Source: Marinomonas sp. SBI8L (lineage in GTDB: Bacteria; Pseudomonadota; Gammaproteobacteria; Pseudomonadales; Marinomonadaceae). Taken from it: a stretch of DNA of 64,000 nt. The translations under genes were made by a program, and so were the position numbers. The notes beneath the pieces were generated by a model, which worked only from the letters and a program-made list of their open reading frames with translations, ran no database searches and had not been told where the DNA came from. The stretch is taken from NCBI RefSeq assembly GCF_001624705.1, contig NZ_JSEO01000003.1:1-64000 (forward strand). Direction: 5' to 3'. Shown in pieces: positions 1-64,000 of the stretch. The number at the start of each line of letters is the position of its first letter. Within the stretch, counting starts at the first letter, position 1.

Positions 1-92
1 AGCCGTTGAAGACTACGACGTTGATAGGCTGGGTGTGTAAGCGTTGTGAGGCGTTGAGCTAACCAGTACTAATTGCTCGTGAGGCTTGACCA
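1..92 (+). rRNA. 23S ribosomal RNA, 3' end (partial)
   Basis: The first ~92 bases match the conserved 3' end of bacterial 23S rRNA: GTTGAAGACTACGACGTTGA, then the GGGTGTGTAAGCG and GCGTTGAGCTAACC segments and a final GAGGCTTGACC. The gene enters from the left edge, so only the last helix region is present. The exact 3' end is estimated by comparison with E. coli from memory. Two 5S genes follow in the same orientation, as expected for the end of an rrn operon. Confidence 0.95.
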
Positions 93-236
93 TATAACGC
101 CAAAATGGTTTAGCGTTATATTACGATAAAGCTGGTTTGAGGCTTGGTTATCGTTCTATTCAAAAAGTTATTGTTAAAGACAAAGAATTCGTCAATGAAT
201 AAGCCATAAACAGAGCTTGTTCTGACAAACAGAATT

Positions 237-352
237 TCTTGATAATCATAGAGTCATTGAACCACCTGATCCCATACCGAACTCAGAAGTGAAAAGTGAC
301 ATCGCCGATGGTAGTGTGGGAGGTCCCATGTGAGAGTAGGTCGTTATCAAGA
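237..352 (+). rRNA. rrf: 5S ribosomal RNA, copy 1
   Basis: About 116 bases with the 5S core CCACCTGATCCCATACCGAA, CAGAAGTGAAA and GATGGTAGTGTGGG. The ends TCTTGATAA and TTATCAAGA pair to form helix I, which sets the boundaries. It lies 145 bases after the 23S end. It is almost identical to the second copy; the one difference I see is T at 249 against C at 460. Confidence 0.95.
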
Positions 353-447
353 TTATAATTTAGATAAAATTCTACATCAGTTTATCGATGTATGAGCATT
401 TCAAAGAATTCGTTGATTCTGATATTTCAGAACCAACAAACAGAATT

Positions 448-563
448 TCTTGATAATCACAGAGTCATTGAACCACCTGATCCCATACCGAACTCAGAAG
501 TGAAAAGTGACATCGCCGATGGTAGTGTGGGAGGTCCCATGTGAGAGTAGGTCGTTATCAAGA
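448..563 (+). rRNA. rrf: 5S ribosomal RNA, copy 2
   Basis: Second tandem 5S gene, 211 bases after the first, with the same helix I ends. The upstream spacer is partly duplicated too: CAAAGAATTCGT occurs at 181 and 402, and ACAAACAGAATTTCTTG precedes both copies. This suggests the extra 5S arose by tandem duplication of a spacer plus 5S unit. A strong terminator follows at about 583. Confidence 0.95.
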
Positions 564-582
564 TTACTTTTTTTAAGTAAAG

Positions 583-614
583 TAAAAAACCAGCTCAGTG
601 AGCTGGTTTTTTTT
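583..614 (+). terminator. rRNA operon terminator
   Basis: The hairpin AACCAGCTCA / TGAGCTGGTT is followed by a run of eight T. It lies 20 bases after the second 5S gene and is a typical intrinsic terminator for the rrn operon. I see no gene between here and 761. Confidence 0.9.
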
Positions 615-760
615 CGTCTATTGAAAATATTTCGGCAGAGCCTAGGTGATCGGCATTAGAGAATTTTGGTTTTTTCGTTTCTAGTGCTTACGTTGTTCAA
701 ATAGTGATGACTATTTGAATCTCAAAAAACCATGTTAAGTGTTAATGTTTTAGGAATGAT

Positions 761-1039
761 ATGAGTTTAATCGAAATAATCGGCTTTGTGCCTGCTATTG
801 TGTTTCCAGCAGCGACCATAATCCAATTAGTACATTTACTTAAATCAAAATCAGCAGGTGGCGTATCGCCTGGTGCATGGGGGTCTTTTGCTATAGGTAA
901 TGTTTGCTTGTTTACCTATACAGAGAAATACGATGAATTGCAGTCTATTATTGGGCTTCTTTTTACCTCTCTTTTACAGCTTTATATTGTTTATTTGATT
1001 TATAAATATCGACGACAAGAATCGCTGGCTACCGCATAA
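761..1039 (+). CDS. small PQ-loop / SemiSWEET-like membrane protein
   Basis: A 92-residue protein with three predicted membrane segments (about residues 5-25, 38-55 and 61-82). The stretch FPAATIIQLVHLLKSKSAGG followed by V-S-P-G-A-W resembles a PQ-loop repeat as in SemiSWEET half-transporters, which carry small sugars as dimers. Length and layout fit one three-helix bundle. The substrate cannot be told from sequence. It stands alone between the rRNA operon and the convergent ZIP gene. The family call is by motif resemblance and is moderate. Confidence 0.6.
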   Translation: MSLIEIIGFVPAIVFPAATIIQLVHLLKSKSAGGVSPGAWGSFAIGNVCLFTYTEKYDELQSIIGLLFTSLLQLYIVYLIYKYRRQESLATA

Positions 1040-1125
1040 GCCCAATGAGAATATGAGTAAGCATGATAAGTTGCTTGCTCTATTCACACTAGGAACTAGC
1101 TTGAGTAGACCTTGTTAAATTTGAG

Positions 1126-1842
1126 TTAATGGTTTAAAGCCATACTCGCTAAAACCCCCATTAAAAAGCCTAACAAAGCCCCCATAGGTGGAGCCCAATG
1201 TTTTTGCAGCGGCACCTGTGGTGCTATGTCCTGAAAAATAGAATAGAGAATCCCGCCTGCAGCAAACATCATTAAAGCTGCAATCGTTAAAGGTGACTGT
1301 GCTAACCATAGGTAACCAACTACGCCTGATAATGGTCCTAATAACGCCATTAGAGCAAACATTAAAATGATCATTTTACTACTGAGGCGTTTACTGGTTC
1401 GCATTTCTCGATAGGCATTAAAGCCTTCGGGCAGGTTCTGTAATGCAATCAATAATGCCAGTAATAAAGCTGAGCTAGATCCATAGGCAAAGGCTGCTCC
1501 CAATGCTATTGATTCAGGAACAAAGTCTGTCAACATGGCGGCTAATTGGCTGGCTGGGGTGTTTATCTTTTGTAGAAGGATATCTAACAGCATAAATGCG
1601 ACACCTCCTAGCAGGAAATAAAATGCACTGCTGCTCATACTGAGTTCTTGAATAGCTTCAGGTACTAATACAAGTGCAACGGCAGAGAGTAGGGTCCCTG
1701 CACCAAAGGCAACCACAGAATGGCGTAACTCTTGTTCTAACCAGTCTGATTGTATATGTTCAAAACGTGCAATAAGAGCACCTGCTGGCATGGCAAGCCC
1801 AGCGGCTAAGGTCAGAAGTATGACTTGAACTAGATATGGCAT
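1126..1842 (-). CDS. ZIP family divalent metal transporter
   Basis: A 238-residue inner-membrane protein with about eight hydrophobic segments and ZIP-like small-residue-rich helices. Helix IV carries the metal-site sequence ALLIALQNLPEGFNAYREMR at about residues 130-150: the N-x-P-E-G motif is a hallmark of ZIP helix IV, although the usual H before N is Q here. ZIP proteins import zinc or related metals into the cytoplasm. It is transcribed alone. I looked for a Zur-type palindrome upstream (1843-2000) and saw none, unlike the zinc operon at 8-11.8 kb. Confidence 0.8.
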   Translation of the reverse strand: MPYLVQVILLTLAAGLAMPAGALIARFEHIQSDWLEQELRHSVVAFGAGTLLSAVALVLVPEAIQELSMSSSAFYFLLGGVAFMLLDILLQKINTPASQLAAMLTDFVPESIALGAAFAYGSSSALLLALLIALQNLPEGFNAYREMRTSKRLSSKMIILMFALMALLGPLSGVVGYLWLAQSPLTIAALMMFAAGGILYSIFQDIAPQVPLQKHWAPPMGALLGFLMGVLASMALNH

Positions 1843-2013
1843 AAGTAAAGCGCCTGATGAATCCTAGTTAGAATTATTGCTTGAAACCTATTCTCTTATC
1901 AATCAATGATTTATAGATTAGTTTTTCTTATCTTGAGGGTCATTATATTGTTTGTCATAGTAAATTCTTTTAGAGACTATAAGACGTGCTTAATGTTTTG
2001 AAAGGAGGACAAA

Positions 2014-2433
2014 ATGGAAAATCAGCAAGTAGAAAAGATTAGTGGCAGTTGCCTTTGTGGCGCAGTGACATTTGAAGTAGACAATCATTTTAAGCTGTTT
2101 CATTTATGTCATTGTCATCAATGTCAAAAAATCTCAGGTTCAGCTCATGTATCCAACTTATTTGTGAATAAAGAGGCGATTAGTTGGTTATCAGGGCAAG
2201 AAAAAATTCATCGCTTTGATGTGCCAGGTCGTCAAATCTCTAATGTCTTTTGTACGCAATGCGGCTCGTCCGTACCTTATGTTTCTGGTAGTGGCCGCGC
2301 TTTGATTGTGCCAGCAGGCACCTTAGATGGCGAACCAAACATAGGGCCACAGAATCATATCTACATGGAAGACAGTCGTGATTGGCATGAAAACATTGCG
2401 TCTGTGGATTGTTTTGAGCGTTATACAGATTAA
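2014..2433 (+). CDS. GFA family (Mss4-like fold) zinc-binding protein
   Basis: A 139-residue protein with the GFA cysteine pattern: SCLCGAVTFE near residue 14, HLCHCHQCQKISGSAH at about 31-46 and FCTQCGSS at about 85-92. These cysteines bind zinc in the Mss4-like fold. Some relatives were described as glutathione-dependent formaldehyde-activating enzymes, but most members have no proven activity. A strong Shine-Dalgarno AAAGGAGG precedes ATG by 5 bases. The aldehyde dehydrogenase gene starts 94 bases downstream on the same strand, so a link to aldehyde metabolism is possible but unproven. Confidence 0.85.
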   Translation: MENQQVEKISGSCLCGAVTFEVDNHFKLFHLCHCHQCQKISGSAHVSNLFVNKEAISWLSGQEKIHRFDVPGRQISNVFCTQCGSSVPYVSGSGRALIVPAGTLDGEPNIGPQNHIYMEDSRDWHENIASVDCFERYTD

Positions 2434-2526
2434 ATCCACGTTTTATACCTACTCAGGTGTATATCCGCTCATGGTTTAGTTCTTTTAGAATCAGGGAATA
2501 TTGCATTAACTAGCAGGAGTTTATTA

Positions 2527-4014
2527 ATGAAAAGCTATACCGAGTGGCAAGCGTTAAGTAAAAGTCAGACCTTTCATGGGCAAGCTTATATCAATGGTGA
2601 ATTCCAAGCGGCACAAAGTGGTGAAACCTTTGCTTGCATTAACCCAGCTACTGAACAACTTTTAACGAATGTTGCCAGTTGTGATCAAGCAGATGTGGAT
2701 ATTGCGGTTGCCAATGCTAAAGCTGTCTTTAAGTCTGGTGTTTGGTCGCAAATGCACCCGAAGAAAAGAAAGAATATCTTACTTAAACTCGCCTCTTTGA
2801 TTGATCTGCATAAAGATGAATTGGCATTGCTTGATACCCTAGACATGGGTAAATCCATCAGTGAGATGGTGAATATTGATATGCCAGATGTAATCGATTG
2901 TTTTCAGTGGACAGCTGAATCAATTGATAAGGTTTATGGCGAAATTGCACCTACAGGGACAGATACTCTAGCGCTGATTAGCCATGAACCTGTGGGTGTT
3001 GTCGCTTGTATCACCCCTTGGAATTACCCTATGTTGATGGCAAGTTGGAAGCTAGCTCCTGCCTTAGCTGCTGGCAACAGCGTGATTCTTAAGCCTTCTG
3101 AAAAATCTCCGTTAAGTGTTTTACGTTTAGCAGAATTGAGCAAAGAAGCCGGTATCCCTGATGGCGTTTTTAATGTCTTACCTGGATTTGGCCACACGGC
3201 AGGTAAAGCCTTGGCTATGCATAATGATGTTAACGTTTTAGCCTTTACAGGCTCGACTCGTGTTGCTGCACTTTTGATGGAATACGCAGGCAAATCTAAT
3301 ATGAAGCGAGTTTGGTTAGAAGCTGGCGGTAAATCACCTATGTTGATTTTTGATGATTGCGATGTGAAAAAAGCAGCCGCTTCAGCAGCGGCTTCAATTT
3401 TCAGTAATCAGGGTGAAGTGTGTATCGCCTGTTCACGTCTGTATGTACAAGACACCATCAAGACTGAGTTTATGGCTGCCTTGGTTGAAGCGGCTGGCAA
3501 ATATCAAGCAGGTGATCCATTGGATCCAAATACTAAGATGGGGCCTATGGTTGATGCTGTGCAGATGAATACGGTTAAACGTTTTATTGAGTCAGCACAG
3601 GCAGAAGGTGGAGAACTAGTTTTTGGTGGTGTAAAAGACTACCAAGAAGGCCAAGGTTACTTTGCTCAAGCAACCATAATCGACAAAGCTAATAACGAAA
3701 TGGAGTTTGTCAGAGAGGAAATCTTTGGTCCTGTTTTAGCTGTGAGCGAGTTCACGACCGAAGAAGAAGCTCTAGCATTAGCGAATGATTCTAAATATGG
3801 TCTAGGTGCTGCTCTTTGGACGGATAACCTTTCTCGAGCGCACAGAGTGAGTCGTCAATTAGAAAGCGGCATGGTCTGGGTTAATACTTGGGGTGAAGGT
3901 GATACTACCGTGCCTTTTGGTGGTGTTAAAGCATCAGGTAATGGTCGTGATAAATCATTACATGCACTAGAGAAGTACACTGAGCTAAAAAACGTCATGA
4001 TACGAATAGGTTAA
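2527..4014 (+). CDS. puuC: aldehyde dehydrogenase, PuuC-like
   Basis: A 495-residue NAD(P)-dependent aldehyde dehydrogenase of normal family length. Catalytic residues are visible: Asn166 in TPWNYP, Glu265 in WLEAGGKSP, Cys299 in NQGEVCIACSRL, and the C-terminal PFGGVKASGNGRDKS and EKYTELK motifs. From memory it matches E. coli PuuC (gamma-glutamyl-gamma-aminobutyraldehyde dehydrogenase) closely along its length. With agmatinase close by it probably oxidises the aldehyde made from putrescine, feeding GABA or succinate. AGGAG lies 8 bases before ATG, and a strong terminator follows. Confidence 0.88.
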   Translation: MKSYTEWQALSKSQTFHGQAYINGEFQAAQSGETFACINPATEQLLTNVASCDQADVDIAVANAKAVFKSGVWSQMHPKKRKNILLKLASLIDLHKDELALLDTLDMGKSISEMVNIDMPDVIDCFQWTAESIDKVYGEIAPTGTDTLALISHEPVGVVACITPWNYPMLMASWKLAPALAAGNSVILKPSEKSPLSVLRLAELSKEAGIPDGVFNVLPGFGHTAGKALAMHNDVNVLAFTGSTRVAALLMEYAGKSNMKRVWLEAGGKSPMLIFDDCDVKKAAASAAASIFSNQGEVCIACSRLYVQDTIKTEFMAALVEAAGKYQAGDPLDPNTKMGPMVDAVQMNTVKRFIESAQAEGGELVFGGVKDYQEGQGYFAQATIIDKANNEMEFVREEIFGPVLAVSEFTTEEEALALANDSKYGLGAALWTDNLSRAHRVSRQLESGMVWVNTWGEGDTTVPFGGVKASGNGRDKSLHALEKYTELKNVMIRIG

Positions 4015-4073
4015 TACATGATGCTTTGAGGCTAATCTCGCCCATTAAGGCATGATTGATAGTAATACTCATC

Positions 4074-4131
4074 AAAAAAGCATGGCCGGCACTCTTATCT
4101 TTGGATAGAAGTGCTGGTCATGCTTTTTCTT
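4074..4131 (+). terminator. terminator after puuC
   Basis: A long hairpin, left arm AAAAAGCATGGCCGGCACTC and right arm GTGCTGGTCATGCTTTTT with small mismatches, is followed by T-rich DNA. The A-run/T-run flanks let it work in both directions, so it may also serve the convergent LysR gene, which stops at 4237. Confidence 0.8.
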
Positions 4132-4236
4132 GTTGGGGATCTTTATCACATAGAGCTCTCAGAAGTAAGAAGCCTTATTTTAAGAAGTCGGGTTGCTCAT
4201 TTTAAGCTGACTTTTTAAACGCTAAAGTTAGTAATT

Positions 4237-5154
4237 TTAAAGTGACTTCACATGTTCACACAAAACCTGTTTAAGCCAGATGATGCCTGAATCCTTGGCA
4301 TAAAGTGGGTGCTGAACCAAGGTCATATCAATGGCTGGTAATCCATCAGGCGGCGTAACAATACAGACAGGCATCATTTGGGTGAAAAGCTTCGCCATAT
4401 GATAGGGAAGCGTAATAATCGCCTCAGTGTTTGCGACAATGCGTGCAGCGGCCATATAGTTGGTTGTGCTGGCGATGTGATTACGTTCTAAAGTCTGATC
4501 AGCTAACCAGCGATCAACATTGCTATCCGTTTTCCCTTCAAGGTCAAAGAATCGTATATGAGGTAAAGCCAAATAGGCCTCTAAGGTAAGAGATTCTTTA
4601 GCGTTCTGGTTTTGAGTACTGGCCAAACAAACTTGCTTCTCAGTGAGCCAATCTTGAACGATAAGGTGCGAGGGCAACCTTTGTTCTTTATCCATACCAA
4701 CAATAAGATCTATCTCACCTTTTTCTAATCTTAGTAAAGCGCTCTCTTCTGAAATAAGATCAATCTCAATCCTCACATTTGGCGCACTAAGTTGCAGTTG
4801 GCTAAACCATTCAGGAAAAACGACCGTTTCGAAAAAATCCGTGCTGGCAATGCGAAAGGTTCTATCACTCAAACTGGCTTGAAAACTTTCAGCTGGGCTT
4901 ATGGTTCGCTCTACTAGGCTCAATGCTTGGCGAACATCTGGCAGCATAGCCAATGCTCTAGGAGTGGGAGTTAAACCATTCTCTGTTTTAACTAATAAGG
5001 GGTCATCAAGCTGAGTTCTTAGTCGATTGAGAGCATGACTCATAGCAGATTGGCTTAGAAAAACCTTCTCTGCTGCACGGCTCACATGACATTCAGAGAT
5101 CAATGCTTCAAAGATAATAAGAAGGTTAAGGTCGAATTGACGTAAAGCGCTCAT
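4237..5154 (-). CDS. LysR family regulator, probably of speB
   Basis: A 305-residue LysR-type regulator. The N-terminal winged helix begins FDLNLLIIFEAL and contains SRAAEKVFLSQSAMSHALNR, followed by an effector-binding domain. I chose the ATG at 5154 (MSALRQFDLN) over an upstream start at 5238, because family members begin just before this motif and the longer form would run through the likely operator. It is divergent from agmatinase, with a T-N11-A palindrome between, so it most likely controls speB and itself, and perhaps puuC on its other side. Confidence 0.9.
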   Translation of the reverse strand: MSALRQFDLNLLIIFEALISECHVSRAAEKVFLSQSAMSHALNRLRTQLDDPLLVKTENGLTPTPRALAMLPDVRQALSLVERTISPAESFQASLSDRTFRIASTDFFETVVFPEWFSQLQLSAPNVRIEIDLISEESALLRLEKGEIDLIVGMDKEQRLPSHLIVQDWLTEKQVCLASTQNQNAKESLTLEAYLALPHIRFFDLEGKTDSNVDRWLADQTLERNHIASTTNYMAAARIVANTEAIITLPYHMAKLFTQMMPVCIVTPPDGLPAIDMTLVQHPLYAKDSGIIWLKQVLCEHVKSL

Positions 5155-5204
5155 GCTAGCTTTCACCTTTAAAGATAAGTTTAAAACTTGGTGTATGAAT
5201 ACGC

Positions 5205-5229
5205 TGCATATACTTACCTGAAATATGCA
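5205..5229. promoter_or_regulatory. LysR-type operator between LysR gene and speB
   Basis: The perfect inverted repeat TGCATAT - 11 bases - ATATGCA fits the T-N11-A pattern of LysR-type binding sites. It sits in the 146-base divergent region, about 72 bases before the chosen speB ATG and 51 before the LysR ATG. Assignment to this regulator is by position. Confidence 0.65.
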
Positions 5230-5300
5230 TTTCAACAATTGTGCTAGTCAGGTTAATCTTTCTCTTAATGAATTACAAAAACAATTTAGAGGAAGACACC

Positions 5301-6266
5301 ATGTCCGACAATAAGCCAGCTGCAAGCAAGGTTGCCGATGCCGATATGCCAATTTATGGCGGTCTAGGAATGACTTTTATGCAATTCCCTTTACTTTCGA
5401 GCTGGCAGAATAGCCAAGCGGAAGTCATTGTCAGTGGTGTCCCTTATGATATGTCTACTTCTGGGCGTTCAGGTGCGCGTTTTGGCCCTGAAGGTGTACG
5501 TAGCGCTTCTATTAATCTTGTGTGGGAAGGTGCGCGTTGGCCTTGGCAGTTTGCCTTGGATGATCACCTTAAGGTAGAAGATTCGGGTAATGTCCTGTTT
5601 AAGCACGGTGAGCCACAAACCTTAGTCGATAATTTAGAAGCTCATATTGATAAGGTATTAGGAGCGGGTAAGACAGCCTTGACCTTTGGCGGTGATCATT
5701 TCATTACCTTGCCTATCCTTCGTGCTTATGCCAAAAAATATGGTCCTTTTGCCGTGGTGCACTTTGATGCACATACGGATACCTATTCTGGCGGTACTAA
5801 ATACGACCATGGCACTCTATTTCACCATGCCGTCACTGAAGGCCTAATAGACGTTGAGCACAGTATTCAAATTGGTATTCGTACCGCTTACGATTATGAA
5901 AACCATCCGTTTGAAGTCTTAGATGCCGCCTGGGTAAATGAGCATGGAGCAAAAGCGACTCTAGAGCGTATTAATCAGCGAGTGGGAGATAAGCAAGTTT
6001 ACGTGAGCTTCGATATTGATGGACTTGATCCAGCGGTAGCACCAGGTACAGGCACGCCTGTACAGGCCGGTTTGACCGTTGATACTTGCTTGAAAGTCAT
6101 TCGAGGCTTAAGAGGTCATGATTTGATTGGTATGGATGTGGTAGAAGTCGCGCCTGCCTATGATCATGCAGATATTACCTCTCTTGCAGGGGCGACACTT
6201 GCGCTTGAATACTTATATGTTTTAGCTGCTAACAAAGGTGCTGGTACTGACTACCTCACTAAGTAG
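5301..6266 (+). CDS. speB: agmatinase
   Basis: A 321-residue ureohydrolase. All manganese-binding motifs are present: FGGDHFITLP, VHFDAHTDTY and SFDIDGLDPAVAPGTGTP. Many other stretches (SGRSGARFGP, SIQIGIRT, GMDVVEVAPAYD) match E. coli SpeB, so I call agmatinase, which splits agmatine to putrescine and urea. Guanidinobutyrase is the main alternative. The ATG at 5301 has GAGGAAG 6-12 bases upstream and starts MSDNKPAAS; an upstream in-frame start at 5241 would add 20 unusual residues. Confidence 0.9.
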   Translation: MSDNKPAASKVADADMPIYGGLGMTFMQFPLLSSWQNSQAEVIVSGVPYDMSTSGRSGARFGPEGVRSASINLVWEGARWPWQFALDDHLKVEDSGNVLFKHGEPQTLVDNLEAHIDKVLGAGKTALTFGGDHFITLPILRAYAKKYGPFAVVHFDAHTDTYSGGTKYDHGTLFHHAVTEGLIDVEHSIQIGIRTAYDYENHPFEVLDAAWVNEHGAKATLERINQRVGDKQVYVSFDIDGLDPAVAPGTGTPVQAGLTVDTCLKVIRGLRGHDLIGMDVVEVAPAYDHADITSLAGATLALEYLYVLAANKGAGTDYLTK

Positions 6267-6320
6267 CTATACATAGAAGTAGCTATACATAGCCTTTTGA
6301 TTCAATTCAGAAGGGATATT

Positions 6321-6357
6321 AAAGCGAGGCTAGGCTTTCCTAGTCTCGCTTTTTTTG
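6321..6357 (+). terminator. terminator after speB
   Basis: The hairpin AGCGAGGCTAGG-CTTT-CCTAGTCTCGCT is followed by seven T, 55 bases after the speB stop. The rest of 6267-6564 holds a short direct duplication of TAGCTATACATAG right at the speB stop and the promoter region of the next gene. Confidence 0.88.
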
Positions 6358-6564
6358 CATCTTAAGCTCAGAAAGTGAGACTTTTATGTCAAATAAATCA
6401 TATCCGGTCTTAAAAATTGAGACCTTTAGTTCTTGATTTTGATTCTGTTATGACTTTGTTTAACAGGGTTCAGTTTAGTTTGTAGTATTCCCATCCCTTA
6501 TCGTGTTTTTTAGCTTGAATGTTAAAAAATAGGGTATGACTGAACCAAGGAAGGAGAGGGGATT

Positions 6565-7905
6565 ATGACACGCAGTATGCGGTTTCTATGGAATAGAGAT
6601 GCTTATATCTCTTTGTTTTGGCTATTGATAATGCAAGTTATTGTTGCTTTATCAACCTATTTGATTGCCACAAGTATGAAGTATATTGAGTCGGATTTAG
6701 ACACGACTTATTTTTATATGATGCTGTTTGTGGTCTCGCTGTTTCTTGTGTATTTCCCCAGTGCGATTTCATCGATTTATTTAGAAAAATGGAAAATCAG
6801 CGCCCAAAAACGTTTTATTCTTGGCTTCACCTCGCTTAACTTTGGCAAGCGTTCCCTTGATAGGCAAAAAAATAAGGATGAGCATGAAGGCTGGGTGACC
6901 ACTGAATCTATGTTGCTTTATGGCGAGGCCCCCGAGTCTATCTATAGCATTTTTGGCACAGTATTAAATACTCTCCTTTCCATCATCATAGTGAGTATGA
7001 TTTTAGATATCAGTATCCTGCTCTGGTATGTCCTCGCTATTTTCTTAGTGGTAGGCATCAAAATACTCTCAAAAGATAAAATCGCTGCTAACGCTAAGTT
7101 AGTACAAGGTAAGAGAAACGCCGTAATTTCTGTACTATCCAGAATGTGGGTGAATACGATTTCAGGTAGCCCTAAAACCTTTAAAAACTGGCAACAAGGT
7201 TATTTAAAAAATACCTATGTGTGGAAGAAAAAAGCGGCTCAAAATGAATTGTTTCTGATGGGAGTCTCAAGCGTAAGTGCCATGCTAGCACTGGCTTTTA
7301 TCTGTGCTGGCAATGCGCTCTACTTACTTAGCTTATCCAGTGCCGAAGCCATTGCTGTATTCTTGGTGACCTTGCCAAGGCAAGTGCAGATTATGCAAAA
7401 CACCTTCATGTTTTTTAATCATTATTTAAGGTGGAAAGGCGTCGCTCACAAGCTTTCTAATCTTGATCAACACCTTGAATTAGAGAGTGAAGATACAAGC
7501 CAATATATCAACCTTGAAAATATCAGTATTAATGGTAATCAGTTTGATAGCATTGATGAGATAAAAGCCTATATTCAGCGCCAGCCCTATGGACGTTACA
7601 CAATACAAGGGAAGAATGGTGCGGGTAAATCAACCTTACTCAGACGTTTGGTAGAAGGAGATAAGTATGTCTTTGTGCCGAGTGCCTTTAGAGATCTTGA
7701 GTTCTCAAACTTAAGGGATAACACTTCGTCAGATGGGGAAAGTGTACGCAAGTTATTTGACTCTCTGCATCATGTAAAAGAGATTGATACCTTATACCTA
7801 GATGAATGGGATGCCAGTTTAGATATTTATAATAAAGCCCATATGCATGCTGAGGTGAGAGAGCTAGCTGAGAAAAAACGTATCATAGAAGTTGTTCATG
7901 GCTAG
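6565..7905 (+). CDS. ABC half-transporter-like protein with compressed ATPase domain
   Basis: A 446-residue protein. Residues 15-290 hold about six membrane segments in the style of ABC exporter membrane domains. The C-terminal 110 residues are a reduced ATPase: Walker A GKNGAGKST (349-357), a poor signature SSDGES (388-393), Walker B LYLDEWDAS (410-418) with Glu414, a D-loop SLD, and a terminal switch His445. Only about 37 residues separate Walker A from the signature, against roughly 90-100 in normal ABC domains, so most of the helical subdomain and Q-loop region is missing. AAGGAAGGAG precedes ATG. I know no family name; substrate unknown. A strong terminator follows. Confidence 0.7.
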   Translation: MTRSMRFLWNRDAYISLFWLLIMQVIVALSTYLIATSMKYIESDLDTTYFYMMLFVVSLFLVYFPSAISSIYLEKWKISAQKRFILGFTSLNFGKRSLDRQKNKDEHEGWVTTESMLLYGEAPESIYSIFGTVLNTLLSIIIVSMILDISILLWYVLAIFLVVGIKILSKDKIAANAKLVQGKRNAVISVLSRMWVNTISGSPKTFKNWQQGYLKNTYVWKKKAAQNELFLMGVSSVSAMLALAFICAGNALYLLSLSSAEAIAVFLVTLPRQVQIMQNTFMFFNHYLRWKGVAHKLSNLDQHLELESEDTSQYINLENISINGNQFDSIDEIKAYIQRQPYGRYTIQGKNGAGKSTLLRRLVEGDKYVFVPSAFRDLEFSNLRDNTSSDGESVRKLFDSLHHVKEIDTLYLDEWDASLDIYNKAHMHAEVRELAEKKRIIEVVHG

Positions 7906-7932
7906 TCGGATTCAAGACGGATCAGGCAAACG

Positions 7933-7967
7933 AAAAAGGGGGATCAGTAATCTGATCCCCCTTTTTA
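7933..7967 (+). terminator. bidirectional terminator
   Basis: The perfect hairpin AAAAAGGGGGATCAG / CTGATCCCCCTTTTT has a 4-base loop. It lies between the convergent ABC gene (stop 7905) and DUF3299 gene (stop 7998) and can end both transcripts. Confidence 0.92.
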
Positions 7968-7997
7968 ATTTTCTAATCATAGGCTACCTAATCAGGC

Positions 7998-8534
7998 CTA
8001 TTCATAAGGAGTGATGTTGGACCCTATGATGTGATAGCCAGTTTGTATCATGCCGACCATGTTTTGCTCTGTCATCAGCTTACCTTCTAGATAAATTACA
8101 TCCCATAGCTCTTGGTCTGGCGCACCTTGAGGGAAGCTGACATGGATAATCTGGTTCGGTGGTGGCGGTGGCGTGTGAATACAAGAACCGTAATAAGGCA
8201 CTAACAAGAATTCAGTGACCTCATCGGCATCGCCTTCAAGAGGAATCACAAAACCTGGGATTCTAACTTGCTTGCCACTGAGTTCGTGTCTTACTGCCCC
8301 AAACTCTGATTGCATATCAGCATCATAGGCCTCGTCACCATATTCAAGTTGCTGTGACATCATTTCTCTAGCGATACGTTCAGATTCAGGTACCAAATCC
8401 AGCCATTTAAGCTCTAATAGATTCGCTGTCGCATTGCTTGAAAAAACAAAAGAGGCTAACAATAGGCTGAGTGTCATTAAGGTAGAGTGAAGTCTGTTTT
8501 TCCCCACCTGGGTTAACGATAAGCGGTTTTTCAT
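7998..8534 (-). CDS. DUF3299 exported protein of zinc operon
   Basis: A 178-residue exported protein. A signal segment (about residues 18-43, ending SSNATA) precedes the mature part, which holds the DUF3299 hallmarks VRIPGFVIPLEGD and YYGSCIHTPPPPPNQIIHV. The function is unknown; such genes commonly sit beside MacB-type ABC and DUF2796 genes. I chose the ATG at 8534 (MKNRLS), right at the permease stop (8537), because an upstream start at 8630 would overlap the permease by 94 bases. Last gene of the Zur-box operon, so likely an envelope part of zinc uptake, like the last Zrg gene of Vibrio cholerae. Confidence 0.88.
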   Translation of the reverse strand: MKNRLSLTQVGKNRLHSTLMTLSLLLASFVFSSNATANLLELKWLDLVPESERIAREMMSQQLEYGDEAYDADMQSEFGAVRHELSGKQVRIPGFVIPLEGDADEVTEFLLVPYYGSCIHTPPPPPNQIIHVSFPQGAPDQELWDVIYLEGKLMTEQNMVGMIQTGYHIIGSNITPYE

Positions 8535-8536
8535 TA

Positions 8537-9796
8537 TTAAATCCTTATGGTCATGCCATCGCTTAACGATTGGCGGTAAGCTGAAATAGCAGGAATAATT
8601 CCGATTAGTAGTCCACTTAGCTGAATGCAAGCAACTAACATAAGTTCATACTGGGACGGCGCTGTGATATTAATCGCCAAGCCAAAGTTTTGCTGAATAA
8701 TAGGGCTAGCAATGGCTAGAATCAGATAAAGCAGGCCCATGCCAAGCATAATGCCAAGGCCACAGATAATGCCGGTTTCCACAACTAGTAAGCTAAAGAT
8801 ATGATGAGGCCTCGCTCCTAGTGCTCTTAGAATCGCCATTTCACGGCGGCGTTCATTTAAGCTGGTCAGTAGGCTAGCTAACATACCTAAGAAGCCAGCT
8901 ATCACAACAAAGACTGAGACAATTAATAGGGCTTGCTCAGCAACAGACATCAATGACCAAAGCTCGTGTAGGGCAATCCCTGGCACTATGGCGCTAAGGG
9001 GCTCTAGGCGATAGTCATTGACCTCTCTTTGTACATGAAAGGTGTGAATCTTAGATTTAAGACCCATTAAAAATGCAGTAATTTGTTTAGGTTCAAACTC
9101 TCTTGCTTCTAAGTTATCTGCGCTGGGAGCATGTCCTAAAAATGCACCAGACTCCCAACCCACATGTATCGCTTCGATAGCTTCAAGTGAGACATGAATG
9201 GTTTTATCAACAGGCGTTCCTGTAGGGGCAAGAATACCGATCACTTTGAAAGGCGCGTTATCATGCTTACTAAAGCCGATGTCTTTCATGCCGTGCGCTA
9301 GCACCATAGGGCTATCTAGTTCATAACCTAAGGTTTGTGCTACATCAGCACCAATAACGGCTTCGAAAAGCTGATCAAATTGTTTGCCTTGAGCAAAAAT
9401 CAGTGGCTGCTTTTTACCAAATTTATAATGTTTAAAATAATCCTGGTTAGTTCCTAAAACGCGGAAGCCCTGATGAGAGTCTCCTAATGAAAAAGGCACT
9501 GTCCACTTAACTGATTTATGATCTTTAAAGTCTTGATAGGTTTTCCAGTCAATATTATTGGTGGCATTACCAATACGGAATACAGAATAAAGCAGCAAAT
9601 TTATTTGACCTGAGCGAGCCCCAACAATAAGGTCTGTTCCAGAAATGGTGTTAGCAAAGCTGTTTTTCGCTTGGGTTCTGACTTGTTCCACGCCTAATAG
9701 TAATAACACCGAAATGGCGATGGTAAATAAGCTCAGCAGTACGGTTGCTTTACGGTTTAATAGACTGTTAATTGCGAGACGCAGGAGGTTTCTCAT
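8537..9796 (-). CDS. FtsX/MacB-type ABC permease of zinc operon
   Basis: A 419-residue permease with the MacB/FtsX layout: one membrane helix at residues 18-38, a large periplasmic domain, then three C-terminal helices near 285-310, 335-365 and 385-410. The conserved LNERRREMAILRALGARPHH follows the second helix. It overlaps the upstream ATPase gene by four bases (ATGA), so the two are translationally coupled. Type VII ABC proteins usually move periplasmic components mechanically instead of pumping small ions, so a direct zinc-pore role is not assumed. Resembles the permease of the V. cholerae zrg locus, by memory. Confidence 0.88.
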   Translation of the reverse strand: MRNLLRLAINSLLNRKATVLLSLFTIAISVLLLLGVEQVRTQAKNSFANTISGTDLIVGARSGQINLLLYSVFRIGNATNNIDWKTYQDFKDHKSVKWTVPFSLGDSHQGFRVLGTNQDYFKHYKFGKKQPLIFAQGKQFDQLFEAVIGADVAQTLGYELDSPMVLAHGMKDIGFSKHDNAPFKVIGILAPTGTPVDKTIHVSLEAIEAIHVGWESGAFLGHAPSADNLEAREFEPKQITAFLMGLKSKIHTFHVQREVNDYRLEPLSAIVPGIALHELWSLMSVAEQALLIVSVFVVIAGFLGMLASLLTSLNERRREMAILRALGARPHHIFSLLVVETGIICGLGIMLGMGLLYLILAIASPIIQQNFGLAINITAPSQYELMLVACIQLSGLLIGIIPAISAYRQSLSDGMTIRI

Positions 9797-10602
9797 ACCG
9801 TCTCTCCTTGCTGATTAAATTGAGCTTGCTCTAGTGGGTTTTGATTCAGCTTGGCAAGGTCGATGGTTTGTTCAAATAAAGGTTCTAAAGTTGGATCATG
9901 GCTAACGAAAATCAAAGTCGCCTGATTACGACTCACTTCTTGCATGAGCAGTTTTATAAATGCTTCACGGTTATCATGGTCTAATGCAGAGGTTGGCTCA
10001 TCGGCAATGACTAGCGCTGGGCTGCCCATTAGGGCTCTTGCTGCAGCGACTCTTTGTTGTTGGCCAATACTTAAGTGGCTGGCTTTTTTATCTTGAATTT
10101 CATCTGGTAAGTTCAGGGCCGTTAATAAACGCTTGGCTTCAATACGCACTGCGTCTTTGTGGTTAGCTCCTTCATCTAATACCTTTTGTTTTCTTTGCTT
10201 AGAGAATTCACAGGCAAGGCATACATTATCAATCACGCTTAAGTAGGGTAAGAGATTAAATTGCTGGAAAATATAGCCAATATTATCCGCTCTAAATTGA
10301 TCCCTTTGCCCCTGTTTTAGACGACAGATATCTGTTCCTAGCAGGTTAATACTACCTTGCTGAGGCGTGTTAATCGCCGTTAATAAACTCAGTAGGGTAG
10401 ATTTGCCTGAACCGCTTGGTCCCTTAACAAACAAATGCTGCTGAGCCTGAATCTTAAAGTCAGCAATATCTAATATGGCTTGTTTGGCTTTAGGCCAACT
10501 AAATTGAACCTTATTAAGTTCAACGGCAAAGGTCGCTTGGGTTGTCTGTGAAGGCTCAAGTGCCCCTATGTCTGTGTGATTTTGGCTTTGAAAATCTGTC
10601 AT
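9793..10602 (-). CDS. ABC transporter ATPase of zinc operon
   Basis: A 269-residue ATPase of the LolD/MacB class. It has Walker A GPSGSGKSTL (about 60-69), Q-loop FQQFNLLPYL, signature LSIGQQQRVAAARAL and Walker B LVIADEPTSALD. It pairs with the overlapping FtsX-type permease. The start at 10602 leaves a 61-base gap to the DUF2796 gene upstream, and all genes share one direction from the Zur box. The signature has I instead of the usual G (LSIGQ), which is tolerated in related proteins. Confidence 0.92.
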   Translation of the reverse strand: MTDFQSQNHTDIGALEPSQTTQATFAVELNKVQFSWPKAKQAILDIADFKIQAQQHLFVKGPSGSGKSTLLSLLTAINTPQQGSINLLGTDICRLKQGQRDQFRADNIGYIFQQFNLLPYLSVIDNVCLACEFSKQRKQKVLDEGANHKDAVRIEAKRLLTALNLPDEIQDKKASHLSIGQQQRVAAARALMGSPALVIADEPTSALDHDNREAFIKLLMQEVSRNQATLIFVSHDPTLEPLFEQTIDLAKLNQNPLEQAQFNQQGETV

Positions 10603-10663
10603 CCTGTTACCCTATACTCACCAAATAGGCCTAAGCCCATTTGGTGAGAGTTCATGCAATTAA

Positions 10664-11440
10664 TTAAAAGTCTATGTGAGCGTGTTTTGCATCCAGCTCA
10701 AGCACTTTTTGGCTATTGTCTGTTAGCAAATTAACATGAATTTCTTGCGTATTAGGGAAGTGTTTGAACCAGTTAGTTTGAATCTCAGTTAGTTTTTCAA
10801 CATTGTGACATTCGTACTGGTAAGTGATTTCAAAAGCAGCGTGACTTTCTTCACCATGTTCGTCGTGATGATCTTCACCATGTTCATCGTGGTGGTCTTC
10901 GTCATGGTCGTCATGATGATCTTCACCATGTTCACCATGTTCACCATGTTCATCATGATGGTCGTCGTGATGATCTTCACCATGCTCATCGTGGTGGTCT
11001 TCGTCATGGTCGTCATGATGATCTTCACCGTGATCATCGTGGTGGTCTTTGCCATGGTCGTCATGATGCTCATCGTGATGGTCTTCATCATGCTCATCAT
11101 GGGCAGACAAGGATTGCTCAATCAAATGATCGCTTAACTGACATTGTGCGCCTTTATCAAAAATAAATAGGCTTGCAGGATTTTCTAAACGAGCAATAGC
11201 TTGTTTCAGGGCTTCTTTTTCTTGCGCCGTTTCTGGTGCATGTTCAAAGCCAACAATGTCGGCACCAGGTGCTGAAATCGCTAGGATAAGGTCTTCCCCA
11301 TCTTGTGCGATATTAAAGCTTACTTCCCCATGTACATGGGCTTTATGGTCACGTTTTTCTTCTTCGCCGTGGTGGTCAGCAATTGCGCCAGCAGAAACAC
11401 ATAGGCCTGCTAGTGCAGCCCATTTAGATTTAACAATCAT
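10664..11440 (-). CDS. zrgA: His-rich DUF2796 periplasmic zinc-binding protein, ZrgA-like
   Basis: A 258-residue protein with a signal peptide (residues 1-21, ending GAIA) and a HHGEEEKRDHKAHVHGEVSF start typical of DUF2796. Residues about 115-200 are a His/Asp/Glu tract made of repeats like HDEHGEDHHDDH, with dozens of histidines, clearly suited to binding metal. The C-terminal part (YQYECHNVEKLTEI onward) resumes the folded domain. It matches the architecture of V. cholerae ZrgA, a zinc-regulated protein needed for zinc uptake; the name is by resemblance. Together with the ABC genes downstream it forms the core of this operon. Confidence 0.88.
   Translation of the reverse strand: MIVKSKWAALAGLCVSAGAIADHHGEEEKRDHKAHVHGEVSFNIAQDGEDLILAISAPGADIVGFEHAPETAQEKEALKQAIARLENPASLFIFDKGAQCQLSDHLIEQSLSAHDEHDEDHHDEHHDDHGKDHHDDHGEDHHDDHDEDHHDEHGEDHHDDHHDEHGEHGEHGEDHHDDHDEDHHDEHGEDHHDEHGEESHAAFEITYQYECHNVEKLTEIQTNWFKHFPNTQEIHVNLLTDNSQKVLELDAKHAHIDF
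10855..11105. repeat. tandem repeats coding the His/Asp/Glu tract
   Basis: About 250 bases inside the DUF2796 gene are built from near-identical short units, e.g. ATGATCTTCACCATG and GTGGTCTTCGTCATGGTCGT repeated several times. The repetition is at the DNA level and not just the protein level, so the tract can expand or shrink by slippage or unequal recombination. Open frames on both strands here are by-products of this simple composition. Confidence 0.85.
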
Positions 11441-11490
11441 GATTATTCCTAAAACATCAGTTTAAAATTAACAAAGTAATAAAAGGTGAA

Positions 11491-11778
11491 TTAACTTAGG
11501 AATAATGGCGGTGAACGGGCTCTAAGGTTAGCTGGGTTAAACGATCTGAATATGAGGGTTTCCTGCTTAAATGCAGGCGATTTCATTGGAATAATGCTAG
11601 GTAAAGCAGGGTCAGAAACTAGGCCTTGATGAATGCCTGAGAACATCTCACATTGATGTTCATGGTGGTAATCATCATCAAAACTGCTTTCATGGGCGAC
11701 CGCCATCACACTCATAAAAAGCGTGCAAAGAAGAGCAAGAATAGCAAAAGCTCTAAGGTGAGAAGGCAAGGTCAGCAT
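11491..11778 (-). CDS. small exported His-rich protein, first gene of zinc operon
   Basis: A 95-residue protein with a hydrophobic leader (residues 8-28, AILALLCTLFMSVMAVA) then HESSFDDDYHHEHQCEMF, a possible metal-binding cluster of four His, one Cys and acidic residues, and a tail ending LRARSPPLFLS. It resembles the small DUF2607-type proteins next to zrgA in vibrios, though that label is tentative. It is the first gene after the Zur box, 50 bases before the DUF2796 gene. Probably a periplasmic or membrane-anchored zinc-related protein. Confidence 0.7.
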   Translation of the reverse strand: MLTLPSHLRAFAILALLCTLFMSVMAVAHESSFDDDYHHEHQCEMFSGIHQGLVSDPALPSIIPMKSPAFKQETLIFRSFNPANLRARSPPLFLS

Positions 11779-11804
11779 GATATAAAATTAATCGTTAAAC
11801 AGTC

Positions 11805-11819
11805 TGTTACAATATAACA
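11805..11819. promoter_or_regulatory. Zur operator of the zinc-uptake operon
   Basis: TGTTACAATATAACA is an inverted repeat (TGTTA - 5 - TAACA). Its core GTTACAATATAAC differs by one base from the gammaproteobacterial Zur core GTTATAATATAAC. It lies 27-41 bases upstream of the first operon gene (start 11778, minus strand), where Zur binding would block initiation when zinc is plentiful. The rest of 11779-12037 shows no gene. Confidence 0.82.
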
Positions 11820-12037
11820 TATCGGAAAATATAAAGGATAGAGAAAAGCCGCCTAGGTTATGACGGATCAAAAAGGGTCGTAAACTGACCTCGTTAGTCT
11901 ATAAATTTAACTAATGCCGAGTAGGTTTACAGCCATTATTAAGGGGTTTTTAACTAAGGTTGAGTGTAGAAACCTTTAAGTGGGAAGTGTAAAAAAGCCC
12001 AGTATAGGTCTGAGCTTTTTAATGGACTTTATGTCGT

Positions 12038-12982
12038 CTATGGTGATTTCTGTTGTCGTCTTGCGTTTAATAATAGGTGTTCTGCTTTGGCGCCTAAATA
12101 CACATAAATAGCTAAGGCGATTAATAAGCCGACGACCGCTAGCATCATGGCAATGGCAGGCAGTAGATATTCGGCTTGGCCTAATGCAGCTTTAAACATG
12201 GTGAGTAGGGCCTCAATCGAAATAGCAATTAACACAGTAGAAATAAAGCGGGTGATAGTTCGCCTAGTAGAAGAATGTCTAAAGATATCCTTATGCATCA
12301 AAATCTCTTCTTCTAGAATGGTTTTACCCAGATCAAATACTGCCAAGGCCAAGGTAATATAAATAATAATGCTAAAGGGCTGTAATGGATCAAAGGCGTG
12401 AGGAATACTCTTTACTAAGGCATAGATGTCACTAAAGACACAACTGATGAGAAAGAGTACAAGGCAGAATAGACAGCCTACAATAACGCCATAGCCAGCT
12501 TTAAAATAAGGCGTCATATTAGCGCGAGCGGTATCGCCCATCACATACTCAATTAACTGGGTTAAGCTCACATCAAGTACAATATAAAACTCTTCTGCTT
12601 TAGGGTTTCTAAGCTCCTTGATAACAGAAAGACAGACCTCTTTTGTCGCTATGGAAAAATAGGGGTCCGTAAAGCAGGTTTCGTTATTCCATTTTACCTG
12701 TAAAAAATAAGGGCGCTGACTGAGATCTTGCTGGTGGCCGGACTGCCCTAGAGTACGTTTGTGCTCTGCTTTAAAACATAAATTACTGCCTGCTTGTAGG
12801 CCTAATTCATCAAGATAGTATTGGATCTCTAAGAAAGGGAACTTCTTTACCAGAGGTTCTACATCAACCCCTTTTGTGAGGCTGTCTTCTACACTCATCA
12901 AGATAGATTCAAGTAAGCTCTGAATCACCTCTTGATATTCGTGATAACGCTCTATGCTGCTTAGATAACTCATTCTTGCCAT
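12038..12982 (-). CDS. PDC (Cache-like) sensor domain membrane protein
   Basis: A 314-residue protein. The N-terminal half (about 10-150) is soluble and includes SQRPYFLQVKWNNETCFTDP and FYIVLDVSLTQLIEYV, a pattern seen in single PDC/Cache-type ligand-binding domains. Four hydrophobic helices follow (about 163-186, 203-222, 243-262 and 272-294) and no output domain is present. There is no N-terminal signal, which is odd for a PDC domain; it may be cytoplasmic. It stands alone. Family call is by pattern, function unknown. Confidence 0.6.
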   Translation of the reverse strand: MARMSYLSSIERYHEYQEVIQSLLESILMSVEDSLTKGVDVEPLVKKFPFLEIQYYLDELGLQAGSNLCFKAEHKRTLGQSGHQQDLSQRPYFLQVKWNNETCFTDPYFSIATKEVCLSVIKELRNPKAEEFYIVLDVSLTQLIEYVMGDTARANMTPYFKAGYGVIVGCLFCLVLFLISCVFSDIYALVKSIPHAFDPLQPFSIIIYITLALAVFDLGKTILEEEILMHKDIFRHSSTRRTITRFISTVLIAISIEALLTMFKAALGQAEYLLPAIAMMLAVVGLLIALAIYVYLGAKAEHLLLNARRQQKSP

Positions 12983-13192
12983 TAGCTTGTACTCTTAATC
13001 GGAAACTATTTAATCTGATAACTAGACTAAGCAAGATTAAAACCAACTATAGGTAATGGCTGAAAACCAAGAATTTAGGGTGTTTTGTTAACTAAAGTTG
13101 CACTCTTTTAGTGAGCTTTTACAGTGAATGAATGCTAAGGAGGCATGATCTAATCTTTAATAAGATAGCATGATTTTGAGTGAGGAAAGTAA

Positions 13193-13225
13193 AAGATGCC
13201 TAGTAGATAAATCAGTAGGCATCTT
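13193..13225 (-). terminator. terminator of 13.2-14.0 kb hydrolase gene
   Basis: The perfect 10-base stem AAGATGCCTA / TAGGCATCTT has a 13-base loop, just beyond the minus-strand hydrolase stop at 13238. Read on the minus strand the stem is followed by TTACTTTCC, a weak T-run. Confidence 0.65.
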
Positions 13226-13237
13226 AGGTAAGTCCTA

Positions 13238-14035
13238 TTATTTCACGATATTTTCAATAATCTCAGCTAGGGTATCAGCGTGAGTTAACATAGGTAGGTG
13301 GCCACTATCTATCTCAAAACTTTGCGTCAGAGAGAGCTTGCTTGCAATTTGTTCTTGGGTGCTTAAGGAGATGATTTTATCCTGCTTAGCAAAGACATAA
13401 TATTTAGCTAAATTATCATAGCGTTCAGTATCTAAGCTCAGTTTACTTTCAGCTAATACAGAGGGTTCAGATACCGCATGTTTTGCCAACCATCTAAGTT
13501 GTGTTTTATTCGCCTTTGGGGCAAATGTCTCAGCAAACTTATCATCATTACTTATATTCAATAAGGTGCTCGTTTCATCGTAAACCACACCATTAAAATA
13601 GTTTTTGCCATCAACCTTGGTTAGCGCATCAAATGCTTTCTCCCCTTCTTGTGGGGCAACGGCAGTCACGTAAATTAATTTACTGATTGTTTCTGTTGGG
13701 CATAAGTCTAGTGATGCGTTTGTCACAGCACCACCTTGGCTGTGAGAGATAATAACCTTCTCACCTTCTATCTTGCCCAAGCTAGAACAGAGATAGGCCG
13801 CAGAAAGCTCAAGGGAGACTTTATTCGGTATGATGTTGTCTTTGCGGCCAGGTAAGTCGACTGCGATATTGGCTACTTTAGAGTTAAGCTCTTGCTGAAC
13901 CTTAGCCCAAGAATTACCACTAAAATGCGCGCCGTGAACAAAGACAAGAGTAGGGGATGATTGCGCCATTAAAGCGCCAGAAAAGCCAATGCTTAAGGTA
14001 AGTGCGCCAGCCAGTTTTGTCATGATATTTTTCAT
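13238..14035 (-). CDS. exported alpha/beta hydrolase
   Basis: A 265-residue alpha/beta hydrolase with a signal peptide (residues 1-24, ending ALMAQ). The oxyanion region is LVFVHGAHFSG, the nucleophile elbow is ISHSQGGA with Ser99, and the catalytic His is in IDSGHLPMLTHAD near the C-terminus. This resembles the salicylate-esterase/AB-hydrolase-6 group that acts on small esters; the substrate is unknown. It is divergent from the CadC-like regulator gene at 14251, which is the obvious candidate to control it. Confidence 0.85.
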   Translation of the reverse strand: MKNIMTKLAGALTLSIGFSGALMAQSSPTLVFVHGAHFSGNSWAKVQQELNSKVANIAVDLPGRKDNIIPNKVSLELSAAYLCSSLGKIEGEKVIISHSQGGAVTNASLDLCPTETISKLIYVTAVAPQEGEKAFDALTKVDGKNYFNGVVYDETSTLLNISNDDKFAETFAPKANKTQLRWLAKHAVSEPSVLAESKLSLDTERYDNLAKYYVFAKQDKIISLSTQEQIASKLSLTQSFEIDSGHLPMLTHADTLAEIIENIVK

Positions 14036-14250
14036 ATCTGTTTCCTCATGGATTAATTAATAGCTGCAGCATGGGGGCTCTGAGGAAGCGCAGCAAACCA
14101 AATCGCTCCAAATAATTTCGCTCATCACAAAAGAAGTCAGTTTAGGGATAAAATCTTATCAAATGACAGGTCAAATAAAGTCAAATCCCTTGAGTTATAA
14201 GGCCTGTGCTATATAGTGAGGCTTTTTGAAAGTTAGGTGATATCTGTACC

Positions 14251-16167
14251 ATGTTGAAGTTTGAAGGCTTTGAGTTCGACCCTAAATCGGGTAGGTTGAA
14301 GAATCTGACGCATGATACAGAAGTGTATCTAAGACAAAAGCTGGTGGCCTTATTAGCTCATTTACACTCTCACCAGCAAAGGGTGGTATCCAAACAAGAG
14401 TTGCTAGACACCCTGTGGGAACACGGTCAATATCGAGAAAAGTCCCTCTCTCAAAGTATCCTTGAATTACGCAAAGCCTTGGGTGATTCTGCCAGCGAAC
14501 CTAAATACATTCGTACTTTGCCGAATCAGGGTTATCAATGGATTGCTGTAGATGTCGCTGAATTCGATGTCAGTCTTACTAGTAGCAAAGAAACGTCTAG
14601 TGAGGACAATTTGCTAGACACTGATGAGCCACAAAGGCTCTCTAACTTCATCCGAATCCCTCATATATTGGTTGCCTTCCTTTTACTTGTGATACTTGGA
14701 ATTACAGCTTACTTTGTATTGTTTGAAAAAGGGGGAGAGATCAAGCTGGAGGCAAGTGCTCAATTGCACAAAGCGAGTCAGAATGGCATAACCAAAATCA
14801 TCATTTTACCTTTTAAAAACGCGACAGGCACTCAGGTAATGAATTGGGTTGAATATGGCTTAAGCGAGATGCTGACCTATGATTTATCCTTGATTGAATC
14901 CATTGAAGTGATCGCACCGACTCAGATCAGAGCGCCATTAAACCTTAAAGAACACAGCGCTTGGTCTGCGGATTTAATGACAAAATATCAAGCTGATATG
15001 GTGCTAACAGCCGCCATTTCACTCGAGAAAGAAGAGCAAGTTTTAAGCTATCAGCTGATTACTGCAGAGGGTGAGCAGGAAGGAAAGCAGATAAAACGCC
15101 TGGATCTTGCTGTCTCCATGCCTGATGTCGCCAGTGAAATCTTCCGTGAGATAAGACCGAATAGTCAACTTACTGAACTAGATGCGTATACCTATGTGCC
15201 TAGTGCCATGCATGACTTCGCCAGAGGTCTTCAGGCACTACAAACGGATGGCTATGTTTTAGCTCAGTATTATTTCAAAGCCTCAATGCAGATTGATAAA
15301 AGCCATACTTGGTCAGTACTTTATCAGGCGATTAGCCAATACCAACTAGGGGAATGGCAAGCGGCTGAAGCTGTGTTTAGAGAACTTGTGAATAACAATA
15401 AAGAAGCCGCAATTTTAGAGTCTGCTCATTTTTGGTTAGCCCTTATTCACTATCGACAAGGTGAACTTGAGCAAGCGCAAACTGAGTTAGAGATAAGCCA
15501 GCGCTTTTATGTGGCTAATCAGCAAGACCTAGTACAAAGCTTAAGATCCCAGTTACAGCACAGAATTGATGCGTTGCGATCAAAACGCTTAATGGTTAAA
15601 GGCAATATTGCTTCAAGTACGCCTAATGAAGATGCTCCATTATTAAAAGGGCCTTTATTGGATGCACCTCTCTTTAATCATGACAAATTGACGCTTCTGT
15701 TAGCAGATAAACCTCAGACCAGCCTAGAGTATGCTGAGTTCGAAACTTTAAGCAGAGAACTTACGTTAAAAGGACACAAGCCTGTCTTGTTTCGACTTTT
15801 GTTAAAGCAAAGCCTTAAACCTAGTTTAACTTGGGTTGTTAGAGACAATTTAGTGGCTCGTGCGATCGACATTATCAGTGAGCTAGAACAGCCCTATGAT
15901 CTTGCCATTGCTTGGTTGATCCGTGGACGTTTGGCCATGGCAACGCAGAATAACAAGGCAGCCATGTATTTATCCCAAGCCAATGAAATAGCAACAGGGT
16001 TAGAGGCAAAACTCTTGATCAGAGAAATTGAAATTTACGCCTTATTAAATGAAGCTCAGTTTGGAAAGACTAGAATAGAGACAAGTGTTTTATTAGAGAG
16101 ATTAAAAGCACTTCAAGAGAATTTAAGCCAAGATCAGCTAAGTCTCTTGAAGCCGCTTTCAAATTAG
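14251..16167 (+). CDS. CadC/ToxR-like membrane-bound transcription regulator
   Basis: A 638-residue protein with a CadC-type layout. An OmpR-type winged helix at about residues 1-105 (KQELLDTLW, LSQSILELRKALGD, YIRTLPNQGYQW) lies in the cytoplasm. One membrane helix at about 144-164 follows, then a large periplasmic part with a TolB-like stretch (IIILPFKNATG) and TPR-like helical repeats from about 300. Such proteins bind DNA while anchored in the membrane. Divergent from the exported hydrolase, which it may regulate in response to a periplasmic signal. The signal is unknown. Confidence 0.85.
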   Translation: MLKFEGFEFDPKSGRLKNLTHDTEVYLRQKLVALLAHLHSHQQRVVSKQELLDTLWEHGQYREKSLSQSILELRKALGDSASEPKYIRTLPNQGYQWIAVDVAEFDVSLTSSKETSSEDNLLDTDEPQRLSNFIRIPHILVAFLLLVILGITAYFVLFEKGGEIKLEASAQLHKASQNGITKIIILPFKNATGTQVMNWVEYGLSEMLTYDLSLIESIEVIAPTQIRAPLNLKEHSAWSADLMTKYQADMVLTAAISLEKEEQVLSYQLITAEGEQEGKQIKRLDLAVSMPDVASEIFREIRPNSQLTELDAYTYVPSAMHDFARGLQALQTDGYVLAQYYFKASMQIDKSHTWSVLYQAISQYQLGEWQAAEAVFRELVNNNKEAAILESAHFWLALIHYRQGELEQAQTELEISQRFYVANQQDLVQSLRSQLQHRIDALRSKRLMVKGNIASSTPNEDAPLLKGPLLDAPLFNHDKLTLLLADKPQTSLEYAEFETLSRELTLKGHKPVLFRLLLKQSLKPSLTWVVRDNLVARAIDIISELEQPYDLAIAWLIRGRLAMATQNNKAAMYLSQANEIATGLEAKLLIREIEIYALLNEAQFGKTRIETSVLLERLKALQENLSQDQLSLLKPLSN

Positions 16168-16182
16168 CATGAGATTATTTAT

Positions 16183-17028
16183 CTAAGACTCTAGTGCATT
16201 TAAAAAGTACTTATCCCAAAGGGTACGGTATCTCTCCTTGTGCCAGCCAATATGACCAATGCGTTTTTGCCCGACATCAGAGGGTGTGATTTTCACCATG
16301 CTTTGTTTCGAGCCAGTAAAAAAGCTGTGTAGCATGGTGATATTTTTCATCGACATCATATCGTCATCACTAAAAGCAAAGGCAGTAATTGGCATCTTAG
16401 TATTGGCAAAACGCTCTCTTAGCCAATCGCCTTCATAGCCAATGGCGTAATCTTCTTTTAAACACCAACGACGCCATTGCATGATGACTCCTTTAGGTAA
16501 GTCACACATCACCTTGAGCTTATCTCCTGGGAAGTAGCCCATGAGAGGCACAACAATTGGCACAAGAAAATACCATAAAAACCAAACAGCACGTTTAGTT
16601 GGCTTGGCGTTATACCACCATGTTCCGGTACCTGCACCAACAGTAATTGCTTTATCTATGGCATTTGTGTCTTCCATAAAACCTAGCATATGAGCGCCAA
16701 CACTATGGCCTATCCAAGTGATTTTCTGCTCAGGGTAAGCTTGTTTCACAAAGTTCAAAACCGTAGGGCAATCATGTTTGGCCCAACTTAACTTATCGCT
16801 TTTTGAATACTTAACATGGCGGTCAATCGACTGGCCAATACCATCATAATCAAAGGTCACTGCGGTATAATTATGCTCAGTTAACCAGTTGGCAAAATCA
16901 TTATATAAGTGCTGAGCCACACCCGTTGCTGTGGCAATAATACAAACGCCTTTACTTTCTCCTAGTGGGGAGAATATTTGGGCGGTAATTGTGTGCCCTG
17001 CCGTTGTTTCTAAGATTCTTGTTTCCAT
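16183..17028 (-). CDS. cytoplasmic alpha/beta hydrolase
   Basis: A 281-residue protein without signal peptide. It has the nucleophile elbow TWIGHSVGAHML with a catalytic Ser, TFDYDGIGQS in the cap-adjacent region, a late acid (FAFSDDDMMS) and a His near the C-terminus (RIGHIGWHKERY). It resembles the uncharacterised alpha/beta hydrolase family often annotated YheT/AB_hydrolase-like; substrate unknown. The MarR gene ends 44 bases upstream on the same strand (stop at 17072), and both probably form one operon, with the regulator sensing a compound the hydrolase handles. Confidence 0.8.
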   Translation of the reverse strand: METRILETTAGHTITAQIFSPLGESKGVCIIATATGVAQHLYNDFANWLTEHNYTAVTFDYDGIGQSIDRHVKYSKSDKLSWAKHDCPTVLNFVKQAYPEQKITWIGHSVGAHMLGFMEDTNAIDKAITVGAGTGTWWYNAKPTKRAVWFLWYFLVPIVVPLMGYFPGDKLKVMCDLPKGVIMQWRRWCLKEDYAIGYEGDWLRERFANTKMPITAFAFSDDDMMSMKNITMLHSFFTGSKQSMVKITPSDVGQKRIGHIGWHKERYRTLWDKYFLNALES

Positions 17029-17071
17029 TATGACCTCTCATCAGAGCAAAGTTTGCTCCTTTCGACCTTGG

Positions 17072-17485
17072 TTAAAAGCGCTGGATAATAAAGTTCAAAA
17101 ACTTCAGCACGGTTTGGATTTCTTCTTCACTGAATTCATCATTAAAGGTGTTATTTAGCTGCTCAATATAGGGCAGCAGATCTCGGGATTTTTGTGAGCC
17201 ACTTGGGGTTGGATAAAGCTTTATGGCTCTCGCATCCTCAGCGTCAACAATACGTTCTACCAGATCATTTTTTTCCATACGGGCAATCAGTCCAGTAATG
17301 GCAGACTTATTGAGACATATGGCTTTCGCTAACTCTTTTTGCACACAGCCTTCATGTTTCACTATGTAGAGCAGTGCAGCTAACTGAGTCACAGGGGTAT
17401 CAAGTTCTTGCTCACAGACCTTATCCACATGATTGAAAAGTTTGCGTTGAGCCATGTTAAGTAGAAAAAAGAGACGCTTATCCAA
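17072..17485 (-). CDS. MarR family transcription regulator
   Basis: A 137-residue winged-helix protein of normal MarR length. The recognition helix region is LAKAICLNKSAITGLIARME, then the wing NDLVERIVDAEDARAIKLYP with the typical D-x-R. MarR proteins bind palindromes as dimers and release DNA on binding small aromatic ligands. A TAGTTT-N6-AAACTA palindrome about 50 bases upstream is a good autoregulatory operator. It is followed in the same direction by an alpha/beta hydrolase gene. Confidence 0.9.
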   Translation of the reverse strand: MDKRLFFLLNMAQRKLFNHVDKVCEQELDTPVTQLAALLYIVKHEGCVQKELAKAICLNKSAITGLIARMEKNDLVERIVDAEDARAIKLYPTPSGSQKSRDLLPYIEQLNNTFNDEFSEEEIQTVLKFLNFIIQRF

Positions 17486-17533
17486 AACTAAAAATATCCT
17501 TAAAAACCAAATAGTACGTATATGAACTAAAAA

Positions 17534-17551
17534 TAGTTTACATACAAACTA
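17534..17551. promoter_or_regulatory. candidate MarR operator
   Basis: The inverted repeat TAGTTTACATACAAACTA (6-base arms, 6-base spacer) lies 49 bases upstream of the MarR start, inside an AT-rich 255-base intergenic region. Size and symmetry fit MarR operators. Confidence 0.6.
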
Positions 17552-17740
17552 AAACAAAAAACAAGAGGGTTATGAAAAATAATCTGTGTCGCATATCTTC
17601 AAGACAGTCTTAATACATCTAGCTAAGCTGTACTCTTTTAAGAAGAAGTGAAAGACAAGGCGAGCCGCTAACACACTGATTTTTTAGTGATTTTGTTAGC
17701 GCTGAGCCTTGATGAAAAAACATATTAATGGAGTGAAAAT

Positions 17741-18133
17741 ATGGCCAATCTAACCTTTAAATATACGATTTTATATGTGCAGAACGTATCTGAAACTTTA
17801 GCTTTTTATGAGGCTGCGTTTGGGTTTAATAGGGGGATGCTGCATGAAAGTGGTGATTATGGCGAGCTAGTGACCGGCAATACTAAATTGTCATTTTCGT
17901 CCTTAGCCTTGATGACGTCTTTGGGTAAAAAACCGGGGACACAAGCAGACTTAAATGCGTGTTTTGAAATTGCGTTTGAAACCACAGATGTACCAGCGGC
18001 GTTAACGAAGGCGTTAGCGGCAGGGGCGAGTTTGGTTCAGGATGTGGAAACCATGCCTTGGGGTCAAACGACCGCTTATGTGAAAGATTTAAATGGTTTC
18101 TTAGTGGAGTTGTGTTCGCCCATTGTTCTCTAG
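17741..18133 (+). CDS. VOC superfamily (glyoxalase/bleomycin-resistance) protein
   Basis: A 130-residue single-gene VOC protein. The paired beta-alpha-beta units begin FKYTILYVQNVSETLAFYEAAF and, in the second half, FEIAFETTDVPAALTKALAAG, ending AYVKDLNGFLVELCSP, the usual metal-site strand with Glu. Members bind a metal and act as lyases, dioxygenases or drug-binding proteins; the substrate cannot be told. Transcribed alone, convergent with the AraC gene. Confidence 0.85.
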   Translation: MANLTFKYTILYVQNVSETLAFYEAAFGFNRGMLHESGDYGELVTGNTKLSFSSLALMTSLGKKPGTQADLNACFEIAFETTDVPAALTKALAAGASLVQDVETMPWGQTTAYVKDLNGFLVELCSPIVL

Positions 18134-18152
18134 TACATCTTGGCTGATAAAT

Positions 18153-18854
18153 TTAGAAAGGATCAAAACCATAACCTGTGCTGTCTAACTGAGCCATTAG
18201 CATGGGGTTATTGAGCAGTTGAGTTGGGCTGAGCTTAAACCAGCGTTGAAACTCCCGACACATATGGGATTGATCCGAATAACCATATAAATCAGCGGTG
18301 TCAGCCATGGTGCTTGTTTGGCTCAAGTGCTTGGCCGCCTTGCGTGCTCTGGCTAGCTGAAACCAATAGCTAGGGCTTTTATCTGTTTCCTTGATGAGCA
18401 TACGTTGTAAACTGCGAGTGCTCATGCCGAGTTGTTTTGCTGCTTGGGTAACATTAGTTAAATTACTGGCTAAGGATGTCAGTGCTTCTTCGACACAGGG
18501 TTTGATAGACGTGACTTCATTGAGCATGTCTTCCAGTTGACTAATGTTTTTTTTGTCGTGGCTAATGGCTTTATCGTCGTAACTATCAAGCTTAAAAAGT
18601 GGCATATATTTGACGAGTTTTTCTTGCTCTATCTGCATGCCAGGCTTTAAACGAAAGCCAAGACTATGGGTGCTTGCTTGAGTTTGAACCGCTTGAGTAT
18701 GTTCAAATAGAGGGGAAACAAACCACAAAGAAGGCTTAGTTTGGTGATCTGCTTGGTGGGTCTTGATAATGAGATCACGACAGCCATCAGGCAAAATTAA
18801 AATGCTGCCATTAGAATGGGAGTGAGCTGACCAGACATCTGTGATGTGACTCAT
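18153..18854 (-). CDS. AraC family transcription regulator
   Basis: A 233-residue regulator. The C-terminal AraC domain (about 125-215) has both helix-turn-helices: NVTQAAKQLGMSTRSLQRML and MADTADLYGYSDQSHMCREF. The N-terminal part (SILILPDGCRDLIIK, LGFRLKPG) belongs to the short AraC group with a compact cupin-like N-terminus. It starts 24 bases downstream of the 119-residue gene on the same strand, so it may be the last gene of the helicase transcript. Confidence 0.88.
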   Translation of the reverse strand: MSHITDVWSAHSHSNGSILILPDGCRDLIIKTHQADHQTKPSLWFVSPLFEHTQAVQTQASTHSLGFRLKPGMQIEQEKLVKYMPLFKLDSYDDKAISHDKKNISQLEDMLNEVTSIKPCVEEALTSLASNLTNVTQAAKQLGMSTRSLQRMLIKETDKSPSYWFQLARARKAAKHLSQTSTMADTADLYGYSDQSHMCREFQRWFKLSPTQLLNNPMLMAQLDSTGYGFDPF

Positions 18855-18877
18855 GTGTTCCTCCCATTGTTAGTGTT

Positions 18878-19237
18878 TTAAAGGTTTCCTAGCCTATGGT
18901 TCCATTTACCTTGGTGTTCTTCAAGACAGGCCTCTTCACTATCAAATTTAATTTGCTTAAAGCTATCTTGCAACTGGATGCCGAGCGGTTTTAATTCAGA
19001 CTGAATCAGCCGGTTTATTTCTTTTCGCTTTTCTCCACCTGTCGGGCTACCTATAAAACGGCTTACCTGAGCACGAGTTTCAAAGACACAAGTCACCTTG
19101 ATTGAGCGAGACATATCATTGAAATCCACTTGGTGGGTTAGCCATTGGAAACCTTCAAAGGCCTCCAGGGCTTGGTCACAGACCTTAGTAAGGGCTGTGA
19201 CTATTGCTTTTTCATGTTTCTTGTCTGTTTTTTTCAT
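18878..19237 (-). CDS. conserved hypothetical protein downstream of RhlE-like helicase
   Basis: A 119-residue soluble protein starting MKKTDKKHEKAIVTALTKVC and containing FEGFQWLTHQVDF and VTCVFETRAQ. I recall similar proteins in marine gammaproteobacteria labelled Fis family regulator, but I see no Fis helix-turn-helix, so that label is not adopted. It lies six bases after the helicase stop, so the two are surely cotranscribed. Function unknown. Confidence 0.7.
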   Translation of the reverse strand: MKKTDKKHEKAIVTALTKVCDQALEAFEGFQWLTHQVDFNDMSRSIKVTCVFETRAQVSRFIGSPTGGEKRKEINRLIQSELKPLGIQLQDSFKQIKFDSEEACLEEHQGKWNHRLGNL

Positions 19238-19243
19238 GACAAA

Positions 19244-20575
19244 TTATTTATGCCTTGGGGCTCTCTTCTTTTCAGTTTTAGTATTAGCGGTTTTGTTGCT
19301 TTTTGGCTGCGTATCTTTGTTCTGCGCTTGTTTATTTTCAGCATCAGGGCGGTTCGCTTTACGTACATAGTTCAAGATAGATACTGGCACAGTTTTACGC
19401 ACAGGGAAGCCTTCGATCTCTTTACGCTTCACAATGTGGCCTAAACGGCTTTCAATCGCGCAAAGATTCTTAAAGTCTCCCATAGCGACAAAGGAAATGG
19501 CTTCACCGGCAGCACCCGCACGGCCAGTTCGGCCAATTCTATGGATGTATTCTTCTGGTTTGAAAGGCAGGTCATAGTTAACCACGCGAGTTAGATCACC
19601 AATATCTATGCCTCGGGCTGCAACACCTGTTGCTACAAGGTACTTAAGTTCGCCAGATTTAAAGCTCGCAAGGACTTTTTCACGCATTGATTGGCTTCTA
19701 TCCCCATGGATACAATCTGCTTTAATGCCACGCTTTTCTAACTGGCTAACCAACTTAGCCGCACCGTGTTTTTTCTCAATAAAGATAAGTGCCTGATCCC
19801 ATTCTTGTTCTTTGATTAAATGGCTCAAAAGGGCTGACTTGGTATCTTTATCTACGGTTATCAACCATTGATCTATGCTTGATGCTGAGGTTTCTTTTGG
19901 AGAGATATTGATCTCTAAAAGATCATCATAAAACTCCTTGTTTTCCATACCTACACCTGAAAAGGTGGTAGATAAATTGCGTACATGATCATTTAAAGTC
20001 GCGGAAAATAACAGGTTTTGTCTATCGTCAGGTAAACGATCGATAATGTTATAGATGTCATCGATAAAGCCCATGTCGAGCATTCTATCGGCTTCGTCTA
20101 GCACTAGCGTTTCAATTTCATCAAAATGAAGTGCGCGCTGGTGGACCATATCAACCAAGCGACCTGGAGTGGCGACTAAAAAGTCGACACCTTCAATTAA
20201 ACGCTCTTTTTGAGGGGCTTCATCAACACCGCCATAAAGTGCCATTGAGGTAAAATCTAATTCTTTGCCATACTCAGCGATGCTTTCTTCAACCTGAGTG
20301 GCCAGTTCTCGCGTTGGTGTTAACACCAAGATACGAACGCGTTTGCCCCTGACTTTAGTTTGGCCTGCATAACGTCGATTGCGGTAAAGCTTTTCTAATA
20401 GGGGTAAGACGAAACTGGCGGTTTTACCTGTCCCTGTTTGAGACGCAGCTAATAGGTTTCTATCCAGTAAAATGGCTGGAATGGCTTGTTTTTGGATAGA
20501 CGTAGGTTGGGTGTAACCCAACTCAGCAACCGCATTAAGAATAGGGGTGCTTAGTCCAAGTTTAGCGAATGACAT
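19244..20575 (-). CDS. DEAD-box RNA helicase, RhlE-like
   Basis: A 443-residue ATP-dependent RNA helicase. All core motifs are visible: Q motif (LGYTQPTSIQKQAIP), motif I ASQTGTGKTA, Ia PTRELA, II VLDEADRMLDMG, III SATL, V ATGVAARGID and VI YIHRIGRTGRAG. The tail (about 400-443) is Lys/Gln/Asn rich, as in RhlE proteins, for RNA contact. Likely works in ribosome assembly or RNA turnover. It heads a three-gene run with the 119-residue protein and perhaps the AraC gene. Confidence 0.93.
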   Translation of the reverse strand: MSFAKLGLSTPILNAVAELGYTQPTSIQKQAIPAILLDRNLLAASQTGTGKTASFVLPLLEKLYRNRRYAGQTKVRGKRVRILVLTPTRELATQVEESIAEYGKELDFTSMALYGGVDEAPQKERLIEGVDFLVATPGRLVDMVHQRALHFDEIETLVLDEADRMLDMGFIDDIYNIIDRLPDDRQNLLFSATLNDHVRNLSTTFSGVGMENKEFYDDLLEINISPKETSASSIDQWLITVDKDTKSALLSHLIKEQEWDQALIFIEKKHGAAKLVSQLEKRGIKADCIHGDRSQSMREKVLASFKSGELKYLVATGVAARGIDIGDLTRVVNYDLPFKPEEYIHRIGRTGRAGAAGEAISFVAMGDFKNLCAIESRLGHIVKRKEIEGFPVRKTVPVSILNYVRKANRPDAENKQAQNKDTQPKSNKTANTKTEKKRAPRHK

Positions 20576-20685
20576 AAAATAGGTCTCGATAGGGAGCAGA
20601 TCAGGAGGACGTGCGATGGCGGGAGTATAGCAGTAACTTGGTGAAAAATAAGGGCTGTTATTTTTGTTCTTGCCCTCTTGTTTCT

Positions 20686-21711
20686 TTAAACTTTACTGTG
20701 AGTTAGTCTTCTTCTAAATTGACTCACGCTTAAGTCATACCATTTATTGAAAGCGGTATAAAAACTACTAACTTCGGTATAACCCAAAATGTCACTTATC
20801 TCTAAAATACTAATTTCTGAGTTCGCTAAAAGTTTGGCTGATTGCCTTTTTCTAACTTGATTTAATATCTCTTTGAAACTTGTATTTTCTTTTTGTAAAT
20901 GACGATAAAGTGTTTGTCGACTAACAAAGAGTTGATGGCAAACTTCATCTATATTTGCTTTTTTAATAGGCAATAAATCTAATATTAGCTCTTCTACTGT
21001 TTCTTTATTTATAACTTTTAAATTGCTTTCTTCTTTATAACTTGTTTTAGCATTTACTATACGACTTTCCAAAAGTTCTTTTAAATAAGGGTTAAAGCTA
21101 ACCACTTTTCTTTCTAATATACTTTTGTCAAAACATATCATATTAGAAGAGGCAGAAAAGTGAATTGAATCTCCAAAAGTAGCTGGATACATATCAACAT
21201 AATCAGGTTCAGCAAAAGTGAACTCTGCCGTTACGAGTTGTACATCTTGACGAGATAACTTTCTGGCCCAATGTACAAGAGAGCTTAGATTTTTTTCTAT
21301 AAGCGCATTAGGATAGCCCTTACTTTCATCGACAGTGAAATGTAGTTCAATCAGGTCTGCTTGAGTTTTCATTTCCCAATGTTCTGAGGAACTGACCCAG
21401 TCTAAATGTTGAATATAATTTTCTAGTGCTTCTCTTATGGTTTCGCATTGGCTAATAAGGCTTGCTAACAAGCCTTTAAATGCTGGGTTGATGTAAGCGC
21501 CTAGCAGTAAACCATAACCTTTCGTCTGTGCGCTTCTGTCTAAGTATTGCCATAAGTCGATCAGTATTTGTTCATTCGATCTGCCTTCAGTATTAACAAA
21601 ATCCTCTTTATTCAGTATGTATTCGTCTTCAGAAAAAAAGGAAAGAGTAGCCGCTGATTCCATCAAACTAAGCACTGATGCAGAAGAAACCGTATTTTCA
21701 TATTTTTGCAT
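20686..21711 (-). CDS. AraC family regulator with AraC-type ligand-binding N-terminus (OruR-like)
   Basis: A 341-residue regulator. Residues about 20-205 resemble the Arabinose-binding-type domain of OruR/ArgR-like AraC proteins (LLLGAYINPAFKGLLASLIS, IELHFTVDES). The C-terminal AraC domain has DEVCHQLFVSRQTLYRHLQK and ISILEISDILGYTEVSSFYT. Effector unknown. It is divergent from the chemoreceptor/binding-protein pair, across an AT-rich 351-base gap that contains a perfect 16-base palindrome. Confidence 0.88.
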   Translation of the reverse strand: MQKYENTVSSASVLSLMESAATLSFFSEDEYILNKEDFVNTEGRSNEQILIDLWQYLDRSAQTKGYGLLLGAYINPAFKGLLASLISQCETIREALENYIQHLDWVSSSEHWEMKTQADLIELHFTVDESKGYPNALIEKNLSSLVHWARKLSRQDVQLVTAEFTFAEPDYVDMYPATFGDSIHFSASSNMICFDKSILERKVVSFNPYLKELLESRIVNAKTSYKEESNLKVINKETVEELILDLLPIKKANIDEVCHQLFVSRQTLYRHLQKENTSFKEILNQVRKRQSAKLLANSEISILEISDILGYTEVSSFYTAFNKWYDLSVSQFRRRLTHSKV

Positions 21712-21845
21712 TTAGTAATCCTAACCAATAATAAAAATTGTGTTTTTGAAGCTAAATGAAACCCTTGTAACCAAATAGCAAGATGAGCGATACCAAATAC
21801 TATAGAAGGGTTCAGTTTTTAGTTTATTATAATTCTGAAAGCAAA

Positions 21846-21861
21846 TATTCGAATTCGAATA
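21846..21861. promoter_or_regulatory. 16-bp perfect palindrome in the AraC/chemoreceptor intergenic region
   Basis: TATTCGAATTCGAATA is a perfect palindrome within 21712-22062, which otherwise is AT-rich with no gene. It could bind a dimeric regulator of either flanking gene. AraC proteins usually bind direct repeats, so the binder may be another protein. Confidence 0.4.
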
Positions 21862-22062
21862 ATACATAGTCATACATTAATAATATACATTTAAAAATGA
21901 ATAAGTCCTATGCAAAAATGAATGGATATACTTATATTATGAAATAAATAGTTTCATTAATTCTCTTGTTGTTATTTAGAACGCTTTTTCTCTTTCATTT
22001 AAATTAATTTTTGGATGTGGGTTTTTATTGTCTTAATTAAATTATTTATTTAGGTGTTGATA

Positions 22063-23538
22063 ATGAATAAATCAATTTCTCTAAAACTAATCGTATCTAT
22101 ATGGTTAGCAATCTCTGTTTTAATCATCATGTTCTCAATTTATGATTATAAAAAACAAGAAAATGAATTAAAGGAAAGGCAGCACCAAGAAATATTAAGC
22201 TCTGGTCAAAGATTACAGTTAAGTTTACCGAGTTCTATTTGGAATTTTAATGCAGATCTAACCCAGTCTATTTTAAACTCAGAGAAGAACCTCGAATTCA
22301 TCTCAGACATAAATTTTACCGAAGGAGGAGATGAGTTAATAAATGAATCTACTGAAGAATATCATTTTATTTTGACCTATCAGAATTCAGGTAAAGACTC
22401 TGTTGTCGGCCGTGTTCATATTGTTAAAGATGATACCAGTATAAAAGCTAAGCTAAAGCAGCTACTCCTAGTCGAGTTTATCAAAGCACTTTTCCTAATC
22501 AGTATTATCGTTCTATTAGTCCACTTTTTGCTCTCTTACATGGTTATCAAACCTATTAAATTAATCGTGAATAAGCTTGAAGACATTGCATCGGGTGAAG
22601 GTGACCTTACTCAGCGTATATCACATCTGAATCAGGATGAAATTGGCCAACTAGCGATTTCTTTTAATAGCTTTGTTGATCAAATTCAAAAGCTTGTGTC
22701 GCAAATACAAGTTAGCGCAGTAGGGACAAATACACTTTCCAATGAGCTGCAAGAAGTCTCAAGCAAAGGTAAGTCCTTATTAGAGTTTCAACAGGAAGAA
22801 ACAGATAACCTAGTCAGTGCGACAAAGCAGTTTAGCCTTTCATCCCGTGAAATTGCCGTAAATGTGAAGCAAACGGCTGATGAAGCTCAGTTAGCGAGTA
22901 AAGAAACAAAAGCCATTGCCCTGGTCATTCAATCTAGCGTCGTTGCTAATCAAACCTTATCCGAGCATTTAAACAGTGCGACCAAAGCCGTCAGCGTGCT
23001 TGAAAATGATGTACAAGGTATTAGTGCCTTATTGGATGTGATTCGAGCCATTGCAGAGCAAACAAACCTACTTGCCTTGAATGCAGCCATTGAAGCAGCA
23101 AGAGCAGGAGAGCAAGGTCGCGGTTTTGCTGTGGTGGCTGATGAAGTACGAGCTCTCGCGAATAGAACCCAGGAAAGTACCACCGAAATTCAAAAAACGA
23201 TTGAGAAGCTAGAGCAAGGGACAAACTCTGTTATTGAGATTATTGCCCTATCTCATGGGGTGAGTGAAGAGTCTGTTGATGCGGCTCAAAATGCAGATAG
23301 TTTGATTGAGAGTATTCTTAATGCAACTGCGCAAATCAGCTCAATGACAGACAATATTTCTTCCGCGACAGAAGAGCAAAACATGGTATCGGATGACCTA
23401 GCTAATAATATTTCGAAAATTGTAGAGGCTGGGAAGCAAAGCCTAGAACAACTCTACGATATCAATGATAGATCAGAAAACATTCTTACTTCTTCTAAAA
23501 AGTTAGAGCAAAACACTTCCCAATTCCGTGTCAATTAA
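22063..23538 (+). CDS. methyl-accepting chemotaxis protein
   Basis: A 491-residue chemoreceptor: membrane helix at about 5-25, a small periplasmic domain of about 105 residues, second helix at about 135-160, HAMP ([20 protein letters not shown]), then a long coiled coil with the hairpin tip [20 protein letters not shown] and [15 protein letters not shown]. It controls CheA through CheW. ATG at 22063 chosen; an in-frame GTG nine bases earlier lacks a better ribosome site. The periplasmic binding-protein gene starts 11 bases after its stop, which suggests the two act together. Confidence 0.92.
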
Positions 23539-23549
23539 AAGGTGTATTC

Positions 23550-24326
23550 ATGTTTCAGCTAAAGTCAAAGATACTCGTTTCATCTGCCATTTTGTTTGCT
23601 CAGCAGGCTTATGCAGCAGAACCCTTATTGGTTAGTTCGATCGATTGGTGCCCTCAACTCTGTAGTACAGGTGATAAAGAAGGGTATGTTATGGATACGG
23701 TAAAGGCTGTTTTTAAAGACAGTCCTTATCAAGTCAAGGTAACGACTTTTCCTTGGTCCCGTGCGATTAAGTCTGTTGAAAAAGGTCAAGCTCAGGCACT
23801 TCTAGCGCCAGCAAAGCAAGAAGCACCTAACCTTATGTTTCCAACACAAGAAGTAGGAATTCAAAGGATGTGTTTCTTTACTAAGTCTCACTCTGACTGG
23901 ACGTACTCAGGGCCAGAATCGCTTACCGGACTAAAAGTAGGCCTTGCCCAGGACACTTCGATAGAAGAACTAAACTCCTTTATTGCTGATAATCCAGATC
24001 AGTTCGATTTTATCCCCTATAGCGACAGCTATTTGGATATCAGCATCAAGAAAACCAAATTCGATAGGATAGATGCGTTTTTATTTACCTATAACTCAAC
24101 TCAATATGAGCTTGCTAATATGCAGCTCAATAATGAATTTAGAGAAGCAGGTTGCACCTCGACTGCAAAAATCTATATGGCCTTTACTCCAGATGCGGGA
24201 CAAACCTCTGACGTAAAAGAAATGATGGATTACTTTGATCAGCAAATGGCATCTCTCAAAGCATCCGGCGAAATAAAAAATATTATGGCGAAATATGGGT
24301 TAAGTGATTGGCAGGATTTCTTATAA
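23550..24326 (+). CDS. periplasmic solute-binding protein, family 3-like
   Basis: A 258-residue exported protein with signal peptide MFQLKSKILVSSAILFAQQA then YAAE. The mature part has the family 3 layout (GYVMDTVKAVF, VTTFPWSRAIKSVEKGQAQAL, LTGLKVGLAQDTSIEEL). Cysteine pairs (CPQLC and others) may form disulfides. No ABC permease or ATPase gene is near, so its partner is probably the chemoreceptor just upstream instead of a transporter. Ligand unknown. Confidence 0.82.
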   Translation: MFQLKSKILVSSAILFAQQAYAAEPLLVSSIDWCPQLCSTGDKEGYVMDTVKAVFKDSPYQVKVTTFPWSRAIKSVEKGQAQALLAPAKQEAPNLMFPTQEVGIQRMCFFTKSHSDWTYSGPESLTGLKVGLAQDTSIEELNSFIADNPDQFDFIPYSDSYLDISIKKTKFDRIDAFLFTYNSTQYELANMQLNNEFREAGCTSTAKIYMAFTPDAGQTSDVKEMMDYFDQQMASLKASGEIKNIMAKYGLSDWQDFL

Positions 24327-24357
24327 AACTGTCTGCTTAATGAGAAGCAAGAAGGGA

Positions 24358-24397
24358 CTAAATTGGTGGCGTCAGTACTGCCAATTTAGTTTTTTAT
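24358..24397 (+). terminator. terminator after binding-protein gene
   Basis: The stem ACTAAATTGG / CCAATTTAGT with a 14-base partly paired loop is followed by TTTTTTATTTTT, 32 bases after the stop at 24326. Confidence 0.85.
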
Positions 24398-24419
24398 TTT
24401 TAAATACTTGGTGACCGCC

Positions 24420-24866
24420 ATGATGGACGCTGTTTTATTAGTCATATTGAATCTCTTGTTTATTTATTCTTTGATTAGTTTGATGGAAAAGAGGCTGCAC
24501 AAGTCATATCGAGATAAGTACGGTGCACAGATAGAGGAGTTTGAGGCAGTTATTTATTGTTTTCAAAATTTTGATTTTGACAACATTCCCAAGCCCCAAA
24601 TAAATCAGAATACTGTTTATAACAATCTTCTTATTGTGACTTCATCCTATCTAAAAGCTTATCAAGCCCTTGATATGAGTAAAAATCAACTGATTGAATT
24701 TTCAGTCAGAAATAAAGAGTTAATCAAATCCTACATAGATGTGCTCGAATCTTTGAAGTTATCTACCGCAAAATTTCAAGGGCTAGATCGTGATGCAGAA
24801 GTCGCAATGGCTGATGTGATCAATAAAGTTGAAGCTTCAATTAAAAAATTAACCCAAGAATATTAA
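24420..24866 (+). CDS. hypothetical protein with N-terminal membrane anchor
   Basis: A 148-residue protein with a hydrophobic helix at about 4-22 (VLLVILNLLFIYSLISLM) and a charged, helical remainder ending in a likely coiled coil. I chose the ATG at 24420; the frame is open to a TTG at 24408. Ribosome site is weak. It follows the terminator of the chemoreceptor pair, so it has its own promoter. Unrecognised. Confidence 0.55.
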   Translation: MMDAVLLVILNLLFIYSLISLMEKRLHKSYRDKYGAQIEEFEAVIYCFQNFDFDNIPKPQINQNTVYNNLLIVTSSYLKAYQALDMSKNQLIEFSVRNKELIKSYIDVLESLKLSTAKFQGLDRDAEVAMADVINKVEASIKKLTQEY

Positions 24867-24878
24867 TTTTACTTTTTA

Positions 24879-24934
24879 TCTTGATATCAAGATAAAAAGC
24901 TGTCATCCTAAATGTATCTTAACTTCAAGATAAA
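24879..24934. promoter_or_regulatory. repeated ATCTTGATATCAAGAT / CTTCAAGATA motifs upstream of nitroreductase gene
   Basis: ATCTTGATATCAAGAT is a perfect 16-base palindrome and is followed about 30 bases later by the related half TTAACTTCAAGATAA. Together they lie 100-150 bases before the nitroreductase start. A redox- or stress-responsive regulator could bind here; the binder is unknown. Confidence 0.45.
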
Positions 24935-25033
24935 TTTAATTATCTAGCAAGAGCATCCCATTAGGTGTCATTTAAGCATCTAAGGTAGGGATAAAAATTA
25001 CGCTAAAAACTAATATTCAAGGTAGGGAAAACG

Positions 25034-25687
25034 ATGACAAATCTAGCCGAGTTCAAAGACACAAATTTTATACAAGCTGGTACAGAATCAGTATTAGAAA
25101 AACGTACCTCTGTAGGTAAATATGATAAATCTCGCACTATTGATACCAAGCTAGTATCTGAATTAGTGCGATTAGCCAGCTTGGCACCGAGTGCGTTTAA
25201 TCTTCAAAATTGGGAATTTGTTGCGGTTTATTCAAATGAAGCAAAACAGACTTTGTTTCCTCTTGCTTTTAACCAACCTCAGGTGCTGGATGCGGCAGTG
25301 ACATTTATTGTGTGCGGTAAAACCGAAGGTTATAAAGAGCTAGGTGACGTACTTCAGGCGTCTGTCGATGCGGGTATTATTAGCTCTGGTGTTCAGCAAA
25401 CTTGGGTCGATATGGTGACTCAATCCCATGAAAATGATGCCCAAGTTAGACGTGATGAAGCCATGCGTTCTGGCTCCTTAGCATCAATGAGCCTAATGGT
25501 TGCAGCGCAAGAGCTAGGTTTAGTTTCTGGTGCCATGGGTGGCTTTGATTCAGAGGCTGTTCAAGCCGCTTTTTCAATCCATGATGCGAGTGTGCCAGTC
25601 ATGTTAGTGACAGTCGGTTATCCAGCAGAAGGTAACTGGCCTCAAAAAATTCGTAAGCCAGTAGAGCAAGTAATGACACTGGTATAA
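25034..25687 (+). CDS. nitroreductase family protein
   Basis: A 217-residue flavoprotein of the nitroreductase family. The FMN-binding stretch LASLAPSAFNLQNWEFVAV and the late GLVSGAMGGFDSEAVQAAF are characteristic; the C-terminal VGYPAEGNWPQKIRKPVEQV is the usual end. Such enzymes use NAD(P)H to reduce nitro compounds or quinones. Transcribed alone. Upstream DNA at 24867-24970 contains the imperfect repeat TATCTTGATATCAAGATAAA plus AACTTCAAGATAAAT, which may bind a regulator. Confidence 0.85.
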   Translation: MTNLAEFKDTNFIQAGTESVLEKRTSVGKYDKSRTIDTKLVSELVRLASLAPSAFNLQNWEFVAVYSNEAKQTLFPLAFNQPQVLDAAVTFIVCGKTEGYKELGDVLQASVDAGIISSGVQQTWVDMVTQSHENDAQVRRDEAMRSGSLASMSLMVAAQELGLVSGAMGGFDSEAVQAAFSIHDASVPVMLVTVGYPAEGNWPQKIRKPVEQVMTLV

Positions 25688-25912
25688 CTTGCTCGAATAG
25701 CTTTTCTTCAGATACTTCCCCAGCCTTAAAATGCCATTATCTGAATTTTAAGGCTTAAATTCCGCTTGTGATTTGGTTAATCAGATTGCAACTAAATCAA
25801 CTATTCAGCTTTTTCTTTGTTCAATATCATTGCTCGATAAAATGAATTTCCCATACAGGTGAATCACAGGTATTTACCTTGTATGCATGAGTCACACACA
25901 GAGTGAAGAATA

Positions 25913-26437
25913 ATGAAACATGTAATAAAGCTAGGCTTATTGATATCCGCTTTACTGGCTAATTCAGCCCATAGTTTTGACATCGCTGTTGACCCCGTGC
26001 CTTTTCTTTTAAAAGGTTACTCTTTGAGTATTGCGCAAACTTTTGGGGATAAGCGTTTTGAAATTGGTGTATTCGGACTAGAGGCTGACGATGATATCCA
26101 TGGCAATGATAATTTTGATATGGAGTTTGAAGGCTTTGGTATTAAGTATGATCACCTTTTTAATCATTATGAGGGGGTCTTTATCGGCTGGGAGTTAAAC
26201 TTTGCAGATGTGACTTATACCCATACCAAAAGCAATGAAGTATTTGATCGCACTGTCATCACGACCGCGCCAAGAATTGGCTATCGATTTGTTAAAAATA
26301 ACAATTTCACCATCACCCCTTGGTTAGCGTTGGACATCCTACTTTATGATGGTGACAAGGTTGAAAGCCAAGGCGATCGCTATGAAAATGATGAGGTCCA
26401 GCTTTTTCCTTCCATCCAGTTTGGATACAGGTTTTAG
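25913..26437 (+). CDS. exported outer-membrane-like beta-barrel protein
   Basis: A 174-residue protein with a clear signal peptide (residues 1-22, ending SAHSF). The mature part is rich in alternating aromatic/polar strands (FDMEFEGFGIKYDHL, GVFIGWELNFADVTY, APRIGYRFVKNNNFT) and ends in YRF, an aromatic C-terminus typical of outer-membrane barrels. About eight strands fit the length. Function unknown. Confidence 0.65.
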   Translation: MKHVIKLGLLISALLANSAHSFDIAVDPVPFLLKGYSLSIAQTFGDKRFEIGVFGLEADDDIHGNDNFDMEFEGFGIKYDHLFNHYEGVFIGWELNFADVTYTHTKSNEVFDRTVITTAPRIGYRFVKNNNFTITPWLALDILLYDGDKVESQGDRYENDEVQLFPSIQFGYRF

Positions 26438-26499
26438 TATCAGAAATCATTTCTATTTTGTTTAATGGATAAATGGTTATTTAAAATATACAGTGGGCC

Positions 26500-26565
26500 A
26501 TGAAAAAAGTGCTGTACCTTCTAATGGCGTTGGGAGGTTTCCTAGGTACTGCTAAATGGGTCTAA
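26500..26565 (+). CDS. possible 21-residue membrane miniprotein
   Basis: The short frame MKKVLYLLMALGGFLGTAKW plus V has a Lys-Lys start and a hydrophobic core, like known bacterial single-helix miniproteins. It lies between the barrel gene and the LysR gene. No strong ribosome site is seen (CAGTGGGCC before ATG), so it may be chance. Comparison across related genomes would decide. Confidence 0.3.
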   Translation: MKKVLYLLMALGGFLGTAKWV

Positions 26566-26579
26566 CTGGAGCGTTATAA

Positions 26580-27491
26580 ATGCGGAATAATCTATGTGAT
26601 AAACAAGCAAAGCTGAGCATTTGGCTGCAAAGTTTTTATCATATCGCTAGCATAGGTAGCTTCTCAAAGGCCGCGAAAGCACTCGGACAATCGCGCAGTA
26701 CTTTAGCGAATCATATTGATGAGTTAGAGACACTTTACTCTGTGAGTCTGATTAATCGCACCACACGCAGTTTCGCTTTAAGCCAAGAAGGAGAAGCGCT
26801 TTTAGTCCAATGTAAAAAGTTAAACAGAGTGCTATCCGATAGCCATGCCTTGTTATCTGGTTTTTCTGATAACCAAGAAGGTCAATTACGTATCCAAATC
26901 CACAGTGTGCTCGATACTAAAAACTTCCATCAAATACTCAGTCTGTACAAGCAAGCTTACCCTCAAGTAGTACTTGATATAGTGGTGAGGCAAGAGCTGG
27001 GTGATCTAGTGGAAGATAATATTGATGTGGCCTTAATATTGGGTGATCTTGAGGATACTAGCTATATCAGCCGCGAGTTACTCAGCGTTGGTTCCCATGT
27101 TGTTTCTAGCCCAAGCTTTTGGGAAAACAGACAAAAACCTTCTCATCCTAATGAGCTAAAAACCTTACCTTGTATCAATTACCGTCATTGCAAAACAGGA
27201 AATAAGTGGAGTTTTAGTGATAAAGGCGAAAGGTTCTTGGTGGATATTGGCCCTTCTCATATGTGCCACTCTGATGAAATGCTGCTCTCTTTTGCTCTCG
27301 ATGGTTCTGGTGTCACAACCTTGTTGGATTTCACCTGTCGAGAGTATATCGCTGAGGGAAAACTTGAAACCTGCCTTGAAGGTTGGACTTATAACATTCC
27401 TTTAAGCGCGCTTTATCAAAGGCGAGACAAAACGCCCTTGCGAGTTAAAGCCTTTGTCGACTTTCTTATCCAACATATGCCAACGCTTTAA
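26580..27491 (+). CDS. LysR family transcription regulator
   Basis: A 303-residue LysR regulator. The HTH contains IGSFSKAAKALGQSRSTLANHIDELE and the linker VSLINRTTRSFALSQEGEAL, followed by an effector domain with VVSSPSFWE and a late SALYQRRDKTPLRVKAFVDFL. GGAG precedes ATG by 9 bases. No clear divergent target gene; the downstream EamA-type transporter gene at 27669 is on the same strand. Confidence 0.9.
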   Translation: MRNNLCDKQAKLSIWLQSFYHIASIGSFSKAAKALGQSRSTLANHIDELETLYSVSLINRTTRSFALSQEGEALLVQCKKLNRVLSDSHALLSGFSDNQEGQLRIQIHSVLDTKNFHQILSLYKQAYPQVVLDIVVRQELGDLVEDNIDVALILGDLEDTSYISRELLSVGSHVVSSPSFWENRQKPSHPNELKTLPCINYRHCKTGNKWSFSDKGERFLVDIGPSHMCHSDEMLLSFALDGSGVTTLLDFTCREYIAEGKLETCLEGWTYNIPLSALYQRRDKTPLRVKAFVDFLIQHMPTL

Positions 27492-27668
27492 GTATTTGAA
27501 GCCAGTTGCCTGATTTTCTGACATCTGCTGTCTGAGTAATTGAGAGGATGAATCTGTAGTCTAGGAAGCTAATGAACGAGTGCAGCAAAGCATGCGTTTA
27601 AGCTTCAATTTCACCTAGTTAAATCCTATGTGATGACTATGCGATGATTATGACAGGCTCAGAAAACT

Positions 27669-28529
27669 ATGCTCCAATATCACCTTAAAATTCTTGCATC
27701 TAACCTTATCTGGGGCTCACTACCGCTTTATTTCTTCTTTATTGGAGAATACTCTCCTTTATTTTTATTAACCGTACAGATAAGCAGTGCCTTTGCGACC
27801 TTGTTCTTTCTGACTTACTTTTTTACTTCAATTCGTATCAAACTTAGGGACCTGATATTAAGTTTGCTACCCGCAATGATGCTTTCAATTAACTGGGGAG
27901 GTTATGCTTTCGCAGTCAAATCAGGGTATGTAATAGAAGCAAGTTATGCCTATTTGATTCTCCCAATTCTGCTATTGTCAATTAACCTAGTCTTAGGAAA
28001 AGATAGACAATTCAGCACCAAGCTTTGTGTCACTCTGACGTTAATTATTCTCGTGATAGAGTGCTTTATAAGTGGTGTTTTCCCCCTAATCGGCCTCGGT
28101 ATTTCACTCTCATTTTTAGGCTATGCGCTTTGGCACACTAAATATCAATTGAACCCTATCAAAAGCCTCTTGCACGAAACCTTGCTTATGCTGCCCGTTT
28201 CTATTGTCATCTGCTTTATATATGACGACTCTATCTATAACGACAAGGGGCTGATTGCATTGGGGATAGAGTCATTGTCAGCTTTGTTCTTACTTGGCAT
28301 ATTAACCGTGACACCACTTGCCTTATTCGTCAGCGGTGCCAAGAGGGTTAACTTTAAAATCTTGCCACTTTACCAGTTCATCTCTCCTGTATTAGGCATG
28401 CTGTTAGGCATATACCTTTACCATGAACCCTTGGATTCATGGCGTATTGCTGCTTATGCCGCTCTGATATTGATTTTAGTGGTTTATAATTTATATCATC
28501 TGAATCGAAGGGAAGAGGCGTTAATCTAG
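27669..28529 (+). CDS. EamA/RarD-type membrane transporter
   Basis: A 286-residue inner-membrane protein with ten hydrophobic segments in two repeated halves. The start ILASNLIWGSLPLYFFF and the late LPLYQFISPVLGMLLGIYLY match the RarD branch of the DMT superfamily. The substrate is unknown for most members. Only about 177 bases follow the LysR stop, so coregulation with that gene is possible. Confidence 0.82.
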   Translation: MLQYHLKILASNLIWGSLPLYFFFIGEYSPLFLLTVQISSAFATLFFLTYFFTSIRIKLRDLILSLLPAMMLSINWGGYAFAVKSGYVIEASYAYLILPILLLSINLVLGKDRQFSTKLCVTLTLIILVIECFISGVFPLIGLGISLSFLGYALWHTKYQLNPIKSLLHETLLMLPVSIVICFIYDDSIYNDKGLIALGIESLSALFLLGILTVTPLALFVSGAKRVNFKILPLYQFISPVLGMLLGIYLYHEPLDSWRIAAYAALILILVVYNLYHLNRREEALI

Positions 28530-28806
28530 GCCTGATTAGACTAATTTTTTAGCTCCATAGAATCACCCGCATACTCACTTTGTTTAAACTAATTGCCTGT
28601 GCTTTGTTTTAGAAAAGCTCAGTTTATGACGATTATCCCTGTCTAATGTCAATCCATGACCCCAGTCAAATCTATATCATATTTATCTTAAGTAAGTGTG
28701 AGAGCGCCACTTATTTTTAGCATCTAAATACCCTGCATAATTCAGATCTAGGGTAATGAAATAGGTGCAAACCTGTCTCAATCAGCGCTTATATAAGGTC
28801 GAGTAT

Positions 28807-29361
28807 ATGCCAAAGAAGAAAGGGCTAATGAAGCAACTCCCTCTGGTAAATGAAGAAGTTTCTATTGGAGACGAGGAGTTTATCGTCAGTAAAACCAATG
28901 TCCGTGGCCATATTATTTATGCTAATCGGGTGTTTATGGAAATATCCCTACTGAGTGAAGATCAATTAATTAACTTTAACCATAATATTATTCGCCATCC
29001 TGATATGCCAAAGGGGGTGTTTAAGTATGTTTGGTCAACGATCAAGAAAGGCCAAGAATTTTTTGGTTATGTGAAAAATCTACGTAGCGATGGTCGTTAC
29101 TATTGGGTGTTTGCCAATATCACCCCAGAATATGATCAACAAGGTAACCTGCTTGGCTATTTGTCTGTAAGGCGCAAACCGCCAGCTTCAGCCATCAAAG
29201 TAATAGAGCCAATTTATCAACAGATGTTGAGCATAGAGAGGCAAGCTCATTCAGATAAAGATGCTGTAGATAAGTCACTCGCATTTTTGCAAGAAGAGCT
29301 AAAAAGCCAAAACCTAGATTATCAGGACTTTGTTATTAACTTGTTTCACAGGAAGTCGTAA
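28807..29361 (+). CDS. Aer-like PAS domain protein (separate sensor subunit)
   Basis: A 184-residue soluble protein. The PAS domain (about 15-125) strongly resembles that of Aer: [56 protein letters not shown] and [10 protein letters not shown]. In Aer this domain binds FAD and senses redox state. A helical tail follows and no membrane or signalling domain is present. Start at 28807 (MPKKKG) chosen over a GTG at 28765. The chemoreceptor gene starts six bases downstream, so the pair looks like Aer split into two proteins. Confidence 0.88.
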
Positions 29362-29366
29362 GCAAG

Positions 29367-30863
29367 ATGTCTAATACCTATTCAGCCAAAATCAGTAAAG
29401 CCGCGAAAGTTTCAGCCAATATTCCTTTATTGAGAACCAAGGTTAAAATTTATTCTGCCATACTCGCCGTGCTTGCCCTTAGTATGTATATCTATGTGTT
29501 TTTCCTGCATGGATTAGATTGGTTTTTAATTGCCACAGCCCTAGTTGTCTCTGTGATATCAGCCAAAATGTACACAGGTTTTCGCTCCTATTTGATCACA
29601 CTCAATAATATTAACGAGATATTGATTAATGCCAATAAAGGGCAATTTAATCAGCGTATCACCAGAATAAAAGGGCAGGGAGAAGTCGGGAAAGTTGCTT
29701 GGGAGTTAAATGAATTTTTCGATATATTAGAAAACTACTTTAATGAAGTGGATACCTGCTTTAGCTATGCGGTTAAAAATAACTTCTCCAGACCTACTTT
29801 TCCCATTGCCTTACCTGGCTTGTTAAAACTCTCCCTTGAGCATATTAATAAGTCTCTGGATGCCATGAGTAAGAATGTTGAGTACATCTCCCAAAATGCC
29901 CTCAATAGTGACTTATACGAATTGAATATTAATAACCTGATCAATGATTTACATAGCACTCAGGAAGATTTTACCAAGATCACGAAAGAAGTGTCTCAGG
30001 TAGATAAACTGGCAAAAGACAATGTTGCCAATACTCAAACCAGCCGAGCAGCGGTAAAAGAAATAAACACCTCACTCAAGAATATTAATGATAATGCTGT
30101 GTCTGTTGTAGAAGTTGTGAATGGCTTAAATCAGGACAGCCAAAAGATAGCCACCGCCTTATCGTCAATCACAGCCATTGCCGATCAAACTAATTTGCTG
30201 GCGCTTAATGCCTCTATCGAGGCTGCTCGTGCAGGAGAAAACGGACGAGGCTTTGCTGTTGTTGCTGATGAGGTAAAGGCGCTCTCGTCCAATACCAAAG
30301 AAATTGCCGATGGTATTTCGAGTATTCTTAACTCCTTCTCACAAAGAGTGGGGGAGATCACCACTCAAGCCGAGCAATCTGTGCACCTCACTACTTCAGC
30401 CAATGACCTAATGGGCAATGTAGATGAGAATATTGAAGCCTTGTTAGCCTCTGCCATAGAGACAACGGAATGTGTGAATACGGCGAAAGATCAGGCCTCA
30501 GGCTCCTTAGTGAAAGCGGATCTCATGGTGTATAAGCAAAATGCTTATCGCGCTGTGTCGAATGATGATGCGATAGAGAGCCGCGAGCTAGTTAGCCTTG
30601 ATTACCATGAGTGTCAGTTTGGACAATGGTATTACGGTGAACAAGGTGAGCACTTTAATAATAGAGCCAGCTTTAGTGCAATCGAATCCCCTTATCAAAA
30701 TGTACATGAGTCGATTCGCCAAGCGCTTAATCACAGAGATGAAAACTGGCAGGGAGATATGAAAGTACGCAATCATATCGTCGAGAATATCCGTAAAATG
30801 GAAGCATCAAGCCAAGCACTATTTGGTAAAATTGATGTGCTTGTTTTAGAGAAAACCGCTTAA
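29367..30863 (+). CDS. chemoreceptor with degenerate CZB domain, partner of Aer-like PAS protein
   Basis: A 498-residue receptor with two membrane helices close together (about 26-45 and 50-70) and almost no periplasmic part, so it senses from inside. HAMP-like linker, coiled coil and signalling tip ([20 protein letters not shown]) follow. The C-terminus (about 380-498) is CZB-like: Cys416 in [11 protein letters not shown] and His447 remain, but the usual DHxxxK histidine is Leu386 (DLMVYK) and the first His of HxxxH is Tyr443 (YQNVH). Zinc binding is therefore doubtful. Signalling may come from the PAS protein upstream. Confidence 0.88.
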
Positions 30864-30889
30864 TTTAACGCTAGCGTCAATATGATCAG

Positions 30890-30915
30890 AGCCTGCTCCC
30901 TGAGCAGGCTTTTTT
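30890..30915 (+). terminator. terminator after split Aer operon
   Basis: The hairpin AGCCTGCTC-CCT-GAGCAGGCT is followed by TTTTTG, 27 bases after the chemoreceptor stop. The convergent cyclotransferase gene stops at 30944. Confidence 0.9.
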
Positions 30916-30943
30916 GATTGAGTTTGGTAAGAGTGAGATTCGG

Positions 30944-31408
30944 TTAGGGTTTGTTGCGGCTAGAGTAGAGCTTTGCGTGTTCTAACAAATACTCTCCCTC
31001 AAGCACTTTTCTCACAGACTCTTCAAAGGCTAACTCCCTACATTGCTCATAAGGTTTGCCGTAAACGAAAACGGTAAATATCTCGGCGCTAGATTCGCAG
31101 AAGACATCTATTTCAACACGACGATAGCCGTCTGCTTCATGGATGCGCTCCAGCTTATCCATTTCATCCAGTACTTCTTGATTAACTTCGAATACCTGAC
31201 CTTTAACAGGGTGAGTCTGAAAGCGCTTGTCTATTTCTTCAGAAAGTTTGGTATCAGGCAAAATCAGCCAAGGAGAGAAGCGTTCGCCAACTAACATAAG
31301 TGGTAAGGCTTCCTTAGTGACAAAATCTCCCCGAAAGCGAGTTCCCTTGTTAGATTCAAAGTTAGGAAAGCCGTCTTTGAGAGTACCGAACACGAATATC
31401 TTGATCAT
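30944..31408 (-). CDS. gamma-glutamylcyclotransferase-like (GGCT/AIG2) protein
   Basis: A 154-residue protein with the family start IKIFVFGTLKDGFPNFE, corresponding to the YGSL motif, then GEVF-like VKGQVFEVNQEVLDEMDKLE with the catalytic Glu region, and RRVEIDVF. These enzymes release 5-oxoproline from gamma-glutamyl compounds in the glutathione cycle or act on gamma-glutamylamines. Single gene. Confidence 0.85.
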   Translation of the reverse strand: MIKIFVFGTLKDGFPNFESNKGTRFRGDFVTKEALPLMLVGERFSPWLILPDTKLSEEIDKRFQTHPVKGQVFEVNQEVLDEMDKLERIHEADGYRRVEIDVFCESSAEIFTVFVYGKPYEQCRELAFEESVRKVLEGEYLLEHAKLYSSRNKP

Positions 31409-31460
31409 TTTTTATCCTAGAAGCTTCCATTCGAGTTGAAGGCCTTGTTAGAACTTATAT

Positions 31461-31498
31461 TACCTAGACCAGCACCTTGATTAATGCTGGTCTAGGTA
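31461..31498 (-). terminator. stem-loop just after amt-MCP gene
   Basis: The perfect 14-base stem TACCTAGACCAGCA / TGCTGGTCTAGGTA has a 10-base loop and lies four bases after the fusion-gene stop at 31503. No T-run follows on the minus strand, so it may stabilise the 3' end of the mRNA and not act alone as an intrinsic terminator. Confidence 0.6.
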
Positions 31499-31502
31499 TG
31501 AT

Positions 31503-33713
31503 TTAATGAAGTCTTGTACTGGTTTTAAAGCTTGAAGTGACCTCTTCAAAGGATTGAGAGACGTTTGTTAGTGCCTGACTTGAGTTCTCAATAGAGGAGA
31601 TCTTATTTAAATTCGTGGTACAGGCATTTTCGATATCTTCAACGGCACTGAGCTGCAAAGAAATATTGTCTTTTTCAGTTTGCGCCATTTCATTGATGAT
31701 ACTGTTAGCACTTTGTACCTTGATTATTTCGTCGTTACTTCTGGATAATCGCTCTATTGCTTGGCTCATCAAACTGTTGCTTTCCCTGACTTTTAGCCTG
31801 TTATCATCCATTAAGTGATTTGCATGTGTCGTTCGACTTTGCAGACTGTCAATGACAACACCTATTTCTTGTGTAGCAAGGTTTGTCTTACTGGATAGTT
31901 GACGAACTTCATCCGCCACGACTGCAAACCCACGTCCACTTTCACCCGCGCGTGCAGCCTCTATTGCAGCATTAAGCGCCAGTAAATTGGTCTGTTCTGA
32001 GATTTCTTGTACCCCAGAGAGAATGTTAACGATTTGATCACTGTCTTGTCTTAGGGCCTGCATAATGTCGTAGGCCTCATCAGCTTTAGCCTGCATTTCA
32101 AGCATGGTAGCTTTCATTTCCTCTATCATTTCTAACGATTCGGAAGAGCTGCTTTTTACATGGTTTGACCTTTGCGTGATATCCATAGTGAGATTAGCAA
32201 AGTTGTGTAGAGAGTCGTGTAATTCCGCGGTAGATTTGGTGATATTTGCTATGTCAGCTAATTGTTTCTGTACTGCCAGACTTATATCAGAAGAGTCTAG
32301 ATTCATATTACTTGTATGGTGTTTTAGGTTGTCTACACCCTGAGAGAAGTTTGCATAAGTCTGCTCAACCTGGCTAAGTAGCCGATTAAACATAACGGCA
32401 ATATCACCATTTTCAGTGCCATTTTCAACCTCAAGACGCTTGGTTAAATCGGCAATCGCCTCAGGATTACTGTGAGCATTCACAAACTCTTGCATAGCAC
32501 TTAGGGTTTCAATGATGCCACTCGTTGCGCCATGCTCCACAATATTCAAGCCTTCTTTTTCGTGCTCGGGTTCAACTCTTAACTTATTAAAGGTTTTTAA
32601 GCCCCAAAACATAATTAAGCCAGTTGAGAAGGACCAAGCAAAGACTGCCAATACACCGGTTAATTGAACGGTGAACTGATCAAAGCGACTGACGCTGTTT
32701 AAGTTCTCTAGAGGGGCGACAAATGCCAACATTAAGGTACCAACAACCCCTGCTACCCCATGAACGGCAATGGCATTAACAGGATCATCCAACTTGAACA
32801 CATGTAGCATAATCTCTTCGCTAAAGTAGACAATCGCACCTGTTACTAAGCCAATAATGATAGCCCCACTCGGGGTAACGACAGCACAGCCTGCGGTAAT
32901 ACCAACCAGTCCACCAATGACACCACTTAAAATTTTCTCAATGTCGATTGTCTTGCTTTTACTTGAAACTGAAATGACAAAACACATGATGGCAGACGCT
33001 GATGCTGCCAACATGGTATTCGCCATTATGCCGGCAATGTCCTTGGTTGCTGCAAGGGTACTGCCACCGTTGAAGCCAAACCAACCAAAGAAGAGAATAA
33101 AAGTACCAATAACGGCCAGAATAAGGCTATGGCCATGAATTTTCTTTGCTTTACCTTCCGCATCGAAACGACCAATACGAGGTCCAAGCATGATAACGCC
33201 AGCGAGACCAACCCAAGCACCAACAGAGTGAACAACAGTAGAACCTGCAAAATCTATCATGCCTTTTTCGGCTAACCAGCCGCCACTCTCCCAGATCCAA
33301 TGACCAGAAATTGGGTAAATAATGGCGGTTAAAAGCAGCGATATCACAACATAAGACATGAACTGCATTCGTTCTGCCACGGCACCACTTACAATGGTTG
33401 CAGCCGTACCTGCAAAGGTTGCCTGAAATACGAAAGAGGCAATATCACTAGGCTCACTTAACCCGTTAAGCATAAATGCACTTGTGCCCCATAAACCCAG
33501 TGCATCACTTCCAAACATCAAACCATAGCCAATAAACCAAAAGGCAAAAATGGCGACGACAAAATCCGTCATGTTTTTCATTGCGACATTGATTGAGTTT
33601 TTTGCTCTGGTGAGGCCTGCTTCAAAGGCTGTGAAACCTGTTTGCATAAACATGACTAGGGCAGCAGAAATCATGATCCAGATAATATCGAGTGTTGGTT
33701 GAATTTCTTCCAT
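31503..33713 (-). CDS. ammonium transporter - chemoreceptor fusion (Amt-MCP)
   Basis: A 736-residue fusion. Residues 1-about 375 are a complete Amt domain with 11 helices: Asp154 and twin-histidine residues His162 ([10 protein letters not shown]) and His318 ([10 protein letters not shown]) align with E. coli AmtB D160, H168 and H318. A linker of about 60 residues leads to a cytoplasmic chemoreceptor domain (about 440-736) whose tip [20 protein letters not shown] and [14 protein letters not shown] is intact. No CheR pentapeptide end is visible. It likely couples ammonium binding or flow to CheA signalling. The promoter has sigma-54 and NtrC features. No glnK gene is adjacent. Confidence 0.93.
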
Positions 33714-33795
33714 AGTGGTTCGACTCTTAATTCTTTTTTTAATGGGGTTAAGTGCTTAAACATGCTCTTTTAATGTGACATTTGAGTGATATGAA

Positions 33796-33811
33796 TGCAG
33801 GTTTGATGCCG
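33796..33811 (-). promoter_or_regulatory. candidate sigma-54 promoter of amt-MCP gene
   Basis: On the minus strand CGGCATCAAACCTGCA has GG and GC dinucleotides exactly ten bases apart, as in the -24/-12 consensus TGGCACG-N4-TTGCA. It lies 83-98 bases upstream of the ATG at 33713. Together with the NtrC site at 34000 it suggests expression under nitrogen limitation. Confidence 0.65.
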
Positions 33812-33999
33812 AATAGAGTAAAAATGGAATGAAGTTTTGAAAATCAGCTTAAGTGATTAAAAAAGAAGTGAATTTTAGAAGAGGTGAGAGAGGCTATATT
33901 ATTTATATTCGAAATTTCTAATGTTTTAAGTGGGCTTATTTATGCTACAAAATAATAGGTGCACCAGTTTATCTCATTAATGTGCTTGAGATTTTTTAG

Positions 34000-34016
34000 T
34001 GCACCATTTTGGTTCT
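34000..34016. promoter_or_regulatory. candidate NtrC enhancer site
   Basis: TGCACC-ATTTT-GGTTCT matches the NtrC consensus TGCACC-N5-GGTGCA at 10 of 12 positions. It is about 190 bases upstream of the sigma-54 element, a normal enhancer distance. A second half-site, GGTGCACC, lies at 33958-33965. The rest of the 352-base gap 33714-34065 shows no gene. Confidence 0.65.
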
Positions 34017-34065
34017 TTAGTGAGGTTTTAGCTTGGCTAACGATTGTTAGTTTAGCTTGGTTTAT

Positions 34066-36531
34066 CTACTTATCTCCCTGATTCGCTTCAAAGTATTCCA
34101 ACCAAGTCGTTACAGGTAGCGGCTTGGAAAAGTAGTATCCTTGTGCACGTTTACAGCCCAGCTTGATAAGCTTATCTAAATGCCTTTGGGTTTCTACGCC
34201 TTCGGCAATGACAGATAAATTCAGTATTTTGGCAAGTTTCAAAACGGCATTGGTAATCTCATAGTCAAGCTGTGACGTGTCTAAGTCTTGGATAAAGCTG
34301 CGATCCAGTTTTAGGTAATCTGCGGATAAGTTTTTCACCACAGAAAGGGATGAGTAGCCTGTGCCGAAGTCATCAATAGCGATCTTATAACCTTGGGCCC
34401 TGAGTGTTTCGATATTTTGCACACAGGTGACAAAGTCTCGCATCATGTCTCTTTCGGTGATTTCTAAAATGAGCTGATGAGGCTGGCAGTTAGTTTGATC
34501 AAGAATGTCTTTAAGTTGTTCCGCTAGATCTGGCATATAAAACATGCGAGCCGAGAAGTTCACTGAGAAAAGTACGCCTTCAAGGTTTACGCCTTCTGCT
34601 TGCCATTGGCTGATTAAAGAGGCGACTTTTCTAAACACCCATTTATCGATATCGACGATGAGATCTGTTTTCTCGGCAATCTCTAAAAAGTCGACAGGTT
34701 GTAGTAGCCCCAATTTAGGATGCTCCCATCTCACCAGCGCTTCTGCCCCTGTGACGCGCTTACTGTGAAGGTCGACTTTAGGTTGGAAGTAAACAACCAG
34801 CTCATCGTTTTTAATTGCTTGGCGCAGGCCTAAGTTTGTCTCAATAATATCCGTGACCTCTAAGGTCATTTTATCCACATAAATGCGGTACTGATCTTTG
34901 CCGTTGCGCTTCGCATGGTACATGGCGGTATCGGCATTTCGAATTAAGGTTTCGTCGTCGTTACCATGGCTTGGGAACTGGCAAACCCCGATACTAGCTG
35001 ACACAAACACACTTTTATCATCGATATAATAAGCTTTACGCAAGGACTTATTGATGCGTTCGAGAATGGCCTCACCCTGTTGTACTGACTCTTCATCATC
35101 GACCACTATCATGAATTCGTCACCGCCCATGCGAGACACAAAACCTATGCCATTTACTAGCTTCTCTAGTACTTTTGCGACATTGATTAGCAGGTTATCC
35201 CCAGAAGTGTGGCCTAAAGAATCATTAATGGTTTTAAACTCATCGATATCTAAATAAATTAATAAGAAGGATGAGCTTTGTTCTTTTGCCTTGAGGATTT
35301 TTTCATTGAGCTTTTTAGTACCGAGCAGACGGTTTGCTAGACCCGTCAAAGGGTCATGGTGGGCTAAGAAGTCGAAATTCTTTTTCTCTTCATTCAGGTC
35401 TGAATAAGCATCGGAAAGGCGCAGTGCCATTTTATTAAAGGTATTCTCGATATGGCTCCATTCATCCGTACGGTTTAAGTTAATGGGTTTATTCACGCCG
35501 TCGGACTCTATTCGGTCAAACCCTTCGCTAAGATCATCCAGAGGTTTTCTTATGTGCCGTTTAACCACTAAGCTGACAAGCAAAATGGATAATATAAAGG
35601 CGGAAATACTAATCAATATGGCATTAAATCGAGACTGACTTATCTCTTTTTTCAGGTTTTCTGCTAAGGCTAGGGCATCTTTTTGCACATTGGATTCGGT
35701 CAGCTCAACCATAGACAAGAGTTCGTTTTGGGAAGTCACTAGGGCATCCATTACAATCCAACGTTGTTTTAAGTTTGCCTTGATACGTCTTAGTGCTGCG
35801 TTGTATTTACGCAGGGTTTTCTTCATTTTTTGTTTTTGAATTCTCAGCTCAGCCGTGTTGATATCAACATTCTCGAGATGTAAAAGTAGAATATCTAACT
35901 CTTTTTCTACTTCAATGATTAACACTTGTTCTGTTTCTGGTGTGATTCGGCTGTGGATATTGCCTACCATCTTGCCTGTCATCAAGAAGGATTCTCGCAA
36001 CATGGAAATAAGGTCTAGCTTGTTGTAATAACTCCAGTTTTCACTGTCTTGTGAGTCGACTAACCTTTGGGCTGAGATATGTAACTCTAGCTCGTCAATT
36101 TGCTCGGCGAGTAAAGCATCAATTTGTTGGGTTTTCTTGAGTATTCGGTTAAGTGATAAAGAACTACCCAAAAAACGATGGAAGTTATCAATGAAGGAAT
36201 CCATCTTTTGCGATAGTACTCGGTTCGTTGATAGTTCACGTAGGGTTTGTAGCTCTAAATCAATATGAAAAGCTTCTTCTGAAAGAGTGCTTTCACTAAA
36301 CAAGAAGGTTTGCTCAAGCAGCTTTACACGAGAGGTTAACTTGAAAACTCGACGGCTGATATCCGAATGCTCAGACAAGACTGTAATGTGTTCATGTGCT
36401 TGGGTTTTAAGAGTAGATTCAACAAAATAGAGGGATCTAATCACTATCAGTATCGCAAAACTTACTATCATCAAAGACAGCAAGTTAGAAAAGATGAGAC
36501 GCTGAGTAATGGTAACTTCTTTTAATTTCAT
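34066..36531 (-). CDS. membrane GGDEF-EAL cyclic-di-GMP enzyme with helical periplasmic sensor
   Basis: An 821-residue protein: helix at about 13-33, an all-helical periplasmic region of about 260 residues, second helix near 300-320, HAMP, then GGDEF (SRMGGDEFMIVV, intact, no RxxD inhibitory site seen) and EAL. EAL catalytic motifs are intact: AEALVRWEH, VNFSARMF, ITERDMMRD, IDDFGTGYSS, YLKLDRSFI, IAEGVET. So both synthesis and breakdown of c-di-GMP are possible. Its gene overlaps the upstream binding-protein gene by four bases. The helical sensor plus binding protein recalls TorS/TorT. Confidence 0.92.
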   Translation of the reverse strand: MKLKEVTITQRLIFSNLLSLMIVSFAILIVIRSLYFVESTLKTQAHEHITVLSEHSDISRRVFKLTSRVKLLEQTFLFSESTLSEEAFHIDLELQTLRELSTNRVLSQKMDSFIDNFHRFLGSSLSLNRILKKTQQIDALLAEQIDELELHISAQRLVDSQDSENWSYYNKLDLISMLRESFLMTGKMVGNIHSRITPETEQVLIIEVEKELDILLLHLENVDINTAELRIQKQKMKKTLRKYNAALRRIKANLKQRWIVMDALVTSQNELLSMVELTESNVQKDALALAENLKKEISQSRFNAILISISAFILSILLVSLVVKRHIRKPLDDLSEGFDRIESDGVNKPINLNRTDEWSHIENTFNKMALRLSDAYSDLNEEKKNFDFLAHHDPLTGLANRLLGTKKLNEKILKAKEQSSSFLLIYLDIDEFKTINDSLGHTSGDNLLINVAKVLEKLVNGIGFVSRMGGDEFMIVVDDEESVQQGEAILERINKSLRKAYYIDDKSVFVSASIGVCQFPSHGNDDETLIRNADTAMYHAKRNGKDQYRIYVDKMTLEVTDIIETNLGLRQAIKNDELVVYFQPKVDLHSKRVTGAEALVRWEHPKLGLLQPVDFLEIAEKTDLIVDIDKWVFRKVASLISQWQAEGVNLEGVLFSVNFSARMFYMPDLAEQLKDILDQTNCQPHQLILEITERDMMRDFVTCVQNIETLRAQGYKIAIDDFGTGYSSLSVVKNLSADYLKLDRSFIQDLDTSQLDYEITNAVLKLAKILNLSVIAEGVETQRHLDKLIKLGCKRAQGYYFSKPLPVTTWLEYFEANQGDK

Positions 36532-37649
36532 TCACCGCCCCAAATCTTCAAATACACATCTCGATAGCCATTTTTAGGATCATAAATTCCCGAACTTTCA
36601 CTTGTGATTAAGTCATCCACATTATCCGGAATGACTAAATGAATTGGGGTAGAGTAACCACTAGGTGGGTGATTGCTAAAAGCTCTGTTTAGCTCATCAA
36701 TAATCTGCCAGCCTTGTAAGTATAAGGGTTCTGGTACAGTCGCAAGCTGAAACTGCTGCTGACTGATTCGCTTATAAGCCGCCTTACTGCCATCACCTGC
36801 TGATATATTGCGAGGGATACCTCTGCTTTCCTCTAATCTAGATTCAAAAGAAGGAATGGCGTAGTCAATATAGAGGTCATTAATGGTTAAAAAATAAGTG
36901 ATGTTTTCGCCGTATGAATTCCACAGTGTGTTCAAGGTATTTGGCATCTTCTCAGCAATCTGATCTAAGGCTAAAGGCTTCAACTCTAATACTTTGCAAG
37001 TACTGCATTTCTTTAAGGTGTCCACCATAACTCTTGCCTTGATAGAGGCTATTTTATAATTAGGGTCTGTAAAAACAATGGCTTTGGCTTTGCCCTTTGA
37101 GTTAACAACAGCAAGTAAAGCGGCGACTTCGGCAACTTCTAAAGGGTCTGTCGTAATATTGGTATATAATCCAAGCTCATCATTTCTGCCTGCTAATTCT
37201 GCCGCATGCCAGCCAACAACCACTATGCCTTGTTTCTTGGCTTGCTCTAAAATGGTCTTATGCCTTAGGGCGTCGATTCCCCCCAAAATAATGGCATCAG
37301 GTCGAAAGCTAATTGCTTCTCGTAATCCTGCCGCTTGGCGAATTTCCGAACCTCGGCTGTCAATAAACTTTAATTGCCAATCAAGATTAGAGATAGCTTC
37401 TGAAATTCCTTTGGCAACACCATAGACACCACCATTTCTTAAATCCGATGCGACAAAAATGATTTTCTTATTGTTAACAAGCTTTGGGCCATCTTTTGGA
37501 CCATCCCAAACTTGGCTACTTTTAGTGGCTTGTTCTACCTTCTTAATGGCGTAATCCAGATAGTTTTCTGGCGAATTATTGGCGAGAGAATACGAAGCAT
37601 AGCTGCTTAGAATAATGGCTATAATAGTTAAGAATCTTTTAATTAGCAT
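36528..37649 (-). CDS. periplasmic binding protein (ribose/TorT-like fold) coupled to GGDEF-EAL enzyme
   Basis: A 373-residue exported protein with signal peptide (residues 1-23, ending YSLAN). The two-lobe sugar-binding fold is visible: KIIFVASDLRNGGVYGVAKG, FRPDAIILGGIDALRHKTIL, GIVVVGWHAAE and KGKAKAIVFTDPNYKI. No transporter genes are near; it overlaps the downstream GGDEF-EAL gene (ATGA), so it likely presents its ligand to that enzyme's periplasmic domain. Two Cys (KCSTCKV) may form a disulfide. Divergent from the LuxP-like gene, 79 bases away. Confidence 0.85.
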   Translation of the reverse strand: MLIKRFLTIIAIILSSYASYSLANNSPENYLDYAIKKVEQATKSSQVWDGPKDGPKLVNNKKIIFVASDLRNGGVYGVAKGISEAISNLDWQLKFIDSRGSEIRQAAGLREAISFRPDAIILGGIDALRHKTILEQAKKQGIVVVGWHAAELAGRNDELGLYTNITTDPLEVAEVAALLAVVNSKGKAKAIVFTDPNYKIASIKARVMVDTLKKCSTCKVLELKPLALDQIAEKMPNTLNTLWNSYGENITYFLTINDLYIDYAIPSFESRLEESRGIPRNISAGDGSKAAYKRISQQQFQLATVPEPLYLQGWQIIDELNRAFSNHPPSGYSTPIHLVIPDNVDDLITSESSGIYDPKNGYRDVYLKIWGGE

Positions 37650-37728
37650 CTTCTTATATAAGCTTAATTTATCAATATTTATAGTATAAGATAAGAATAT
37701 TCCACAATCTGTTTAGTTGGTGTAAACC

Positions 37729-38844
37729 ATGTATATACGCACTCTTAGCCACTTTTGTAATGTTTTTTTGCTGACTTCTCTGATTTTTTCGACTTCTGTT
37801 AGTGCTAATCAAGCTAGTCCAAATGAGGTGAAAAAGACACAAGTTGAGCAGGAAAAGCTAAAAGCATTTCAATTAACCGTTAACGCGAAAGCGGCTCCAA
37901 TTGATGTAAAACTGACTGACCCTGTTCGTATTGCCATCATATATCCAAGTGCTGATATCTCTGATTTTTGGGTAAGAAATTACACGGCTATGACAAAACG
38001 TTTGATGGAGTTAGAACTGCCTTTTGTGATTGATCAGTACTCTTCTAGACAGATAGAGCACGCTTTACAAACACAACATACTCGCTCAGTTTTAAGTAAT
38101 AAAGAGTCATATGATTTTGTGATTTTTGGCCCTTCTGAGTTAGAGCTGCAATCTAATAACATTCAAAAACTGGCTGCATCGGATAAATTCAAAACCTTTA
38201 TTTGGGCCTTCCATACACCAAACCCTCATTGGGAGTACCAACCTGATGCCTGGTTTGATTTCTCAAGCGCCATGGGAGCCGAGGTATTGTGTCATTATGT
38301 GGTTGAGCGTCTAGGAAATGATGTTGAGTTTGCGGCCAATCGAGGTATTCCTGGTATTACTGATACTCAAAGATCCCAAGGTTTTATTGACTGTGTGGAA
38401 GAAAAAGCAGACTGGGTAAACAATTATGAGCATTTTGGGCAGTATCAAAAATTGGGTGGTTCTGATGGGGTTAAGTTATTTCTCGAAAACTTCCCAGAAG
38501 TGGAAATGATACACAATGCCAATACTGCCATGACAATGGGAGCAGTAGATACCCTAGGGGACGCTAACAAACTCGATGATATGTTTGTAACCGGTTGGGG
38601 AGGTACAGCGAAGGAAATTGAAAAAATAAAGCTAGGTGAATTGAGTGCCACACCTATGAGGATGAGTGATGATCTTGGTGTTGCCACAGCCGAATCTATC
38701 AAGCTATACATTCAAAAAAGAGAGTTAGACTTACCCGAACTTTACCTTGGCAGAATACTGGTTGTACACGATGAAATGACCCATTCTGAGCTAGATGCTT
38801 ATACCAAAGAAGCCTTTCGCTATTCAGGTATTAGGCAAGATTAA
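37729..38844 (+). CDS. luxP: LuxP-like periplasmic receptor, orphan (no LuxQ)
   Basis: A 371-residue protein with signal peptide ending SVSAN. It aligns well with Vibrio LuxP, the autoinducer-2 receptor: IIYPSADISDFWVRN, TDTQRSQGF, GAVDTLGD, TGWGGTAKE, MRMSDDLGVATAES and the C-terminal EAFRYSG. Pocket residues recalled from LuxP map as Ser78, Trp81, Arg215, Thr266, Trp290 and Arg311 kept, but Gln77 is Asp76 and Asn159 is Ala160. It may bind AI-2 or a relative. LuxQ is absent nearby; the likely partner is the divergent binding-protein/GGDEF-EAL pair. The gene symbol denotes resemblance only. Confidence 0.85.
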   Translation: MYIRTLSHFCNVFLLTSLIFSTSVSANQASPNEVKKTQVEQEKLKAFQLTVNAKAAPIDVKLTDPVRIAIIYPSADISDFWVRNYTAMTKRLMELELPFVIDQYSSRQIEHALQTQHTRSVLSNKESYDFVIFGPSELELQSNNIQKLAASDKFKTFIWAFHTPNPHWEYQPDAWFDFSSAMGAEVLCHYVVERLGNDVEFAANRGIPGITDTQRSQGFIDCVEEKADWVNNYEHFGQYQKLGGSDGVKLFLENFPEVEMIHNANTAMTMGAVDTLGDANKLDDMFVTGWGGTAKEIEKIKLGELSATPMRMSDDLGVATAESIKLYIQKRELDLPELYLGRILVVHDEMTHSELDAYTKEAFRYSGIRQD

Positions 38845-38861
38845 AACCTTAAATTCTGACC

Positions 38862-38889
38862 TTGCTTCCATCAAATTGGATGGAAGCAA
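38862..38889 (+). terminator. hairpin after luxP-like gene
   Basis: The stem TTGCTTCCATC / GATGGAAGCAA with a 6-base loop lies 17 bases after the stop. Only a weak T-rich tail follows (ATCTCCTT), so it is a modest terminator. Confidence 0.6.
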
Positions 38890-39027
38890 ATCTCCTTGAA
38901 AGTGCTTTTATTCTAAGTGCTTAAACTCAAATTCTCTTCTTATTCCAAATAGCTATTTTGGCAGTTTCTTTGACAAGTGAACCAGCCTGTACAAAACTTA
39001 TTCGATGATAAGAATGAGGATGGAACC

Positions 39028-40323
39028 ATGAAGCAGTTTCTTATTTTATTAATGACTTTGTTTTTATATGCCTGTAGTGCGGCGCAAACGGATAGGGCTT
39101 ATCAAGAGCTAGGTCGATCGGAAAACTTTGAGTTAAATGACAGTCTGATTATTGGCTTTGAGAAGATAAATTCAGCAAAAGCAAATATCCTCCCTGGTGA
39201 CTTAATTGATTACCCCTTTATCTCCATACCAACAGATATCAGCGTGAACCAAAAGCTGACTGCAAAGCGGGCCATTACAGGCCAAGCAAAAATTATCCTC
39301 CCCACTCAAATTGTATTTCAAGACAGTGAAGGTGACTTAGATTTTCACTACAACCTTTATAAAATCAGACCTGAACAAAACACCTATAGCATGGACGATT
39401 CATTGAATAAAATGCGAGGTGCTTTTGATCGTTTAGCAAAGGTATTGGGTGAAGGTAATTATACCCATCTGATGATTTATTCAATGGGTTGGAATAATGA
39501 TCAAGTTGAGTCTGTCTATCGCTTTAATCGATTAAAGGCCTCGATTAAATCAGCAAGTAAGCATGGTTCAAATTACAAACCTTTCATTGTTGGAATTACT
39601 TGGCCATCGGTTTGGTCCAGCATTAGCTCTGATGCTGAAAGGCTACTAGGCCATTTAAGTAGCTACCCAACTAAATCTAATGACGCTGATGAAATAGGTT
39701 ATACATGGGCTAATTTAATGCTGAATGAACTTGTCCCTAACACGCTAAATACATTACCAAAAAGCAAACGACCTAAGGTGGTTTTATTAGGCCATAGTAT
39801 GGGAGCAAGGCTATTAAGTCGGGCGCTTTTCTCTAAAGCATTTTTGACCTCAGCTGATAAGACTGAGACTTGGTCTCCTGATTTATTTTTTGGTCTACAA
39901 GGGGCATTTAGTGCCCGTCGATTTGGTAAAGATGGAAAAGATGAATGGGGAAGAGAAGGATCACCTTATCAAGGCTTTAAGTCTTTAAATACGCAAATCG
40001 TGCTGACAACATCTAAGCATGATAACGCAAACCCGATTGCCTTTTGGTCATGTCATGTTGGGAGTACTAAGTGGCTAGTATCTGGATTAGACTGCGCTAA
40101 GGATAATCAGCATTTTCAAGTAGAAGTTTGGCCAAAAGCAGGCGGTACCTCAACCATAAAGTTTGATTTACAGGACAAGCGAGTCATCATGATTGATGCA
40201 TCTAGTATTATTGGGCCTGATGAGGATGGTAAAGATGATGAGAGTTATGCAACCGACGGCCATAATGATGTACTAGATAAAGAAATTGGCAAGCTGATCT
40301 GGCATTTTATTGAGCAAACATAA
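39028..40323 (+). CDS. lipoprotein with alpha/beta hydrolase fold
   Basis: A 431-residue lipoprotein: signal MKQFLILLMTLFLYAC with the lipobox LYAC|S at residue 16. The C-terminal half has VVLLGHSMGARLLSRALF, a nucleophile elbow G-H-S-M-G, so an esterase or lipase-like activity is plausible. I chose the ATG at 39028, preceded by GAGGATGG; an upstream in-frame start at 38977 would bury the lipobox. It begins a run with a second lipoprotein and a small helical protein, after the LuxP-like gene terminator. Confidence 0.78.
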   Translation: MKQFLILLMTLFLYACSAAQTDRAYQELGRSENFELNDSLIIGFEKINSAKANILPGDLIDYPFISIPTDISVNQKLTAKRAITGQAKIILPTQIVFQDSEGDLDFHYNLYKIRPEQNTYSMDDSLNKMRGAFDRLAKVLGEGNYTHLMIYSMGWNNDQVESVYRFNRLKASIKSASKHGSNYKPFIVGITWPSVWSSISSDAERLLGHLSSYPTKSNDADEIGYTWANLMLNELVPNTLNTLPKSKRPKVVLLGHSMGARLLSRALFSKAFLTSADKTETWSPDLFFGLQGAFSARRFGKDGKDEWGREGSPYQGFKSLNTQIVLTTSKHDNANPIAFWSCHVGSTKWLVSGLDCAKDNQHFQVEVWPKAGGTSTIKFDLQDKRVIMIDASSIIGPDEDGKDDESYATDGHNDVLDKEIGKLIWHFIEQT

Positions 40324-40343
40324 CCTTTAGCGAAACTAGGTTT

Positions 40344-40380
40344 AAGCCGCTACTTCTAGGAATAGAGGTAGTGGCTTTTT
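40344..40380 (+). terminator. terminator after lipoprotein gene
   Basis: The hairpin AAGCCGCTACTTCT / AGAGGTAGTGGCTT is followed by TTTTTAATGTTTT, 20 bases after the stop at 40323. Confidence 0.82.
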
Positions 40381-40485
40381 AATGTTTTATTCATTTAAAA
40401 ACAGGTGTTTAACCTTTTAACTGCCTATTTATTTTTTACTTTTTTGATATGCTCTTTGGACATTAATTTAAGGAATAAATCGAAA

Positions 40486-40926
40486 ATGAAGAGCTCATTG
40501 ACCAAGCCCTATTCGGCCTTCTTTCTGCTGTTACTTTCAGTGGTATTTCTCGCTGGATGTAGCATTAAGTTGGTTGCTAATTATGATCCACAAAGTTTGA
40601 CTCAATTAGAGATCATAAATAAAGAAATAGATTTCATGTATTTGAAAATGAAGGCTTTGCCAGAAAATCAGCGAACCTACTCTAATTTTCAACAAGACTA
40701 TTTGAAAATTGATGTGGATATTAGAGCCTATGAAAGACGTCAGCAATTACGCGAACAGAATGAAGAAAGCGTTAAACAAGCCGCGATTCTTGCAAGCTTG
40801 TGGCAACAGGATATGCAGGCTCATAAGCAAAAAAATACGCTCAGCGACTTTATGATTAAGCGCAGACAAGCCCAATATCAGCGTTTACTTTCTAGCATGA
40901 TCGAAGCAGAAATGGCGAAACAATAA
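40486..40926 (+). CDS. small lipoprotein, unknown
   Basis: A 146-residue lipoprotein: a hydrophobic leader at residues 13-25 and lipobox LAGC|S at about residue 26. The rest is strongly helical and rich in Gln, Glu and Arg, likely a coiled coil facing the periplasm. ATG at 40486 follows AAGGA by 11 bases; a longer frame from 40405 has a second hydrophobic start and is unlikely. The small helical protein gene starts 25 bases downstream, so the pair is cotranscribed. Unrecognised. Confidence 0.72.
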   Translation: MKSSLTKPYSAFFLLLLSVVFLAGCSIKLVANYDPQSLTQLEIINKEIDFMYLKMKALPENQRTYSNFQQDYLKIDVDIRAYERRQQLREQNEESVKQAAILASLWQQDMQAHKQKNTLSDFMIKRRQAQYQRLLSSMIEAEMAKQ

Positions 40927-40951
40927 AAGACTTATCATGGAGGTTTAAAGT

Positions 40952-41251
40952 ATGAGTAACCCAATAGAAAATGCGCTAGAAAGTGTTAAACACACACTTG
41001 CTAAAGAAGACTTAACAAGTGAGTTATCAAGCGCAATAGAAGCAAGTTTTGCAAAAAATAGTGTCTCATTAGATGAACTGATTCAAGCGAGAGCTGAGGG
41101 TGAGTTGAGCCCAGAAGAGTTCCAAATAGAGCTTGAACGAGAGAAGAAAATTCAAGAAGCAGAATTACTGACTTTGCAGGTGGCTGCCAAAGCTAAAGTG
41201 CAAAAAGTCATGGACGCTGTATTTGATGCTTTACTTAGCGGATTGAAATAA
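40952..41251 (+). CDS. small helical protein, unknown
   Basis: A 99-residue acidic, helical protein without membrane segment. The middle holds AEGELSPEEFQIELEREKKI and a heptad-like run to the C-terminus VMDAVFDALLSGLK. Preceded by ATGGAGG at 8 bases. Cotranscribed with the lipoprotein upstream and ended by a strong terminator. I do not recognise a family. Confidence 0.65.
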   Translation: MSNPIENALESVKHTLAKEDLTSELSSAIEASFAKNSVSLDELIQARAEGELSPEEFQIELEREKKIQEAELLTLQVAAKAKVQKVMDAVFDALLSGLK

Positions 41252-41272
41252 TCCACTTTTTATGACGAGACT

Positions 41273-41311
41273 TAAAAAGAGGTTTAAGTTGAGTTTAAAC
41301 CTCTTTTTTAG
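41273..41311. terminator. bidirectional terminator
   Basis: The hairpin AAAAAGAGGTTTAA / TTTAAACCTCTTTTTT lies between convergent genes (stop at 41251 plus strand, stop at 41320 minus strand), with A- and T-runs on both sides. Confidence 0.9.
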
Positions 41312-41319
41312 TCATAGCA

Positions 41320-41553
41320 TTATTGCTTTTGCCAGAAGTTGTTCGCTTGGGCAACGGTTTGAAAATTAGTCGCTATTACCTGTGAAGAGGCAATAAGGCT
41401 GTCGGCATCTTGCTCATAAATAGGGCGTAGTTTTTTACGCACATCATCACTTGGTTGAGTGTACTTTACGCCCATTCTAGATAGCTTGATGGCTAACTCA
41501 TAGCCTGTTTGTGGGTCATCTGTGAATAAACTTGTTAACCATTGATCGCTCAT
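41320..41553 (-). CDS. small hypothetical protein downstream of peroxidase
   Basis: A 77-residue soluble protein (starts MSDQWLTSLFTDDPQTGYEL). No motif known to me. It lies 46 bases after the catalase-related peroxidase gene on the same strand and ends at a strong terminator, so it is probably in that operon. AAGGAAT precedes the start. Confidence 0.6.
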   Translation of the reverse strand: MSDQWLTSLFTDDPQTGYELAIKLSRMGVKYTQPSDDVRKKLRPIYEQDADSLIASSQVIATNFQTVAQANNFWQKQ

Positions 41554-41599
41554 TTTGTATTCCTTATTTTTTGCTAGAAGGTTCTGTTTAGTGGATGGG

Positions 41600-42559
41600 T
41601 TATTGCTCGCTTAAACGACGACCAAAAGAAATCGCATAGGCATTACGTCTTGCTTGCAGTAAAGGGTCGTCAGAAGGGAGAAATCCGTCGGATAAAACCA
41701 ATGGATCAAAGTTAAGGTTTCTACAGGCTCCGGTTTCTTGGCGGCTAATAGCCGTCACTTTTAGTCTAGCCCCAATGATTTGAGTATGCTCTCCTTCCCA
41801 TGGAATTGCGGCGTTATCTATTGCATCCTCTTTATTGGCTAAGGTAATAACCATATCCCAGCTAATTTCCCCATTAGCAAGGTTCTTTTGCATGTTTTGA
41901 TAGAAAAAATTATGTGTAGGCTCTAACACGACACCTTGTTCATTCACAGGTTTAAATGACCATCTAATGGCTGTCTTTTTTCCAAGATCATTCTCAAGAT
42001 AAAAGCTGTTAATGCTATTAAATTGAGTGCCTTCGTAAGGGGTGAGAGTTTTGGTTTTAGTGGCATTGTGAGCTTTAAAATTTTGCAGCTCTTTGCTTGA
42101 TTCTTTAAAGGCTTTAACAGCTGCTTTACCCTCTGCTTTTGCTTTCATTAACGCTGCAAAGGCTTCTGGAGTTGAGACAGGAAAGAAGTCTAGGGTATTC
42201 ATCGACATCATATGGAGTTTGCCTGTGGCAGGTTTGATTGATAACCCCATGCCATATTCTGCTGGCTTGTTATCAGCTGCATGAAAGTTGCCCCCTTTAT
42301 GGGATAGTCGACCAATGACCTGTGATTCATATTTAAACAAAGGGCTGGTTGAGTAGAGAGTCATCCTTTTATCCATAGGTTGTAGCGTCCCTGTAAAACA
42401 GAAACCTTTACTATGGTTTCGGCGTTCGCCTTCGGTTACACCAAAGAGCTTCTCGAAAGAGTTTACTGTTGAAAGTGCTGTCTTATCAGCTATTGCTGGC
42501 AAGGCTTGTACCGCGACTAATACCGCACCGATATAAGCTAACTTACGCATAAAGATCAC
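41600..42559 (-). CDS. exported catalase-related peroxidase
   Basis: A 319-residue protein with a signal peptide (about residues 1-24, ending AIAD). It belongs to the short catalase-like family: GVTEGERRNHSKGFCFTGTL near the start carries the distal His region and the C-terminal DPLLQARRNAYAISFGRR holds the proximal heme Tyr with the R-x3-Y pattern. Typical catalases are about 480 residues or longer; this minimal form occurs widely as a periplasmic peroxide scavenger. It is divergent from an OhrR-like peroxide sensor gene, with phased repeats between, so peroxide control is likely. Confidence 0.88.
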   Translation of the reverse strand: MIFMRKLAYIGAVLVAVQALPAIADKTALSTVNSFEKLFGVTEGERRNHSKGFCFTGTLQPMDKRMTLYSTSPLFKYESQVIGRLSHKGGNFHAADNKPAEYGMGLSIKPATGKLHMMSMNTLDFFPVSTPEAFAALMKAKAEGKAAVKAFKESSKELQNFKAHNATKTKTLTPYEGTQFNSINSFYLENDLGKKTAIRWSFKPVNEQGVVLEPTHNFFYQNMQKNLANGEISWDMVITLANKEDAIDNAAIPWEGEHTQIIGARLKVTAISRQETGACRNLNFDPLVLSDGFLPSDDPLLQARRNAYAISFGRRLSEQ

Positions 42560-42582
42560 CTCATGTTTTTATTTATGATCAA

Positions 42583-42681
42583 ACTATTTGTGTAAATACT
42601 ATTCGTACACTAACTATTCGTCAACTAAATATTGTGTTGTTAATAATTAAACGGCAAAATGTTTTTATATAAACTATTCGT
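42583..42681. promoter_or_regulatory. phased ACTATTCGT repeats (15-bp register) between peroxidase and OhrR-like genes
   Basis: ACTATTYGT occurs at 42583, 42598, 42613 and 42673 on the same strand. The first three are exactly 15 bases apart and the fourth is 60 further, keeping the register. This is the divergent promoter region; the repeats are the likely binding array of the OhrR-like regulator or another activator. The last copy falls just before the TTG start I assign to that gene. Confidence 0.75.
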
Positions 42682-42694
42682 AAAAGGTGATTTT

Positions 42695-43111
42695 TTGTCC
42701 GTTGCTCAATTAGATAACCAGCTCTGTTTTGCCGTTTATTCCGCCTCTAATTACCTAACGAGTATCTATAGGCCGTTATTGGAGCCGTTAGAACTCACCT
42801 ATACGCAATTTTTAGTGCTTATGTCGCTTTGGCAGGAAGATCAGATTTCAATTAGTTTGTTGGCAAAAAGAACAGGGTTAAGTAAGGCCACCATGACGCC
42901 TTTGTTAAAGCGCTTAGAGCAAAAAGACTTGATACGCAGAGATGCGATAGAAGGAAATGACCGCCAAAAAAGTATCGTACTAACGAGTGCAGGACGAGAG
43001 TTATCCTTACAAAGTGAATCCATCACAGAGCAGGCTTTTTGTAATACTGGATTAGGTAAAGCGGAAGCAGAACAAATGATAAAACTGTGCCGCAAGTTAA
43101 TGACTTCATAA
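42695..43111 (+). CDS. OhrR-like MarR family peroxide sensor (probable TTG start)
   Basis: A 138-residue regulator. LDNQLCFAVYSASN near the N-terminus carries the reactive Cys (Cys11 here) typical of OhrR, and the HTH has LSKATMTPLLKRLEQKDLIRR with the wing RDAIEGNDRQK. The family starts just before this motif. The TTG at 42695 (SVAQLDNQLC after it) has AAGGTGA 4 bases upstream and is preferred over an ATG at 42659, which would add 12 foreign residues and overlap the operator repeats. It probably senses peroxides and controls the divergent peroxidase. Confidence 0.85.
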   Translation: MSVAQLDNQLCFAVYSASNYLTSIYRPLLEPLELTYTQFLVLMSLWQEDQISISLLAKRTGLSKATMTPLLKRLEQKDLIRRDAIEGNDRQKSIVLTSAGRELSLQSESITEQAFCNTGLGKAEAEQMIKLCRKLMTS

Positions 43112-43188
43112 GGCCGTATTTGCCTCATTTTAGTTAGTTTCTATTATGTAGATGCCTTTGAGCTATTCAAAGGCATGACTTAAAAGTA

Positions 43189-43608
43189 TTACTCCCCTTG
43201 CAGCGTCACTACGATTTTTCTTGGGCCTCCATGGTCCCTATGCTCACACAAAAAAATTCCTTGCCAGATGCCGATATTGAGCTTGCCATTAGAGATAGGC
43301 AGGCTTTGGCTTGCCCCTAATAAGCTGGCTTTGATATGAGCCGGCATGTCGTCTGGGCCTTCATAAATATGCTCATAATAAGGGGCGTTTTCAGGAGCTA
43401 TCACATTGAAGTGAGATTCCATATCTCGACGCACACTTGGATCAGCATTTTCGTTGATGGTAAGAGATGCTGAGGTGTGTTTGATGAAGAGGTTCATCAA
43501 GCCTATATTGAGTTTTCTAAGTTCAGGTAATTGAGCCAGTAGCTCATCCGTAATCAGGTGAAAGCCACGTGACTTGGCTTTAATGGTTATTTCTTTTTGA
43601 ATCCACAT
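43189..43608 (-). CDS. YjbQ family protein (UPF0047)
   Basis: A 139-residue YjbQ/UPF0047 protein. Conserved stretches [38 protein letters not shown] and [18 protein letters not shown] are all present. Members bind a metal through His residues; some have weak thiamine-phosphate synthase activity, but the physiological role is not settled. ATG at 43608 chosen over a GTG nine bases earlier. Single gene. Confidence 0.9.
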
Positions 43609-43728
43609 AATGCTCACTCGTCTAGGTACGACTATATGAAATCAGTTTATCAATTAATGTGGCAATAGGCATGAGCAACATGGGTCAATCTATCTAATCT
43701 CAATGACAGCCTTTATCGTCATGATTAA

Positions 43729-44601
43729 TCATATATCACTATGACCAGTGCCTATTTTCTTTGCCACTGAGTGTAAGCTTTTAATGGCGGCATCATAGAG
43801 TGCATTATCTTCGGTTTTTTTACGGTAGACGGCATAAACCGGTTGTAAGATGCTGGGTGCATCTTTGACTAGATGGAACTCTCCACTTGCTAAGAGTTCT
43901 TTTGCTCGCCACGCCTGAATATACATAGAGCCTCCTTTCTCCTTTAAGTAGTTTATCGCCATAGTGCCAAGGCCCATGGTGACGCCTTTGGCTTTGAGAA
44001 AAGGAACTTGAGAGGCGTGAGCGCTATGAAAGTTAGGACACCAGCCTATGTATACATATTTCTCTTTATCTAGCGTTTCGAGGTCGCAGGCTTGGGTCGA
44101 CACTAAGACAAACTTGTCATCGAATAGCTTGATGATCTCTATGTCTAATAAAATACGAGGCTGATACATGACAGCGATATCGAGCAAATTATTAACAATT
44201 TGCTCCATCATAGACATGGAATAGTCCGACTCAAGGTGCAGGGCGATGTTAGGATATTGCTCTCGCATATCAATCACCCAGTCATTCACAAACTTATCCC
44301 AAATACTAAATTGAGTGGAGAGACGTAAAATCCCTTCATAGCCTCTGGGTAGGGCGAGTTCTTGCTGTGCTTGTTTCCATACTTCACAAATGTTGGTGGC
44401 ATATTGTTGAAACTTAACACCTGAGCTTGTAAGCTCGGCACCAAATCGTCCTCGCGTGAATAGCTCTACTCCTAATGATTTCTCTAGTGTTCTAATTCTT
44501 GTACTGACTGCTGATTGGGTAATACACAGTTCTTCTGAGCTGCGATTAAAGTTTCGAGTATTCGCCACACTCAAGAAGGTTTCTAGTTGAACGTAATTCA
44601 T
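43729..44601 (-). CDS. LysR family transcription regulator
   Basis: A 290-residue LysR regulator: HTH NTRNFNRSSEELCITQSAVSTR, linker LGVELFTRGRFGAELTSSG, then the effector domain. ATG at 44601 (MNYVQLETFL) chosen over one four codons earlier, to match the usual family start. It faces the BCCT transporter gene in divergent orientation across a 928-base gap that contains a MITE; before that insertion it would have been about 650 bases away. Could regulate the transporter, unproven. Confidence 0.88.
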   Translation of the reverse strand: MNYVQLETFLSVANTRNFNRSSEELCITQSAVSTRIRTLEKSLGVELFTRGRFGAELTSSGVKFQQYATNICEVWKQAQQELALPRGYEGILRLSTQFSIWDKFVNDWVIDMREQYPNIALHLESDYSMSMMEQIVNNLLDIAVMYQPRILLDIEIIKLFDDKFVLVSTQACDLETLDKEKYVYIGWCPNFHSAHASQVPFLKAKGVTMGLGTMAINYLKEKGGSMYIQAWRAKELLASGEFHLVKDAPSILQPVYAVYRKKTEDNALYDAAIKSLHSVAKKIGTGHSDI

Positions 44602-44870
44602 AACTCGCCTCATATAAGAGAAAGCAATCTATCTTATATTTAGATTCTATTGAAGGTTTCAATTTAAATAATCTATTGAATTTTAACTAACCGAATGACA
44701 GAAAACTTATTGAAAGGCGAATACAAGTTACTCAAAAACACTCAATTTGATGAAACCGTCGGACGAGAAAGTGATTAAAAAAAGACCAGAAAAATAGATT
44801 GAAAAGCAGGGTTCTATTTTGAATTTTGAGCGTGTTAGTTTTGGCTTGGTATTACAGTAAATTTAATTAA

Positions 44871-45148
44871 GGAACCTGCGATTAAGTCACCTCTTCTCAG
44901 TCTTTTCAGAAAAAGCGTCAAGCAAGGCGTCACTTTGCCGCTTTTTTCTGATAAGAGCTGTAGGCACCTTTCGAAAAGGGACAACACAGGGTGACGCTTT
45001 TTCTGAAAGACCCGAAGGGCGTGGTCTAAAAGCACTATCTTTAAGTTGAGGGCCTTATCAATAGAATAACTATTAAGTTACGCCCCTCGCCATAAATCTA
45101 GGCGCTTTTATCCACACGCTGAGGCGGGAGGACTTATTCGCAGGTTCC
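44871..45148. mobile_element. 278-bp IS5-type MITE
   Basis: Terminal inverted repeats GGAACCTGCGATTAAGTC and, on the other strand, GGAACCTGCGAATAAGTC match at 17 of 18 bases, and both sides are flanked by TTAA (44867-44870, 45149-45152), a 4-bp target duplication in the YTAR style. The ends resemble the IS5 start GGAAGGTGCGAATAAG. No transposase is encoded, so it is a non-autonomous element. Internal copies of CAGAAAAAGCG in opposite orientation (44908, 44992 and 44938) add secondary structure. Confidence 0.82.
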
Positions 45149-45374
45149 TTAACAATCATTGATTGCGATCATAACTATAGAAACAATTCGTTATATTTCT
45201 GTTGAGTGATCAGATATTTTCTAATGATAGCGGATTTTTTTCGGCTTAGGTTTCAAGAAGTTGGGCCTTTCGCCTGACCAATGAAGTTTATCTATTCAAT
45301 CTTAGAGGTATCTCTGCATGTAAATTGATAATCGAAAATTACTATATCAACCCACTCATAATCGACGGTTAGAA

Positions 45375-45397
45375 ATTTGCGCCAAATCGGTGCAAAT
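45375..45397. promoter_or_regulatory. NtrC-like palindrome upstream of BCCT gene
   Basis: ATTTGCGCC-N5-GGTGCAAAT is a near-perfect 23-base palindrome with one mismatch. Its core TGCGCC-N5-GGTGCA matches the NtrC consensus TGCACC-N5-GGTGCA at 11 of 12 positions. It lies 133 bases upstream of the transporter ATG. A clear sigma-54 -24/-12 element was not found; TGGTAAATATTTTTCA at 45446 lacks the G of the -12 GC. Apart from this site and the MITE, the 44.6-45.5 kb gap holds no gene. Confidence 0.6.
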
Positions 45398-45529
45398 ATA
45401 ATCAGAAAAGCAGCGCAAGAAATTAGCTTCTTAATACTTAATTAGTGGTAAATATTTTTCATCACTTTTCATTAGATAACGTAGCGGCTGTGACACAGAT
45501 TACAAAAAAGCAATGAAAAAGGTGAATAT

Positions 45530-47263
45530 ATGTATAGTGACAAGGAGCTTGATAAGCTCATTGAAAAAAGAGGGATGCTGAAAGGGATAAATTCGACACT
45601 CGGCATCACGGCAATCGTGATGATTTCAGTTTTTATTATTTACACGATATTGCTTGGCAAAACCGCAAGTGAACATTTTTTTGGGATCAAAACGTGGATT
45701 GAGCAAACCTTAGGTTGGTATTACATTGCAATAATGATGTTGGCCTTTTTGGTTTGTATGTTCGTCTTATTTTCTAAAGCAGGAAGAATTCGTTTAGGGC
45801 GAGATGATGAACGTCCTGAATTTTCAAATTTTGCTTGGTTCTCCATGCTGTTTGGGTGTGGTACCGGAGCAGGCATGCTTTTCTTCTCAATGTCAGAACC
45901 CCTTATCCACTTTGCCAGTGGTTGGAGTGGCGGCAATCCTTTTGTTAGTGCTGAAGTTAAAGGGGCTGTCGCCGCTTTCTTTGAGGCTAAACAAGCGGCA
46001 TTAAATGCAGGCCTACTGCCTGGCGATGAAGGCTTTCCGATTCCCAATGATCTTGTGGCAGAAGCTGCTGCTGGTGGTTTAAAGCTTACGGTTTTCCACT
46101 GGGGAGCAGTGGCTTGGGCAATGTACGGCGTTGTTGGTTTATCGCTTGCCTATTTTTCTTTTCGAAAGGGTTTACCCTTATCCATGCGTTCAGCGCTTTA
46201 CCCTTTAATTGGCGATAAAATTTACGGGCCAATAGGACATGCTGTCGATATTTTAGCGGTATTTGGTACCATTTTTGGTATTGCGACCACCCTTGGTCTT
46301 GGGGTTGAGCAAATCGGTGCAGGGTTGGTGTCATTAGGTGTTCTGACTGAAAAATCTCAAACAGTTACCATAGTGTCTATCGTTCTAATTACTGTGATAG
46401 CAACCTTTTCGGCGACCACTGGTGTGGCGAAAGGGATTAAAATGCTGTCCGAGCTTAATAGCTGGATCTGTCTGATTATTCTCGCGTTTTTCTTAATGGC
46501 GAGTAACGCTAACTACCTCATCGCAAGTACCTTAACAGGGCTTGGTGAATACATATCGAGTGCTGTGCAAATGTCCCTATGGACAGCTCGCAGTGACGAT
46601 GAGCGAACATGGCAAGGCGGTTGGACCATCTTTTATTGGGGCTGGTGGATTGCTTGGGCGGCTTTTGTTGGCATGTTTATCGCGCGTATTTCTCGTGGCA
46701 GAACGATACGTGAGTTTGTTCTTGGGGTGATGATTATTCCTACCCTAGTGTCCACTGTTTGGTTTGGTGTCATTGGTTCTGCAGGTATTTATGAGTCGCT
46801 TTATAGCGCTGATATGAGTATTTACACTACCGCTGTGAACAATTGGGATTACGCCGGAACCCTCTATACCGCCTTTGATGTGATCAGCCCTGGTGTGGTT
46901 GCCACTATCGCTAAAATCGCCGCTCTGGTGGTTGTGGTTGTCTTCTTTGTGACCTCTGCCGACTCTGGCACCTTGGTATTGGGCCGCTTATTAGCCTTTG
47001 GTAAAAGGCCACCAATACAGCAGCGTATCATTTGGGGATGCATGCTAGGCGCGGTGACATTGGTGATTCTATTATTGGGGGGTAAAGAAGCATTGAAAGC
47101 ACTTCAAGCAGCTTCTATTGCAGGAGCATTACCTTTTACTTTTGTCATTATTGCTATGTCGATTGGACTAGTAAAATCTCTGATGGCAGAAAATAATGAA
47201 CTGATAGAGAACGAGGAAAAGATGCAAGAAATCATTAATAAAGAAATTTCTGATTTGAGCTAA
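45530..47263 (+). CDS. BCCT family betaine/carnitine/choline-type transporter
   Basis: A 577-residue transporter with 12 membrane segments. The Trp-rich core GWTIFYWGWWIAWAAFVGMF and the early GCGTGAGMLFFSMSEPLIHF are signatures of BCCT proteins, sodium- or proton-driven importers of betaine, choline, carnitine or related ammonium compounds. The tail is short and charged, without a large osmosensor. With an NtrC-like palindrome upstream it may serve nitrogen nutrition more than osmoprotection; the substrate is not known. Terminator at 47276. Confidence 0.92.
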   Translation: MYSDKELDKLIEKRGMLKGINSTLGITAIVMISVFIIYTILLGKTASEHFFGIKTWIEQTLGWYYIAIMMLAFLVCMFVLFSKAGRIRLGRDDERPEFSNFAWFSMLFGCGTGAGMLFFSMSEPLIHFASGWSGGNPFVSAEVKGAVAAFFEAKQAALNAGLLPGDEGFPIPNDLVAEAAAGGLKLTVFHWGAVAWAMYGVVGLSLAYFSFRKGLPLSMRSALYPLIGDKIYGPIGHAVDILAVFGTIFGIATTLGLGVEQIGAGLVSLGVLTEKSQTVTIVSIVLITVIATFSATTGVAKGIKMLSELNSWICLIILAFFLMASNANYLIASTLTGLGEYISSAVQMSLWTARSDDERTWQGGWTIFYWGWWIAWAAFVGMFIARISRGRTIREFVLGVMIIPTLVSTVWFGVIGSAGIYESLYSADMSIYTTAVNNWDYAGTLYTAFDVISPGVVATIAKIAALVVVVVFFVTSADSGTLVLGRLLAFGKRPPIQQRIIWGCMLGAVTLVILLLGGKEALKALQAASIAGALPFTFVIIAMSIGLVKSLMAENNELIENEEKMQEIINKEISDLS

Positions 47264-47275
47264 TCTTCCTTCTGT

Positions 47276-47320
47276 TAGTAGTCAGCCACCTAACTAGACG
47301 GCTGGCTACTAGCATTTTTT
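47276..47320 (+). terminator. terminator after BCCT gene
   Basis: The hairpin TAGTAGTCAGCC / GGCTGGCTACTA (one G-T pair) has a 12-base loop and is followed by TTTTTTT, 12 bases after the transporter stop. Confidence 0.85.
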
Positions 47321-47388
47321 TAAAGCATATGAGGATTACTTCAACGCCTATTAGCCTCGTTTAAAGCTATGAAACAAACACAAACTTA

Positions 47389-48660
47389 CTAGTGCTTAGC
47401 AAAGTAGTCCTGTAACAAACTAATCAATTTCTCGACTTCTTTAACTGTATTGTAGTGAGCCATACTGATACGAATGATGCCTTTGCTCATATCTTTAATC
47501 CCCATGGCTTCAAGCAAGCGATAAGCATAAAAGTGACTGTTAGAAACCGCAATGCCAGCTTCTCCCAAATAGGCTGTGATACCGGTAGGACAATGCTCTA
47601 GAGCCTCAAGCGCAAAGTTTGCTTCTCGTCCTTGCATGGTATTTTTACCTAGCAATTTTACGGGTAAACCTTTGATCCCTTCTAAGAAAATAGTACCAAG
47701 TTTGTCTTCATGGTCTTGCATGAGTTTGGCTATCTCTTGTGCTTTTTCATAACTGCTATTATCTTGCGCTTCGGCCTGATCAAAGTGATGTTGGTGCATG
47801 CTTAAAAAGAAGCTTTCTAACCCAGCAAGGGCGGCAATCGAGCCATGATCAGGGCCTGCTGAATCGAGTAAACGCCAGCTTTTGGTCTGCTCGTTAAAAA
47901 AGTGACATTGGGGAGTCAGGAGTGACATAAAGTCGGGGGCAATATACATGATGCCATGATGTGTTCCGAAGGTTTTATAGGTGCTAAAGCAGTAAGCGTC
48001 CACCTTGTAAGAGGGGATATCTGGCCAAGTATGAGGGGCGAAAGACACGCCATCCACAACCATTTTAGCACCCACTTGATGCGCGAGATCGGCGATCTCA
48101 TTGATAGGGTTTTCAGTACCAATAATATTGGAAGAGTGAGTCACGCTAACCAGTTTGGTTTTATCACTTAGCAGGTGCTTAAATTCATCAAGCTCAAGTT
48201 CGCCTGTTTCTGGGTTGATAGGCCAAAGTTTAAGGCTGATATTTTTCGCTTTGGCTAATCTTTCCCAACCGCCAATATTAGATTCGTGATCTTGTTGGGT
48301 GACGATAATCTCATCCCCCTCGTGGATAAATCCAGCACAAGCTTGGCTCAGAGTATTAAAGTTTTGAGTAGAGGAGGCACCTATCGTGATGGTTTCTTCA
48401 TCTAGGCCTAAAAGGTCGGCAATGGCTTTTCGACCCGCATCCATTTGCTCACCTGCCGCCTTACCAATTGGGTTATTTGAGTATGGCTGTACTTTATTAT
48501 GTAGGTAAAAGTGGTTCAGTCTTTCTATCACAGCGTTAGCGGTAAAGGTTCCGGCGGCATTATCAAAGAAGCCTTGGATACTTGGGTTCTCTAGCTGGAA
48601 AAAAGGAAACTGCTGTCTTGCGAATGCGACATCAAGAGTCGTCTTTGGCGCTGTTGTCAT
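47389..48660 (-). CDS. PLP-dependent aminotransferase class V / cysteine desulfurase-like
   Basis: A 423-residue PLP enzyme of class V. The cofactor Lys is in YCFSTYKTFGTHHG, with the phosphate-binding ASSTQNFN and the preceding DGVSFAPHTWPDI. The N-terminus FFDNAAGTFTANAVIERLNH matches the CsdA/SufS-type family, but the full activity (desulfurase or aminotransferase/lyase) is not clear and no suf genes are near. The Lrp-type regulator gene is divergent at 48888, as usual for amino-acid-linked enzymes. Confidence 0.82.
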   Translation of the reverse strand: MTTAPKTTLDVAFARQQFPFFQLENPSIQGFFDNAAGTFTANAVIERLNHFYLHNKVQPYSNNPIGKAAGEQMDAGRKAIADLLGLDEETITIGASSTQNFNTLSQACAGFIHEGDEIIVTQQDHESNIGGWERLAKAKNISLKLWPINPETGELELDEFKHLLSDKTKLVSVTHSSNIIGTENPINEIADLAHQVGAKMVVDGVSFAPHTWPDIPSYKVDAYCFSTYKTFGTHHGIMYIAPDFMSLLTPQCHFFNEQTKSWRLLDSAGPDHGSIAALAGLESFFLSMHQHHFDQAEAQDNSSYEKAQEIAKLMQDHEDKLGTIFLEGIKGLPVKLLGKNTMQGREANFALEALEHCPTGITAYLGEAGIAVSNSHFYAYRLLEAMGIKDMSKGIIRISMAHYNTVKEVEKLISLLQDYFAKH

Positions 48661-48887
48661 TGTTTTTCACCTTTCTAATCAATCAATTGTGCTGGCTTAC
48701 TAAAAGGCTTATTTTTTGAAAAGTAAGCCTTTTATTGGGTTTTGTTTTAGCTTTCGAAAAGACCTTGTTATCATTTTTTGACATCTTCAAAGCTTGATTA
48801 AAGTATAATTTGGCCGCTTGATGCCTTATATGACGCATTGCTGTTTTAATCTGTGATTTACCGACAAAGTGAAGGTGAAACCCGAGT

Positions 48888-49361
48888 ATGACTTACCATT
48901 TAAAAAAAGAGCCGGATGCCCTTGATTGGAAGATTTTAAGTGAGCTGCAAAAGGACGGCAGAATGTCCTTTTCTGAACTGAGTGAAAAGGTATCGCTTTC
49001 AAGACCTGCGGTTGCAGAAAGGGTAAAACGTTTAGAAGAGGCCAATATCATTACTGGCTACAGCGCCAATGTTAATTTAAAAGCCTTGGGTTACCCAATT
49101 TCTGCTTATTTAACTGTGTCAGTAAACCAAACCAAGTTTAAATCCGTGGTGGATTCTTTAAAGCAAATCCCTGAAATTACTGAATGTATTCGCCTTGCAG
49201 GACAAGACGATATTATTGTGAAAATTGTAGCAAGTTCAGTGGAATACATTGCCAGCACCATAGATGATTTATTGGATACTCATCCAGACTGTAAGTATGT
49301 GACCTTTGTGGTGATGGAATCTTTACTAGAGCATGATGTGATCACGCTTTTCAAAAAATAA
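48888..49361 (+). CDS. Lrp/AsnC family transcription regulator
   Basis: A 157-residue regulator. HTH: LDWKILSELQKDGRMSFSEL and VSLSRPAVAERVKRLEEANI, then the RAM effector domain (YPISAYLTVSV, TECIRLAGQDDIIVKIVA). Lrp proteins respond to amino acids. The divergent position next to the PLP enzyme suggests it controls that gene. Confidence 0.92.
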   Translation: MTYHLKKEPDALDWKILSELQKDGRMSFSELSEKVSLSRPAVAERVKRLEEANIITGYSANVNLKALGYPISAYLTVSVNQTKFKSVVDSLKQIPEITECIRLAGQDDIIVKIVASSVEYIASTIDDLLDTHPDCKYVTFVVMESLLEHDVITLFKK

Positions 49362-49428
49362 GTTTAGGCGCTTTTAGTCTCTGTTTTTCTTTTGATAGAA
49401 GAAGCTGTTTATCAGTCGCTTAATTAAC

Positions 49429-49650
49429 TTATTCTCTGCATCTTGCTCCATCGCTCGTTTGACGCAATAAATTTGCCTCTTCGAGCGTGGCGAGATCTCG
49501 CACTATAGCGTTTTCAGAAATCTTAAAACGCTGGCTTAATTGGTGCGAGGATACCTCTCCTTCTATTTCCACTAAGAAAAGAATTTTTTGTCTACGCTCA
49601 TTCGTGGCAATTAAGGCACGTTTTTTAATCCCATTGTCTGGCTGTTTCAT
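49429..49650 (-). CDS. HTH-only protein with DeoR-type domain
   Basis: A 73-residue protein that is little more than a DeoR-type helix-turn-helix: ERRQKILFLVEIEGEVSSHQ then LSQRFKISENAIVRDLATLE. The sugar-phosphate effector domain of normal DeoR proteins (about 250 residues) is absent, with no remnant in the following 70 bases. Its start touches the MFS stop codon, so translation is coupled. Either a stand-alone DNA-binding protein or a truncated remnant; coupling suggests it is used. Confidence 0.65.
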   Translation of the reverse strand: MKQPDNGIKKRALIATNERRQKILFLVEIEGEVSSHQLSQRFKISENAIVRDLATLEEANLLRQTSDGARCRE

Positions 49651-50921
49651 TAGGCTTCCCCTAATACTCCATTATGTTTTTTCTCTGGGCTAAATCCCCT
49701 GAGCCTCTCTGTTGTTACAAGCAAGCCAAGTGCCAAAATGAATAAGAGAGCGGGGTATAAGGCGAAAGAGAAATAAGACACTAAAGCCCCAATGAAAGGT
49801 GGGACCAAGGTTGTGCCTATGTACGCACATGCCATAGACAAACCTATGACAGCTTGTGAAGCTGAGGCGCTAAAGCGTTTTGGTGTCAGGTGTATGGTAT
49901 TTGGGTAAATAGGCGCACATCCAAGCCCTATTAGCATTAACCCAAGAGGGGAAAGTGCACTAGGAAGTGGCGAAATAAGTAACAGCACACCTAAGATAAT
50001 GGTGATGACACCTAGACGAATAAGGCCTTCTTCATTGAGTTTATGTGCTGACTTTTCTGAGCCTGCTGCCGAAACTTTTCCTGCAACTTTTCCTGAGACA
50101 AAGCCACACAAAAAACGGCCACATGTAATGCCTAGGTAGAAGACAGCGGTCCAAAAGGCAGCATCTTCTGGGCTAAGGCCTTTCTCGATACTTAAATAAC
50201 TGGCTGCCCAAAGGCCTGTACCTGCTTCAAGTGCACAGTAACAAAAGAACATGACAAGCTGAATCTTGACCCCAAGAATGCCAAAAGCCTTTCTATTAGA
50301 TGTGTTATTGGTAATGCTATTTGAAGCTTTACTGGAAATATAAGAGTCAGAATCGGTTTCTTCTTGCTTTGCCGTGATAGCCTTTTTCCAAAGAGGCAAG
50401 CTTGCAAAGAGTATGATAACCAAGGCAAATTGAATTAGGGCAATGGTCATATAACCTTGTCGCCAGCCTTCATTGAGCATGAGGTAGTTCGCCATAATGA
50501 GCGGACCCGCCGTAGCCCCTACTCCCCAGAAAGAGTGTAGGTAATTCATATGCTTAGATTCATAGTTTTGTGCCACATAATTGTTTAATGCCGAATCCAC
50601 TGCGCCAGCACCTATGCCTAGAGGTACGGCTAGTAGCATTAACGCTAAAGCAAAGTTCGCCATGCTAAAGCCCAATAGGGCACTCGCCGTTAATAACACG
50701 CTAAAAGCAACCACCTTACCGATACCAAATTGATTGATAAGTTTGGCCGTCATTAGACTTGAGATGACAGTGCCTAAACTGATAACCAGAGAAACTACAC
50801 CCGCAAATTCAAGACTCGCATTGAGGTTTTGGCTCATGATAGGCCAAGATGAGCCAAGTACCGCATCAGGGATTCCCAAGCTAATAAAGGCTAAATAAAT
50901 AATCACAAGTAAAATGAGCAT
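49650..50921 (-). CDS. MFS transporter (FucP/sugar-type-like)
   Basis: A 423-residue, 12-helix major facilitator protein. GAGAVDSALNNYVAQNYESK in helix 4-5 and LHSFWGVGATAGPL resemble the group that includes sugar/acid symporters and the uncharacterised YfkF-like exporters. The substrate is unknown. Divergent from an AraC-type regulator gene with a cupin domain (51081), which suggests control by that regulator. The HTH-only gene is coupled downstream. Confidence 0.85.
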   Translation of the reverse strand: MLILLVIIYLAFISLGIPDAVLGSSWPIMSQNLNASLEFAGVVSLVISLGTVISSLMTAKLINQFGIGKVVAFSVLLTASALLGFSMANFALALMLLAVPLGIGAGAVDSALNNYVAQNYESKHMNYLHSFWGVGATAGPLIMANYLMLNEGWRQGYMTIALIQFALVIILFASLPLWKKAITAKQEETDSDSYISSKASNSITNNTSNRKAFGILGVKIQLVMFFCYCALEAGTGLWAASYLSIEKGLSPEDAAFWTAVFYLGITCGRFLCGFVSGKVAGKVSAAGSEKSAHKLNEEGLIRLGVITIILGVLLLISPLPSALSPLGLMLIGLGCAPIYPNTIHLTPKRFSASASQAVIGLSMACAYIGTTLVPPFIGALVSYFSFALYPALLFILALGLLVTTERLRGFSPEKKHNGVLGEA

Positions 50922-51080
50922 GGCGTTTGTTTCCGTTAATCGCCTTGCCTTATAGCAAGAGCATTAAGTAAATGAATTGCGATAACGATACTGCCAGTAC
51001 TATTAAAAAAATATGTAAATGCTATTCTAAAATATAACAATCCTTCCAAATTTGGATTTATTAAACGTGATGGCATAAGT

Positions 51081-51986
51081 ATGCAGATTTATAAAATTGA
51101 AACAGATGAGAGCGGTAGAGAGCTTACCTCCCATGGAGCGAGTGACTTTCCTTGCGCATCTTATGATGAATGGTTTTCTAAATTCTTTGGTGGAGAAGTC
51201 CCTTGGCATTGGCACGATGAAGTGGAAATAGTGCTAGTGGTTGAAGGCAGTACCAAGGTGGAATGCATAGGTAAGTGTGAGCTCCTTAACGCTGGCGATA
51301 TGATCTTTGTAAATGCAGGGGCGCTACATAAGTTGACCAATAATGGCCCTGGTGATTGTCGTATTCTTAATGCCGTTTTTAACCCTCAAATGATAGGAGG
51401 CCAGAGCTTTAGTCGTATCTATAAAAAGCATGTTTTGCCTGTGTTAAACAACAAACAATTATTAAGTTATAAATTCTCTTCAGAGGTCACTTGGCATCAG
51501 ACTGTCATAGACGAGCTAAAAGCGGCTTTTGTGGTTTGGCAAAATGAGAGTGATGATTATGAGTTTGTGATGACCATGGCTTTGATGAAATTCTGGCACC
51601 TTTTTGGCGAGAATAAACCTGATATTTTGTCTAATGCTCAAGTGCCCAGTACCAATGAAAAGCGCTTACATACCCTGCTTAACTATATCCATGACAACCA
51701 TGCGACTCATATTAGTGTGGCTGACATTAGCCTTGCTGCAAACATTAGTGAAAGTGAGTGTTATCGCTTATTTCGTAATGCGTTAAAAACGACCCCTAAT
51801 AATTATCTGCTCAATTACCGTTTAAGAATTGCCGCACAAATGCTGGTGGAAAGTAACAAGGCCATAACCAAGGTCGCTTACGATACAGGCTTTAGTTGCC
51901 CTGCTTACTTTGCCAAAAAGTTTAAATTAGCCTTTGAGAAAACGCCTAAAAACTTTCGACAGGAGAGCCGTTTAGAAACGCACTAA
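51081..51986 (+). CDS. AraC family regulator with cupin N-terminus
   Basis: A 301-residue regulator. Cupin motifs at about 40-110 (GEVPWHWHDEVEIVLVVEGS, ELLNAGDMIFVNAGALHKLT) precede the AraC domain with ISVADISLAANISESECYRL and ITKVAYDTGFSCPAYFAKKF. It probably senses a small carbon compound and controls the divergent MFS/HTH pair; intergenic 50922-51080 is short and AT-rich. No other target is obvious. Confidence 0.9.
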   Translation: MQIYKIETDESGRELTSHGASDFPCASYDEWFSKFFGGEVPWHWHDEVEIVLVVEGSTKVECIGKCELLNAGDMIFVNAGALHKLTNNGPGDCRILNAVFNPQMIGGQSFSRIYKKHVLPVLNNKQLLSYKFSSEVTWHQTVIDELKAAFVVWQNESDDYEFVMTMALMKFWHLFGENKPDILSNAQVPSTNEKRLHTLLNYIHDNHATHISVADISLAANISESECYRLFRNALKTTPNNYLLNYRLRIAAQMLVESNKAITKVAYDTGFSCPAYFAKKFKLAFEKTPKNFRQESRLETH

Positions 51987-52138
51987 TAACTAAGGTTAGG
52001 CTCATATTTGCTCAGCAAATGTGCTGTTAAGCTTTCCATAGAATATTAAATTCAATCGAATTTAGTTCTCTTTAGGCTATAGTTCGATCTAAACTCCTCT
52101 CCCTAATTCGGTTCAGTTTTTCGTTTTTAAGGTGATTT

Positions 52139-53053
52139 ATGCATAAACTTCCGCCTCGTGCACTTGAGTATCTTAATGCCATTGCACGATATAAAACCCT
52201 TAGAAAAGCAGCCGCTAGGCTGAATGTTAACCCGTCTGCCGTGAGTCGTTTACTCTCTCAATTGGAAGAGAGCTTATTGCTCCCTCTTTGGGATAGAACC
52301 AATAGCCGTAACCCTATTACCCCAGCTGGCGAAGAGTTGCTGCAATATTATCGAAAGATGTGTGCCAGTGAACAAGCCACCTTGTCCCGCTTAGATGACA
52401 TGCTTAATTTGCGTTCAGGCGAAGTGAGAATTGCTGTGGGCGAGGGAATCATAGGGGATCTAATCTCTTCTCCACTGCAATCCTTCTTAAAAAAGCATAA
52501 GGACATCCAGCTCACGGTGGAAATGGCTGGTGCACAAGATGCGGTTAGCTTACTCGAAGAAGAGCATATTGATTTCGCGTTAACCTATGCTTCTGCGAAT
52601 CACCCCAAATTACATTGCCATTTAGAAACTCAACATCCTTTAGAGTTAATCGTGCCACCAGGCCATGAACTGACTCAGCTAGCAGGCCCAGCTACCTTTA
52701 AGTCAGTGGTAAAATACCCCATTGCTTTGATAGATAAATCCACGGGAATGGGCCGTCTAGTCACACTGGCAGAAGAGTTGAACCACTTTAAATTAACACC
52801 TAGTTTACGGACTAACTCTGTTTCTGCCCTGAAAAATTATGTCATGTCTGGTCTTGGTATTTCCTTTATGCCAAGGCTAACGATTTGGGAAGAGATAGAG
52901 CAAGGCAAGATAGAGGTTGTGCCTATGGATAACCTTGTTTTTGCGAAAGCCAAGGTTTGCGTGCTGAGTTTAGAGGGTCGAGAGCTGACACTTGCTGCTC
53001 AAGCCTTGCTTGATCACTTGTCAGAAACGATGCGTTTTTTGTCTGATAACTAA
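52139..53053 (+). CDS. LysR family regulator of the TRAP operon
   Basis: A 304-residue LysR regulator: HTH KTLRKAAARLNVNPSAVSRL, linker LPLWDRTNSRNPITPAGEEL, effector domain with RIAVGEGIIGDLI and MSGLGISFMPRL. It lies upstream of the dctP gene on the same strand, 193 bases apart, so it may control the TRAP/dipeptidase operon and be partly cotranscribed. Confidence 0.88.
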   Translation: MHKLPPRALEYLNAIARYKTLRKAAARLNVNPSAVSRLLSQLEESLLLPLWDRTNSRNPITPAGEELLQYYRKMCASEQATLSRLDDMLNLRSGEVRIAVGEGIIGDLISSPLQSFLKKHKDIQLTVEMAGAQDAVSLLEEEHIDFALTYASANHPKLHCHLETQHPLELIVPPGHELTQLAGPATFKSVVKYPIALIDKSTGMGRLVTLAEELNHFKLTPSLRTNSVSALKNYVMSGLGISFMPRLTIWEEIEQGKIEVVPMDNLVFAKAKVCVLSLEGRELTLAAQALLDHLSETMRFLSDN

Positions 53054-53246
53054 TACCTAATGCCTAATACTAAAAATACTTTGTGCGCTGTCGCTTCTAA
53101 TTTTAGTTTTTGTGTGTTGCTTAAAATGCAACAGTTTGGGGCTTGTGGTGTCAACAGCTCAAGTTTAGTTTGTAAAAGGTGGGCTACAAAATGATCAAAA
53201 ATACACAGAAATATCAAACTGATAAAAATGCTTAGAGGAATCTAAA

Positions 53247-54281
53247 ATGACGATTATAAAAAAAGTGTTTGGTGCAACTAGCGTGTTCAAATCCCTAGCT
53301 TTAGGTGCCGCACTTTCGACCTTATCCCTTGCTGTGAATGCTCAAACAATCAATTTGAGTTACAACGGTGCGCCAGATGCGAATAAAAATGCGGTACACC
53401 TTTTTGCTCAAAACTTGAAAACCTTAGTGTCAGAAAAAACACAAGGTGAGTTAGAACTAAAACTATACCCTAACAGTATGTTAGGAAATGAAGAGCAGCG
53501 TATGGAGCAGGTGTTAAATATCCCTAGCTTAAATATTGCTTCTTTTGGTGGCATCTCACCTTTGTTCCCGGAGATTTTTGTCAGTGCGATTCCATTTATG
53601 TTCAGTGACTTTGATAAAGCACGCGAATTTTTTGATAAGGGTGAGTATTGGAAAGCGGTTGAAAAAGACTTTTATGCTCGTACAGGTGGACACCTTTTAG
53701 CAGTAGTAGAAGAGGGTGGATTACTGGCTTTTACTAATAACAAAAAACCAATTAAATCCCCTAAAGACTTTGATGGCTTAAGGTTCCGCGCTATGGATAA
53801 AAGCCAAGTTGCACTCTATAACTCATTTGGTGCATCCGGTACGCCGATTCCATGGACTGATGTTTATATGGGGCTAAAAATGGGAGTTGCTGATGGGCAA
53901 ATGAACCCACCTATGTACATCATTTTGGGTAGTTTATACGAAGTACAAAAATATCTAACGCTGGCTAACATTCAGTATTCTGATCAGTTCTTAGTCGGGA
54001 ATGATGAGCTGCTAAATAGTTTGTCTGCTTCTGAGAAAGCGGCTTTATTAGAGGCGGTAAAAGAAGCTAACGACATGAACCGTAAGTCAGTTGAAAGTAA
54101 GGTAAATGAACGTATTGCTTACCTAGAAGAAAAGGGCATGCAGGTTTACAGACCAACCGCCGCTGAGCTAGAAGCGTTTCGCCAAGTTGGCCAACCCTCT
54201 TACTTCCAGTGGTTGAAAGACGAGGGCATAGACCAGAAATGGGTTGATCTTGCTCTAAAAGATGTTGGTTTTAATCAGTAA
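53247..54281 (+). CDS. dctP: TRAP transporter periplasmic binding protein DctP
   Basis: A 344-residue exported binding protein: signal peptide to about residue 32 (VNAQ). The C4-dicarboxylate-type TRAP signatures are present: LKLYPNSMLGNEEQRMEQVL, KSPKDFDGLRFRAMDKSQVA with the carboxylate-binding Arg region, and GVADGQMNPPMYI. In TRAP systems a conserved Arg usually salt-bridges an organic acid. First gene of dctP-dctQ-dctM-vanX-like; the spacer to dctQ carries a UUCG hairpin that may favour excess binding protein. Confidence 0.9.
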   Translation: MTIIKKVFGATSVFKSLALGAALSTLSLAVNAQTINLSYNGAPDANKNAVHLFAQNLKTLVSEKTQGELELKLYPNSMLGNEEQRMEQVLNIPSLNIASFGGISPLFPEIFVSAIPFMFSDFDKAREFFDKGEYWKAVEKDFYARTGGHLLAVVEEGGLLAFTNNKKPIKSPKDFDGLRFRAMDKSQVALYNSFGASGTPIPWTDVYMGLKMGVADGQMNPPMYIILGSLYEVQKYLTLANIQYSDQFLVGNDELLNSLSASEKAALLEAVKEANDMNRKSVESKVNERIAYLEEKGMQVYRPTAAELEAFRQVGQPSYFQWLKDEGIDQKWVDLALKDVGFNQ

Positions 54282-54292
54282 TTTATTTGGTT

Positions 54293-54308
54293 AGGCGCTT
54301 CGGCGCCT
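54293..54308 (+). promoter_or_regulatory. UUCG-tetraloop hairpin between dctP and dctQ
   Basis: AGGCGC-TTCG-GCGCCT forms a perfect six-base stem with the very stable C(UUCG)G loop, 12 bases before the dctQ ATG with no long T-run. It could protect the 3' end of dctP mRNA or cut read-through, giving more binding protein than membrane subunits. Confidence 0.7.
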
Positions 54309-54319
54309 TTGAGGCTGTT

Positions 54320-54805
54320 ATGACCTTAGATATTATCCGATCAGGTATTTATCGCCTGTTAATGTCTTTATCCAAGACGATACTTGCTTTAAATGTGCTG
54401 CTGATACTCTACAGCGTGTTTACGCGTTATATTTTGAACTCTGCACCTATTTGGTCGGATGAACTTTCAAGGTACGCCATTATTGCCAGCGTCATGCTGA
54501 TTATGTCCTGTGCCTACGTGGACGCAAGACATATGAAGGTGTCCTTTCTGGAAGACATGGTCAATGATTTTACCCGCCGTTTGATTAAATATTATCAGTG
54601 GTTTGTGCTGTTATCGGTCGCTTTATTCTTTACCTTTATTAGCACTAAGTACTCTTTATCCATGGGGCGTTTCACCAGTATGGGGTTAGGCATCAGTAAA
54701 ACCTTGCCTCTTCTGAGTATGCCGATTGGTTTCGGCGCTTTATTTTTAATGGTGTTATTACAAGGACCTTTTCCAACTAAGAAAAAAGAGGATGAGGCAT
54801 GTTAA
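54320..54805 (+). CDS. dctQ: TRAP transporter small membrane subunit DctQ
   Basis: A 161-residue protein with four membrane helices. TRYILNSAPIWSDELSRYAII is the usual DctQ motif after helix 1. ATG at 54320 follows GAGG by 6 bases; an upstream in-frame start at 54287 would overlap the hairpin. Overlaps dctM by seven bases. Confidence 0.88.
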   Translation: MTLDIIRSGIYRLLMSLSKTILALNVLLILYSVFTRYILNSAPIWSDELSRYAIIASVMLIMSCAYVDARHMKVSFLEDMVNDFTRRLIKYYQWFVLLSVALFFTFISTKYSLSMGRFTSMGLGISKTLPLLSMPIGFGALFLMVLLQGPFPTKKKEDEAC

Positions 54806-56076
54806 GCGCCATTATTATTACCTTTTTAATTAATATATTGTTGGGTATCCCACTTTATATTTGCCTGATTCTAGCCTCGTTAGTTGGCTTTTATTTTATT
54901 GATTTCTCCCTTGCGTATCGCATGGTGCCACAGCAGTTCTTTGGCGGCATAGACTCTTTTGCGCTCATGGCGATCCCGCTCTTTATATTGGCGGGTAACC
55001 TGATGAACTCTTCAGGCTTAACTTCTCAGCTCATCCGCTTGGCTAATTCTTTGGTTGGGCATTTACGTGGCGGTCTAGGTTATGTGAATGTGGTTTCCAG
55101 TGTCTTCTTTGCTGGCGTAAATGGCTCAGCAGTGGCTGATACTTCTGCCTTAGGTTCTTTGTTAGTACCTGCCATGAAAAAAGAAGGTTATGCCACCAGT
55201 TATGCGGCAGGGTTAACCGCTGCTAGTTCCTTAATTGGGCCTATCATTCCGCCTAGTATTTTCATGATTCTCTATGCGTCACTAACCAATACATCCGTAG
55301 GGGATTTGTTTTTAGCGGGTGTGATTCCAGGCCTTTTGTTAGGCGGCGCCTTTATTGTGATGAACTATCTCTATGTGAGAAAGGTGGGTCTTAAAAGCCA
55401 AACAGATAGATCCAGTCTGAAAGGCGTCTTAATTGCGCTTTGGTATTCTGCCCCGGCTTTGCTCGCGCCTTTTATCATAGTTGCCAGTATTGTATTTGGG
55501 TTTGTGACACCGACGGAATCTGGTGCACTGATTGTGGCCTATGCGCTTTTGTTAGGTTTGCTAAATCGCAGTTTATCCTTGAAGAAACTGGGTGAGGCGA
55601 TTGCAGATACTGCGATTTTAACCGGCAGTATCTTTGTTATTATTGCGGCATCTTCTGTGGTGAGTTGGTTATTAGCCTATGCTCAGTTACCTTCAGAGTT
55701 AGCACTTTTATTAGCGCCCTTTAAAGAAAATCCCACCACAGTGTTGCTCATTATTAGCTTGATGACTTTCTTTATTGGCATGTTGATGGAAGAGGTTTCA
55801 GCACTCATGCTGCTGACACCTGTCTTCTTTCCTGTGGCAATTGCCTCGGGTATCGACCCTATCCATTTTGGTGTCGTGATAACCGTGAATATTACTATCG
55901 CCTTGATTACGCCACCTATGGGAGCCTGTGTTTTTGTGGCAGCAGCGGTCAGCAAACTGGATATTCTGGATATGTTTAAGAGTATTTGGCCCTTTGTGTT
56001 GGTGGCAATTTGCGCCCAAATTCTGGTGATATCTTTGCCTAGCTTAACCTTGTTCTTACCAGGTGTTTTTAACTGA
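54799..56076 (+). CDS. dctM: TRAP transporter large membrane subunit DctM
   Basis: A 425-residue protein with about 12 helices and the DctM hallmarks GGIDSFALMAIPLFILAGNL, NGSAVADTSALGSLLVPAMK, GPIIPPSIFMI and LITPPMG. Catalyses sodium-coupled uptake of the ligand delivered by DctP. The dipeptidase gene begins two bases after its stop, so the four genes form one operon. Confidence 0.93.
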   Translation: MLSAIIITFLINILLGIPLYICLILASLVGFYFIDFSLAYRMVPQQFFGGIDSFALMAIPLFILAGNLMNSSGLTSQLIRLANSLVGHLRGGLGYVNVVSSVFFAGVNGSAVADTSALGSLLVPAMKKEGYATSYAAGLTAASSLIGPIIPPSIFMILYASLTNTSVGDLFLAGVIPGLLLGGAFIVMNYLYVRKVGLKSQTDRSSLKGVLIALWYSAPALLAPFIIVASIVFGFVTPTESGALIVAYALLLGLLNRSLSLKKLGEAIADTAILTGSIFVIIAASSVVSWLLAYAQLPSELALLLAPFKENPTTVLLIISLMTFFIGMLMEEVSALMLLTPVFFPVAIASGIDPIHFGVVITVNITIALITPPMGACVFVAAAVSKLDILDMFKSIWPFVLVAICAQILVISLPSLTLFLPGVFN

Positions 56077-56077
56077 T

Positions 56078-56830
56078 ATGAAGCATTTAATAGAGACGCC
56101 AATCCCGAGTACTTCAGAGTTTTCTTGGGAGTTTTATAAAGAGATTCCGATACGTGATATGGGAGAAGATCTAATTCCCTTAAGCACATCGGATCGACTC
56201 GTGACTTATCCTTTTTACGCAAAAATGGGCATAGCCACCGCCATGCCAGAATGCTTTGTGCGAGAAGGCGTATTTGAAAAGTTGCATCAGGCAACCAAAC
56301 TTATTCCATCGAACATCAAAATAGTGGTGCTAGATGGCTGGCGTCCTTATTCAGTACAACAGTACTTGTATGACACCCTGATTAATATTTTGAAGAAGAG
56401 TTTCCCAGATCACCCTGAAAGCCATTTGCATGAAAAAGCAAAGCGGCTGGTTTCACCGCCCAGTGCAGATGTTAAATCGCCTAGTCCACATCTTACGGGA
56501 GGCTCAGTAGATGTGACTCTATGTGATGAAATGGGGCGCTTTTTAGAGATGGGCACTCACTTTGATGAGGCCAATGAACGCTCTTGGACTGATGCCCTTG
56601 AAACTGAAAAAAGTGATAAAAGCAGGGCAAAAGAAAATCGACGTATCCTTTATCACGCCATGTTAGAGGTGGGGTTTACTAACCTGCCTAGTGAATGGTG
56701 GCATTATGATTTTGGTAATCAATTATGGGCCTATCGAACAGGCAAAGATGAAGCTCTCTATGGATCAACTCGCCCAAGGGACATTATTAAACAATGGGAA
56801 AGCGAGATAGTAGAGAACAAGTTTATTTAA
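56078..56830 (+). CDS. VanX-like D,D-dipeptidase (peptidase M15D) coupled to TRAP operon
   Basis: A 250-residue zinc peptidase of the VanX/DdpX family. Zinc ligands and catalysis are clear: His138 and Asp145 in SPHLTGGSVDVTL, Glu206 and His209 in SEWWHYDFGNQLW, plus Arg89 in DGWRPYS. VanX-type enzymes split D-Ala-D-Ala. No signal peptide, so it acts in the cytoplasm. The start two bases after dctM suggests it processes an imported dipeptide, perhaps from peptidoglycan. No vancomycin-resistance genes are near. A strong terminator follows at 56869. Confidence 0.9.
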   Translation: MKHLIETPIPSTSEFSWEFYKEIPIRDMGEDLIPLSTSDRLVTYPFYAKMGIATAMPECFVREGVFEKLHQATKLIPSNIKIVVLDGWRPYSVQQYLYDTLINILKKSFPDHPESHLHEKAKRLVSPPSADVKSPSPHLTGGSVDVTLCDEMGRFLEMGTHFDEANERSWTDALETEKSDKSRAKENRRILYHAMLEVGFTNLPSEWWHYDFGNQLWAYRTGKDEALYGSTRPRDIIKQWESEIVENKFI

Positions 56831-56868
56831 ATTTAGGTTAAGCATCCTAATGAATTTCCGTTAGGTTT

Positions 56869-56907
56869 ACGCCACGCTTTTTTACCCAAAAGCGTGGCGT
56901 TTTTTTA
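56869..56907 (+). terminator. terminator after dipeptidase gene
   Basis: The perfect hairpin ACGCCACGCTTTT / AAAAGCGTGGCGT is followed by TTTTTTT. It cleanly separates the TRAP operon from the amidohydrolase operon at 57.1 kb. Confidence 0.93.
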
Positions 56908-57110
56908 ATACCTAATTAGCCTCCTCAAAACGTATTTCATCAGATTTACGATGCGCTGTAATTTGCTGTAATACTGTATTTCAAAGTCCCTTCTATATTT
57001 ATGTGTCCGGTTAATTTGAGTCATAACCTCAATTAATTAGATTCCCTTCTTAGTAATCAGAACATGAAACAGTCAATTTAATAATTAGATACATAAAACA
57101 AGGACCGACT

Positions 57111-57929
57111 ATGTGCACTATTGGTGTTGTGTTTGAAGGTAAAAAAATCAATACATTTAAGCAATGCGATCTAATACCTATTACAGAGTTTAATGAGCCT
57201 GATGTTCGACAAGGTATAAATGGCGTGACCCATTACACCGCTATGACAAGGCAGGGGAGTGATGGTATTTGGGCTGGGGTTAATGATGCTGGAGTGGCAT
57301 TTGTTGCTGCTGATTCATATACCACCACAGCGGCTAACTATGCAGCGAGTAGTGAAGATGTTGAAGCTTTATTTGCTGCTTATGAAACGAGTATTAGAAG
57401 TTATACTAACGCTGAAGAAGCTGCAAATAGTCTTGCAGACTTTTATCGAACAATGGGGAAATCAAAGCCTTTTCCTGCGCCTGATATTTCTTTAATTACA
57501 GGTTGGACTGATGCTGAAAAAACACAGCCTGTCGCGATATTTATTGAATACATGCCAAATCCATTTAACCAAGAGTCTGTACGAATTATCCGCCGTACAG
57601 AAGGGCATTTTGTATCTACCAATAATTTTAGGTTACAGCCTGATTCCGTGAACTATCCTGCCAATCACAGTACTTACTTGCGCCTACAAAGAGCTGAGTT
57701 ACTACTGCAATTAGAGCCAAATCACGATGGAATAAAGGCCATGTTATGTGATCAGTATTATGGCAAAAATGAACTTTCCATCTGCCGAGAAACAGCCTAT
57801 CCCGGAATAGAGTTTCATACCCAAGCAAGTGCGTTATTTAGTGCAGATGTGAATGATGAAGTGGTATCTGAGTATCAAATTAACGGCAACCCTAAAACTA
57901 ATCCGCTAGTTGTTTTTACAGGGAGTTAA
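57111..57929 (+). CDS. Ntn-type cysteine hydrolase (penicillin acylase/C45-like), first gene of amidohydrolase operon
   Basis: A 272-residue protein starting MCTIGVVFEG, so Cys2 becomes the N-terminal nucleophile after Met removal. The family pattern is kept: an FKQCD segment in place of the usual F-x-N-R-D, DGIWAGVNDAGVAFVAADSY, and EGHFVSTNNFRL with the oxyanion Asn. Relatives cut amide bonds in acyl-amino compounds or transfer acyl groups. No signal peptide. First of four genes spaced 2, -ve and 62 bases apart, all on one strand. Substrate unknown. Confidence 0.78.
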   Translation: MCTIGVVFEGKKINTFKQCDLIPITEFNEPDVRQGINGVTHYTAMTRQGSDGIWAGVNDAGVAFVAADSYTTTAANYAASSEDVEALFAAYETSIRSYTNAEEAANSLADFYRTMGKSKPFPAPDISLITGWTDAEKTQPVAIFIEYMPNPFNQESVRIIRRTEGHFVSTNNFRLQPDSVNYPANHSTYLRLQRAELLLQLEPNHDGIKAMLCDQYYGKNELSICRETAYPGIEFHTQASALFSADVNDEVVSEYQINGNPKTNPLVVFTGS

Positions 57930-57931
57930 AC

Positions 57932-58831
57932 ATGGAAAATATTAAACTAAGTTATGATTTTAATGATAATTCTGCTATCGAACCGCCACAATTAGGCTTC
58001 CATTATGTAGACCAAGGAAACTATCAAACCTTGCCATTAGTCTCTGGCCAACCTTTAACAATTTATTCTGATAGTGCGACCTCTTGTATTATAACTTTAG
58101 TGCTTTCGCAAAAGGGGGAGGAAAGTTTTATCTCCTTGGCGCACCTAGATAGTCCTAGTTGTATTCAGGCCTTTTTTGACATTATTGCGGCGATGGATGC
58201 TGACACTTATCAAGTCACTGCCCAAGGCGCCAACCCCGCAGATAATGACACTTCAAAAGAAAATGCAGAGCAGCTTTTAGCCTGTATTGATACTTTAGGT
58301 TCTAAGGTAATCAGTAGTGAGTTATCGATTTTACAAGGAGACCCAAGAGTCGATAATCGTGGTGACTTTGGACTAAGTTTTGATGGGGATCAAATTGCGT
58401 TAGCAACAAATCAGCCGTATAAATTGCAGCTATTTCAACGGGATCCAAGCTGTGGTGGGCAAACCGTGTATTGCATTATGCGTAGGCAAGAACAACCCCC
58501 AATTCAGATACGAAATGCCAGCTTACCTTTTACCCATGCTGAGTTGGTTGAGCTAGCTTCCATTGCTATTCAGTTTAGAAAAGATCCATCTGATCCTAAC
58601 TCAGCATTTACCAATATTGTGAACCTTGAAAGTGACGAAATCCGCCAAGCTTGGTCAACCACTCCTGAATATGAAGCGCCTTGGTTCTCCGACCAATTAA
58701 AATTAGGCGCTGCTTTTGCCATTGCTATGGCACCTGTCGTGAGCTTAAGTGAGCTCCATTTGAATAAGTCGACACCGCCAAGTTTTAGCAGGCTCAAATC
58801 TGCTGTGTTATCTCAACCTATCAAGGAGTGA
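57932..58831 (+). CDS. putative cysteine amidase with CheD/NTAN1-like motif
   Basis: A 299-residue protein I cannot place firmly. Near the N-terminus DSATSCIITLVLSQ and SFISLAHLDSP put Cys52, His71 and Asp73 in the spacing seen in N-terminal Asn amidohydrolase (NTAN1: TTC...LTHCD) and in chemoreceptor deamidase CheD (GSC...LAH). That would make it a thiol amidase. The remainder is acidic without known motif. It starts two bases after the Ntn gene and overlaps the region before the asparaginase start, so the three are cotranslated. The family link is a motif-level inference. Confidence 0.55.
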   Translation: MENIKLSYDFNDNSAIEPPQLGFHYVDQGNYQTLPLVSGQPLTIYSDSATSCIITLVLSQKGEESFISLAHLDSPSCIQAFFDIIAAMDADTYQVTAQGANPADNDTSKENAEQLLACIDTLGSKVISSELSILQGDPRVDNRGDFGLSFDGDQIALATNQPYKLQLFQRDPSCGGQTVYCIMRRQEQPPIQIRNASLPFTHAELVELASIAIQFRKDPSDPNSAFTNIVNLESDEIRQAWSTTPEYEAPWFSDQLKLGAAFAIAMAPVVSLSELHLNKSTPPSFSRLKSAVLSQPIKE

Positions 58832-58836
58832 AGCGT

Positions 58837-60426
58837 ATGAAGATTGCAGTGATAAATACTGGTGGCACTATTAGTTGTATTGGTAACCCTTTAGCGCCTA
58901 TGACAGCAGAGAGTTTTGCGGCCGCTAGTGAAACCTTATTGAACCCTATCTTAAAGCAGGCTTTTCCTGATTTAGAGATAAGTTATCTGTGTAATATCGA
59001 GTTTCCAGAATCCTCTAGTAAAACGTTAGATAGCACTAATTTACAGCCAAGTGACTGGTGCATTATGGCTAAAGGCGTATTAGATAATTATCAAGAATTT
59101 GATGGTTTTCTTATCTTACATGGCACGGACAGCATGGATTTTACAGGGGGCGCTTTACCCTTCTTACTGAATGGGTTTGACGAAAAAGGGATAGGCACAG
59201 CGGTGTTAAGTAAGCCTGTTATTATTACCGGTTCTCAAGTGCCGCTATATTATCAAGATGATGCACAAGCACCACTAACGCTTAATTTTAATACTGACGC
59301 TTTTCAAAATATGTGTGGTGCTATGGCTTCGGCACGAACAGGTGTGCCAGAAGTGTGTGTGTATTTTCAAAATCACCTTTACCGTGGCAATCGTGCAATT
59401 AAAGTAAACGCCAGTGAATTTGATGCTTTTGCAACACCAAACTACCCTGCGTTGGCTGAATTTGGGGTGGAATTAAGCCTCTTTAGCGAACATTGGTTAC
59501 CTGGTCCTGTACATGATTCGGTAAGCCTAGATAATGCAAATGTCTTAGAAAAACAGCAGACGAATCTTGCTCAAATTAATACTAATATTGATCAATTCCC
59601 TGTGGCTCAACTCAATGCTTTTCCTGCTCACTACTCTCAGACAACAGGCACTGCTTTCATGGCAGAAATCATAAATACCATGGTGAATGCGGGAGCTAAA
59701 GGTTTAGTGCTTGAGTCTTACGGGGAAGGTAACTTCCCATCTGGTAATCCTGACTCTCCTTCAGATGGTGCCATTTATCAGGCCTTAAATAGTGCGAATA
59801 CACAGGGGGTTAATATTATTGATTGTACCCAGGTGATTAGCGGCACGGTGAATAATAGTGCTTATGCATCGGGTGCTTGGTTGCCTCAAGTCGGCGCGTT
59901 GAATCCAGCGGATATGACTCCCATGACAGCACTCGCTAAGTTAACAATTCTTGCTAGCTTGAGTGAGATAGATGGTTGGGATAGAGCTAATCTACAGACA
60001 CTTTGCCAAAGTAACTTAGTCGGTGAAATGGCAAGTATTAACAACCTTGATAGTCGAACAAACTCAAGGCTCATGCCCGGTCAGGCTATTCATTCCCTCG
60101 ATGGCAGTGTAAGCCTAATCAATGATCAAGCTTTAGGGCCGAGGTTAATGGTGGTAAGTAGTGAGCAACTTCTATGGCAGCTTCCTGTCGCGCTTCAAAG
60201 TTCAGATATGCCTGGGCTTCTCGTGATGCAAGATGATGGCAACTTGGTCTTTTATAGTCGTACTAATCAAGCATTATGGGCAAGTAATACTAATAACCCT
60301 GCTGGGGCGTCTTCAAAATTCTTTCTCAATGGTTCCTATAAAAGTGCCAATGAAAACTCAATAAGTCTTCAGATTTATAATTATTCTGCCAATGTGACTA
60401 GCGCTTTTCTCTATCGTGCTGAGTAA
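58837..60426 (+). CDS. asparaginase fused to C-terminal B-lectin domain
   Basis: A 529-residue fusion. Residues 1-about 400 are a type I-like asparaginase: nucleophile Thr11 in NTGGTIS, Thr97-Asp98 in LHGTDSMDFT, ITGSQVPL, and YRGNRAIKVNASEFDAF. The last ~115 residues are a bulb-type (mannose-binding) lectin domain with the classic QDDGNLVFY pattern in LVMQDDGNLVFYSRTNQALW, though only one clear repeat. No signal peptide. ATG at 58837 follows AGGAG by 8 bases; a GTG at 58828 is the alternative. Likely hydrolyses Asn or a related amide; the lectin part may target a sugar. Confidence 0.85.
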   Translation: MKIAVINTGGTISCIGNPLAPMTAESFAAASETLLNPILKQAFPDLEISYLCNIEFPESSSKTLDSTNLQPSDWCIMAKGVLDNYQEFDGFLILHGTDSMDFTGGALPFLLNGFDEKGIGTAVLSKPVIITGSQVPLYYQDDAQAPLTLNFNTDAFQNMCGAMASARTGVPEVCVYFQNHLYRGNRAIKVNASEFDAFATPNYPALAEFGVELSLFSEHWLPGPVHDSVSLDNANVLEKQQTNLAQINTNIDQFPVAQLNAFPAHYSQTTGTAFMAEIINTMVNAGAKGLVLESYGEGNFPSGNPDSPSDGAIYQALNSANTQGVNIIDCTQVISGTVNNSAYASGAWLPQVGALNPADMTPMTALAKLTILASLSEIDGWDRANLQTLCQSNLVGEMASINNLDSRTNSRLMPGQAIHSLDGSVSLINDQALGPRLMVVSSEQLLWQLPVALQSSDMPGLLVMQDDGNLVFYSRTNQALWASNTNNPAGASSKFFLNGSYKSANENSISLQIYNYSANVTSAFLYRAE

Positions 60427-60488
60427 AAAGAACACTTTAATTTTTATTGATTAAGGTGAATAACTAGGATGTTAATAAGGAAATATTT

Positions 60489-61298
60489 ATGTCATCAAAT
60501 TCAAGACAGTTTAAGTTAAGTGGTGTGATTGCGTCCCATGATCAATTTCATCAGGAAACCCATGCTCTTATGTTAGGTGCGACGCCTGATGAGCATTATA
60601 TCGCGCCTAAAGTAATATCTGTGGATATCAGTGTACCTGTCTCTAAAACGATTGGTGTTCCTCAATATTCAGATACTGTTTATGGGGAGGCCGCTGGGCA
60701 ATATGATCCTGCCGGTGATTGTCAGGGCAACTTCATGTCTAGTAAGTTTCAACCGAATAATAATTGTTATGCTTATGGTTGTAATATCACGCCTAATACC
60801 TTTCCTCAACCGGGGCGTCAGAGTGGTTACTTGCTAGTGGCAGAGGACTTTAAAAAACCGTTTGATGCGTTAGGTGAGCAAGTCAGTAGCTATGCTATAA
60901 AAGATGGTTTGCAATTGGCAGGTAGAACATTCGAAGAGCTGATGGCGTTTAAGTCGAGTCAGCAAGGCACCAATCCTAAAGGCTTAGGAGCTGGCTATCT
61001 TGCTGGGCATTTTGTTGCTTTGATGGTTTCCACTGCTGGGGATGCAAACTGGCCGGGAGATTATCATTGGGCTCGTTGTGATAACTCTGCAGGGGCTTGT
61101 GATTCATGGTCGCAAAAAGATGGCTCAGATCAAGTTACTAACTTTGACTTTGCAGGTAACGCGATTACAAACCCTATGACAGCAAATTGGTCTGTAAACC
61201 AAGGGCCTGTCTCAAGTTCGGATAACAGAGAGATGCTTGTTAGCTATGATTTTTACTGTTTTATGTTTGTGCCAGAAGCAGGCGTAAAAATTATTTAA
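60489..61298 (+). CDS. putative papain-like Cys/His hydrolase, last gene of amidohydrolase operon
   Basis: A 269-residue soluble protein. Residues NNNCYAYGCNI (Cys93) and QPGR, then GHFVALMVS (His174) and DYHWARCDN (His193) with WSQKDGSDQVTNFDFAGNAI, look like the Cys and His halves of a papain/CHAP-like active site, a layout I recall from uncharacterised bacterial proteins. Further Cys may form disulfides. AAGGAAATATTT precedes ATG. It ends the operon before a strong terminator. Enzyme class is inferred; substrate unknown. Confidence 0.55.
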   Translation: MSSNSRQFKLSGVIASHDQFHQETHALMLGATPDEHYIAPKVISVDISVPVSKTIGVPQYSDTVYGEAAGQYDPAGDCQGNFMSSKFQPNNNCYAYGCNITPNTFPQPGRQSGYLLVAEDFKKPFDALGEQVSSYAIKDGLQLAGRTFEELMAFKSSQQGTNPKGLGAGYLAGHFVALMVSTAGDANWPGDYHWARCDNSAGACDSWSQKDGSDQVTNFDFAGNAITNPMTANWSVNQGPVSSSDNREMLVSYDFYCFMFVPEAGVKII

Positions 61299-61324
61299 TC
61301 CTGCCATCTAAAGTGTATTGACCT

Positions 61325-61360
61325 AAAAGGCTCTGATCTGATGGAACAGAGCCTTTTTTA
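61325..61360 (+). terminator. terminator after amidohydrolase operon
   Basis: The hairpin AAAAGGCTCTG / CAGAGCCTTTT is followed by TTTTTATAG, 27 bases after the stop at 61298; the QorB-like gene converges from the other side. Confidence 0.9.
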
Positions 61361-61377
61361 TAGACTTGCTTGCCTCT

Positions 61378-62238
61378 TTACTTGCTTGCTAATGCTGCTT
61401 TAATCGAATGCTGAATCATGGTGGTTGGACGGGCAATTAGCTGACTTAGAGTGTGGCTATCGTCGAACAAAGCACCTTCTAGCATTAGCGCATCAGAGTC
61501 TGCCAATACCGCTGCAAAGCCTTCAGGTAAACCAATTTCTACTAACATAGCGGTATATTCCGCTTCGCTTAAACCTTGATAAACAATGGCTTGGCCTGTC
61601 TGCTTAGCTATCTCAGCGGCGTAGTCTGCTTGGGTAAAGGCTTGATCACCTGCTAGTTCATACACCTTGCCAATATGAGCTTGAGAGTTGGTGAGTACAA
61701 CGGCAGCCGCTTCGGCATAATCAAGGCGAGCAGCAGGGGTTATTTTCCCTTCACCACCGGCACCCACAACGGCTTTGTGTTCTAGTACCGCTGCAATGTT
61801 GCCTGTGTAGTTCTCGTTGTACCAGCCATTACGCAGTACAGTAGCTGGGATACCTGAGTCTTTAATCGCTTGCTCTGTGACCTTGTGCTCTTGCGCTAGA
61901 ATCATTTTTGATGTGTCTGCTTTTAGCAAGCTGGTGTAAGCAAGAAAGCTCACCTTCGCTTCTTTCGCTGCATCAATAACCGCTTGGTGTTGCGGCGCTC
62001 TTTGGCCTACTTCACTGCCAGAAATCAATAATAGCTTGTCCACACCTTGTAACGCAGTTGCTAGCGTATCAGCTTGGTTATAATCTGCTTTACGCACCTG
62101 AATCCCTTGCGCTTTAAGTGCCTCTGCTTTTTCTGGGCTACGTACTAATGCAATAACCTGATCCGCAGAAACGCGCTTAAGTAGTTCAGCAATAACCAAT
62201 TGGCCTAGTTGTCCGTTTGCACCTGTTACAGCAATCAT
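61378..62238 (-). CDS. qorB: NmrA-like NAD(P)-binding reductase, QorB-like
   Basis: A 286-residue atypical short-chain reductase. Nucleotide-binding TGANGQLGQLV starts at residue 4; VDKLLLISGSEVGQRAPQHQ, STSLLKADTSK-like AYTSLLKADTSKM, TVLRNGWYNENYT and ARLDYAEAAAVVL match E. coli QorB (quinone oxidoreductase 2). It likely reduces quinones with NADPH. Divergent from a LysR regulator (start 62369), a common arrangement for this family, with the operator presumably in the 130-base gap. Confidence 0.88.
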   Translation of the reverse strand: MIAVTGANGQLGQLVIAELLKRVSADQVIALVRSPEKAEALKAQGIQVRKADYNQADTLATALQGVDKLLLISGSEVGQRAPQHQAVIDAAKEAKVSFLAYTSLLKADTSKMILAQEHKVTEQAIKDSGIPATVLRNGWYNENYTGNIAAVLEHKAVVGAGGEGKITPAARLDYAEAAAVVLTNSQAHIGKVYELAGDQAFTQADYAAEIAKQTGQAIVYQGLSEAEYTAMLVEIGLPEGFAAVLADSDALMLEGALFDDSHTLSQLIARPTTMIQHSIKAALASK

Positions 62239-62368
62239 AATTTTCTCCTAAATATTTTATTTAAAGTGTTAAGGCTGATGCTTTGGGCTCGCCCTAGTAA
62301 TGCAACAAAGTATGGGGAATAATGATTGTGTCGAATAGATGGTTAAAACTTAATGGAGTGTTCGGATT

Positions 62369-63265
62369 TTGAGTACAATTGATTTTTCACATCTTAAGCA
62401 TATGGCGATCTTTGTCGCAGTCGTAGAAGCAGGCAGCTTTGCTGCAGCCGCTCGTAAGCTTCATTCCAGCCGATCTAGAGTGAGCGAACAGGTTGCTCAG
62501 TTTGAAGCCGCTGCTGGTATGCGCTTATTACATAGGTCAACACGCCAACTGGCTTTAACCTCAGAAGGGGAAAAGGTGTATGCCAAGGCGAAAATCTTGC
62601 CCGGGCTTATTCATGAGATAGAAGCCGTTGCGTCCCCCGCTGAACCAAGCGGCCGCGTGGCGATTAGTACTACCCATGATATTGCGATTAAGCATCTGAT
62701 TCCTGTGTTGAGTGAATTTCAGCGACGCTACCCTAAAGTACAAGTTGATCTGATTATTTCGGATCAGAAGATGGACCTTATCGCCGAACAAATCGACATG
62801 GCGATACGCATCGGCTTGCCGAATGACGATTCCTTGATTGGCCGTGTTATGTATGAAGAACGCTCTACTTTATACGCTAGCCCTGCTTATCTTAAAGAGC
62901 ATGGCATGCCTAAAAGCATAGAAGAGCTTGCTCAACATAAATGGATATCCTTGACCCAAATGAGCCAAAACGGCGAGCAAAACTTACAACATGAAGAGCA
63001 GCATTATCACTTCACCCCAAGCCATTATCATCAAACTAACTCTCCCTTAGTTGCCCAAAGCATGACGCTGGCTGGTTATGGTATAGGGGTACATTTACCT
63101 CTGACGGTGAAGGATGAATGTAAGGCGGGGCTACTTGTACCGATCGGATTGGGGATGAGTGCTTTTAGTGCTGTGTTTACTTTGGTTTATCCGTCCCGCA
63201 AGCAGGTACCAGCAAGAACTAGAGCTTTAATTGATTATCTACTATCCTCTGATATCTTCTCTTAA
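62369..63265 (+). CDS. LysR family regulator of the QorB-like gene
   Basis: A 298-residue LysR protein. HTH AGSFAAAARKLHSSRSRVSE, linker MRLLHRSTRQLALTSEGEKV, effector domain with RVAISTTHDIAIKHLI and AQSMTLAGYGIGVHLPLT. It is close to the group that controls divergent NADPH reductases. ATG was not found at the exact start; 62369 is TTG (TTGAGTACAATTGAT), preceded by GGAGTGTTCGG, so a TTG start is likely. Confidence 0.85.
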   Translation: MSTIDFSHLKHMAIFVAVVEAGSFAAAARKLHSSRSRVSEQVAQFEAAAGMRLLHRSTRQLALTSEGEKVYAKAKILPGLIHEIEAVASPAEPSGRVAISTTHDIAIKHLIPVLSEFQRRYPKVQVDLIISDQKMDLIAEQIDMAIRIGLPNDDSLIGRVMYEERSTLYASPAYLKEHGMPKSIEELAQHKWISLTQMSQNGEQNLQHEEQHYHFTPSHYHQTNSPLVAQSMTLAGYGIGVHLPLTVKDECKAGLLVPIGLGMSAFSAVFTLVYPSRKQVPARTRALIDYLLSSDIFS

Positions 63266-63302
63266 AAGCTGCTGTGCTTGATTATGTTTTGTTAAAAAGC
63301 AA

Positions 63303-63602
63303 CTCAAAATGCTCACTTATCACGATAAGCTCCGCTTTTTCGTTTACTTTTTGCCTCACCTAATCTTCGCTCGCGACGCTTTTTGGTGGCATTAAGATAG
63401 TTGTACTTAAATTGAAGGAGAGCTGCTGCGCTCGGCTTTCTGTTAGCAATGACTTTGTTTTGGATTGCTTTGAGGTTATTCCTTGGTGAAGGCTTTTGCT
63501 TTTTTGATTCTAAGGAGCCTTTAAAAACGAACTGAGCGAAGGTCAGACAAGGCAAGCTGTGACGAAAAATGTGAGCTTATAGTTATAAGTGAGCATTTTG
63601 AG
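63303..63602. repeat. 300-bp element bounded by long inverted repeats
   Basis: CTCAAAATGCTCACTTAT at 63303 is exactly inverted at 63585-63602, and a further eight bases ATAAGCTC / GAGCTTAT (63325 and 63573) pair after a four-base gap, giving 26 paired positions. The enclosed 240 bases include a Lys/Arg-rich open frame (63313-63555, minus strand, 80 residues) of doubtful value. It looks like a miniature mobile or repetitive element. Confidence 0.6.
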
Positions 63603-63712
63603 AAGCAGCTTAACGAAGTATGGCCGATGATCAGGCGTTTTATCCTCCAAGGTGAGCATTTTGAGGAAAAGTTTAACGCAGCATGATCGATGATCAGGCG
63701 TTTTAGCCCCTA
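63589..63712. repeat. two tandem copies of a 63-bp unit
   Basis: Unit 1 begins GTGAGCATTTTGAG at 63589 and unit 2 the same at 63652. Both continue with AACG.AG.ATG..CGATGATCAGGCGTTTTA, with several differences. The unit overlaps the right arm of the inverted repeat and ends at the stop codon of the LuxR-type gene. Confidence 0.65.
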
Positions 63713-64000
63713 ATGAGAGTCAAGCTCGTTCAAATGTGCGAGGAAGAGAGTAAAGATCTCCGACTGTGTCGAGGTATCGAGTCGAGTATGTATATTCTTC
63801 CTATGTACCTTAACTGTGCCTAAACTAATATTTAGTTGGTTAGCGATCACTTTCGATGAATGACCTTGTAATATAAGACCTGATATCTCTTGTTCCCGTT
63901 TTGTGAGTATGCCTCGGCCAAAGCTGCTGAGGGCTTGTTTCATAACGCTGTCGGACTTTTCGTACTGCACATATTCATGGGATTGCGATAACCAGAATTG
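63710..64000 (-). CDS. LuxR-type HTH regulator, 3' part (runs off right edge)
   Basis: The frame ends at 63710 and stays open to the window edge, so the N-terminal part is missing. The visible end is a LuxR DNA-binding domain: GILTKREQEISGLILQGHSS, VIANQLNISLGTVKVHRKNI and HTRLDTSTQSEIF. The upstream domain (autoinducer, receiver or other) lies outside the window, so no function can be given. A GTG at 63970 could start a short version but the open frame beyond it favours a longer gene. Confidence 0.85.
   Translation of the reverse strand, partial: QFWLSQSHEYVQYEKSDSVMKQALSSFGRGILTKREQEISGLILQGHSSKVIANQLNISLGTVKVHRKNIHTRLDTSTQSEIFTLFLAHLNELDSH

Follow-up and report, generated by a model that had tools for sequence, protein, structure and literature searches.

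Four adjacent genes of Marinomonas sp. SBI8L (P1 to P4) form a cassette that is absent from relatives, recurs in other prokaryotes and brings mostly known families together in a new combination with one family, P4, that has no known relatives. The cassette ties the eukaryotic N-degron enzyme NTAN1, which in humans deamidates the N-terminal asparagine of proteins, to a prokaryotic family (P2) that shares its active site and whose gene neighborhood recurs. We found no paper on the cassette or on the combination of its pieces in the open-licence PubMed Central literature, and NTAN1 is described in passages of PMC7022378 as having no sequence relatives in prokaryotes. The link between P2 and the NTAN1 family was itself detectable, since P2 already passes the Pfam model N_Asn_amidohyd (PF14736, E = 4.4e-8).

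The cassette consists of 4 open reading frames (ORFs), all on the plus strand of the window, that is, the whole stretch of 64,000 nucleotides analyzed here (Table 1). P1 and P2 are separated by 2 nt and P3 and P4 by 62 nt; P3 either overlaps P2 by 4 nt (start at GTG 58828) or follows it after 5 nt (start at ATG 58837). The latter start is the most likely one, because it is preceded by AAGGAG and is the start used in the annotated Vibrio gene and in most tblastn matches of P3. The hairpin and T run behind P4 do not appear in the list of the consensus terminator scan (6 terminator-like sites versus 4.1 expected), probably owing to the interior mismatch of the hairpin. Same-strand ORFs with gaps of 2 to 62 nt, closed by this hairpin, agree with the sequence-only reading, which had described a tight 4-gene operon with a terminator. 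No promoter-like site was detected between positions 56905 and 57111 by the consensus scan, and no precursor gene is present among the ORFs of the cassette. The same reading had noted the lack of signal peptides, and, as judged by hydropathy only, none of the 4 proteins indeed has an N-terminal hydrophobic stretch matching that of one control gene, with P3 being the nearest to it. We infer that P1 to P4 are cytosolic.

Table 1. Positions of the cassette and its features in the window.
Feature	Position	Strand	Remarks
Terminator of upstream genes	56869-56905	+	separates upstream genes from the cassette; kept in cassette-free relative G036
Segment missing from relative G036	56908-61393	no strand	flank alignment
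P1, C45/AAT-like Ntn hydrolase	57111-57929	+	
P1 Cys2	57114-57116	+	N-terminal after Met removal
P2, prokaryotic NTAN1 homologue	57932-58831	+	
P2 Cys52	58085-58087	+	
P2 His71	58142-58144	+	
P2 Glu248	58673-58675	+	
P3, class-1 (type I-like) asparaginase with C-terminal lectin tail	58837-60426	+	alternative GTG start 58828
Lectin motif QxDxNxVxY (QDDGNLVFY), P3 tail	60229-60255	+	
P4, without known relative; candidate papain-like	60489-61298	+	
P4 Cys93 / His174 / Asp191	60765-60767 / 61008-61010 / 61059-61061	+	
Cassette intrinsic terminator	~61325-61362	+	inverted repeat 61325-61338/61344-61357, T run, predicted fold

In G036, a relative with 97% identity in the M15 gene, the cassette flanks lie approximately 30 bases apart, with no cassette between them: window positions 52386-56907 align at 95.3% to positions 13001-8480 of L068 in that genome, and positions 61394-64000 align at 86.1% to positions 8451-5818. 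Searches for P2 and P4 in the remaining 48 genomes of the genus (including one that is 77% complete) gave no match. A phylum-level sample of 397 other genomes yielded P2 in 1 genome and P4 in 2 genomes (one of these P4 matches being short, with an internal stop), and a single-sequence search for P1 across 368 further genomes of the class gave one weak, chance-like match. The cassette is an insertion of approximately 4.5 kb, loss from all relatives being the less likely explanation. Terminal repeats of at least 14 bases were not seen around the insert in a check of transposon borders, and the GC content of the cassette (41.6%) falls inside the window range (35.9% to 43.8%), so that composition is no mark of foreign origin. 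The 4 genes are found in identical order on the Vibrio plasmid p1ST2, with identities of 65%, 64%, 56%, and 42% to 49% for P1 to P4, respectively. V. coralliilyticus-type plasmids carry P1 at the same site without P2 to P4, with a chemotaxis receptor in their place (3 of the 8 P1-bearing plasmids besides p1ST2 were viewed), and the P1 match on the OCN008 plasmid ends early. A phage or viral origin was rejected, as no relative of P1, P2, or P4 was confirmed in viral contigs; neither P2 nor P4 was matched in phage records, and the only PHROG match was to the lectin tail. Known anti-phage defence was likewise rejected, with no PADLOC match for the 4 proteins at E values of up to 1.

The profile of 25 P2 rows matched human NTAN1 (6a0e) with an E value of 4.5e-10 over profile positions 13-259 of 265. 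When the functional residues of human NTAN1, as given in part of PMC7022378, were mapped onto this alignment, P2 residues Q28, T50, C52, H71, S242, and E248 corresponded to NTAN1 Gln51, Thr73, Cys75, His92, Ser254, and Glu260, each in 25/25 rows. The position of Phe264 is also kept throughout, those of Thr74 and Asp71 are occupied by Ser in all 25 rows, and the Thr255 position is split between Thr (12 rows) and Ser (13 rows). The catalytic Ser69 (P2 S46) is retained in 23 rows and replaced by Cys in 2. Thus, P2 retains the catalytic Cys75, His92, and Ser69 (the last in 23/25) as well as the residues recognizing N-terminal Asn (Gln51, Thr73, Thr74, Ser254, Thr255, and Glu260), the latter with the Ser substitutions given above. 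The 27 invariant columns out of 299 contain 7 of the 9 functional positions (hypergeometric 7e-7, in which the columns are not independent and Ser at the Thr74 position is counted as invariant). The AlphaFold2 model of P2 has a pLDDT of 91.5, and distant prokaryotic relatives are 28% to 33% identical to P2. Profile match and residue mapping uphold NTAN1 in the initial guess of a CheD/NTAN1-like protein: at the sequence level, P2 is a true NTAN1 homologue. It resembles the eukaryotic enzyme in its near full-length profile match and in the retained catalytic and Asn-binding positions but differs in having Ser for Thr74 and Asp71 and in adjoining genes for other amide hydrolases. That Glu248 and the Ser/Thr set are retained points to an Asn whose alpha-amine is free as the putative substrate, in which case the exact specificity would be for N-terminal Asn.

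The retained recognition residues are also what a bacterial N-degron entry would call for, in which N-terminal Asn would be converted to Asp and a leucyl-transferase would then mark the protein for degradation. ATE_C, which we take to be the mark of the bacterial Asp/Glu leucyl-transferase, was matched in 11 of the 19 cassette genomes, but PF04377 (ATE_C) had no match in the genome of Marinomonas sp. SBI8L itself and in 7 others of the 19 (as a control, it was matched in 1 of 14 known genomes). Because no ATE_C-type transferase was found in the own genome, and with P1, P3, and P4 left unexplained, we consider an N-degron role extremely unlikely.

The match of P1 to the NCBIfam model C45_proenzyme (E = 1.9e-8, 34.1 bits) is below the cut-off of 85, and PF03417 (AAT) matches 14 of the 19 members of the P1 family (E up to 0.1; best 2.8e-7), with no match for the window P1 itself at E values of up to 0.1. 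Cys2, Asp20, Asn58, Asn171, and Arg226 are invariant in 19/19 sequences of an alignment that leaves out the P1 of locus L013, which reads in two frames; these residues presumably fit the set of bile-salt hydrolases and penicillin V acylases, from which we assume their roles. The invariant Cys2 set is in line with the N-terminal-Cys Ntn hydrolase proposed earlier, with the C45 match staying below the cut-off. P1 is like C45/AAT enzymes such as isopenicillin-N acyltransferase and carcinine hydrolase in its weak family matches and its invariant Cys2, Asn, and Arg; unlike these enzymes, it begins straight at Met-Cys and therefore has no propeptide.

P3 passes both Pfam asparaginase domains (PF00710, E = 1.1e-35; PF17763, E = 1.3e-17), and the best match of its profile is E. 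coli asparaginase I (2p2d, E = 5e-80). Thr14, Thr100, Asp101, and Lys192 are conserved in 15/15 rows (the alignment leaves out the P3 of locus L015, of which only the C-terminal half was matched), so that the 2 domains and the Thr, Thr-Asp, and Lys active-site residues of class-1 asparaginases are all present. The tail falls below the Pfam cut-off for lectins (E = 0.14), but PDB sequences of GNA-type lectins match it with E values down to 2.2e-14, in keeping with the asparaginase with a lectin domain recognized at first sight. Of the 14 rows with a tail, 12 carry the full QxDxNxVxY motif, which we take to be mannose-binding, and 2 have Arg in place of its Tyr; the tail suggests that there may be a sugar on or near the P3 substrate. 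In motif and local sequence, the tail is like GNA/bulb-lectin domains and lectin-like bacteriocins (putidacin L1 and pyocin L1) but, unlike those, is appended to an enzyme without a visible signal peptide. P3 as a whole shares both domains and the Thr, Thr-Asp, and Lys residues with the type I cytoplasmic asparaginase AnsA (2p2d), from which it differs by extra loops, the lectin tail, and Pro for the loop Tyr in 14 of the 15 rows. This missing Tyr was rejected as proof of inactivity, as the active-site Tyr of type I asparaginases is said, in part of PMC12951835, to be contributed by the other subunit. The genome encodes a separate ordinary asparaginase (G000:C5); P3 is therefore not its sole asparaginase and probably has a special job.

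P4 had no credible match in Pfam, NCBIfam, PHROG, PADLOC, or the PDB sequences. Its Cys93, His174, Asp191, and His193 are invariant in 17/17 sequences, and in the low-confidence AlphaFold2 model (pLDDT of 60.7, with residues 42-111, containing Cys93, under 50), His174 opens one strand and Asp191 the next. This arrangement of Cys, His at a modeled strand start and Asp 17 residues on may recall NTAQ1 (Cys28/His81/Asp97 according to an excerpt of PMC4214742) and papain-like amidases, unlike which P4 shows no sequence match, the strand placement coming from the low-confidence model. We regard a papain-like Cys-His-Asp enzyme as a candidate assignment and a lead. No Nt_Gln_amidase (PF09764) member against which P4 could be set was found in 299 genomes or in 14 control genomes.

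Deamidases side by side with a lectin-bearing enzyme could also represent protein-modifying effectors acting on foreign proteins, in antagonism or host manipulation. The CNF1/YfiH-like fold of NTAN1 includes bacterial deamidases, according to passages of PMC7022378, and lectin-like bacteriocins resemble the P3 tail. However, no signal peptide was seen, the search for toxin and defence families returned nothing beyond a chance-level Ntox24 match (E = 0.2) in one P4 relative, and the P1+P2 pair is present in anaerobes and a methanogen, making effectors a very unlikely reading.

Searching genome contigs with an alignment of two P2 rows produced 23 loci, which together with the window and p1ST2 make 25; the scan relied on short conserved peptides, and the 25 loci are not a census. 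Partners were assigned by tblastn of the 4 proteins. All 4 genes are adjacent at 13/25 P2 loci (the window, L006, L008-L015, L018, L020, and L022; P1 of L013 in two frames and the half-matched P3 of L015 included) in gamma- and alphaproteobacteria and Desulfoluna, so that the possibility, raised with the first description, of the genes never occurring together elsewhere does not apply. The complete set is found in 4 orders (P1-P2-P3-P4, P3-P4-P1-P2, P2-P1-P3-P4, and P4-P3-P1-P2) and hence reflects more than inherited synteny. At least 1 partner stands beside P2 in 22/25 loci, and the 3 loci without partners (L019, L024, and L028) include 2 at contig ends. Methanosarcina has P3-P2-P1, with P3 being a plain asparaginase. 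P4 was matched in 6 of the 13 genomes searched for it; these include the nzgw583 MAG, Stappia, and, with a partial match (E = 4.8e-19), a Nitrospirae MAG.

The partial sets could also mean that the cassette is a mobile passenger made of 2 independent modules, P1+P2 and P3+P4, which act on separate substrates and are transferred jointly, with no pathway in common. P2-P1 occurs without P3 and P4 in Firmicutes and Fibrobacter (two Propionispira, a Lachnospiraceae MAG, and a Fibrobacter MAG), and in Stappia and the nzgw583 MAG, P3 and P4, the latter beside the lectin-asparaginase, lie on contigs other than that of P2. Yet, Stappia, with P1-P2 and P3/P4 on different contigs, retains both halves, and thereby all 4 genes, in one genome without adjacency. 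The border between the modules is also blurred: Colwellia (P4-P4-P3-P2 or P4-P3-P2) and nzgw583 combine P2 with P3 and P4, and no P1 was found in the 2 Colwellia genomes or in nzgw583 by a search without a positive control. We therefore regard 2 modules as unlikely. Across loci, the 4 proteins show correlated pairwise divergence (Spearman 0.48 to 0.87, reached by 0 to 11 of 999 label permutations), which we count toward one pathway, although joint transfer could produce it as well as co-function; this comparison leaves out L007, and the structure alignments leave out the L006 and L007 rows.

The sequence-only reading had proposed a single pathway for the 4 genes. The recurrent neighborhood makes one pathway well supported, and this part of the proposal stands; gene neighborhood, as the sole basis, also suggests that P1 to P4 may share one substrate. 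We tentatively favor, as possible rather than probable, a horizontally spread, self-contained cytosolic amide-hydrolase cassette that would dismantle one Asn-bearing compound, likeliest a short peptide, glycopeptide, or acyl-Asn conjugate. P2 would recognize an N-terminal Asn by its free alpha-amine and deamidate it to Asp, with loss of ammonia, P1 would cleave a neighboring acyl or peptide-type amide, P3 would hydrolyze a side-chain amide (that of Asn, possibly a glycosylated Asn held by the lectin tail), and P4, as a Cys/His enzyme, would trim or open the substrate; the glyco part of the substrate and the P4 reaction are speculative. A more specific version, a mobile and as yet undescribed prokaryotic pathway for Asn-linked (glyco)peptides with P2 acting on N-terminal Asn, P3 on mannosylated Asn amides and P4 founding a new Cys/His amidase family, appears improbable to us; if true, the counterpart of eukaryotic NTAN1 in prokaryotes would serve metabolism and not protein degradation. 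The P2 family is in any case a possible clue to NTAN1-type roles outside protein degradation, and the 4 genes could be co-expressed by an enzymologist for substrate finding. Incomplete sets (P2-P1 only, lone P2, P1-only plasmids, and Colwellia with no P1 found) count against one pathway, as do the lack of a constant transporter, glycosidase, or regulator and a P4 fold resting on a low-confidence model.

Such a cassette might instead serve detoxification or self-protection, that is, the intracellular destruction of an Asn-bearing peptide antibiotic or N-acyl-Asn prodrug. This would suit its sporadic, mobile distribution, including a plasmid, as well as the absence of visible signal peptides and of a precursor gene. 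Against this, two radical-SAM genes aside, nothing among the 20 flanking proteins scanned versus Pfam points to a biosynthetic cluster, and NTAN1-type recognition needs a free alpha-amine (passages of PMC7022378), which N-acyl-Asn does not have; we judge detoxification quite unlikely. Around the P2 loci, no flanking gene family is constant, and no constant transporter, glycosidase, or regulator hints at the substrate of the favored amide-hydrolase pathway; the protein clusters that recur in the flanks, at no more than 5 loci, were read by eye as common regulators and ABC proteins and not as constant partners.

Type I asparaginases have a Tyr in a loop that corresponds to residue 24 of P3, the class-1 asparaginase with a C-terminal lectin tail. 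In 14 of the 15 cassette asparaginases a Pro is aligned to this Tyr; the plain asparaginase of Methanosarcina retains it. The second asparaginase of the window's own genome likewise carries a Tyr within the same loop.

Directly upstream of the cassette insertion lie TRAP transporter genes (by-eye reading) and, after them, a gene resembling M15-type D-Ala-D-Ala dipeptidases. These genes stay together in all 3 relatives compared, and the transporter is also found where the cassette is absent. TRAP-type transporter genes, again read by eye, are near a P4/P3 pair (P4 being the candidate Cys/His enzyme) in Stappia, with an aldehyde-dehydrogenase-like gene in between.

In a Lachnospiraceae MAG, the genes for the NTAN1 homologue P2 and the Ntn hydrolase P1 precede two others, one encoding 185 aa and one of the radical SAM/SPASM type, an arrangement of a kind that occurs in peptide-modification clusters. 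The cassette of Pseudoalteromonas denitrificans adjoins a collagen-repeat protein gene. Colwellia psychrerythraea has a tandem P4 pair next to P3 and P2, and a search of its genome for P1 found none. The distant P4 relative on a Rhizobium plasmid differs in its N-terminal part and is followed, approximately 2 kb further on, by a gene for a protein of approximately 3,100 aa.

On V. coralliilyticus-type plasmids, P1 is retained in the cassette position; in 2 of them (L049 and L051), a methyl-accepting chemotaxis protein occupies the expected place of P2 to P4, and in OCN008 (L050) the P1 match stops at approximately residue 196.

Elsewhere in the window, a protein with a long repeat stretch rich in His, Asp and Glu is possibly a metal binder, and its gene is adjoined by ABC transporter genes (by-eye reading).

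Positions of the features discussed, each in the coordinates of its own locus
Feature	Locus	Positions	Strand
P3 gene	window	58828-60426	+
TRAP transporter and M15-type genes	window	53247-56830	
His/Asp/Glu-rich protein	window	10664-11440	-
TRAP-type genes near P4/P3	L041	4323-9938	
P2-P1 and following genes	L027	9887-12501	
Collagen-repeat protein with carbohydrate-binding module	L018	14084-16516	-
Tandem P4 pair	L021	6305-8049	
Distant P4 relative	L007	9566-10396	
P1	L049	8001-8822	
P1	L051	6001-6822	
P1	L050	6001-6600
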